Assembly: GCA_017440575.1 (NCBI GenBank)
Contig: JAFSGY010000084.1
Span: 1 to 34,066, forward strand
Origin: Lachnospiraceae bacterium
GTDB taxonomy: Bacteria; Bacillota; Clostridia; Lachnospirales; Lachnospiraceae
Direction of reading: 5' to 3'
Length of the DNA stretch: 34,066 bases
Shown here: in pieces, positions 1-34,066 of the stretch
How the letters are laid out: every line of letters starts with the position of its first letter
How positions within the stretch are numbered: position 1 is the first letter of the stretch
Translations under genes and position numbers: made by a program
Notes under the pieces: generated by a model
Told to the model about the DNA's origin: nothing
The model's input: only the letters and a program-made list of their open reading frames with translations
Database searches by the model: none

Positions 1-194
1 ATATGCCTCAAATGCTTTGGAGCGGTTTGTGTTATTTCCTTAATGGAGCAAGGAGGCATGAAGTCCTGCTTGGAGAACTGTTTGAGCAACGTGCCGAAGG
101 CGCGTGGCGAGTTTTCGGAGAGCAGGACAAATCAAACATGCCGAACGCTCCATTTAGGAAATACCAAACAAGCGGGTTTGCATTTGAGGCATAT
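1..194. repeat. Long imperfect inverted repeat (about 194-nt hairpin)
   Basis: Bases 1-15 (ATATGCCTCAAATGC) are the exact reverse complement of bases 180-194. Inside them the arms keep pairing with mismatches: TATTTCCTTAATGGAGC near 33-49 matches the complement of GCTCCATTTAGGAAATA near 147-163, GGCATG pairs with CATGCC, and AGTCCTGCT (63-71) pairs with AGCAGGACA (121-129). A small hairpin CGTGCC-GAA-GGCGCG sits at the tip. The arms may extend past the window edge. It lies just downstream of the minus-strand leuA stop. It could be a MITE-like or REP-like dispersed repeat or a structured RNA. The plus strand also has open frames here, but they follow the repeat and have no convincing ribosome site, so I do not call a gene. 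Confidence 0.7.
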
Positions 195-261
195 TCATCC
201 GCCTTATACAGCCTTGAAGAGGAGTGCTCACAACCTAACTTATACTCACCTAAACCTGAAT

Positions 262-2250
262 TTATTTCAAATTCCTATATTGTATCGGTGTCATGTTGAA
301 CGTCCTCTTGAACAGCCTGATAAAATGCTCTGCATTTGGATAACCAACAGCATAGGAGATATTCTCCACGGTCATGTTGCCATTTTTTAGTAAGGTTTTG
401 GCACGTTTTAAACGTGTCTGCGTGACATGTTCCCCAAATGTTTTGCCGGACTTATCCTTGATGTATTTTGAAATATATGGTGTGGAGAGGTGGAACTCAT
501 TTGCCATATCCTCTAAGGTAACACTTTGGTAATTGGTCTGAATATAATTGAGCATGGTAATCAGGCGGTCATCCTTTATATTTTCATCGTTCAGAAGCTG
601 TGGAAGCTTATTCACAGCGACAACAAGAGCATGAATCGAAGCCTTGATGATATCCTCGTCGGTGCCGGCACCCCAATAGGTTTTGCCTTCGCACAGGATT
701 CCTACGAAAGCCATAGCCTTTGAGGAGGAACCGGTAGAAAGAGCATGTTCTTCATAAACGGATAATTCATAGCTAATTCCGAAATACTGTTTGATGGTAT
801 TACTTACAGCATCCAGACGACCGTTTCCGTTCGCATCGACAATCGTCTTTTTTTCACCACAGGTAATGGTTGATTCAGACATAATGCCGTTTTCCTGGCG
901 AAAATGGCAGTCGCTGATGGTGAAAATCGGTGTGTAATTCACATAGTTTTCAATAAAAATCTCATATACCCACTGTGGAGAAAGCTCCTTGTGTTCTTCG
1001 TCGGATACTTGTTTTACGGCATATCCCACCTCTTCACGCATTCTTTCAGGTATGGAGATAGAGAAGTTCTGCTTTAAGATATAGGCAATACCACCTTTGC
1101 CGGATTGACTGTTAATGCGGATAACATCTCCATCATAGGTTCTTCCTACGTCGATTGGGTCAATTGGAAGATAAGGAACTGTCCATGTGGCAGCTTCTTT
1201 CTCTTCGTGCCAAGCCATACCCTTGGCAATAGCATCCTGATGAGAGCCGGAAAAGGCAGTAAACACTAAGTCTCCTGCATAAGGCTGTCTTTCATATACA
1301 GGCATTTTGGTCAGACGCTCATAGACCTCACGAATGACAGGCATGTCAGAAAAATCGAGATTAGGTTCTATACCGTAGGAAAAGAGATTCATTGCTAAGG
1401 TAATGATGTCAACATTTCCTGTACGTTCGCCATTTCCGAATAAGGTTCCTTCTACACGGTCAGCACCTGCAAGAATACCAAGCTCGGCATCACTGACACC
1501 ACAGCCACGGTCATTGTGTGGATGTATACTCAGCACAACATGGTCACGATACTTCGTGTTTTTACTTATGTATTCAATCTGTGAGGCAAAGACATGGGGC
1601 ATTGCCGTTTCAACAGTTGCAGGAATGTTGATAATTGCATTATGCTCAGAATCCGGCTGCCATACATCAAGAACGGCATTGCAGACATCTAATGCATAAT
1701 CAACTTCTGTACCGTGGAAGCTTTCCGGGCTGTATTCGAAGAGGAAATTGCCGTCTGTTTCGTCAGCAAGTGATTTCAGAAGGGCAGCACCATCAATCGC
1801 AAGCTTCTTAATCTGTTCCTTATCCTTTTTAAAAACCTGTTCTCTTTGTGCGACAGAGGTAGAGTTATATAAGTGAACGACTGCACGAGGCACACCCTTT
1901 AACGCATCGAAGGTCTTGCGGATAATATGCTCTCTTGCCTGTGTCAGCACCTGAATCGTGACATCATCAGGAATCATGTTCCGCTCGATTAATGCACGTA
2001 CAAAGTCATATTCGGTTTCAGAAGCAGCAGGAAATCCGACCTCGATTTCCTTGAAACCGATTTTTACTAAGAGCTGGAAAAATTCTATTTTTTCCTCTAA
2101 TCCCATAGGCTCGATAAGTGCCTGATTGCCGTCTCGTAAGTCAACAGAGCACCAGATAGGAGCTTTTTCGATATAATCTTTTTTTACCCAGTCGAAGCAG
2201 TCAGTTGGTGGTAAGTAATACTGACGCTGATATTTTTTCACATTTTTCAT
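262..2250 (-). CDS. leuA: 2-isopropylmalate synthase with C-terminal AraC-type HTH domain
   Basis: Condenses acetyl-CoA and 2-ketoisovalerate, the first committed step of leucine synthesis. Numbered from an upstream ATG at 2256, the catalytic TIM barrel shows DLRDGNQAL at 39-47, metal-binding HPHNDRG at 245-251, GNGERTGN at 274-281 and NSQSGKGG at 382-389; a LeuA allosteric (leucine-binding) domain spans about 430-555. These match the long, type-2 LeuA family, which normally ends there. Here about 105 more residues (about 560-664) form a complete AraC-family two-helix-turn-helix domain: [20 protein letters not shown], then the signature around [19 protein letters not shown] and TPIQYR. The frame is unbroken. 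I chose the second ATG (2250): GAGGG abuts the first ATG but sits 6 nt before the second. It follows the MATE gene on the same strand with a 111-nt gap. Enzyme identity is firm; regulation by the added domain is inference. Confidence 0.93.
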
Positions 2251-2282
2251 AATCATCCCTCGTTTATATAATGTTAAAATAT

Positions 2283-2294
2283 ATCAATATTGAT
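2283..2294. promoter_or_regulatory. Palindrome upstream of leuA, possible operator
   Basis: ATCAATATTGAT is a perfect 12-bp palindrome 33 bp upstream of the leuA start, inside the 111-bp AT-rich gap between the MATE gene and leuA. It could be an operator for the fused AraC-type domain or for another regulator, but short AT-rich palindromes arise easily by chance. Confidence 0.25.
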
Positions 2295-2361
2295 GATAAT
2301 ATTTTACTGCATAAAGTTAAATAATAGAATGATTATATTTAATCAGTTGTATTGATAAAAT

Positions 2362-3711
2362 TTAATTCAAAGCATATTTTACATTTTTACGATAGAGATA
2401 TACAAAATAGATAATCTCAGCAATAGCTGTAATCGTCCATGAGATACAATACAGCAAATACAAAGATGGCACAGTATGGAAATAGGCAAATACGGTGTAG
2501 ATCCAGACCACACGGAATACGCAGGAACCCATGATAACGATGAAGGTTGGGACAAGCGTTTCGCCCAAGCCTCTGGAGGCTGCAATGGAAGCATCCATAA
2601 AGGCTGAGATGGCATAGGAAAAGCCCATAACGGTTAAACGGTACATTCCGGCTTCAATGACTGCTGCATCCTTAGTAAATAAGCCGAGGAAGGAGTGGCC
2701 GAAAACGACCAACAGTACGCCAAGCACAAGTCCTGTGGTAAAGGAATAGGCAAGACTAATAAAGTAGCTTTTTACGATTCGTTTCTTATTATTAGCACCA
2801 TAGTTCTGTCCGATGAAGCTTCCACAGGCAGTGTAGAAGGCTGCCATGACATCATAGACAAGCGCATCCGCATTGGCGGCGGCTGAGTTGCCTGCAACAA
2901 TTGTAGCATCAAAGGAATTAATACCTACCTGAACGAATAGATTCGCAAATTGGAAAATAATATTCTGCATGGCAGCGGGTACACCGATACGGATAATGGA
3001 TGCCAGCTTGTCCTTACGGATTTGTAAATCCTTGAGAGTAAGTCCATAATCCTCTTTGTTGTGACATAGAGCTCTTAGAATCAGAATGGCAGATATATAT
3101 TGTGATATAACACTTGCCAAGGCAACTCCAGCGACGCTTAGATGACATACAATAACAAAGAACAGATTCAGTATTACGTTAATGGCACCGGCAAGCGTCA
3201 GGTATTGTAATGGGCGCTTCGTATCTCCGGCAGCACTGAATATGGCATTGCCACAGTTATAGATAGCGAGTGCAGGCATACCAAGAAAATAGATACGAAG
3301 ATAAAGCGTTGCGTCGGCAATCAGCTCCTGTTTTGTATTCATAATGGTTAATATCGCTTCAGAATAAAATACCCCAATCAATAAAAATAAGATACCAACC
3401 AAAAGACTGAAAAAGGTAGCAGAATGAGCAGTTTCCTTTACTGCCTTTCTGTTTTTTGACCCAATGTGTAAGGCGACTAATACATTAATACCGCCTGACA
3501 GACCGATTAAGGCACCCGTAAATAGGGTAACAAGTGTTGTAGTTGAGCCTACAGCACCGAGAGCAATGCTTCCGGCAAATTGCCCTACAACGGCAATATC
3601 AGCCATATTAAATAAAACCTGCAACAGATTGGATAACATGAGTGGCAGGCTGAATAGTAGGATTTGTTTTGCAAGAGGACCTTTGGTAAGGTCTTGTTTT
3701 TCTTTTTTCAT
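2362..3711 (-). CDS. MATE family multidrug/cation antiporter
   Basis: A twelve-helix inner-membrane exporter that would use a Na+ or H+ gradient to expel drugs or metabolites; the substrate cannot be read from sequence. The N-terminus KGPLAKQILLFSLPLMLSN followed by LFNMADIAVVGQFAG is the typical start of the MatE domain, and two related six-helix halves follow. Length (449 residues) is normal. The frame is open from a TTG at 3732, but the conserved family start MKKEKQDLTKG fits the ATG at 3711, with AAAGGA 12 nt upstream; a GTG at 3720 is an alternative. A promoter lies about 40 bp upstream. LeuA follows on the same strand without an obvious terminator, so the two may share a transcript. A second MATE gene sits at 23149-24486. 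Confidence 0.93.
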   Translation of the reverse strand: MKKEKQDLTKGPLAKQILLFSLPLMLSNLLQVLFNMADIAVVGQFAGSIALGAVGSTTTLVTLFTGALIGLSGGINVLVALHIGSKNRKAVKETAHSATFFSLLVGILFLLIGVFYSEAILTIMNTKQELIADATLYLRIYFLGMPALAIYNCGNAIFSAAGDTKRPLQYLTLAGAINVILNLFFVIVCHLSVAGVALASVISQYISAILILRALCHNKEDYGLTLKDLQIRKDKLASIIRIGVPAAMQNIIFQFANLFVQVGINSFDATIVAGNSAAANADALVYDVMAAFYTACGSFIGQNYGANNKKRIVKSYFISLAYSFTTGLVLGVLLVVFGHSFLGLFTKDAAVIEAGMYRLTVMGFSYAISAFMDASIAASRGLGETLVPTFIVIMGSCVFRVVWIYTVFAYFHTVPSLYLLYCISWTITAIAEIIYFVYLYRKNVKYALN

Positions 3712-3749
3712 AACGAACACATGTCCTTTCAAAAATCAAAACTATGCTT

Positions 3750-3778
3750 ATTTTATTCTAGCACTATGCTTTTTTCAA
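3750..3778 (-). promoter_or_regulatory. Sigma-A-like promoter for the MATE gene
   Basis: Read on the minus strand: TTGAAA (3778-3773), a 17-bp spacer, then TAAAAT (3755-3750). It is correctly oriented about 40 bp before the MATE start. Confidence 0.55.
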
Positions 3779-3824
3779 GATAGCAATATAGGCGGAAAAT
3801 AACACTATTATGCTCCGGGTTTCA

Positions 3825-3853
3825 TTGACTTTTCTGTATAAATATGATACTTT
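3825..3853 (+). promoter_or_regulatory. Sigma-A-like extended -10 promoter for the acyl-CoA ligase gene
   Basis: TTGACT at 3825-3830, a 17-bp spacer, TACTTT at 3848-3853, with TG at 3845-3846 giving an extended -10. It implies a 5' leader of about 90 nt before the start at 3952. Confidence 0.6.
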
Positions 3854-3910
3854 AGGAGTTAAACGGGTTAACGTAATAAAGTGCGTATGATCTGAAATAT
3901 TGGGGTAAAT

Positions 3911-3932
3911 CCGACAGGGGTATAAGTGTCGG
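3911..3932 (+). promoter_or_regulatory. Leader hairpin before the acyl-CoA ligase ribosome site
   Basis: CCGACA and TGTCGG form a 6-bp stem around a 10-nt loop just before GGGAAGGAA, the likely Shine-Dalgarno. It could modulate translation. I do not recognise it as a known riboswitch. Confidence 0.3.
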
Positions 3933-3951
3933 TGGGAAGGAACAAAAGATT

Positions 3952-5586
3952 ATGCCAGTAATGGAATATTTGGAACGTAATGCAGAACTTTATCCGGACG
4001 AGGTAGCATTGGTAGAGCTGAACCCGGAGGAGAAGGAAACCAGAAGAATTACATGGAAGGAATTCGAATTAATCGAGTCAGATAGATTTAATCCATATCG
4101 AAGAGAGATTACATGGAGTGTATTCAATGAAAAAGCAAACCGTTTTGCGAATTTGTTAATCAGCCGTGGAATCAAAAAGGGTGATAAGGTAGCAATTATC
4201 ATGTATAACTGTTTGGAATGGTTGCCGATTTATTTTGGTGTATTGAAGAGTGGTGCAATAGCAGTACCTTTTAACTTCCGATATGATGCAGATGAGATTT
4301 TATATTGTGCAGAGCTTGCTGAGGTAGACATTATTGTATTCAGTTCTTCCTTTATCGGACGTATTGAGGCAAATGCAACACGTCTGAGCAAGGGACGTTT
4401 GTTAATCTATGTAGGAGATAATTGTCCAAGCTTTGCAGAAAGCTATCATGAATTAGTGGCAGACTGTTCTAGTAAGGCACCTTATGTGGAGATTACAGAT
4501 GATGATTTTGGTGCGATTTACTTTTCGTCAGGAACAACAGGTTTTCCTAAGGCGATTTTGCATAAGCATTTAAGTCTGACTCAGGCAGCAGAGATGGAGC
4601 AAAAACATCACGCAACAGGACGTGATGATACGTTCCTATGTATTCCACCATTGTATCATACAGGAGCGAAGTTCCACTGGATGGGAAGTCTTGTAGCAGG
4701 AAGCAAGGCTGTTCTGCTAATGGGAACGAAGCCAGAGACTATCTTGGAGACAATATCCAAGGAACATTGTACGATTGTTTGGTTATTGGTTCCATGGGCT
4801 CAGGATATTTTAGATGCTTTAGACAGAGGCGATTTAAATAAGGATGATTATCGATTAGAGCAATGGAGACTGATGCATATTGGTGCACAGCCTGTTCCAC
4901 CATCATTAATTAAGCGTTGGAAGGAATACTTCCCGAATCACGCGTACGATACGAATTATGGTCTTTCTGAGTCAACAGGACCTGGTTGTGTACATCTTGG
5001 AATGGAAAATACTCATAAGGTTGGAGCGATAGGTGTACCTGGATATCGATGGGAATGTAAGATTGTGGACGAAGAGGGCAATGTCGTAAAACATGGTGAA
5101 GTAGGTGAGCTCTGCGTTAAGGGGCCTGGTGTTATGACTTGCTACTATAATAATCCTGAGGCAACGGCAGAGACAATTAAGGATGGCTGGTTATTTACTG
5201 GTGATATGGCAATGCAGGATCCGGATGGCTTTTATTTCTTAGTAGACCGTAAGAAGGATGTTATTGTCAGTGGTGGTGAGAATATTTATCCGGTTCAGAT
5301 TGAAGATTTCTTGCGCCGTCATGATAAGATTAAGGATGTGGCTGTTATTGGTCTGTCTGACAGAAGATTAGGTGAAAAAACAGCAGCTATAATCGAGATA
5401 AAGGATGATATGACTTGTACTAAGGAAGAAATCGAGGAGTTTTGTTTGGAATTGCCTCGTTATAAGAGACCAAAGGAGATTATCTTTGCGGAGATTCCTA
5501 GAAATGCAACCGGTAAGATTGAAAAGCCTAGACTTCGTAAGATGTATGGAGCAGATAACTTAGTTGCAAAAGAGAATATGGGTTAA
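3952..5586 (+). CDS. Acyl-CoA ligase (AMP-forming, ANL superfamily)
   Basis: Activates a carboxylic acid with ATP to an acyl-adenylate and transfers it to CoA, in the cytosol. The ATP-binding loop SSGTTGFPK is at about 192-200, YGLSESTGPG at about 336, GWLFTGD at about 412, then DRKKDVIVSGGENIYP. The C-terminal catalytic lysine is K522 in RNATGKIEK. At 544 residues it is full length and lacks a signal peptide. The N-terminus contains two similar blocks 20 residues apart (RRITWKEFE and RREITWSVF), sharing the exact 10-mer ATTACATGGA at 4048 and 4108; I have the impression that relatives carry a similar insert. The substrate (short/medium-chain, aromatic or carnitine-like acid) cannot be assigned. 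It is alone on its strand, converging with the amidohydrolase gene. Confidence 0.92.
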   Translation: MPVMEYLERNAELYPDEVALVELNPEEKETRRITWKEFELIESDRFNPYRREITWSVFNEKANRFANLLISRGIKKGDKVAIIMYNCLEWLPIYFGVLKSGAIAVPFNFRYDADEILYCAELAEVDIIVFSSSFIGRIEANATRLSKGRLLIYVGDNCPSFAESYHELVADCSSKAPYVEITDDDFGAIYFSSGTTGFPKAILHKHLSLTQAAEMEQKHHATGRDDTFLCIPPLYHTGAKFHWMGSLVAGSKAVLLMGTKPETILETISKEHCTIVWLLVPWAQDILDALDRGDLNKDDYRLEQWRLMHIGAQPVPPSLIKRWKEYFPNHAYDTNYGLSESTGPGCVHLGMENTHKVGAIGVPGYRWECKIVDEEGNVVKHGEVGELCVKGPGVMTCYYNNPEATAETIKDGWLFTGDMAMQDPDGFYFLVDRKKDVIVSGGENIYPVQIEDFLRRHDKIKDVAVIGLSDRRLGEKTAAIIEIKDDMTCTKEEIEEFCLELPRYKRPKEIIFAEIPRNATGKIEKPRLRKMYGADNLVAKENMG

Positions 5587-5592
5587 AAAGAA

Positions 5593-5623
5593 AGGGGATG
5601 CATCACGCGCATCCCCTGTTTTT
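5593..5623. terminator. Bidirectional intrinsic terminator
   Basis: AGGGGATGC (5593-5601) and GCATCCCCT (5609-5617) form a perfect 9-bp stem around a 7-nt loop, with a T-run after it and an A-rich run before it. It serves both convergent genes. Confidence 0.9.
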
Positions 5624-5626
5624 AAC

Positions 5627-6475
5627 TTATAAAGCACCTAAAAGCTTTGCAGCATTTTTACCAAGAATAGCTTTTAAGGAAGTGTCAGTAAAGCCACATT
5701 CCTGTAGAAGTGCAATATTTTCAGTCTGCGCTGTCCAAGGACTGTCGCTGCCAAAAAGAATGTGGTCAGTTCCATGAGAAAGAGCAAGGTCTTTGAACTG
5801 ACTCATAGTAAGTTGTGGTTTCCATGCATAAGGGATTGCAGCATTCATAGGGCGGATTGGATAGAATGAGAAAGAGGTGTCGAACCATACATTTTTTCCT
5901 ACAAGCAGTTCCTTAACTTCATCCCAACAATTCCAACCACCCATATGTGCAAGAACAAGCTTGTCGGGCTTGACTTGTTCTATGGCAGACAGGATATGTG
6001 AGGGTGTGACATAATCAAGTCCTGGATAGCTGATGTCAAAGCCGGCATGTGTCACAACAATCATGCCATTTTCGCAAGCGCAATCAATAATTCTTAAAAA
6101 GCGGATATCATCAATATAGGTTTCTTGAAAAACGGGATGAATCTTGATGCCACGAATACCATTGCCCTTAAGACTTCGTATAATGTCACGGTAATGGTCA
6201 TTATCAGGGTGGATACCACCAAAGGAAATAAGACCTGTTTCCTGATAGTGGTCATTTATTTTGAGAGCAGATTTATTGACAGTTTCCTGCTGAGAAGGCT
6301 TGGTAACAACCGGAAGCAGGATGGAATAATCAATGTGCGTTTCCTGCATGCTAGTCTGTAAATCGGATGTCTTGCCTGATAGATAATTTTGCATATTAGA
6401 GCTGTTTGCAAGCTTGGTAACGGCACGTTCTGCAATTGCTTCGGGGAAGGTATGAGTATGAAAATCTATAATCAT
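5627..6475 (-). CDS. Metal-dependent amidohydrolase (Amidohydro_2 type TIM barrel)
   Basis: A predicted cytosolic hydrolase or decarboxylase of the amidohydrolase-2 group; the substrate is unknown. The 282-residue protein begins with the metal-binding HxH motif (MIIDFHTHTF, H6 and H8), followed by GIKIHP, a THAGFD strand, LAHMGGWNCW and the C-terminal catalytic FGSDSPW, all in family order and spacing. Length is normal. AAGGAG lies 10 nt before the ATG. It is a single-gene unit, with a promoter upstream and a shared terminator downstream. Nothing in the neighbouring acyl-CoA ligase or GGDEF gene fixes the substrate. Confidence 0.9.
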   Translation of the reverse strand: MIIDFHTHTFPEAIAERAVTKLANSSNMQNYLSGKTSDLQTSMQETHIDYSILLPVVTKPSQQETVNKSALKINDHYQETGLISFGGIHPDNDHYRDIIRSLKGNGIRGIKIHPVFQETYIDDIRFLRIIDCACENGMIVVTHAGFDISYPGLDYVTPSHILSAIEQVKPDKLVLAHMGGWNCWDEVKELLVGKNVWFDTSFSFYPIRPMNAAIPYAWKPQLTMSQFKDLALSHGTDHILFGSDSPWTAQTENIALLQECGFTDTSLKAILGKNAAKLLGAL

Positions 6476-6510
6476 GTTGTATAGTCTCCTTCTATGTGTT
6501 TATCAGCATA

Positions 6511-6540
6511 ATCATACATCTATTTTGACAACTTTTGCAA
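6511..6540 (-). promoter_or_regulatory. Sigma-A-like promoter for the amidohydrolase gene
   Basis: On the minus strand: TTGCAA (6540-6535), an 18-bp spacer, TATGAT (6516-6511), about 36 bp before the start codon. Confidence 0.5.
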
Positions 6541-6643
6541 TGTATCTTGCAAGAATATCAAAGAAATAGGATTTTATTTTTAAAATTAATATGATAAAAT
6601 AATACACAGGTGTATATAAAGATCATTAATAGAGGAGACATAC

Positions 6644-8569
6644 ATGAAGTATGATTATCTTTCTTTAATTGGAAATGAAGGGAATATTGATTATTTGACG
6701 GGCTTATTTAATCGTAGAGGATTAAATGAGTTATTTGAGTGCCTAAGTGTAGATGAAAATATACATTGCATTTATATTGATGTTGATAATTTTAAGTCGG
6801 TAAATGATATCTATGGACATTCTACAGGGGATGAACTTTTAGTATATATTGCGGTGCTGTTAAAAAGATATTTTCCAGAGCACATCATTGTGCGAATGGG
6901 TGGTGATGAATTTGTTGTTTTATGTGGTGATGATATAACAGAGGAGTCTATAGAACAGAATGTGAATGAACTGCAGGGAGCGATTGCAGAAGGAGGTTTT
7001 GATACCAATATTACATCCTTGATTTCGCTAAGCATTGGTATTACGTATCATCAGTCTGTTGGAAGTGGAATGAATAGTATATTACAGCAATGTGATGATG
7101 CAATGTATTATGCAAAAAACAATGGAAAAGGCAGTTTTGTTGTTTATGACAGGATTCAGATGCTGGTAGAAGAGCAAAAAGCAATGAAAAGTCATTTTCA
7201 GGAGGCACTTCAAAATGGTGAGTTTCAGATTCGGTTGAAGCCGATTATGAACTTACAGACCTCGGAGCTCTATGCAGCGCAGGCTGTTATGATATGGGAT
7301 TTCCCTGGAATTGGATTCTTAGAGGAGAATGTTTTTATCCCAGTATTAAATCAGTTTGGTGTTATTTCACAACTGGATACATATGAGTTAGAGACTGTTA
7401 TAAAGTGCAAAAAGAACTGGATAGGGACACCGTTTGAAAAATTGGATATTTATGTGAGGGTGTCCGGTAAGTTCCTAATGCAGAAGAGTAAGTTGGAGTG
7501 GCTGACAAACTGCATGAGAGATAATGGATTGACACAGAACAGCATTAAGCTTGAAGTGGAAGAAAAGGAACTGTCTTATAGCAGGTCAAAGCTAATTCGT
7601 AAGATTAGTGAGCTCAGGGAACAGGGCTGGGATATCATTTTAAATAACTTTGGTTCCGGTTCTTCTTTATTATTGATACAAGAGATAGATTTTCATTATG
7701 TGAAGCTGGACAGCAGATTGATTATGCAGTCTGTGAATAATCAGAAGCAGCTTCATGTGCTGAGAAATGTAGTGGAAATGTTGCGAGACCTGAACTGTTG
7801 CGTAATTGGTCAGGGTATTGAAAAAGTGGAACAAGCAGCGGCACTTACAACTTATGGGGTACAGTGTGGCATTGGACGATTTTATGGAACGGCTATTTCA
7901 GTACAGGATTTTTATAAGAAATACTTACAGTCTTATAATAAAGAGCGTATAAAGCCGATTCGATTTTCGTTTAGGAACAGTCTTTGGGATGATAGTGGAA
8001 AATTTGAAGCTGTTACGAAACTGGACGGAATTCGTTATACTACGGGATTTACGGAAAAGGAAGGTGCAATCTGTCTGCGTGGTGGAAAATCACCAGCAGA
8101 GGCACTTCGACTTCCAAGAGAAGTTATGCCGACAGATAGTTATACGATTTCTATGTGGATTAATCCGTCAAACCAGAAACCATGGACGAGCATTTTCTTT
8201 ACAGCGTATGAACGGGGCTTTATGAGTGTAGTTCCATATAATGGGTATGGAGAGTCGTGTTATCGTATGCGAGATGAACGTGAACCAAATGTTTGGTATG
8301 ACATTATTGGGAGGAAGATATTACCGGATAATTGGGAGTATGTCTGTGTGACATACGATGCGCTTACCGGTATATCTAGATTCTATTTGGATGCATTTTT
8401 TGTGGGTGCAAGAAATGGTGTACCAAATATGAAGGGTGTGAAGGAAGTATTGGTTGGAGGAGATTATTTTCAAGAGACTTTTGAAGGCTTGATAAGTGGT
8501 CTTGAAATATATTCTTATGCGTTAACAGCAGATGAAATATTTAAGATTTATCATCAAAGAACAGAATAA
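6644..8569 (+). CDS. GGDEF (active-type), degenerate EAL and LamG-like protein
   Basis: A predicted soluble diguanylate cyclase. Residues about 15-170 are a GGDEF domain with intact MGGDEF at 85-90 and the substrate-binding FKSVNDIYGHSTGD; no RxxD inhibitory site lies just before it. Residues about 180-430 are EAL-like but lack the catalytic set: EAL becomes QAV (213-215), DDFG becomes NNFG (about 334-337) and EGVE becomes QGIE (389-392), so phosphodiesterase activity is unlikely. Residues about 440-641 look like a concanavalin/LamG-type domain (SLWDDSGKFEA, YTISMWINPS, WEYVCVTYD, FYLDAFFVG, LISGLEIYSYALTADEI), usually found in secreted or surface proteins. No signal peptide or membrane helix is visible. 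AGAGGAG sits 8 nt before the ATG; an AT-rich TATGATAAAAT near 6590 is a possible -10. Domain order is certain enough; the ligand is unknown. Confidence 0.88.
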   Translation: MKYDYLSLIGNEGNIDYLTGLFNRRGLNELFECLSVDENIHCIYIDVDNFKSVNDIYGHSTGDELLVYIAVLLKRYFPEHIIVRMGGDEFVVLCGDDITEESIEQNVNELQGAIAEGGFDTNITSLISLSIGITYHQSVGSGMNSILQQCDDAMYYAKNNGKGSFVVYDRIQMLVEEQKAMKSHFQEALQNGEFQIRLKPIMNLQTSELYAAQAVMIWDFPGIGFLEENVFIPVLNQFGVISQLDTYELETVIKCKKNWIGTPFEKLDIYVRVSGKFLMQKSKLEWLTNCMRDNGLTQNSIKLEVEEKELSYSRSKLIRKISELREQGWDIILNNFGSGSSLLLIQEIDFHYVKLDSRLIMQSVNNQKQLHVLRNVVEMLRDLNCCVIGQGIEKVEQAAALTTYGVQCGIGRFYGTAISVQDFYKKYLQSYNKERIKPIRFSFRNSLWDDSGKFEAVTKLDGIRYTTGFTEKEGAICLRGGKSPAEALRLPREVMPTDSYTISMWINPSNQKPWTSIFFTAYERGFMSVVPYNGYGESCYRMRDEREPNVWYDIIGRKILPDNWEYVCVTYDALTGISRFYLDAFFVGARNGVPNMKGVKEVLVGGDYFQETFEGLISGLEIYSYALTADEIFKIYHQRTE

Positions 8570-8581
8570 GAAGGTAGATAG

Positions 8582-8627
8582 AGGCATAGGAAGTAAAAAA
8601 CTAACTGTGCCTTTTGTAATTTTTTTG
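8582..8627 (+). terminator. Intrinsic terminator after the GGDEF-LamG gene
   Basis: AGGCATA (8582-8588) pairs with TGTGCCT (8606-8612) with one wobble, followed by TTTGTAATTTTTTT. The stem is modest. Confidence 0.6.
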
Positions 8628-8656
8628 TGTTATTTATTAAAAAAGCATGAAATCGA

Positions 8657-8684
8657 TTGCATTTTGAAAATTCTGTACTAGAAT
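8657..8684 (+). promoter_or_regulatory. Promoter for the exported protein/RND operon
   Basis: TTGCAT at 8657-8662, a 16-bp spacer, TAGAAT at 8679-8684, giving a leader of about 35-40 nt. Confidence 0.5.
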
Positions 8685-8728
8685 AAAATAGGAAAATAGA
8701 CATGTGTTGTACATGAGAGGAGAAAATA

Positions 8729-9418
8729 ATGAACCGTAGAACGAAAAAAATAACAGCGGCAATTCTTGCATTGGCGTTAACTTTTGCTTTTACCATAACC
8801 GCTTCGGCTAAGGAGTCGATAGGTAATGGATTGATTTTATCAAATGATGTAGTAACCTTGACAGAAAATAGTTCCACTGTTTTAGTGGCTACTATGCAGG
8901 ATGGGTTCGATGCTTCAAGATTAGCCTGTGTCTCTGCGAATCCTGAGATTGCGACAGTAACACCTGTCATTGCAGTTAATAACATAGCACATTTTCAGAT
9001 TGATTATGTAGGCAATGGTTCTACGGTAGTGGCCATATATCATATGGATAATCCGGCAGTCGTAGCCTATACAACAGTAAATACAAGGGCTCTTATTATG
9101 GAGCTTCCTGCTAAGCTTGGTAGAAATAAGGATAATTATTGTACGGTAACCGGGTATGAGTTTGTTCCATATGAATTCCATAAATATGCCAATTTTAATG
9201 ACTATAAGTATACTTTGAAATTGAGCTATCGTTGTGATTCTTATAAGGACGATGTGTATGCAAAATGGGGCTGCTATGGTTACTTCTATGATGCAGCGGG
9301 AAATGTTCTTTCTAAGGTGCATTTGTATTGTGGTTCTCTTGCGAAAGGACGCGTATATCAAAGTGAATTCCATGTGCCGGTAAATGCAGTCCGTTTTTCA
9401 GTGGAAGGATTTAAATAG
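8729..9418 (+). CDS. Exported protein with Ig-like (BIG-type) fold, function unknown
   Basis: A 229-residue protein with a classic signal peptide (MNRRTKK, hydrophobic core AAILALALTFAFTI, cleavage after TASA near residue 27). The mature N-terminal part (NDVVTLTENSSTVLVAT, then ANPEIATVTPVI, then GNGSTVVAIYHMDNP) has the alternating pattern of bacterial Ig-like (Big2) repeats. The C-terminal part is Tyr- and Cys-rich with no motif I know. GAGGAG lies before the ATG. The RND adaptor gene begins 32 nt downstream with no terminator between, so it is probably co-transcribed with the efflux pump and may act with it outside the membrane; that link is inference from position. Confidence 0.75.
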   Translation: MNRRTKKITAAILALALTFAFTITASAKESIGNGLILSNDVVTLTENSSTVLVATMQDGFDASRLACVSANPEIATVTPVIAVNNIAHFQIDYVGNGSTVVAIYHMDNPAVVAYTTVNTRALIMELPAKLGRNKDNYCTVTGYEFVPYEFHKYANFNDYKYTLKLSYRCDSYKDDVYAKWGCYGYFYDAAGNVLSKVHLYCGSLAKGRVYQSEFHVPVNAVRFSVEGFK

Positions 9419-9450
9419 AAGATTGGATAAGGAGTGAAAGAGGAAATAAA

Positions 9451-10926
9451 ATGAAAAACAGACAGAGAAAATTAGCATTACTATTATGTGCTGTAATGTC
9501 CATATCCGTACTTGGAGGGTGTGGTCAAAAGGAAGAGGCTGTGGAAGAAATTGTTGAGGATGTGGCAATCGTAGAAGCGTCTGCTCCTATAGTGGGAGAT
9601 TTGAAGCTCAGTGGAGAGTTTATTGCTACTGTGAATCCGGATGAATCGGTCTATATTATTCCGAAGGCTACCGCAGAGGTTATGGAGGTAATGGTAAAGG
9701 CAGGTGATGTAGTAGAAGCAGGTGATGTACTGGCAGTATTGGATGATACGATGGCACAGCTTTCTATGAGATCAGCTCAGATTGGACTGGATAATGCACA
9801 GAGAGCCTATACGCTTTCTTATGGTGATGGTGCTACATTATTGAATGATATGCAGACAGACAGTAACATCCAGAAAGTAGAGGATGGAATGGAGGCGCAA
9901 CAGGAAGGTTACCTGGATGCGATGGATTCTCTTGCACGTTACCAGGACTTGCTTGAGGAAGCGGAGGATGAGCTTGCTAATGTGCGTAAGGAATATGATT
10001 ATAGGGAAGATCCGGAAGAAATCATGGATTATGCGGACAGTATTGATAAGAATACGTTGGAAGGTGCAGCAGAGTATCAGGCAGCGCTGGCGCGTTATCA
10101 GGCAGCAGCAACCCTTGACGCACAGTGGTCAGCTAAGGTTGATGGTTATAAGCAGGCAATCGATGGCTGTGAACAGGCATTAGAGGAATTGCAGGATGGT
10201 ATGAACAGTACATATGAGACTTATAGTCAGACAGCAACTTCTACAGCAATTACAAATGGAGAACTCAGAGAAGAACAGAAACAGGTATCTCAGAATAGTA
10301 TTTCAGCGGCGCAGCTTGCAGTAGAACAGGCTCAGGAAGGGTTAGATACTTATGTGATTACCGCAGCGATTTCCGGTGTTGTTGAAAATGTAAATATTAA
10401 GGTACATGATTTTGCTACATCCAGCAATCCGGCATTTGTAATCTCTAATAAGGATACTATGGTTGCAACCTACTACGTAAGCGAAGATGTGCGTAATACT
10501 TTTTCTGTAGGGCAGGAAATAGAGGTTGAGAAGGATGGAGAAAGGTATCTTGGTGAGGTTATTGAGATTGGTGGAACCATTGATACCACGACAGGACTTT
10601 TCAAGATTAAAGCAGGCATCAAGGGAGATGTATCGGGAATGTTATCCGGTACAAAGGTTAAAGTGACAACAGATACCTATAGAGCAGAGAATGCATTGAT
10701 TATCCCATATGATGCTGTATATTACGATGGAACACAGGCGTATGTATATACGGTAGTGGATGAAAGAGCAAAAAAGACGAATGTGACAACAGGTCTGTAT
10801 GATGTAGAGAATATTGTTATTACAGAGGGACTTACCAAGGATGATGTGGTAATTACAACATGGTCTGCCCAGCTGCGAGAAGGTGTTGCTGTTTCTGTGA
10901 AGGAACCAGAACAGATTCAGGAATAG
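9451..10926 (+). CDS. RND efflux adaptor lipoprotein (HlyD/MFP family)
   Basis: The extracytoplasmic adaptor of an RND exporter. A lipoprotein signal ends in LGGC with Cys24 as the lipidation site, so the mature protein would be anchored to the outer face of the membrane. A split lipoyl/barrel-sandwich domain follows (VMEVMVKAGDVVEAGDVLAVLDD, in part, at about 73-95, then ISGVVENVNIKVHDF at about 308), separated by a long Glu/Gln-rich coiled-coil region of about 180 residues. The C-terminal beta-barrel and membrane-proximal part carries GTKVKVTTD and LIIPYDAVYY. Length 491 fits the family. AGAGGAAA precedes the ATG. The pump gene starts 13 nt after its stop. Confidence 0.92.
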   Translation: MKNRQRKLALLLCAVMSISVLGGCGQKEEAVEEIVEDVAIVEASAPIVGDLKLSGEFIATVNPDESVYIIPKATAEVMEVMVKAGDVVEAGDVLAVLDDTMAQLSMRSAQIGLDNAQRAYTLSYGDGATLLNDMQTDSNIQKVEDGMEAQQEGYLDAMDSLARYQDLLEEAEDELANVRKEYDYREDPEEIMDYADSIDKNTLEGAAEYQAALARYQAAATLDAQWSAKVDGYKQAIDGCEQALEELQDGMNSTYETYSQTATSTAITNGELREEQKQVSQNSISAAQLAVEQAQEGLDTYVITAAISGVVENVNIKVHDFATSSNPAFVISNKDTMVATYYVSEDVRNTFSVGQEIEVEKDGERYLGEVIEIGGTIDTTTGLFKIKAGIKGDVSGMLSGTKVKVTTDTYRAENALIIPYDAVYYDGTQAYVYTVVDERAKKTNVTTGLYDVENIVITEGLTKDDVVITTWSAQLREGVAVSVKEPEQIQE

Positions 10927-10939
10927 GAGGAATGATAGT

Positions 10940-13900
10940 ATGAATTCCTTAACTAAGCTGGCTTTAAAAAGACCTGTTTCCGCTCTTTTAATTGTACTGG
11001 CAATTGGTGTATTTGGTATTGGCTCGGTATTTGGCTTCAAAATGGAGCTGACACCGGAGATGGAAATGCCTATGCTCTTTGTTATGACAGTGTATCAGGG
11101 AGGAGACCCGGAGACAACACAGGAGCTTGTGACTAAGGTTGTTGAAAATTCGGGTAAGACTCTTGCCGGAGTTGATTCGATTGATTCGCAGACTTCAGCC
11201 AATATGTCTATGGTAATGTTTACCTATGATTATGGAATGGATATAGATGAAGCATATGCAGACCTTCGTAGCGCTTTGGACACCGCTTCGCTTCAGCTGC
11301 CTGAGGATGCTTATGATCCGGTTATTGTTGAAATGAATATGAATGCTGCGGATGTTATGACACTTTCTGTAACAACAACGGGTGATACGGATGTACTAAC
11401 TTTCGTAAATGATGAACTGGAGCCGGAGCTTGACCGAATTGCAGATATTGCAGACATTACGGTAACAGGTGGTCAGGAGGATTATATCCGTATTGAACTT
11501 CATCAGGATAAGATGAAGCAGTATGGTGTAACCATGTCAAATGTAGCTACATATATTTCGACAACAGACTTTACGATACCGATTGGTTCTGTAAAGCAGG
11601 GGTCACAGGAGGTTAGCTCATCAGCATCTTCAAAACCGGAGACGTTAATTGATTTGCAGAATGTCCCTATTGTAACAAATCGGGGAAGCGTGATAAAGCT
11701 ATCGGATATTGCCACCGTTTCTATGGCGGCAAAGGATTACGACAGTATTAGCCGATTTAATGGAAATGACAGTATCAGTATTGGTATAGCGAAAACGCAG
11801 AGTGCTGGTACGGTAGATGTGTCACGAGAAGTGAAGGAAGTAATCGAGAAGGTTGCTGCAAAGAATTCTGCGGTACAGATATCAGTAGCCTATGATGCGG
11901 CAGATGGTATTATCTCTTCCTTGAGTTCCGTTGCAGAGACCTTGGTGCTTGGTGTCATTCTTTCTATGCTTGTTTTGTTTGTCTTTTTTGGAGATATTAA
12001 GGCAAGCTTGATTGTCGGAAGTTCTATGCCGCTTTCGTTATTAGTAGCATTAATTGTGATGAGCTTTGCAGGCTTTTCGCTAAATATTGTTACCATGGGA
12101 GCATTGGTTATTGCGATTGGTATGATGGTAGACTCGTCTATCGTCGTACTGGAGAGCTGTTTTAGATTAAAGGATGAAAAGCCGGATTTCAAGGAGGCAG
12201 CCTTAGTCGGTACACAGGCGGTTGGTTCTTCCGTAGTTGCTTCCACTATTACAACAATTGTTGTTTATTTGCCATTGGCAACAATGGATGGTCTGGCAGG
12301 TCAGTTGTTTGATGAGCTTGGTTTTACGATTATCTTCACCATGCTTGCATCGTTAATTGTATCGTTGACATTAATTCCGATTTTCTTCTGGAAGTACAGA
12401 CCAAAGGAAAAGAAATCATTACCGATTAATAAGCTTCTGGAAAGAATTAATGCAGGTTATCGTAAGCTTTTAGGGCATATTATGCATAAGAGAAAAACGG
12501 TTATGCTGGTTGCGATTGCGCTGTTAGGTATTTCCCTATGGCTTGCCGGACAGCTTGATACAGAGCTTATGTCAGCAACCGGCTTGGATAATGTGAGCAT
12601 TTCAATAGAGCAGCGAAGCGGTACAAGACTGGAAGTGATGGATGAAAATATTCAGCCGATAGAACAGATGATTATGGAAGATGAAGATTTTGCAGCTTGT
12701 AATGTGTCAATTAGTGGTGCAATAGCTACGATTACGGCATATCCGTCCGAAAGCTGCACAAAGAGTGTGTCAGAGCTTGTAGACAAATATAATCAGATAT
12801 TAAGCGGTTATACGAATATGAGTATTATTGTAGAGGCTGGCGGAAGCGGTATGACTTCAATGCTGGGAAGTGGTTCATCAACAGAAATTGACCTTAGTGG
12901 CGAGAATATGGATGATTTAAAGACAGCGGCAAGACAGGTTGAAGCGTTAATGCTGGAGATACCGGGTGTTATCAAGGTATCTAGTGATATTTCATCCGCG
13001 GCTTCGCAGGCAAAGATACAGATTGATCCGTTAAAGTGTATGGATGTAGGACTGACGGCGGTACAGGTAGCAGGTGAGATGTATAATGCCAGCAGTGGTA
13101 CTGAGGTTATGAAGATGAATCTTGGAACGGATGAATACTCTGTTATGCTGGAATATCCAAAGGGAAGCTATGATGAGATGAGCCAGATGCTCAACCTTGA
13201 GATTACAACTCCAAGAGGAACGACTATCACAGTAGGAGACGTAGCAGAGGCAGTTTATTCTGATGTTCCAGAGTCTTTGGTACGAAGTAATGACAAATAT
13301 CAGGTTGCGATTATTGCACATACTACGGAAGAAGCCCGTTTTACTGCGCAGAATGCCATTTATGAAGCAGTTGAAAAGGCAGAATTCCCGGAAGGCGTAG
13401 CCCAAACTGAAAATATGATGACAGAGATGATTATGGAAGAGTTTACGGCGATTGGCGTAGCCATTGCGATTGCTGTATTCCTGATTTTCCTTGTTATGGC
13501 GATTCAGTTTGAGTCTCCTAGATTCTCACTTATGGTTATGCTTAGTATCCCGTTTAGTTTGATTGGTTCCTTCTTCCTGCTCTATATATCAGGTTCCACA
13601 CTCAATATGACCTCATTAATGGGTATCTTGATGTTGGTTGGAATTGTTGTAAATAACGGTATTTTATATGTTGATACAACAAATCAGTTAAAGCAGGAGA
13701 TGCCTTTGGATGATGCCTTGATAGAAAGCGGTTGTATTCGTCTGCGTCCGATTCTGATGACAACTCTTACAACCATTCTTTCCATGGTACCAATGGTATT
13801 TGCAACCAATGAGAATGCGGCTATGATGAAAGGTATGTCATTGATTATCATTGGTGGTCTGATTACATCTACCTTGTTAATTCTCTTACTCTTACCAAGC

Positions 13901-14005
13901 TTCTATCTGTTAATGGATAAGGATGGAAGACGTGCAGCCAAGGAGAGAAAGAGAGAAAAAAGAGAAGCAAGACGCGCTAAGAAAAGCGGTCAGGAAAAAG
14001 AATAG
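10940..14005 (+). CDS. RND family efflux permease (AcrB/SwrC-like)
   Basis: The inner-membrane pump of the exporter, using the proton gradient; the substrate is unknown. The 1021-residue protein has the full RND layout: TM1 (about 12-32) starting from LALKRPVSALL, a large porter loop, helices 2-6 (about 325-480), a second large loop, and helices 8-12. TM4 reads GMMVDSSIVVLES with Asp398 at the proton-relay position; the second Asp of Gram-negative AcrB (VDD) is Ser here. TM10 has the matching VGIVVNNGILYVD. The C-terminus is a Lys/Arg-rich cytoplasmic tail. AGGAGG precedes the ATG. No outer-membrane TolC gene is present, as expected for a monoderm. Confidence 0.94.
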   Translation: MNSLTKLALKRPVSALLIVLAIGVFGIGSVFGFKMELTPEMEMPMLFVMTVYQGGDPETTQELVTKVVENSGKTLAGVDSIDSQTSANMSMVMFTYDYGMDIDEAYADLRSALDTASLQLPEDAYDPVIVEMNMNAADVMTLSVTTTGDTDVLTFVNDELEPELDRIADIADITVTGGQEDYIRIELHQDKMKQYGVTMSNVATYISTTDFTIPIGSVKQGSQEVSSSASSKPETLIDLQNVPIVTNRGSVIKLSDIATVSMAAKDYDSISRFNGNDSISIGIAKTQSAGTVDVSREVKEVIEKVAAKNSAVQISVAYDAADGIISSLSSVAETLVLGVILSMLVLFVFFGDIKASLIVGSSMPLSLLVALIVMSFAGFSLNIVTMGALVIAIGMMVDSSIVVLESCFRLKDEKPDFKEAALVGTQAVGSSVVASTITTIVVYLPLATMDGLAGQLFDELGFTIIFTMLASLIVSLTLIPIFFWKYRPKEKKSLPINKLLERINAGYRKLLGHIMHKRKTVMLVAIALLGISLWLAGQLDTELMSATGLDNVSISIEQRSGTRLEVMDENIQPIEQMIMEDEDFAACNVSISGAIATITAYPSESCTKSVSELVDKYNQILSGYTNMSIIVEAGGSGMTSMLGSGSSTEIDLSGENMDDLKTAARQVEALMLEIPGVIKVSSDISSAASQAKIQIDPLKCMDVGLTAVQVAGEMYNASSGTEVMKMNLGTDEYSVMLEYPKGSYDEMSQMLNLEITTPRGTTITVGDVAEAVYSDVPESLVRSNDKYQVAIIAHTTEEARFTAQNAIYEAVEKAEFPEGVAQTENMMTEMIMEEFTAIGVAIAIAVFLIFLVMAIQFESPRFSLMVMLSIPFSLIGSFFLLYISGSTLNMTSLMGILMLVGIVVNNGILYVDTTNQLKQEMPLDDALIESGCIRLRPILMTTLTTILSMVPMVFATNENAAMMKGMSLIIIGGLITSTLLILLLLPSFYLLMDKDGRRAAKERKREKREARRAKKSGQEKE

Positions 14006-14020
14006 ATTTAATTGATTGAG

Positions 14021-14053
14021 GAAGGATGACTGAAAGGTTGTCCTTCTTTTTTT
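14021..14053 (+). terminator. Intrinsic terminator of the RND operon
   Basis: GAAGGATGAC (14021-14030) pairs with GTTGTCCTTC (14037-14046) over 10 bp with two wobbles, a 6-nt loop, then seven Ts. Confidence 0.88.
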
Positions 14054-14267
14054 ATGTGACTATGAATTAAGTATACAGCTATCGTTACTCTTGCATGTGC
14101 AAACGGTAAATTTTAAATTTTAAAATATTTATAAATTAGAAACGAATTATTACATTTGAATTTGCAAAATAAAGAGAAATCCTTCATAATATCATAGACA
14201 TGTCAAAGAGTTATCAGATCTAATATATCTGACAAAAAATCAAGCCGAATCGGCAACTATTTCATGA

Positions 14268-14296
14268 TTGTGAAAAAGAAAAGAGTATACTATAAT
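14268..14296 (+). promoter_or_regulatory. Promoter whose -10 abuts the ribosome site of the Rpn-like gene
   Basis: TTGTGA (14268-14273), a 17-bp spacer, TATAAT (14291-14296). GGAGG follows immediately at 14297-14301 and the ATG at 14308, so a transcript starting about 7 nt after the -10 would lack most of the ribosome site. An alternative -10, TATACT (14286-14291), shifts the start little. Upstream, TCAGAT/ATCTGA (14214-14232) forms an inverted repeat that may be an operator. The rest of 14054-14267 is AT-rich with no gene that I see. Confidence 0.4.
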
Positions 14297-14307
14297 GGAG
14301 GAAATGA

Positions 14308-15222
14308 ATGAAACTGAAAAAATGGAAAATCAGCAGATTCTGGCGTCGAATCAGAATACGCAGAAAGTATAAAGACAGACTGTTTCAAAAGGTCTTTGAG
14401 GATAAGAAAGATTTACTGGAGCTGTATAATGCGGTGAATGGAACTGCTTATACCAATCCGGAGGAATTGGAAATTACGACTCTTGATGATGTAATTTATC
14501 TGTCCATGAAAAATGACTTATCGTTTATCATATCTTCGACACTGAATCTATATGAACATCAATCAACCTATAATCCCAATATTCCTGTAAGAGGACTTAT
14601 GTATTTTGCACGGCTGTATGAGGCATATATAAAAAAGAACGGCTATGATATTTATGGTCATAGGCAGGTAAAGCTTCCGACACCCCAGTTTGTAGTTTTT
14701 TACAATGGAAGAGAGAATCAACCGGATGAGCTGATACTGAAGTTATCAGATGCCTTTGAAACTAAATGTTTAACAGAGCCTGTTCTGGAATGCAAAGTCC
14801 GTATGCTGAATATTAATTACGGTCATAACCAGAAGTTGTTGAAGGCATGTAAAAGACTACATGATTATGCGTATTTCATAAAGGAAGTAAATGTAGGACT
14901 TGATAGTGGCATGGAATTGGATGAAGCCATAGCTAGTGCAATGGATGAGTGTATAGAGAAGAATGTTCTGGCTGATATTTTGCTTAAATGTAAAAGTGAG
15001 GTATTCAACATGCTACTAACGGAATATGATGAGAAGAAACATTGGAAGACTGTAAGGGAGGAAGGACGTGAAGAAGGCTATGCAGCTGGACGTACGGATG
15101 GCTATACAGAAGGAAAAGCTGAATTAATCCGCGTAATGTATCAGAATGGTTTAGATATGGAGACTATTGCAAAAAGTACAAACATCTCGGTGGAAGATAT
15201 ACGTGAAATGATTGGAGAATAA
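14308..15222 (+). CDS. Rpn-like PD-(D/E)XK family putative transposase/nuclease
   Basis: A 304-residue protein of the Rpn (recombination-promoting nuclease)/putative transposase group, commonly present in many copies in Lachnospiraceae. The fold's signature is visible: KNDLSFII with Asp70 and, 13 residues later, YEHQS with the E-x-Q variant of the nuclease motif (Glu83, Gln85), then RGLMYFARLYEAYI and FVVFYNGRE. The C-terminus has the usual EGREEGYAAGRTDGYTEGKA glycine repeat and a small helix-turn-helix-like tail. The Arg/Lys-rich N-terminus (MKLKKWKISRFWRRIRIRRK) is basic. It has its own promoter and terminator. No terminal inverted repeats or target duplications were seen, so I do not call a transposon. 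Confidence 0.8.
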   Translation: MKLKKWKISRFWRRIRIRRKYKDRLFQKVFEDKKDLLELYNAVNGTAYTNPEELEITTLDDVIYLSMKNDLSFIISSTLNLYEHQSTYNPNIPVRGLMYFARLYEAYIKKNGYDIYGHRQVKLPTPQFVVFYNGRENQPDELILKLSDAFETKCLTEPVLECKVRMLNINYGHNQKLLKACKRLHDYAYFIKEVNVGLDSGMELDEAIASAMDECIEKNVLADILLKCKSEVFNMLLTEYDEKKHWKTVREEGREEGYAAGRTDGYTEGKAELIRVMYQNGLDMETIAKSTNISVEDIREMIGE

Positions 15223-15238
15223 TAAGGATATAAGGTGA

Positions 15239-15267
15239 AAAGCTCTTGCTAGTTGCAAGGGCTTTTT
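15239..15267 (+). terminator. Intrinsic terminator after the Rpn-like gene
   Basis: AAAGCTCTTGC (15239-15249) pairs with GCAAGGGCTTT (15255-15265) with one wobble around a 5-nt loop, followed by Ts. Confidence 0.85.
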
Positions 15268-15311
15268 AAAAACCTAAATTTAGTAAAGTTTCTCAATAAG
15301 CACCAAAAAAC

Positions 15312-15340
15312 TTGCAATATACCCCCGAGGGGTATATAAT
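15312..15340 (+). promoter_or_regulatory. Copper-operon promoter with CsoR operator
   Basis: TTGCAA (15312-15317), a 17-bp spacer, TATAAT (15335-15340). The spacer holds a perfect inverted repeat, TATACCCC-CGA-GGGGTATA (15318-15336), which matches the known CsoR operator type (TACCCC-N-GGGGTA). Repressor bound here would block both promoter elements; Cu(I) would release it. Confidence 0.88.
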
Positions 15341-15373
15341 GCATATGAATAACAAGAGAAGGGACGTGAGAGC

Positions 15374-15682
15374 ATGGAAGAAACAAAAGAATGTAGTTGG
15401 TGTCAAAAGACGAAGGAACGTTCTGAGAAGGAATACAAGGACTTGATAAATCGTCTGAGTCGTATCGAAGGACAGATTCGAGGGATAAAGGGCATGATAG
15501 AAAAGGATGCTTATTGTACGGATATTTTGACACAGGTGGCAGCAGTTAATGCAGCGCTCAATAGTTTTAACAGGGTCTTGCTATCCAATCATATCAAGAC
15601 ATGTGTAACGAATGATATTCGTGAGGGGAAGGAAGAAACAGTGGACGAGCTGTTAGTAACCCTTCAGAAGCTTATGAAATAG
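15374..15682 (+). CDS. csoR: CsoR family copper-sensing repressor
   Basis: A small all-helical DNA-binding repressor (102 residues) that leaves its operator on binding Cu(I). The Cu(I) ligand set C-H-C is present with exact family spacing: Cys48, His73, Cys77 (DAYCTDIL, then NHIKTC). The helix 1 core NRLSRIEGQIRGIKGMI is typical of the CsoR/RcnR family. The N-terminus has a further CSWC (Cys7, Cys10), uncommon in short family members and possibly a second thiol site. It is the first gene of the copper operon, directly after its own operator, so it is autoregulated. AGAAGGGA lies about 9 nt before the ATG. CopA starts 13 nt after its stop. Confidence 0.93.
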   Translation: MEETKECSWCQKTKERSEKEYKDLINRLSRIEGQIRGIKGMIEKDAYCTDILTQVAAVNAALNSFNRVLLSNHIKTCVTNDIREGKEETVDELLVTLQKLMK

Positions 15683-15695
15683 AAAGGTGAAAAGA

Positions 15696-18221
15696 ATGGA
15701 ACAGTATCAGGTAACGGGCATGAGCTGTGCAGCGTGCAGCGCTCGTGTAGAGAAGGCAGTTTCTAAGGTGGAAGGAGTAACGTCCTGCTCGGTTAGTTTG
15801 CTGACAAACTCGATGGGAGTAGAGGGGACAGCTTCAACAGAATCTGTTATAAAGGCTGTAGAGGAAGCAGGTTATGGTGCTGCAAAGAAATCGGCAGCAG
15901 ACGCAGTAAGGAATTATTCGACTACAGCAGTTATGAATGATGATATGCTCAAAGATACCGAAACTCCTATATTAAAAAGGAGATTATTCAGTTCCTTGGG
16001 ATTTTTAATTCTTTTGATGTATTTTTCCATGGGACATATGATGTGGGGATGGCCAATTCCTGTATGGTTTGAAGGGAATCATGTGGCAATGGGGCTGTTG
16101 CAACTGTTATTAACGGTTGTGGTTATGGTTATTAATCAAAAGTTTTTTTTCAGCGGCTTCAAGAGCTTGTGGCATAAGGCACCCAATATGGATACATTGG
16201 TAGCCCTTGGATCTTCTGCGGCATTTGTGTACAGTACTTATGCATTATTTGCTATGACGGATGCACAGGCAAGAGGTGATATGATTGGTGTTATGGACTA
16301 TATGCATGAATTTTATTTTGAGTCAGCAGCTATGATTCTGACACTGATTACAGTAGGCAAGATGCTTGAAGCGCGTTCGAAGGGAAAAACAACAGATGCT
16401 TTAAAAAGTTTAATGAAGCTTGCTCCAAAGACAGCAGTTGTGGTTCGAAATGGAGTGGAGACTGAGGTTGCAATTGGTGATGTAAAAAAGGGTGATGTTT
16501 TTGTAGTACGTCCGGGTGAAAATATTCCAGTGGATGGAGTAGTTATTGAGGGCAACAGTGCAGTGAATGAAGCGGCGTTGACAGGCGAAAGCATTCCGGT
16601 TGATAAGGAAGCTGGTAGTCAGGTATCGGCAGCAACATTGAACCAATCTGGTTTCTTAAAATGTGAGGCAACCAGAGTAGGTGAAGATACAACATTATCA
16701 CAGATTATACAGATGGTAAGTGATGCAGCAGCGACCAAGGCTCCGATTGCAAAGGTTGCGGACAAGGTATCAGGCGTATTTGTTCCGACGGTTATTACGA
16801 TTGCTGTAATTACCATATTGGTATGGTTGTTTGCAGGAGAAAGCATCGGATTTGCACTGGCAAGAGGTATTTCGGTGTTGGTTATTAGTTGTCCATGTGC
16901 ACTTGGACTTGCAACACCGGTTGCCATTATGGTTGGTAATGGTATGGGAGCGAAAAATGGTATTATGTTCAAGACGGCCGTTTCTTTAGAAGAGGCAGGA
17001 AAAGTGCAGATTGTGGCATTGGACAAGACGGGAACGATTACCACAGGAGAACCGGAGGTCACAGATATACTTTCTGTAGATGGCATAACCCAAGGAGAAC
17101 TGTTACAGCTGGCAGCTGCCTTGGAGAGTAAGAGTGAGCATCCGCTTGCAAAGGCAATCCATGATTATGCAAGGGATAAGCAGATGGAGATTAGAGAGGT
17201 TGCAGAATTCCAATCTTTACCGGGAAATGGAGTAGCAGCAGTATTTCGTGAGAAAAAGGCATATGCAGGAAGTATGAAATACATCAGTGGTTTGACGGAT
17301 ATTCCCGCTTCCCTAAGAACAAAAGCAGATGTACTTGCCGAGGAAGGAAAGACTCCACTGTTTTTCGTGCTGGATGGAAAGCTATATGGTATGATTGCGG
17401 TTGCTGATGTCATCAAGGATGATAGTGCGCAGGCAGTCAGAGAATTGCAGAACATGGGAATTCATGTTGTTATGCTGACAGGTGATAATGAGAGAACAGC
17501 GCAGGCAATCGGAGCACAGGCAGGCGTGGATGAGGTAATTGCAGGAGTACTCCCGGATGGTAAGGAAAGTGTGATTCGTACATTAAAGGAAAAAGGCAAG
17601 GTTGCCATGGTTGGTGATGGTATGAATGATGCACCGGCTCTGACCAGAGCAGATATAGGGATTGCGATTGGTGCAGGAACGGATATTGCAATTGATGCGG
17701 CAGATGTAGTGTTAATGAAGAGCAGGCTGAAAGACGTACCGGCTGCAATTCGTCTCAGTCGGGCGACCTTGAAGAATATTCATGAGAATCTGTTCTGGGC
17801 ATTCATTTATAATATCATCGGAATCCCATTAGCAGCGGGCATATGGATTCCGATAGTAGGCTGGGAGCTGAATCCAATGTTTGGTGCGGCGGCTATGAGC
17901 TTATCAAGCTTTTGTGTTGTTTCCAATGCGCTTCGCTTGAATTTCTTAAATGTTCATGATTCAGGCAAAGACAAAAAAATAAAGAAGTCAAAAAACAAGG
18001 AGGAAAATAGTATGACAAAGACAATGAAAATCGAAGGCATGATGTGTGGACATTGTGAGGCAAGAGTAAAGAAGGTACTGGAAGCACTTCCGGAGGTTGC
18101 AGAAGCGGTAGTAAGCCATGAGGCAGGAACAGCAGTATTAACCTTAGCTAACGAGATAGCAGATGATGTTTTAAAGAAGACCATCGAAGATCAGGATTAT
18201 AAGGTTATTTCTATCGAGTAA
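15696..18221 (+). CDS. copA: Cu(I)-exporting P1B-type ATPase with C-terminal CopZ-like domain
   Basis: Exports Cu(I) across the membrane using ATP. Numbering from 15696: an N-terminal heavy-metal domain with CAAC (Cys11, Cys14); actuator TGES; membrane CPC at 399-401; phosphorylation DKTGT at 443; HP motif SEHPLAKAI; GDGMNDAP at 640. After the last helices a Lys-rich linker (DSGKDKKIKKSKNKEENS) leads in frame into a second heavy-metal domain from residue 773 with CGHC (Cys784, Cys787), resembling the chaperone CopZ. I chose ATG 15696 because AAAGG is 8 nt upstream; an in-frame GTG at 15687 lies inside that site. The linker spans a run of seven As and a complete Shine-Dalgarno before Met773, so this may be a recently joined copA and copZ. 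Confidence 0.93.
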   Translation: MEQYQVTGMSCAACSARVEKAVSKVEGVTSCSVSLLTNSMGVEGTASTESVIKAVEEAGYGAAKKSAADAVRNYSTTAVMNDDMLKDTETPILKRRLFSSLGFLILLMYFSMGHMMWGWPIPVWFEGNHVAMGLLQLLLTVVVMVINQKFFFSGFKSLWHKAPNMDTLVALGSSAAFVYSTYALFAMTDAQARGDMIGVMDYMHEFYFESAAMILTLITVGKMLEARSKGKTTDALKSLMKLAPKTAVVVRNGVETEVAIGDVKKGDVFVVRPGENIPVDGVVIEGNSAVNEAALTGESIPVDKEAGSQVSAATLNQSGFLKCEATRVGEDTTLSQIIQMVSDAAATKAPIAKVADKVSGVFVPTVITIAVITILVWLFAGESIGFALARGISVLVISCPCALGLATPVAIMVGNGMGAKNGIMFKTAVSLEEAGKVQIVALDKTGTITTGEPEVTDILSVDGITQGELLQLAAALESKSEHPLAKAIHDYARDKQMEIREVAEFQSLPGNGVAAVFREKKAYAGSMKYISGLTDIPASLRTKADVLAEEGKTPLFFVLDGKLYGMIAVADVIKDDSAQAVRELQNMGIHVVMLTGDNERTAQAIGAQAGVDEVIAGVLPDGKESVIRTLKEKGKVAMVGDGMNDAPALTRADIGIAIGAGTDIAIDAADVVLMKSRLKDVPAAIRLSRATLKNIHENLFWAFIYNIIGIPLAAGIWIPIVGWELNPMFGAAAMSLSSFCVVSNALRLNFLNVHDSGKDKKIKKSKNKEENSMTKTMKIEGMMCGHCEARVKKVLEALPEVAEAVVSHEAGTAVLTLANEIADDVLKKTIEDQDYKVISIE
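18012..18221 (+). CDS. copZ: CopZ-like copper chaperone, internal in-frame start within copA
   Basis: A 69-residue heavy-metal-associated domain starting MTKTMKIEGMMCGHCEARVK, with the Cu(I)-binding GMMCGHC motif and a complete betaalphabeta-betaalphabeta length, as expected for a free CopZ chaperone that would feed Cu(I) to CopA. Its ATG is preceded at an ideal 8-nt distance by AAGGAGG (17997-18003), the strongest ribosome site in the operon, which is read as codons within copA. It can therefore be made alone as well as as the tail of CopA. Removing one A from the A7 run at 17973-17979 would put TAA (17980-17982) in frame and separate the genes. Independent expression is an inference from the ribosome site. 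Confidence 0.6.
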   Translation: MTKTMKIEGMMCGHCEARVKKVLEALPEVAEAVVSHEAGTAVLTLANEIADDVLKKTIEDQDYKVISIE

Positions 18222-18289
18222 TCGGTCTGCTCTAAGGATAAGTGTGTTCTTTTACAAGTTATCTATAATATTGAAAATGTCAGACAATA

Positions 18290-18319
18290 TTGACATAATG
18301 GAAGAAGAGACAGTATAAT
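18290..18319 (+). promoter_or_regulatory. Near-consensus sigma-A promoter for the REC-GGDEF-EAL gene
   Basis: TTGACA (18290-18295), an 18-bp spacer, TATAAT (18314-18319). TGTCA (18279-18283) and TGACA (18291-18295) form a small inverted repeat over the -35 and could be a regulator site. Confidence 0.75.
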
Positions 18320-18358
18320 GTAAAAGGAATACACTATCCTTATGGAGGAGCAGGGGTG

Positions 18359-20392
18359 ATGAAGTCGATGAAAAATACCATTTTAATTGTGGATGATGAA
18401 GAAATTGTAAAGAAGTCTCTTAGGGATGTTTTGAAGGATGAATATGATACGTTAGAGGCTGAAAATGGACAGGAAGCTTTAGATATGCTTGCTATGCATG
18501 CGGAAAGTATAGTTGTTATTGTATTGGATGTGGTTATGCCTGTCATGGATGGCCTTTCTTTTTTAGAGCATTTCAGAAATCATCAGGAATATAATAATAT
18601 TCCTGTTATCGTTGCGACTTCTAATGAGGATGAAGGTGTAGAACAGAAGTGCTTGGAGTATGGAGTGTGGGACTTTGTTATGAAGCCATATAATCCGGTA
18701 CTTTTACAGTTTAGAATCAAAAATGTAATTGATAAGAGCAGAATGCTCATGAGCGAGAGAGATCCGGTTACCGGTTTGTATACAAAGCTAAAATTTTATC
18801 AGAAGGTTCGTCATATGCTGACAGAGGCAGTAGGTGAAAAGTTTGCATTTGTTCGAATTGATATTGATCGTTTTAAGATGATTAATAATTTTTACGGGAT
18901 CAAAGAAGGTGATAAGGTTCTACTGGCAATTGCCAAGGAATTGATAAGGATATCATCGGTATTTGATTATTTTGTGTATGCAAGACTGGAAAATGATGTT
19001 TTTGCGTGTTGTCTGCCATACAGAGAAGAGAATATAGAACTGTTAGTAAATGATTTGCAGATTAATTTAAAAAAGGTTAATAAGGATTATAATATTAAGG
19101 TTTCTTGTGGTGTTTATGTCATTAATGATTATAACATGGATGTCTCTGAAATGTATGATCGTGCTTATCTGGCGGCAAAGACCTGTAAGGGTAAATTTGT
19201 ACAGAACGTGGCATATTATGATGAGAGCATGATTGAGGACATGAGGCAAGAGCAGTTTGTCATTAATGCGGTTAACAAGGCGATTGAGGAAGAACAGTTT
19301 GTTGTTTATCTACAGCCTAAGGTGAATCTGGTGACGGGGAAGCCTTATGGAGCAGAGGCTTTGGTTCGGTGGATGCATCCGAAACAAGGAATGATAGCGC
19401 CAGGCGAGTTTATTCCTATCTATGAGAGAAATGGTATTATTGGACGATTGGATCAGTACATGTGGAAAAGTGTATGCAAGCTTCTTAGAAGGTGGATTGA
19501 TGAGGGCAGAAATCCGGATCCGATTTCCGTAAATGTATCTCGAGTGAATATTTACAATCCGCATTTGGTAGAGATATTAAATAAGTTGATTACAGAATAT
19601 CGTATTCCGCCACAGCTTTTGAATCTTGAGATTACAGAGAGTGCCTTTATGGAGGATCAGGCGCTTGTTATGAAAACGATGAAGCGTTTGCATAATCTTG
19701 GATTTAAGATAATGATGGATGATTTTGGAAGTGGTTATTCTTCCTTGAATGTGTTAAAAGATATGGATGTCGATTATTTAAAAATTGATATGAAGTTTTT
19801 GCAACAGGATGATGAATTTAATGGTAAGGGTGAAAAGGTGCTGACCTCTGTTGTAAGAATGGCAAAATGGCTACATCTACCGTCTATTGTAGAGGGTGTT
19901 GAGACTGAAGAACAGGTAGACTTTTTGAAGTGTATCGGTTGTGAATATGCACAGGGGTTCTATTATGCAAAGCCAATGCCAGTGGTTGATTATGAAATGT
20001 ATATAGCACGCGAGCGCAGGAAAGAGGATCAATCATCCATGAATGAAAATGCGAGCATGATTAGTGAGCTGTGGAATACTCGTTCGGCTGTAAGCATGCT
20101 GTTTGAAGCTTTGGATGTTCCGGTTGCTATTTATGAATATAGAAATGACAAGATAGAGATGTTACGAAGCAACACCTTGTACGAGAGATATATTAATATC
20201 GAGAACAGAGAACTTCAACGGAAAGAGAAGGAAGAACTAAGAAAAGTATTCAGTAGAATTGCGATTGGAAATTATGATTATCATGTTGAAGTGGACAGGG
20301 AAAATAATAAGCGATATCGCATATCTGCAAAGGTTTTAGGAAAACGAACAAATACTTTGGTCATTATGGTAACGTATATGGATATCAGCTGA
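18359..20392 (+). CDS. Response regulator: REC, degenerate GGDEF, active-type EAL
   Basis: A predicted phosphorylation-controlled c-di-GMP phosphodiesterase. Numbering from an in-frame GTG at 18356: REC domain at 5-125 with acidic pair Asp13/Asp14, phospho-acceptor Asp58 (VLDVVMP) and Lys110; GGDEF-like domain at 130-290 in which the signature is LENDVF (211-216), so cyclase activity is unlikely; EAL domain at about 300-550 with EALVRW (334-339), NVSRVN, LEITES, DDFGSGYSS (455-463), YLKID and EGVET (513-517), all intact. Residues about 570-678 form a PAS-like tail. GGAGG is 7 nt before the GTG and 10 nt before the ATG at 18359, which I prefer. No partner histidine kinase gene is nearby. Bounded by its own promoter and terminator. 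Confidence 0.92.
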   Translation: MKSMKNTILIVDDEEIVKKSLRDVLKDEYDTLEAENGQEALDMLAMHAESIVVIVLDVVMPVMDGLSFLEHFRNHQEYNNIPVIVATSNEDEGVEQKCLEYGVWDFVMKPYNPVLLQFRIKNVIDKSRMLMSERDPVTGLYTKLKFYQKVRHMLTEAVGEKFAFVRIDIDRFKMINNFYGIKEGDKVLLAIAKELIRISSVFDYFVYARLENDVFACCLPYREENIELLVNDLQINLKKVNKDYNIKVSCGVYVINDYNMDVSEMYDRAYLAAKTCKGKFVQNVAYYDESMIEDMRQEQFVINAVNKAIEEEQFVVYLQPKVNLVTGKPYGAEALVRWMHPKQGMIAPGEFIPIYERNGIIGRLDQYMWKSVCKLLRRWIDEGRNPDPISVNVSRVNIYNPHLVEILNKLITEYRIPPQLLNLEITESAFMEDQALVMKTMKRLHNLGFKIMMDDFGSGYSSLNVLKDMDVDYLKIDMKFLQQDDEFNGKGEKVLTSVVRMAKWLHLPSIVEGVETEEQVDFLKCIGCEYAQGFYYAKPMPVVDYEMYIARERRKEDQSSMNENASMISELWNTRSAVSMLFEALDVPVAIYEYRNDKIEMLRSNTLYERYINIENRELQRKEKEELRKVFSRIAIGNYDYHVEVDRENNKRYRISAKVLGKRTNTLVIMVTYMDIS

Positions 20393-20404
20393 GGGGAAAT
20401 TAGA

Positions 20405-20443
20405 TAACTATTCAGGGATTGCAAAACAGTCCTTGAATAGTTA
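20405..20443 (+). terminator. Hairpin terminator after the EAL gene
   Basis: TAACTATTCAGGGA (20405-20418) pairs with TCCTTGAATAGTTA (20430-20443), 14 bp with one wobble. The tail ATATTATTTT is only moderately T-rich. Confidence 0.7.
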
Positions 20444-20488
20444 TATTATTTTGAGAGAATACAATTTTTCAAAAGAAGGAAAAAATAC

Positions 20489-21223
20489 ATGAAAAGATAT
20501 AGGCTTTTGGACACCATAAGAGGAATAACATTATTAAGTATGATAGCCTATCATGCAGTGTGGGATTTGGTATATATATACGGCGTACAGGTGGAATGGT
20601 ATGGTACGAAAATCGGGTATATCTGGCAGCAGAGTATATGTTGGACATTTATCATATTATCAGGCTTTTGCTGGAGTCTTGGAAGGAAAAAACTAAAACG
20701 AGGGCTGACGGTGTTTGCAGGGGGGTTTGTGATTACTGCGGTTACCTTGCTTGTTATGCCTGAGAACAGAGTTGTATTTGGTGTCCTGACCTTGCTTGGT
20801 ATATGCATGCTGTTACAGATTGTACTTGAACCATTATACCGTCGGTGTAATAGTATGGTGGGAGTATTATTATCATTTTTGTGCTTTTTCATATTGAAGG
20901 ATATGAATAGTGGGAGGATTGGAGTTGTGGCATGGAAGAGTGTAGAATTACCAAAGGAATTATATACTAATTTATTTACTACACTTTTAGGGTTTCCGTC
21001 CAGAGATTTCTTTTCAACGGATTATTTTTCCTTATTACCATGGTATTTTTTGTTTTTAACAGGATATTTCTTATTTCACGTTATGCAGAAGAAAGAATTG
21101 CTACATAAGCTGCCAGATATACCGATTGCGCCATTAGAATGGATAGGCAGACATTCATTGATTCTTTATATGCTACATCAGCCAGTGATTTATGGTGTGT
21201 TATATCTTGTGATGCTGGTGTAA
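20489..21223 (+). CDS. HGSNAT/DUF1624-like membrane acyltransferase
   Basis: A 244-residue integral membrane protein with about seven predicted helices. The N-terminus RLLDTIRGITLLSMIAYHAVWDL matches, in part, the heparan-alpha-glucosaminide N-acetyltransferase catalytic-domain family (bacterial DUF1624), including the conserved D-x-x-R-G and the helix-1 histidine (His23). The C-terminus WIGRHSLILYMLHQPVIYG is also typical. It would move an acetyl group from cytosolic CoA to a sugar or other acceptor; the acceptor is unknown. AAGGAA precedes the ATG. No partner gene is evident: the next gene starts 181 nt later. That gap holds only a 19-codon frame (21236-21295) that I do not trust, and AT-rich promoter-like DNA. 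Confidence 0.85.
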   Translation: MKRYRLLDTIRGITLLSMIAYHAVWDLVYIYGVQVEWYGTKIGYIWQQSICWTFIILSGFCWSLGRKKLKRGLTVFAGGFVITAVTLLVMPENRVVFGVLTLLGICMLLQIVLEPLYRRCNSMVGVLLSFLCFFILKDMNSGRIGVVAWKSVELPKELYTNLFTTLLGFPSRDFFSTDYFSLLPWYFLFLTGYFLFHVMQKKELLHKLPDIPIAPLEWIGRHSLILYMLHQPVIYGVLYLVMLV

Positions 21224-21404
21224 GGAAGTGGATTATGAATGAATTGGTGATGACATTTAGGGAAGAAAAATGTAACTATGAAGGTACCGAATAGTTATAG
21301 AAAAATGATAGTAGTATATAATATAAAATGCATTCTTTATTGTAATGAGAAAGAAACAGAAGTGTTATAACAAGGAAGAAAAGAATAGATAAGGATATAA
21401 ATTT

Positions 21405-23141
21405 ATGCTTGAAAAAGAAAAATTGACATTTCATCCTATTTCATTAGAAGACAGAGATTGGATGATGCAGAAGTTAAGCGAGGACGATTTTTCGTCCTGT
21501 GAATATGCGTTTGCCAACAATTTCATGTGGAGTGAGGTCTACGAAGTAGAGGTAGGACAAGCCTACGAGTGTGGAATTATCCGTTATCGCATCAGTGGAG
21601 ACTTTTCTTATTCTTTCCCATTTGGAAATGGCGATAAGAAAAAGGCAATAGAACTACTTCGCGGAATCTGTGCAGCACATGGATATAAGCTGAATATGTA
21701 TCCAATCGAAGAAAAGGCGAGAAAAATGTTGCTTGAGTGGTTTCCGGGAGAATTTGCGTTGGATGCTGACAGGGCAGATTTTGATTATGTGTATACAGTA
21801 GAAAAGCTTTCTACATTAAAGGGTAAAAAGCTTCATGGAAAGCGTAATCATATTGCGAGATTTAAGGATAGTGATGACTGGAGCTATGAGCCTTTGGGAA
21901 GAGAAAACATAGATGAATGCCGAAAGATGGCTAAGCTATGGATTGATCAGAGAGAAGAGAAGTGGAATGAAGAGATGGAGCAGGAAATGCGGGTGCTGGA
22001 GAAGGCATTCGTTTATTTTGAGGAGCTTGGTCTTTTTGGTGGTGTTCTTCGTAAAAAAGGTGAAATAGTGGCATTTACTATGGGAGAACGCCTGAATTCG
22101 GATACTATGGTGGTTCATTTTGAAAAGGCATATCCTGAATTACAGGGAGCTTATCCGATGATAAATCAACAGTTTGTATTGGATAAGGGACAGGAATTTA
22201 CCTATGTGAATCGTGAAGAGGACACGGGAGATTTAGGACTTAGGAAGGCAAAGCTGTCATATTATCCTGATATGCTGGTGAAGAAATACAGTGCAGTAGA
22301 GAGCCATGTGGTTTTTGCAAGCGAGACGGATTATGATGCAGTAATAGACATATGGAAGCAATGCTTTGGAGATTCAGAAGAATATATTCGGATGTATCTG
22401 GAGAAGCGCTTTACTACGGAAAATATGCTAGTAATTCATGAAGATGGCAGACCTGTGTCAATGGCTAGCTTTTTACCCGTTCATGTTACGATTGATGGCG
22501 AGCCGATAGAGGCACGTTATGTCTATGCAGTTGGTACCTTGCCAATATATCGTGGTAAAGGGTATGCAACAGAGATTATTCGTTATGCTTTTGAAAAGTA
22601 TCAAATGCCTCTGATTTTACAGCCAGCAGAGGAGGAACTGGAGGCTTATTATGCAAGGTTGGGATTTGTGAAAGCATTTGAAGCGAGCCCGTGCTGGTGC
22701 TACGAAAGTTTTTTAGAATATGAAACCATGGAAATGACAGTTATGTCAGAAGTAAATGCCAGAGAATGGAATTTGCAGGAAATAACAGCTAAGGAATATA
22801 AAGCCTTGCGAGATGAAACACTTGCAGGAGAAGGTTATGTGGAGTGGGATGAGCAGGCGGTGTCCTATGCTATAGAGGAAAATGCCTTTTGTGGTGGAGA
22901 AACATGGAAGTTAATCTTGGATGAGAGTACAGAGCTATTAATGTATCGGAAAGAAGATAGGAAGCTGTGTATTGTCGAAACGACATTAGAGGAGGAAAGA
23001 TTGAGAGAACTACTTCCAACAATCATGCAAAAGACTTCATGCAGCAAGGCATATGCAGCTAATGTAGGCGGTATGATATGGCTACCGGAAGTTATGACAT
23101 GGGAAGATAAAAAAGGATATTTGAGTCTTACGTTAGGATAA
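21405..23141 (+). CDS. DUF2156 and GNAT acetyltransferase fusion protein
   Basis: A 578-residue cytosolic protein. Residues 1 to about 290 match the DUF2156 (phosphatidylglycerol lysyltransferase C-terminal-like, GNAT fold) family: FHPISLEDRDWM, SCEYAFANNFMW, KKLHGKRNHIARF and the end DLGLRKAKLSYYPDMLVKKY. Residues about 300-435 are a second GNAT domain with the acetyl-CoA loop RGKGYATEI (about 383-391) and EAYYARLGF. The remaining 140 residues resemble the C-terminal part of Eis-like or other two-domain GNAT proteins. No membrane helices are present, unlike MprF. The acceptor is unknown. The MATE gene begins 8 nt after its stop, so the two are co-transcribed. Confidence 0.85.
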   Translation: MLEKEKLTFHPISLEDRDWMMQKLSEDDFSSCEYAFANNFMWSEVYEVEVGQAYECGIIRYRISGDFSYSFPFGNGDKKKAIELLRGICAAHGYKLNMYPIEEKARKMLLEWFPGEFALDADRADFDYVYTVEKLSTLKGKKLHGKRNHIARFKDSDDWSYEPLGRENIDECRKMAKLWIDQREEKWNEEMEQEMRVLEKAFVYFEELGLFGGVLRKKGEIVAFTMGERLNSDTMVVHFEKAYPELQGAYPMINQQFVLDKGQEFTYVNREEDTGDLGLRKAKLSYYPDMLVKKYSAVESHVVFASETDYDAVIDIWKQCFGDSEEYIRMYLEKRFTTENMLVIHEDGRPVSMASFLPVHVTIDGEPIEARYVYAVGTLPIYRGKGYATEIIRYAFEKYQMPLILQPAEEELEAYYARLGFVKAFEASPCWCYESFLEYETMEMTVMSEVNAREWNLQEITAKEYKALRDETLAGEGYVEWDEQAVSYAIEENAFCGGETWKLILDESTELLMYRKEDRKLCIVETTLEEERLRELLPTIMQKTSCSKAYAANVGGMIWLPEVMTWEDKKGYLSLTLG

Positions 23142-23148
23142 AAAGGAT

Positions 23149-24486
23149 ATGAAAAGTCAGAGTAATGGAATTACGGAAGGAGTTATTTGGAAACAGCTTC
23201 TCAAATTCTTCTTCCCAATATTGATTGGAATATTTTTTCAACAGCTGTATAACACGATAGATACTGTTATTGTTGGTCGGTTTGTCGGAAAAGAAGCGTT
23301 ATCCAGTGTAGGTGGTTCATCTAGTCAGATTATTAATCTGGTAGTAGGCTTCTTTACCGGAATCTCGACTGGTGCATCTGTGTTGGTTGCACAGTATTTT
23401 GGTGCGAAGGATGGAAAGAGTCTGCACCAGACCTTACATACAGCCTATACCTTTGCTATTGTAGGCGGCATAATATTTGGAATAATCGGAATTATCTTAG
23501 CTCCGGATGTTTTGCGCTGGATGAAGACACCACAGGAGCTGATGGAAGGGTCAACGAAATATGTCAGAATCTATTCGACAGGTATGGTTTTTGTATTTGT
23601 CTATAATATGGGAGCTGCGGTGTTAAGGGCAGTAGGAGATTCGAAAAGACCGTTATACTTGCTGATTGTTTGTTGCATCATTAATATTATATTGGATTTG
23701 GTTTTTGTATTAGGTTTTGATGGCGGTGTTGTTGGTGTTGGAGTTGCAACGTTGTTGTCTCAGGCGATTAGTGCGATTCTAGTAACGATAATGATTATGT
23801 ATCGGACGAGAGAGATTAAGCTGGAGCTTAGAAAGCTGTGTCTGGAATCGAAATTTTTGAAAAAAGTACTTTGGATTGGACTTCCAACAGGAATGGAATC
23901 TGTGATGTATAGCTTTTCGAATGTGATTATACAGGCGGCACTGAATGACTTTGGCGTAGATACAGTGGCAGCCTGGGCAGCATTTGGCAAGATTGATAAT
24001 TTCTTCTGGATGATTAACAGCGCCTTTGGAACGGCAATTGTAACCTTTGTCGGACAGAACTTCGGTGCCGGAAAAATGGACAGAATCCGAAAGGCAGTAA
24101 AGCTATGGCTTGCAATTGCGATAGTGACGACATGGATGATAAGTAGTCTGATGCTTGTTAATGACAGGTTTTTGCTTGGAATATTTACTGTAGATGAGGT
24201 AGTTCTTGATATCGGAGTGCGGATGATTTGGTGTATTGCACCGTATTACTTTTTATTTGAATTTATAGAGATATTGTCAGGTGCGCTACGTGCAGAAGGC
24301 TTTGTTATTGTATCAACGCTTATGGTACTGTGTGGAACCTGTCTGTTCCGAATAGTGTGGGTATTGTTTATTACAGTGGGAATGAGTATGGAGATGATAT
24401 TGTACTGTTTTCCGATCACATGGGGTATTGGTGCAATAATGTTTATCGTATATTACTGGTGGAAGCAGAAAAGGGTGCTGAGATAA
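23149..24486 (+). CDS. MATE family multidrug/cation antiporter (second copy)
   Basis: A 445-residue twelve-helix exporter. The start MKSQSNGITEGVIWKQLLKF leads into FFPILIGIFFQQLYNTIDTV and GRFVGKEALSSVGGSSSQI, the standard MatE N-terminal half; the second half contains FVGQNFGAGK. It differs clearly in sequence from the MATE protein at 2362-3711, so it is a separate subfamily member and not a recent duplicate. AAAAAGGAT precedes the ATG. It is only 7 nt from the stop of the DUF2156-GNAT gene, suggesting the exporter and the acyl-transfer enzyme act together, for instance on a modified metabolite; that is speculation. Confidence 0.94.
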   Translation: MKSQSNGITEGVIWKQLLKFFFPILIGIFFQQLYNTIDTVIVGRFVGKEALSSVGGSSSQIINLVVGFFTGISTGASVLVAQYFGAKDGKSLHQTLHTAYTFAIVGGIIFGIIGIILAPDVLRWMKTPQELMEGSTKYVRIYSTGMVFVFVYNMGAAVLRAVGDSKRPLYLLIVCCIINIILDLVFVLGFDGGVVGVGVATLLSQAISAILVTIMIMYRTREIKLELRKLCLESKFLKKVLWIGLPTGMESVMYSFSNVIIQAALNDFGVDTVAAWAAFGKIDNFFWMINSAFGTAIVTFVGQNFGAGKMDRIRKAVKLWLAIAIVTTWMISSLMLVNDRFLLGIFTVDEVVLDIGVRMIWCIAPYYFLFEFIEILSGALRAEGFVIVSTLMVLCGTCLFRIVWVLFITVGMSMEMILYCFPITWGIGAIMFIVYYWWKQKRVLR

Positions 24487-24504
24487 AAGAGGTTAACATA
24501 ACTA

Positions 24505-24533
24505 TTGCTATTTGTGGTAAATTTTGTTAAAAT
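24505..24533 (+). promoter_or_regulatory. Extended -10 promoter for sstT
   Basis: TTGCTA (24505-24510), a 17-bp spacer, TAAAAT (24528-24533) preceded by TG at 24525-24526. Transcription would begin near 24540. Confidence 0.55.
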
Positions 24534-24535
24534 GT

Positions 24536-24585
24536 GCAATGTGGCGTACAAATGTCTTTGTACGAAAAACAAAATAAAACATTGC
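24536..24585 (+). promoter_or_regulatory. Nested hairpin at the sstT transcript start
   Basis: An inner stem CGTACAAA (24545-24552)/TTTGTACG (24557-24564), 8 bp perfect, lies inside an outer stem GCAATGT (24536-24542)/ACATTGC (24579-24585), 7 bp perfect. No T-run follows, so it is not a terminator on this strand. It may be an operator or a leader RNA structure controlling sstT. Confidence 0.45.
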
Positions 24586-24610
24586 CTTACATGGCGGAAT
24601 GGAGATACAA

Positions 24611-25834
24611 ATGAAAAACTTTTGTAAGCTTTATGTGAAATCCTCTTTGATTTTCCGTATTGCAATCGGACTTATTGTAGGTGTATGCCTGGGACTCTGG
24701 GTTCCACAGGCGAAGTTTATTACTATTTTTGGTACTATTTTTGTAGGTGCATTAAAAGGTATTGCACCAGTACTTGTTTTTATCCTTGTAACATCCTCTT
24801 TGGGAAGTGCAGGTAAGGGAATTGGTAAGCGTTTTAGTACAGTAATCATGTTCTATATGGTTAGTACTTTGTTGGCAGCTGTTTTGGCAGTAATTGCAAG
24901 CTATGTATTCCGAGTACAGATTCCATTAGTAGAAGCTGTGGAGCAGTCAGCACCAGCAGGTCTTTATGAGGTATTTAGTACCTTATTAGGAAATATGGTA
25001 AAGGATCCTATTTCTTCTATCATTAATGCAAATTATGTAGGTGTTCTTACATGGGCGATTTTATTTGGTTTAGCATTAAGAATGTGTGCAAGTGAAAGTA
25101 CAAAGAATGTATTAGTTGACTTGTCTAATGGAGTATCTAAGGTGGTATCATGGATTATCCAGTTAGCTCCATTTGGTATTATGGGACTTGTATTCTCAAC
25201 CGTAAATGAATATGGACTTGCAATCTTTAAGGACTATGGTATGCTGCTTCTTGTATTGGTTGGATGTATGCTGACAACAGCACTTGTGATTAATCCGATT
25301 ATTGTAGGATTAACATTGAAGCGTAATCCATATCCATTGGTATTCAGATGCTTGAAGGAATCTGGTCTGACTGCATTCTTTACCAGAAGCTCTGCTGCCA
25401 ATATTCCGGTTAACATGACACTTTGTGAAAAGCTAGGCTTGGATAAGGAATATTATTCCGTAGCGATTCCGCTGGGTGCAACTATTAATATGGACGGTGC
25501 AGCTACTACCATTACTGTAATGGCTCTTACAGCTGCATTCTCACAGGGAGTAGAGGTAAATATCATTCTTGCAATTCTTTTAAGTATCGTAGCAACCTTA
25601 GGTGCTTGTGGAGCATCTGGTGTTGCTGGTGGTTCCTTACTGTTGATTCCTATGGCATGTTCTTTATTAGGTATTGGACAGGATGTTGCAATGCAGATGG
25701 TAGGTGTTGGCTTCATCATTGGTGTAATTCAGGACTCTGTAGAAACAGCACTTAATTCATCAGGTGATGTATTGTTCTGTGCAACAGCAGAATTTAAGGA
25801 ATGGCAGAAGCAGGGAAAAGAGTTGCCATTTTAA
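24611..25834 (+). CDS. sstT: Serine/threonine:Na+ symporter SstT
   Basis: Imports serine and threonine with sodium; a member of the dicarboxylate/amino acid:cation symporter family. The 407-residue protein shows the SstT-type N-terminus (LYVKSSLIFRIAIGLIVG), FVGALKGIAPVLVFILV, the substrate-binding hairpin region FFTRSSAANIPVNM and the transport core LGATINMDGAATTITVMAL, followed by GACGASGVAGGSLLLIP and QDSVETALNSSGDVLFCA. I chose ATG 24611: GGAG lies 6 nt upstream, whereas an in-frame ATG at 24599 has none. It is monocistronic, with a promoter and hairpin upstream and a strong terminator downstream. Confidence 0.93.
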   Translation: MKNFCKLYVKSSLIFRIAIGLIVGVCLGLWVPQAKFITIFGTIFVGALKGIAPVLVFILVTSSLGSAGKGIGKRFSTVIMFYMVSTLLAAVLAVIASYVFRVQIPLVEAVEQSAPAGLYEVFSTLLGNMVKDPISSIINANYVGVLTWAILFGLALRMCASESTKNVLVDLSNGVSKVVSWIIQLAPFGIMGLVFSTVNEYGLAIFKDYGMLLLVLVGCMLTTALVINPIIVGLTLKRNPYPLVFRCLKESGLTAFFTRSSAANIPVNMTLCEKLGLDKEYYSVAIPLGATINMDGAATTITVMALTAAFSQGVEVNIILAILLSIVATLGACGASGVAGGSLLLIPMACSLLGIGQDVAMQMVGVGFIIGVIQDSVETALNSSGDVLFCATAEFKEWQKQGKELPF

Positions 25835-25860
25835 AGTAGATAATAGATAGAATGAGAAGA

Positions 25861-25909
25861 AAGACTAAATTGGATAAGTGTGAGTGCTTATTGATTTGGT
25901 CTTTTTTTG
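25861..25909 (+). terminator. Intrinsic terminator of sstT
   Basis: AAAGACTAAAT (25861-25871) pairs with ATTTGGTCTTT (25895-25905), with further inner pairing of ATAAG with CTTAT, followed by a T7 run. Confidence 0.9.
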
Positions 25910-25921
25910 TTGCTTTAAAGC

Positions 25922-25969
25922 TTGACACATAAAAAAAATGATTATAATATACTATCTAACGAGCGTTCG
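25922..25969 (+). promoter_or_regulatory. Promoter and possible TetR operator for the rhomboid-hydrolase-TetR operon
   Basis: TTGACA (25922-25927), a 17-bp spacer and TAATAT (25945-25950); TATAAT (25943-25948) overlaps it. Just downstream CGAGCGTTCG (25960-25969) is a near-perfect palindrome (8 of 10), in a position where a repressor would block initiation. The TetR-family protein of the operon is a natural candidate. Promoter likely; operator uncertain. Confidence 0.5.
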
Positions 25970-26005
25970 GCAGAATGATATTAATGATTATTATATGGAG
26001 GCAAA

Positions 26006-26638
26006 ATGAGAATAAGGTGTTTGTATGAATTAAAAGGAAAAGCGGTAGTTACCATTACTTTGACGATTATTAGCTTTATTATGTCGTTTACGGTATGCTA
26101 TATGATACCGGAGAGCTTTGAAAAGATTTGCTTAAAAACAAGACCGGAGTATGTGTGGCAGTATTTTAGTGGAATATTGATACACAATATCGAACCTAAG
26201 TTTGCTATGTGGATACATATGATTATGAATTTTATGGGACTGATTCCATTGGGGATTATTGTAGAAAAAGTAATTGGCAGTAGGAATACATTGTTGCTTG
26301 CTCTTGTGGAAGCATTTGTGACAGCTATATGTTTTCAGGTTATTACATGGAATAATCCGGGAAAGGCATGTGGGATATCAACTATTTGTTATGCTTTTGC
26401 AACAGTAGGATTTTATTGTATCTTTCTGGTAATAAGAAAGCGGGAGACAGCATGGCATAAGCAGTTTCTCTTTTATTATTTCTTGTATGAATTTGTAGGA
26501 ATGTTAAGTATGCTGGTAAATCCAATGCTTACGATGAATTCCTTTATTTTACATGTATCAGGAATTGTAATCGGTGTAATATGGATTGTCATTATGAAGA
26601 AAAAGATTCATATGAAAATAATTGGAAACAAAGTATAG
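26006..26638 (+). CDS. Rhomboid-like intramembrane protease
   Basis: A 210-residue protein with about six membrane helices. Helix order and residues fit the rhomboid family: HMIMN (His71, Asn75) corresponds to the conserved H-x-x-x-N of helix 2, GISTICYAF (Ser125) to the catalytic GxS helix, and LHVSGIVIG (His183, Gly186, Gly190) to the catalytic histidine helix with its H-x-x-G spacing. The usual GASG is GIST here, so it is a divergent member and activity should not be assumed. The ATG is preceded by TGGAGGCAAA. It is first in an operon with a hydrolase and a TetR regulator. Confidence 0.65.
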   Translation: MRIRCLYELKGKAVVTITLTIISFIMSFTVCYMIPESFEKICLKTRPEYVWQYFSGILIHNIEPKFAMWIHMIMNFMGLIPLGIIVEKVIGSRNTLLLALVEAFVTAICFQVITWNNPGKACGISTICYAFATVGFYCIFLVIRKRETAWHKQFLFYYFLYEFVGMLSMLVNPMLTMNSFILHVSGIVIGVIWIVIMKKKIHMKIIGNKV

Positions 26639-26683
26639 CTTTTCAATGTTCATAGAAGTAAAATGATAAGGAATTAGAGAAAA

Positions 26684-27340
26684 ATGAAGGTATATAGAAA
26701 TAGAAAGGTACAACATGATATTATTAGAACTTATGACAGGTTGCTTACTTTGTGGGAGATTGCAACAAAGGAACTGGATGTGGAAACGATGTATGGAATG
26801 ACACATGTCATTTTATGTGGAGATAAAAAGAATCCGCCACTGGTGTTATTTCATGGTGTAGGGGATGATTCAGCATTAATGTGGATTTATAATGCAAAGT
26901 ATCTAAGCCAATTTTATTGCCTATATGCGATTGATACCATTGGAGGACCAGGAAAAAGTGTACCGGGAGAGCTATATAATAAGGATTTTGAAGATGTAAT
27001 CTGGATAGACCAGATACTGGAACAATTGGAAATAGAACAGGCTTTTTTTGCAGGGTTTTCCCATGGTGGATATCTGCTAAAAGGCTTTAACAATATGGCA
27101 ATGGGATATCATAAGGTGCGAACCTTTTCCGAGGAAGAGGGGGATATAGTACGGGATAAGGTAGAATTTTTAGTAGGGTTTGAGGATCCATTTGAAAAGC
27201 TGGGCGGTGCTGAGGCATTAAGCGCAAATCAAATGAAGGTTACATTTTATGAAAAAGCGGGACATGGATTGAATCATGAAAAATCAGAGGAAATCAATGC
27301 CAAGATAGTACAGATATTAGAGAATGCGGTGAAGAAGTGA
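26684..27340 (+). CDS. Alpha/beta hydrolase, short, apparently lacking the lid region
   Basis: A 218-residue alpha/beta-fold hydrolase. The oxyanion region LVLFHGVGDD (His57, Gly58), nucleophile elbow GFSHGGY (Ser126), a candidate acid Asp168 in GFEDPF and the catalytic His194 in AGHGLNHE are all present and in order. Only about 40 residues separate Ser126 from the acid, whereas family members usually have 70-110, including a lid. The text runs from GFSHGGY straight into LLKGFNNMAMGYHKV, which in relatives I recall follows the lid, so an in-frame deletion of about 70 residues is likely. It may be inactive or have altered specificity. The ribosome site (AAGGAATTAGAG) is weak. Middle gene of the operon. 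Confidence 0.75.
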   Translation: MKVYRNRKVQHDIIRTYDRLLTLWEIATKELDVETMYGMTHVILCGDKKNPPLVLFHGVGDDSALMWIYNAKYLSQFYCLYAIDTIGGPGKSVPGELYNKDFEDVIWIDQILEQLEIEQAFFAGFSHGGYLLKGFNNMAMGYHKVRTFSEEEGDIVRDKVEFLVGFEDPFEKLGGAEALSANQMKVTFYEKAGHGLNHEKSEEINAKIVQILENAVKK

Positions 27341-27385
27341 TAGATGGAATAACTTCACGGTATTTAGGAAAGAAGAGGTTTTAAA

Positions 27386-27964
27386 ATGGAAGAAAAAAAT
27401 ACGCGTGAAGTTATTATGCAGGCGGCTTTGTCGTTGTTTGCGGTTAGAGGATATGCTGCGGTGTCAATGAGAGATATCGCGTCAGCAGTTGGAATACGTC
27501 CAAGCTCTATTTATTATCATTTCAGTGCGAAGCAGGAATTGTTCAATGCGCTAATCCAAAAGGCAAATGACATTAAGGATGGGTTAAAGATTAATTTTAT
27601 GAAGGCATTGGAGCAGGTGGCAAGTGTTGAAGAGGAGCCGTTTGTACAAGCCGGTTTATTTTCAGTAACGGGATATCTACAAAACCCACAGATTGCACCG
27701 CTTTTACAGGTTTTGGAATGCGAACGATTTCATAATGAAGAGGCTGATAAGGCTTGGAAAGAGCTGTTGATTGAAGCACCTCTGGAGCATCAGATAGCAG
27801 TATTTCGCATTTTAAAAGAAAGAAATGAGTTGATAGAGGCTGACGTAGAAGAGTTGGCAGCAGAGTATCAGTCTGCAATCTTGTTGGCATATTTTACGGG
27901 AGATTTGACCCAGTTTGAAAAGCAGTTAAGGTGTTTTTATAAGAGAACCATACAGAAAAAATGA
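27386..27964 (+). CDS. TetR/AcrR family transcriptional regulator
   Basis: A 192-residue repressor-type protein. Residues 5-50 form the TetR helix-turn-helix: REVIMQAALSLFAVRGYAAV, then SMRDIASAVGIRPSSIYYHF, followed by SAKQELFNAL. The C-terminal ligand-binding domain is divergent, so the inducer cannot be predicted. AGAAGAGG lies 7 nt before the ATG. It is last in a three-gene operon and probably represses it through the palindrome next to the operon promoter. Its stop codon touches the -35 of the next promoter, with no visible terminator. Confidence 0.9.
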   Translation: MEEKNTREVIMQAALSLFAVRGYAAVSMRDIASAVGIRPSSIYYHFSAKQELFNALIQKANDIKDGLKINFMKALEQVASVEEEPFVQAGLFSVTGYLQNPQIAPLLQVLECERFHNEEADKAWKELLIEAPLEHQIAVFRILKERNELIEADVEELAAEYQSAILLAYFTGDLTQFEKQLRCFYKRTIQKK

Positions 27965-27994
27965 TTGACACTTTATGAGACTATGTGTTAGACT
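27965..27994 (+). promoter_or_regulatory. Promoter of the aspS leader
   Basis: TTGACA (27965-27970), an 18-bp spacer, TAGACT (27989-27994), with TG at 27986-27987 giving an extended -10. Transcription should start near 28001, about 28 nt before the leader peptide. Confidence 0.75.
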
Positions 27995-28028
27995 AACAAA
28001 CAATAATTAAGAAACGAGGAAGTTATCA

Positions 28029-28079
28029 ATGCAGATGTATGTAATTCAGTTTAACAAACTGAACAGGGACGACGATTGA
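28029..28079 (+). CDS. Leader peptide with Asn and Asp control codons
   Basis: A 16-codon ORF, MQMYVIQFNKLNRDDD then TGA. GAGGAAG (28016-28022) is an ideal ribosome site 6 nt before the ATG. Two Asn codons (28053, 28062) and three consecutive Asp codons (28068-28076) end directly at the stop. The two GAC codons also form part of the first leader stem. The next real gene encodes an aspartyl-tRNA synthetase. Promoter, ribosome site, codon content, stem position and terminator together make a regulatory leader peptide far more likely than chance. Not confirmed by comparison with other genomes. Confidence 0.75.
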   Translation: MQMYVIQFNKLNRDDD

Positions 28080-28164
28080 TAGCGCTTGTAGCTGGTAAGG
28101 AACAGGTACAAGCGCTTATTGTCGTTGTACCTGTGTGGATAAAAGAATAGAGACCACACTGGTA
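28069..28164 (+). promoter_or_regulatory. Attenuator RNA: mutually exclusive stems controlling aspS
   Basis: Three overlapping pairings are visible. Stem A: AGCGCTTGTA (28081-28090) with TACAAGCGCT (28107-28116), extended by ACGAC (28069-28073) with GTCGT (28121-28125). Stem B: ACAGGTAC (28102-28109) with GTACCTGT (28127-28134), which excludes stem A. Stem C: TACC-T-GTGTGG (28128-28138) with CCACAC-T-GGTA (28154-28164), 10 bp with one T-T mismatch; it copies the 3' arm of the terminator and so acts as antiterminator, excluded by stem B. Expected logic: a ribosome halted at the first Asp codon or earlier leaves stem A free to form, which frees stem C and allows readthrough; one reaching the stop codon covers 28081-28090, favouring stem B and termination. 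No T-box consensus was seen. Confidence 0.7.
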
Positions 28165-28195
28165 AGAAGAAAAATGTTACCCGTGTGGTCTTTTT
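28151..28195 (+). terminator. Attenuator terminator in the aspS leader
   Basis: AGACCACAC-T-GGTAA (28151-28165) pairs with TTACC-C-GTGTGGTCT (28177-28191), 14 bp with one mismatch, 11-nt loop, then TTTTT. Very stable, and 230 nt before aspS. Confidence 0.9.
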
Positions 28196-28424
28196 GTATG
28201 CAAATGTCAAGAGTAGGAGATTATGTGTCTTAATTTCTTCCTTGGCTTTGAAGTTCCATACGGATGAAGAAAGGTTGTGATCGTATGGGACATAAAGATG
28301 ATGTCCTTAAGGATAATATTGAGAATCTAATAAATAAAAGATGATTAATACAGTGTATTTGTGTTTTGGATTAATGTGAGAAACATGAAAAAGTTTATAT
28401 ACCAAGAAAGGACATAATAAAAAT
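28196..28424 (+). other. Post-terminator leader with small Asp/Asn-rich ORF
   Basis: This 229-nt stretch lies between the attenuator terminator and aspS. It has a 14-codon frame (MCLNFFLGFEVPYG) near 28224 behind AGGAG, and a 19-codon frame at 28285-28344 (MGHKDDVLKDNIENLINKR) with AAAGG upstream, in which six codons are Asp or Asn. CCATACG (28256-28262) pairs with CGTATGG (28282-28288), covering the start of the second frame, and GGACAT pairs with ATGTCC at 28288-28306. It may be a second leader segment or the decayed start of a gene; the MGHKDxxLKD opening also recalls Rpn-family N-termini. Confidence 0.3.
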
Positions 28425-29762
28425 ATGGAAAATAAGATTAATAGAATAAACGGAATAATTGAAAATATGACAGTTGATGCAGAAGAATTAAAAGTACATA
28501 TTGGTAAAACTGTAAGAATCCATGGAAGTATCTATAAGATACGCAAAATGAGTGACTTTGCATTTGTGTTATTAAGAACAAAACGAACGGTTGTACAGTG
28601 TGTATATGCCAAGGAATTTAGTAACTTCGAATTAGATGAGCTGGCAGAGGAAAGCTGTGTAATAGTAACAGCAGAGGTTATACAAGAGGAGCGAGCAAAA
28701 GTTGGTTATGAGCTTCGCATGATAGAAGTAGATATCCTGTCTGAACCAAGTGAAGTATCGCCAATTGTTATGAACCAGAAAAAGGTGGATACTTCATTAG
28801 AAAATCTATTGGATTATAGACCAGTTACGCTGCGAAATGAAAAAGAGCGAGCAATCTTCAAGCTTCAGGAGGGGATTGCAGCAGGCTTTCGTCAGTTTCT
28901 TATGAGTAACGGTTTTACGGAGATTCATTCACCGAAAATCGTGGCAGAAGGTGCCGAGGGTGGTGCCAATATCTTTAAGCTTGATTATTTCGGAAAGGAA
29001 GCATATCTGGCGCAAAGTCCACAGTTTTATAAACAAATGATGGTAGGTGTATTTGAAAGAGTATTTGAGATTAGCTCTGTTTTCAGAGCAGAGAAGCATG
29101 ATACCTCAAGACACTTAAATGAATATACAGGTGTAGACTTTGAGATGGGGTATATAAGTGACTTCACCGAAATTATGGAAATGGAGACGGCAATGTTGAA
29201 AAATACAATGAAGTATTTAGAAGAGAAGTATGCCTTAGAGCTTGCATTATTGAAGTTAAAATTGCCGGAAATAGAAGAGATTCCTTCTGTGAAGTTTATA
29301 GATGCAAAGCAAATGGTTTCAGAAGCTTATAACCGTGAAATTCGGGATTATGAAGACTTTGAGCCGGAGGAAGAAAAGCTGTTATGTGAGCTGATACAAA
29401 AGAAAACAGGTAGTGAATTTGTATTTGTGACACACTATCCAAGTAAAAAGCGTCCATTTTACGCGATGGAGAATCCTGAGAATATAGAAGAAACTTTAAG
29501 CTTTGACCTTCTTTTCAGAGGCCTTGAGATTACAACCGGTGGTCAGAGAATTCATAATTATGAAATGCAGCTTGAGAAGATGAGAAAACGAGGTATGAAA
29601 CAGGAGCATTTTGAAGGCTATCTTATGGCACATAAGTATGGATTACCGCCTCATGGTGGTCTGGGACTTGGACTGGAACGCTTTACGGCAAAGCTTCTTG
29701 GATTTGAAAATGTGAGAAATGCGACTCTGTTTCCAAGAGATATTAACAGACTGGTGCCGTAA
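28425..29762 (+). CDS. aspS: Aspartyl-tRNA synthetase, archaeal-type
   Basis: Charges tRNA with aspartate in the cytosol. The 445-residue length, without the GAD insertion of the roughly 590-residue bacterial AspRS, places it in the archaeal/eukaryotic-type group, many bacterial members of which are non-discriminating and also charge tRNA-Asn. An OB-fold anticodon domain (about 25-110) is followed by the class II core: QSPQFYKQ (197-204), diagnostic of AspRS rather than AsnRS; motif 2 FRAEKHDTSRHLNE (220-233); GGQRIHNYEMQ; motif 3 GLGLERF (414-420). The start at 28425 has AAAGGA 13 nt upstream, a slightly long spacing. The leader with Asn and Asp codons suggests control by charging of those tRNAs. 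Whether the cell has a second AspRS is not visible. Confidence 0.93.
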   Translation: MENKINRINGIIENMTVDAEELKVHIGKTVRIHGSIYKIRKMSDFAFVLLRTKRTVVQCVYAKEFSNFELDELAEESCVIVTAEVIQEERAKVGYELRMIEVDILSEPSEVSPIVMNQKKVDTSLENLLDYRPVTLRNEKERAIFKLQEGIAAGFRQFLMSNGFTEIHSPKIVAEGAEGGANIFKLDYFGKEAYLAQSPQFYKQMMVGVFERVFEISSVFRAEKHDTSRHLNEYTGVDFEMGYISDFTEIMEMETAMLKNTMKYLEEKYALELALLKLKLPEIEEIPSVKFIDAKQMVSEAYNREIRDYEDFEPEEEKLLCELIQKKTGSEFVFVTHYPSKKRPFYAMENPENIEETLSFDLLFRGLEITTGGQRIHNYEMQLEKMRKRGMKQEHFEGYLMAHKYGLPPHGGLGLGLERFTAKLLGFENVRNATLFPRDINRLVP

Positions 29763-29778
29763 AAATTGGATAAAGAAA

Positions 29779-29817
29779 ATGGCAAGAAATGTAGCAATCG
29801 GAATACAGGATTTATAA
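29779..29817 (+). pseudogene. Possible N-terminal remnant of an AAA-ATPase/DUF1703-type gene
   Basis: A 12-codon frame, MARNVAIGIQDL then TAA, right after aspS. The string resembles the start of the large AAA-ATPase-like/PD-(D/E)XK (DUF1703) proteins, which I recall opening with MARTVGIGIQDF-type sequence before FYIDKT. Nothing after the stop continues the family in any frame that I checked. Treat as a tentative fossil; it may be chance. Confidence 0.3.
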
Positions 29818-29868
29818 GTATGTTTTTGTGTTTGATGGTAAAATGTGTTAATAGGGTAGTGAAAAGAC

Positions 29869-29897
29869 TTGTATTTTTAAGAAAGAGTAATTATAAT
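29869..29897 (+). promoter_or_regulatory. Promoter of the thiamine operon
   Basis: TTGTAT (29869-29874), a 17-bp spacer, TATAAT (29892-29897), about 15 nt before the TPP aptamer. The preceding 29818-29868 shows nothing recognisable. Confidence 0.7.
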
Positions 29898-29910
29898 ATC
29901 TATGATAATT

Positions 29911-30003
29911 AAACAGCGGGGAGCTTGTATACAGGCTGAGAGGAAGGTGTGACCTTCGACCCATAACCTGATTTGGATAATGCCAACGTAGGGATGCCTG
30001 ATG
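29911..30003 (+). promoter_or_regulatory. TPP riboswitch (THI element)
   Basis: Contains the conserved THI-box segments in order: GGGGAGC, CTGAGAGG, GACCC, ACCTGATTTGGATAATGCC and AACGTAGGGA. CTGAGA binds the pyrimidine ring of thiamine pyrophosphate and the GGATAATGCCAACGTAGGGA segment belongs to the pyrophosphate side. It is directly followed by a terminator and then by thiS, so TPP binding is expected to promote termination. Confidence 0.97.
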
Positions 30004-30021
30004 ATACATGTTATTTATGTG

Positions 30022-30051
30022 GGAAGTTACCTTGTGGTAGCTTCCTTTTTT
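30022..30051 (+). terminator. Riboswitch-controlled terminator
   Basis: GGAAGTTACC (30022-30031) pairs with GGTAGCTTCC (30036-30045) with one wobble around TTGT, then six Ts. It is the expression platform of the TPP riboswitch. Confidence 0.9.
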
Positions 30052-30133
30052 CATACTAGGAAGAGCCTTGTTGTTTAAAGTGTAATCCTGCTGAATAGTT
30101 ATATTTTAACAATAAAATAAATAGGAGAAAAAG

Positions 30134-30328
30134 ATGGTAAAAATCAATGGAAATCTTGTTGATGCAGTTGGGAAAACAATTTCTCAATATTTACAGACAA
30201 CAGATTATGAGCAGAAAAGAATTGCTGTGGAAAGAAATGGAGAAATTGTTCCAAAGTCAAAATATAGTGAAGTAACCATTCAGGATGAGGATGTAATCGA
30301 AGTGGTTAGCTTTGTGGGAGGTGGTTGA
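30134..30328 (+). CDS. thiS: Sulfur carrier protein ThiS
   Basis: A 64-residue ubiquitin-like protein whose C-terminal glycine is adenylated by ThiF and converted to a thiocarboxylate, the sulfur donor for the thiazole ring. The fold pattern (MVKINGNLV, KRIAVERNGEIVPKSKY, EDVIEVVSF) and the VGGG C-terminus, as in Bacillus ThiS, are diagnostic. TAGGAGAAAA precedes the ATG. First gene of the TPP-controlled operon. Its last glycine codons also form the Shine-Dalgarno of thiF. Confidence 0.93.
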   Translation: MVKINGNLVDAVGKTISQYLQTTDYEQKRIAVERNGEIVPKSKYSEVTIQDEDVIEVVSFVGGG

Positions 30329-30329
30329 T

Positions 30330-30971
30330 TTGGTAGAGATTCCCTCAAAGAAAGAGATGTATTGTGCATTGGAAGAGCGGCACGGAGTAGAGACACAGAA
30401 AAAGTTTTCAGAGGCTTCGGTTGCAATCTGTGGTCTTGGAGGACTGGGTTCTAATATTGCGATTATGCTTGCACGTGCAGGAATAGGAAGATTACATCTA
30501 ATGGATTACGATAGAGTCGATATCTCAAATCTGAATCGGCAACAGTACATCGTCTCACAGCTTGGGATGTATAAGACACAGGCACTTCGTGACACGTTAC
30601 ATGTAATAGCACCATATTGTGAGGTGACTATTGATACGCTACGTATTACGGAACAAAATATAAAAGAACTGCTAAATGATGAAAAAATAATATGTGAGGC
30701 CTTTGATAAAGCGGAAGAAAAAGCAATGCTTGTGAATGGTGTTATGGAGAACTTCCCGGATAAATATCTGATATCAGGTTCGGGAATGTCGGGTTTTTCA
30801 TCAGCAAACAGCATTCGGACACGAAAGGTAACAGATCATTTATATATATGTGGTGATGAGGTTAGTGATATGGATGATGGGATAGGACTTGTTGCATCTC
30901 GTGTTACGCTATGTGCGGCGCATCAGGCACATATGATATTACGGATATTGATGCAGGAGTACGAACCATAG
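30330..30971 (+). CDS. thiF: ThiS adenylyltransferase ThiF
   Basis: An E1-like enzyme that adenylates the C-terminus of ThiS. The ATP-binding motif is [18 protein letters not shown], followed by the family's [17 protein letters not shown] (Asp and Arg that contact ATP) and the C-terminal [14 protein letters not shown]. At about 213 residues it is the short ThiF form; I see only isolated cysteines and no paired CxxC zinc motifs. Start codon: the frame is open further up, but GGAGG (30317-30321), inside the last codons of thiS, sits 8 nt before TTG 30330, one base after the thiS stop, so I choose that TTG. Tight coupling with thiS suits their physical partnership. Confidence 0.9.
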
Positions 30972-31003
30972 AGGAAATGATAACAGAAAGGTATGTGATT
31001 AAG

Positions 31004-31777
31004 ATGCAGTTACAGGATAAATTGATTATAGGCGGACATGAATTTCAGTCGAGATTTATTCTCGGTTCGGGAAAGTATTCCCTTAATCTGATAGAATCTG
31101 CAGTAAAGGATGCAGGAGCAGAGATTATTACATTGGCGGTTAGACGTGCGAATACCAAGGAACAGGAAAATATATTAGATTATATTCCAAAGGGGGTTAC
31201 TCTGCTGCCCAATACCTCTGGTGCAAGAAATGCAGAGGAAGCAGTCCGTATTGCACGTCTTGCACGAGAGCTTGGATGTGGCGATTTTGTAAAGATAGAG
31301 ATTATGCGTGATACGAAATATTTATTGCCGGATAATGCAGAAACGATTAAAGCAACAGAGATTCTTGCCAAGGAAGGCTTTGTGGTAATGCCTTATATGT
31401 ATCCCGATTTGAATGTTGCAAGAGATCTTGTGAATGCAGGAGCGGCAGCTGTTATGCCACTTGCGGCACCGATTGGTTCCAATAAAGGCTTGGCTACACG
31501 TGATTTTATACAGATTCTTATTAATGAGATAGAGCTTCCGATTATCGTAGATGCCGGCATTGGAAGACCTTCACAGGCTTGTGAAGCAATGGAAATGGGT
31601 GCAGCAGCGATTATGGCAAATACTGCGCTGGCAACAGCAGGGGATTTACCATTGATGGCATCTGCTTTTCGTCAGGCAATCGAAGCCGGAAGAAAGGCTT
31701 ATTTATCAGGACTTGGACGAGTTTTGGTAAGAGGTGCAGAAGCATCTGACCCGCTTACCGGATTTTTAAGGGATTAG
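31004..31777 (+). CDS. thiG: Thiazole synthase ThiG
   Basis: Builds the thiazole phosphate ring from 1-deoxy-xylulose 5-phosphate, dehydroglycine and ThiS thiocarboxylate. The TIM-barrel features are present: [17 protein letters not shown] at the N-terminus, FVKIEIM with the Schiff-base lysine, [27 protein letters not shown] and the phosphate-binding [10 protein letters not shown]. Length, about 257, is normal. The frame is open upstream to 30911, overlapping thiF, with in-frame ATG 30977 and GTG 30995; I prefer ATG 31004 because the family usually starts shortly before the (I/V)GG strand, and AGAAAGG lies 12 nt upstream, slightly far. Confidence 0.94.
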
Positions 31778-31789
31778 AAAGGTATGGTT

Positions 31790-33049
31790 ATGAAAATGGA
31801 AAATCAGTATTTTATTGATTCAGAGCATCTATCAGTGGAAGCAATCAAGATAAAACACAGATTAGAAAGTGATCCGTTATCAAGAAAAAATCATATGGAA
31901 TATTTACCGGGGATGGAACAGATAGAGTCTGATATCTGTGAAAAAGTCATTACACAAATGAACGCTTATGATTATTTTCAATATAAGGAAGAAGATGTAA
32001 AAGCAGCGTTAGAGCATGAGAGCTGTACTATAGAAGATTTTAAAGCATTGTTATCTCCGGCAGCAGAGCCATTTTTGGAGCAGATGGCACAAAGGGCAAG
32101 AATAGAAACGAGAAAACATTTTGGGAATACCGTATATCTCTTTACTCCGTTATATATAGCCAATTATTGTGAGAATTATTGTGTTTACTGCGGATTCAAT
32201 TGTTATAACCATATCAGGCGTATGAAACTTTCTATGGAGCAGATAGAGCAGGAGATGAGAGTCATCGCAGAGTCAGGAATGGAAGAAATACTGATTCTGA
32301 CAGGTGAAAGTCGTGCAATGAGTGACATAGAATATATTGGTGAAGCCTGTAAACTGGCACATAAATACTTTAGAATGGTTGGCTTGGAAATCTATCCCGT
32401 TAATACACAGGAGTATCGTTATCTGCATGAATGTGGGGCAGATTATGTTACTGTTTTTCAGGAAACTTATGATGCTGAGAAATACGAAACTCTACATTTA
32501 TTAGGACACAAGCGAGTTTGGCCATATCGCTTCGATGCACAGGAAAGAGCGTTACGAGGTGGAATGCGAGGTGTTGCTTTCTCCGCCTTGCTTGGACTTG
32601 CAGACTTTCGTAAGGATGCGCTTGCAAGTGCTTTGCATGTTTATTATTTGCAAAGAAAATATCCACAGGCAGAGATGTCACTATCCTGTCCGCGTTTAAG
32701 ACCTATCATTAATAATGATAGAATTAATCCGTTGGATGTTCATGAAAAGCAGCTTTGTCAGATTATCTGTGCGTATCGTATTTTTCTTCCTTTTGTTGGA
32801 ATAACGGTTTCGTCCCGTGAGAGTGCGAAGTTTCGTAATGGAATTGTGAAAATAGCAGCAACGAAGGTTTCAGCAGGTGTTTCTACAGGAATTGGTGATC
32901 ATGAAAGTAAGTATACAGGAAAGGAGAGCGAAAGCGCAGTGGGTGATGAGCAGTTTGAAATTAACGATAGTCGCAACCTTGAGACAATGTATCGGGATAT
33001 GGAAAAGGAAGGCTTACAGCCTGTGCTGAATGACTATTTGTATGTCTGA
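31790..33049 (+). CDS. thiH: 2-iminoacetate synthase ThiH (radical SAM tyrosine lyase)
   Basis: Cleaves tyrosine to dehydroglycine and p-cresol, supplying the glycine-derived unit to ThiG; the oxygen-sensitive alternative to ThiO, fitting an anaerobe. The [4Fe-4S] motif CENYCVYC (C-x3-C-x2-C) follows LFTPLYIANY as in the family, with GFNCYNHIRR after it; ILILTGES and FQETYDAEKYE are further conserved stretches, and VSSRESAKFRN near the C-terminus is typical. Length about 419 is normal. AAAGG (31778-31782) is 7 nt before ATG 31790 but only 1 nt before the in-frame ATG 31784, so I choose 31790. The next gene overlaps its end. Confidence 0.95.
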   Translation: MKMENQYFIDSEHLSVEAIKIKHRLESDPLSRKNHMEYLPGMEQIESDICEKVITQMNAYDYFQYKEEDVKAALEHESCTIEDFKALLSPAAEPFLEQMAQRARIETRKHFGNTVYLFTPLYIANYCENYCVYCGFNCYNHIRRMKLSMEQIEQEMRVIAESGMEEILILTGESRAMSDIEYIGEACKLAHKYFRMVGLEIYPVNTQEYRYLHECGADYVTVFQETYDAEKYETLHLLGHKRVWPYRFDAQERALRGGMRGVAFSALLGLADFRKDALASALHVYYLQRKYPQAEMSLSCPRLRPIINNDRINPLDVHEKQLCQIICAYRIFLPFVGITVSSRESAKFRNGIVKIAATKVSAGVSTGIGDHESKYTGKESESAVGDEQFEINDSRNLETMYRDMEKEGLQPVLNDYLYV

Positions 33050-33596
33050 TATTTTATGTGTGACAAATCGTAAGCTCTGTAAAAAGGATTTTCTTGTTCG
33101 TATCGAAGAGATTGCAAGAATGAAACCTGCTGGAATGATTCTGCGAGAGAAAGACTTAACGCAGGAAGAGTATAAAGTGCTGGCGAGGGATGTAATAAAA
33201 ATCTGTAGAAAATATGGTGTTCCTTGTATTTTGCATCATTTTACAAAGGTAGCAAAGGAATGGAATGTAAATGCGATACACGTGTCACTTCCTGTTCTAT
33301 GTGCTATGACAGAGGAAGAAAAGAAAGCATTTACAATACTTGGTGCTTCCTGTCATTCTGTAGAAGATGCTATAAAAGCCAAGGAGCTTGGCTGTACCTA
33401 CATTATTGCAGGGCATATCTTTGCAACGGATTGTAAAAAAAATATTCCACCAAGAGGCTTGGAATTCTTAAGACAGGTATGTCATACGGTCGATATACCA
33501 GTGTATGCAATCGGGGGAGTAAACGCTGAGAATATGGAGCTGGTAAAAGAAGCAGGAGCAGCAGGAGGTTGTATGATGAGTGGGTTCATGCAGTAA
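33042..33596 (+). CDS. tenI: Thiamine phosphate synthase superfamily protein, TenI-like
   Basis: A short TIM-barrel protein of the ThiE/TenI superfamily, about 184 residues. ILCVTNRKLC and MILREKDL are shared by both. AGHIFATDCKKNIPPRGL resembles thiazole tautomerase TenI (G-H-V-F-x-T-D-C-K-K) more than the ThiE pattern (GPIFPTxTK), and the ThiE HLGQxD-type segment reads HVSLPVL. I therefore favour TenI, which isomerises the ThiG product, but it would commonly be labelled thiE. ATG 33042 overlaps the thiH end by 8 bases; an in-frame ATG at 33030 is possible. Neither has a strong ribosome site, suggesting coupling to thiH. Confidence 0.8.
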   Translation: MSDILCVTNRKLCKKDFLVRIEEIARMKPAGMILREKDLTQEEYKVLARDVIKICRKYGVPCILHHFTKVAKEWNVNAIHVSLPVLCAMTEEEKKAFTILGASCHSVEDAIKAKELGCTYIIAGHIFATDCKKNIPPRGLEFLRQVCHTVDIPVYAIGGVNAENMELVKEAGAAGGCMMSGFMQ

Positions 33597-33616
33597 AACT
33601 GAAGTTGCATTTGAAA

Positions 33617-33653
33617 ATCAAAAGGGCATATGTCTATGATATGCCCTTTTGAT
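33617..33653. terminator. Strong hairpin ending the thiamine operon
   Basis: ATCAAAAGGGCATAT (33617-33631) and ATATGCCCTTTTGAT (33639-33653) form a perfect 15-bp stem; the Ts are inside the 3' arm. From 33654 to 33846 I see only AT-rich DNA and no gene. Confidence 0.8.
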
Positions 33654-33846
33654 ATGTTAAATACTTAATTGCTTATACATCTGTTTTACTGTATAACGAT
33701 AGGTTAGGGGAGGGTAAAATATTTTGTGTAAACCTCTTAGATTAATGAAAAATATCTGTTGAGATTTATATATTTTAAGGCGGAAGAGAAAGAATTTGAG
33801 TTGTTTCTATTTTTGCCAGTGAATTCTTAGATATAAGGTAGTATGG

Positions 33847-33874
33847 AAAAAGGTCGCAAAGCTGCGACCTTTTT
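33847..33874. terminator. Bidirectional intrinsic terminator
   Basis: AAAAAGGTCGCA (33847-33858) and TGCGACCTTTTT (33863-33874), 12 bp perfect with an AAGC loop. It lies 16 bp past the stop of the minus-strand gene at the window end, and would end it. Confidence 0.9.
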
Positions 33875-33890
33875 GTAAAAAACAAATCAT

Positions 33891-34066
33891 TTAATCCTCA
33901 ATTAATCGTAATCCGGCGGTATCTGTTACTGGAAGGGAGAAGACAATAGATTTAGCCTTGCTGTCCAGTCCGGCATCCTTCATAATCGCCTGCATGATAG
34001 CATTTTTCTGTTCGGTCTTGGTAACGATGAAGACCATTTCTTTTTCCGCAGCTAGTGAAACACCCA
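33891..34066 (-). CDS. P-II-like nitrogen-regulator family protein, 3' end only
   Basis: The last 57 codons and stop of a minus-strand gene that continues beyond the window. The readable tail includes GVSLAAEKEMVFIVTKTEQK, then NAIMQAIMKDAGLDSKAK, then SIVFSLPVTDTAGLRLIED. The pattern of a hydrophobic strand with VTK, a helix IMQAIMKDAGL and the closing FSLPV-D-AGL resembles C-terminal halves of P-II (GlnB/GlnK)-like proteins from Clostridia. The effector and partner are unknown, and the T-loop region is outside the window. Confidence 0.65.
   Translation of the reverse strand, partial: GVSLAAEKEMVFIVTKTEQKNAIMQAIMKDAGLDSKAKSIVFSLPVTDTAGLRLIED

Follow-up and report, generated by a model that had tools for sequence, protein, structure and literature searches.

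A T-box turns on a synthetase gene when the tRNA of that synthetase is uncharged, and it reads the tRNA directly. A 2010 paper by Lopatovskaya et al., cited in PMC4833913, deals, going by its title, with the prediction of attenuation for aminoacyl-tRNA operons throughout the bacteria. In the his operon of E. coli and Salmonella, as described in the available part of PMC1183508, a leader ORF carries regulatory codons, a stalled ribosome permits an antiterminator, and an extra hairpin beside the terminator otherwise blocks the antiterminator. For hisS*/hisZ in Firmicutes, leader peptides in place of T-boxes were reported (PMC2965389, available part), one of the three aspS genes of C. acetobutylicum has a T-box leader (PMC2494555, available part), and a 'tRNA synthetase leader' is listed for aspS in Shewanella (PMC2659441, available part). 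The main text of PMC6429828, to the extent available, does not contain aspS. A leader-peptide attenuator with Asp codons was not found in the open-access literature, which leaves most subscription journals outside, so 'not described' is provisional.

Here we analysed a window of 34,066 nt, which is contig C39 of a Lachnospiraceae bacterium assembly (2.83 Mb, 78% complete). We suggest, with a probability of roughly 0.88, that an element in this window works by ribosome-mediated transcription attenuation, with charged tRNA-Asp as the signal and an accessory aspartyl-tRNA synthetase (AspRS) as the target.

The aspS2 locus and its leader

The gene downstream of the element (aspS2, 28425..29762, + strand) encodes a protein of 445 aa that by sequence is AspRS2, a member of the archaeal-type, nondiscriminating AspRS family. 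The product passed the NCBIfam cut-offs for NF003483 (552.6 bits, cut-off 353) and TIGR00458 (378.2 bits, cut-off 368.4), and its best PDB sequence match was 1n9w, a nondiscriminating archaeal-type AspRS. Among the matches listed, the nearest records came from Lachnospiraceae. The genome also encodes an AsnRS and, in a hisS-aspS pair, an AspRS of the bacterial type, and aspS2 is therefore a second copy. Farther along the window, a TPP riboswitch (RF00059, 29907-30046) and then a terminator-like site were seen before thi-type genes.

The gene upstream of the element stops at 27964 and is followed by a putative sigma-70-type promoter (27965..27994, +) that reads TTGACA-18-TAGACT, has a TG just ahead of the -10 and matches 10 of 12 consensus positions. 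It was among the two best candidates in a promoter scan. Because the scan gave 14 candidates and shuffled sequences gave 9.5 (sd 3.0), this promoter is plausible, not proven. Next comes a Shine-Dalgarno sequence (SD), GAGGAAG (28016..28022, +), and the 16-codon leader ORF1 (28029..28079, +, ATG at 28029), MQMYVIQFNKLNRDDD-stop, which ends NRDDD-stop with the Asp codons GAC GAC GAT at 28068-28076 (+). Within ORF1, strand A (28063..28074, +; ACAGG and ACGACG) can, according to RNAalifold and pair counts, pair with 28123-28134 if it is free of the ribosome.

Four further helices follow on the + strand. Stem A (28081..28116; 28081-28090/28107-28116, -22.0 kcal/mol) opens at +13, counted from the first base of the first Asp codon. 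Stem B (28102..28134; 28102-28109/28127-28134, -16.9 kcal/mol) excludes stem A and sequesters the antiterminator strand. The antiterminator (28128..28164; 28128-28138/28154-28164, -12.8 kcal/mol) is followed by an intrinsic terminator (28152..28195; 28152-28165/28177-28190, -22.3 kcal/mol) with T5 at 28191-28195. The fold of 28000-28200 had a z of -8.56 relative to shuffles, none of 200 shuffles being as good. A first-pass annotation of the sequence had placed the promoter, ribosome site, ORF, stems, antiterminator and terminator exactly where we find them, with the promoter no better than plausible. Its 14-bp terminator was roughly right and consists of 8 and 5 pairs around one mismatch, to which the fold adds pairs towards the tail. 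A simple terminator scan did not list 28152..28195, as the loop is longer than the limit of the scan.

Conservation and spread of the Asp codons

To describe the leader in relatives we used the best 80 aspS2 loci (more than 80 exist) together with a genome survey in which 9 of 60 genomes, including the window's own, had aspS2. With a regular expression that left both start codon and spacing free, the leader was detected in 76 loci, and one more (L044) was recognized by eye, giving 77 of 89 oriented aspS2 loci. When L088 was excluded, the leader lay upstream of 76 of the 88 loci examined; L088 is the same as L040 here and was dropped from most counts. A covariance model, R1, built from 56 loci recovered all 15 leader loci not used in building it (L023, L030, L048-L051, L054, L056, L065, L070, L074, L081, L082, L084 and L086). 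It additionally recovered two leaders, a diverged one in L053 (37.3 bits) and, in L011, one truncated where the contig ends; L077 had just 250 nt of upstream sequence. Beyond these three, the nine aspS2 loci without the leader formed one clade, in which six had a T-box core, L091 had an Rfam T-box match, and L093 and L094 had neither.

The window, as already annotated, and the other leader loci lack a T-box: the core was found in 0 of 77 leader loci, the window had no core with up to two mismatches, and Rfam gave no match up to E 1 in 27950-28430. The T-box reading was dropped for the leader loci, and so was any known Rfam family for the element.

In the family, the leader pattern gave 16 matches in 16 of 397 genomes, including the window's own, and the reversed control gave none; some of these genomes are of the same species as aspS2 survey loci. 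All 16 matches were followed by an AspRS gene, 14 times archaeal-type aspS2 and twice (L104 in genome G391, L108 in G308) a second, bacterial-type AspRS. A further bacterial-type aspS with 39-42% identity to the L108 query was present in 9 of 9 genomes checked, in the two with the bacterial-type leader target in addition to that target, and is taken as the housekeeping gene. By these comparisons, the common denominator of the leader targets is a second AspRS, and with the run DDD before AspRS genes the putative regulatory codons match what the gene does. In G391, two further AspRS-like pieces were seen (L136 at G391:C39 and L137 at G391:C69); L137 has a T-box core, and one more AspRS copy under regulation may be present in this genome.

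Outside the family, R1 found the leader in 2 of 196 genomes of the order (the window's own and G038, from another family) and in 1 of 348 genomes of the phylum (the window's own), in scans where several hundred candidates per genome came out of the first look, of which 13-23 were scored, and which could miss weak copies. Opposite-strand matches of R1 coincided with forward ones, as expected of palindromic stems, and were not counted. No plasmid copies of 27960-28424 were found.

In 70 of the 76 leader loci, the Asp codons were preceded in frame by an ATG that has an SD of four bases or more, compared to a mean of 7.6 and a maximum of 14 when the upstream bases were shuffled in 200 rounds. The other two frames gave 0 of 76 each, a weak control since a stop occurred within four codons in 47 and 44 loci. 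ORF1 thus appears to be a genuine short ORF with an SD and a start codon, and its sequence upstream of the Asp codons is free to vary. The first Asp codon was GAC and the third was GAT in all 76 loci, and the second was GAC in 71, GAT in four and GAA in one, so that GAC-GAC-GAT occurred in 71 loci and DDD in 75, with L089 (DED) as the sole exception.

Two codons before the run, Asn was found in 60 of 76 loci (AAT 39, AAC 21), and the others had CAC (14), TAC (1) or ACC (1). The third base of this codon formed a C-G pair with strand D in 35 loci, a T-A pair in 35 and a T-G pair in four, and was broken in two. On a tree of 74 rows (L065 and L082 left out), this base and its partner in D changed in the same way in a mean of 5.7 of 8 independent pairs and never in opposite ways (sign test, median p 0.031). 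The position is therefore shaped by pairing rather than by Asn. The first-pass annotation had expected a leader that reads both Asn and Asp codons and is conserved in both. The Asp codons and the stems are indeed conserved in relatives; the Asn codon is not, and sensing of Asn was discarded, since the codon is substituted in 16 of 76 loci. The possible double specificity of the enzyme, which had been offered in support, carries no weight here, as the same leader precedes two bacterial-type AspRS genes and the genome has an AsnRS.

Exclusive helices and the position of the ribosome

RNAalifold on 56 sequences showed stem A inside a helix that the codon region forms with strand D. Paired cells amounted to 99.8% in stem A (14 double-change cells, four pairs with double changes), 98.8% in stem B (26 double-change cells) and 98.7% in the codon-D helix (20 double-change cells, all at one pair), and, on 25 sequences, to 94.8% in the antiterminator (8 double-change cells at one pair) and 92.6% in the terminator (23 double-change cells). 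These alignments contained 56 of 68 (A1) and 25 of 44 (A2) references. The covariation score was reached by 0 of 500 shuffles for each of the five helices and was lower for slid versions, and, like all the shuffle and permutation tests here, this comparison is inflated by the relatedness of the loci. For the codon-D helix and the antiterminator, counts of double-change pairs and of pair types did not rise above those of shuffles (476, 500, 486 and 500 of 500). Distinct blocks gave 14 (B:C, 22 blocks), 9 (C:D, 19 blocks), 27 (D:E, 26 blocks) and 109 (E:F, 41 blocks) double-change cells, each reached by 0 of 500 shuffles. On these wider sets the double-change cells of the antiterminator, 27 in all, were spread over 8 pairs (reached by 0 of 500 shuffles). 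An intrinsic terminator and an exclusive, covarying antiterminator thus appear to precede the gene.

The codon-D helix is the least secure of the helices, because leader and D strand both change at one pair only and merged distinct blocks gave no excess over shuffles (282 of 500). By eye, it was not kept in L048-L051, L054 and L056.

The distance from the first Asp codon to stem A was 13 nt in 76 of 77 loci and 12 nt in L071, where 13 had a tied score; in the set of 76 loci the count was 75 (L071 ties), and one of the two placements behind these counts had 13 fixed. With the usual ribosome footprint, +13 is the first free base when the first Asp codon waits in the A site. We propose that in an untranslated leader the codon region (strand A) would pair with strand D and stem A would form, so that D is sequestered, the terminator folds and the gene is off. 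When Asp-tRNA is low, the ribosome would wait at the first Asp codon with strand A inside it, and stem A, just free, would form and prevent stem B. Strand D would then pair with the 5' arm of the terminator and aspS2 would be transcribed (on). A ribosome at the stop codon would cover the 5' strand of stem A, and stem B would sequester D, allowing the terminator to form (off). The hairpin made of the codon-D helix and stem A could also act as an RNA polymerase pause that synchronises the ribosome.

We modelled the ribosome as a mask in the 48 of 77 loci with a confident terminator assignment; the E and F blocks were unsure in the other 29, which were left out of mask folding and of the D:E and E:F counts. 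The antiterminator had a probability above 0.5 in 20 loci without a ribosome, in 39 with the ribosome edge at +13 and in 14, still, with the edge at +22, near the stop, and stem B exceeded 0.5 in 3 of 48 loci at +13 and in 40 of 48 at +22. The three-state logic and the ribosome-edge argument of the first-pass annotation thus agree with both the 13-nt spacing and the modelled folds, and stem B is predicted to be the extra hairpin that, as in the his type, blocks the antiterminator once the ribosome moves on. The antiterminator was also found in 43 to 48 of 48 loci with edges at +4 to +10 and returned in 22 of 48 at +34 and in 38 of 48 at +37, and the model is therefore not specific to the first Asp codon. 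All that it tells apart is a ribosome that has not passed the first Asp codons and one that has reached an early stop. In the window itself, the probability of the antiterminator was 0.85 without a ribosome, 1.0 with a stalled one and 0.66 near the stop. The model thus has a stalled and a finished ribosome select different hairpins, with a weak contrast in the window.

The stop codons lay 9 to 36 nt downstream of the first Asp codon, and in 72 of 76 loci stem B started beyond the edge of a ribosome at the stop codon, compared to a mean of 11.1 and a minimum of 5 violators in 2000 permutations. The near-invariant wobble bases and the third Asp codon (positions homologous to 28068-28076) exceed what a simple stalling model needs. 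A ribosome that has this third codon in its A site would cover most of stem A, and the model does not account for the invariance of the codon and of the wobble bases.

Three other explanations were weighed. The element could be a riboswitch or a leader that binds a protein, with aspartate or AspRS itself as examples of what is bound, and the short ORF would then be incidental. The conservation of AGGGACGACGAT and stem A almost base for base, beyond what coding for Asp needs, would fit such a leader, but the ATG and SD occur far above the shuffled level, the ORF varies freely upstream of DDD, and Rfam has no match in the region. The diverged leader in L053 also bears on this. It has GAT GAT GAT, lacks the AGGG string and encodes a peptide ending T-D-D-D-R-stop, so that the string is lost and DDD is kept through synonymous codons. 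A purely nucleotide-level constraint on GGGACGACGAT is weakened by this locus, and we consider a riboswitch quite improbable. In the same locus (L053:2690-2800), a compensatory change in an otherwise invariant pair of stem A was noticed by eye.

It is also conceivable, if improbable, that a nascent ...x-R-D-D-D peptide arrests the ribosome alone or together with a small molecule, instead of slow decoding of Asp. In favour of this, AGG (Arg) precedes DDD in 73 of 76 loci and DDD has a fixed place relative to the structure, but Arg is replaced by G in two loci, by K in one and by T in L053, the residue before it is N, H, Y or T, and the peptide varies farther upstream. That every pattern match lies before an AspRS gene fits codon sensing. 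Hardly credible is a terminator that merely ends transcription from upstream, with the alternative pairings as a by-product: some terminator is expected after the gene that ends at 27964, but a promoter-like site and an ORF lie in between, the mutually exclusive helices covary, and the pattern occurs solely before AspRS genes (16 of 16). What counts against the attenuator itself is that RNA polymerase in B. subtilis outruns the ribosomes.

An attenuator remains our preferred reading, as sequence comparison shows an ORF with Asp codons at a fixed spacing, the helices and a terminator, and ties the element to AspRS genes. The leader-peptide attenuator with Asp codons that the first-pass annotation had proposed is borne out to this extent by the conserved ORF, codons and helices. 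Slow translation of the three Asp codons at a shortage of aspartyl-tRNA is predicted to switch the synthetase on. This would involve stalling, the order of events outlined above and enough coupling of transcription and translation, with AspRS2 presumably serving as an inducible back-up copy.

A second conserved ORF and relation to known systems

The most unexpected part of the locus is a second conserved ORF with Asp codons, ORF2, in the spacer of about 230 nt between the terminator and aspS2, which the first-pass annotation had not noted. ORF2 (28285..28344, +), MGHKDDVLKDNIENLINKR, has Asp at codons 5 and 10 and was found in 65 of 88 aspS2 loci, namely 65 of the 79 loci of the leader clade (14 without) and 0 of the 9 loci of the other clade. 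It started with ATG in 56 loci and GTG in 9. Its extended SD, AAAGGTTGTGATC (28270..28282, +), is a near complement of the 3' end of 16S rRNA, and the mean anti-SD duplex was -15.8 kcal/mol for ORF2 (65 loci) versus -8.3 kcal/mol for ORF1 (74 loci). Codon 5 was Asp in 65 of 65 loci (GAC 38, GAT 27); the pattern demanded this Asp in the 53 loci so chosen, and the other 12, found by a matrix built on the 53, had it as well. Codon 10, which was not demanded, was also Asp in all 65 (GAT 59, GAC 6), and codon 6 was Asp in 54 and Tyr in 9. Directly after the start codon, a hairpin (28288-28293/28301-28306, +) pairs codons 2-3 with codons 6-7; of seven pairs tested in the 65 loci, four were kept in at least 60 and the others in 59, 53 and, for the outermost, 30.

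In the family, the ORF2 pattern occurred in 8 of 299 genomes, including the window's own. Seven of the matches precede aspS2 and have the leader 151-220 nt upstream. The eighth, L122 (G065:C154), has the terminator and ORF2 with no aspS2 within 1.5 kb downstream, and looks like a remnant after gene loss. A short stretch resembling part of an ABC ATPase was seen by eye downstream of it.

The 3' arm of ORF2 forms a perfect 8-bp pairing with the SD of aspS2 in the window, which is not general. Across 63 of the 65 loci the duplex averaged -6.84 for own partners versus -6.18 for permuted ones, with 1 of 2000 permutations as low, relatedness uncorrected. The accessibility of the aspS2 SD hardly shifted with the position of the ribosome (0.53 to 0.57, 60 loci). 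Tentatively, and with more doubt than belief, we consider two serial Asp sensors, in which ORF1 would set passage through the terminator and ORF2 the translation of aspS2, so that a back-up enzyme is induced at low Asp-tRNA. If so, induction might occur, for instance, when a natural inhibitor poisons the housekeeping AspRS, and the device would show coupling of transcription and translation in Lachnospiraceae.

In place of the T-box that most loci of the other clade have, one aspS2 lineage would have a codon-reading leader. Together with the same leader on bacterial-type AspRS genes, this suggests that sensors are exchanged on genes of one function. The Asp leader would be a natural reporter of charged tRNA-Asp in gut bacteria and points to an inducible spare AspRS, and the pace of the ribosome relative to RNA polymerase in Lachnospiraceae becomes testable at one locus.

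Compared to known systems, the Asp leader shares with the his operon, as far as the available description of that operon goes, an ORF with regulatory codons and the logic of a blocking hairpin. The first-pass annotation saw an inversion of the trp layout; the design is instead the known layout of the his operon. In contrast to the his leader, which has a run of His codons, the Asp leader has three Asp codons, when untranslated it would have its codon region paired with strand D over stem A, and its gene is an aminoacyl-tRNA synthetase in a Firmicutes host. It resembles hisS*/hisZ in bacilli, where a leader-peptide attenuator replaces a T-box before a duplicated synthetase gene, and differs from it in amino acid and gene family, a likeness drawn from the partial description available. 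By title alone, the attenuation of aminoacyl-tRNA operons predicted by Lopatovskaya et al. would also be related. The T-box leaders of aspS (here L078, L090 and L091) are carried by the other AspRS2 clade; unlike a T-box, which the window lacks, the Asp leader would have the ribosome read codons. For other amino acids, switches of this sort are known; the element described here is probably an Asp-specific variant of ribosome-mediated transcription attenuation.
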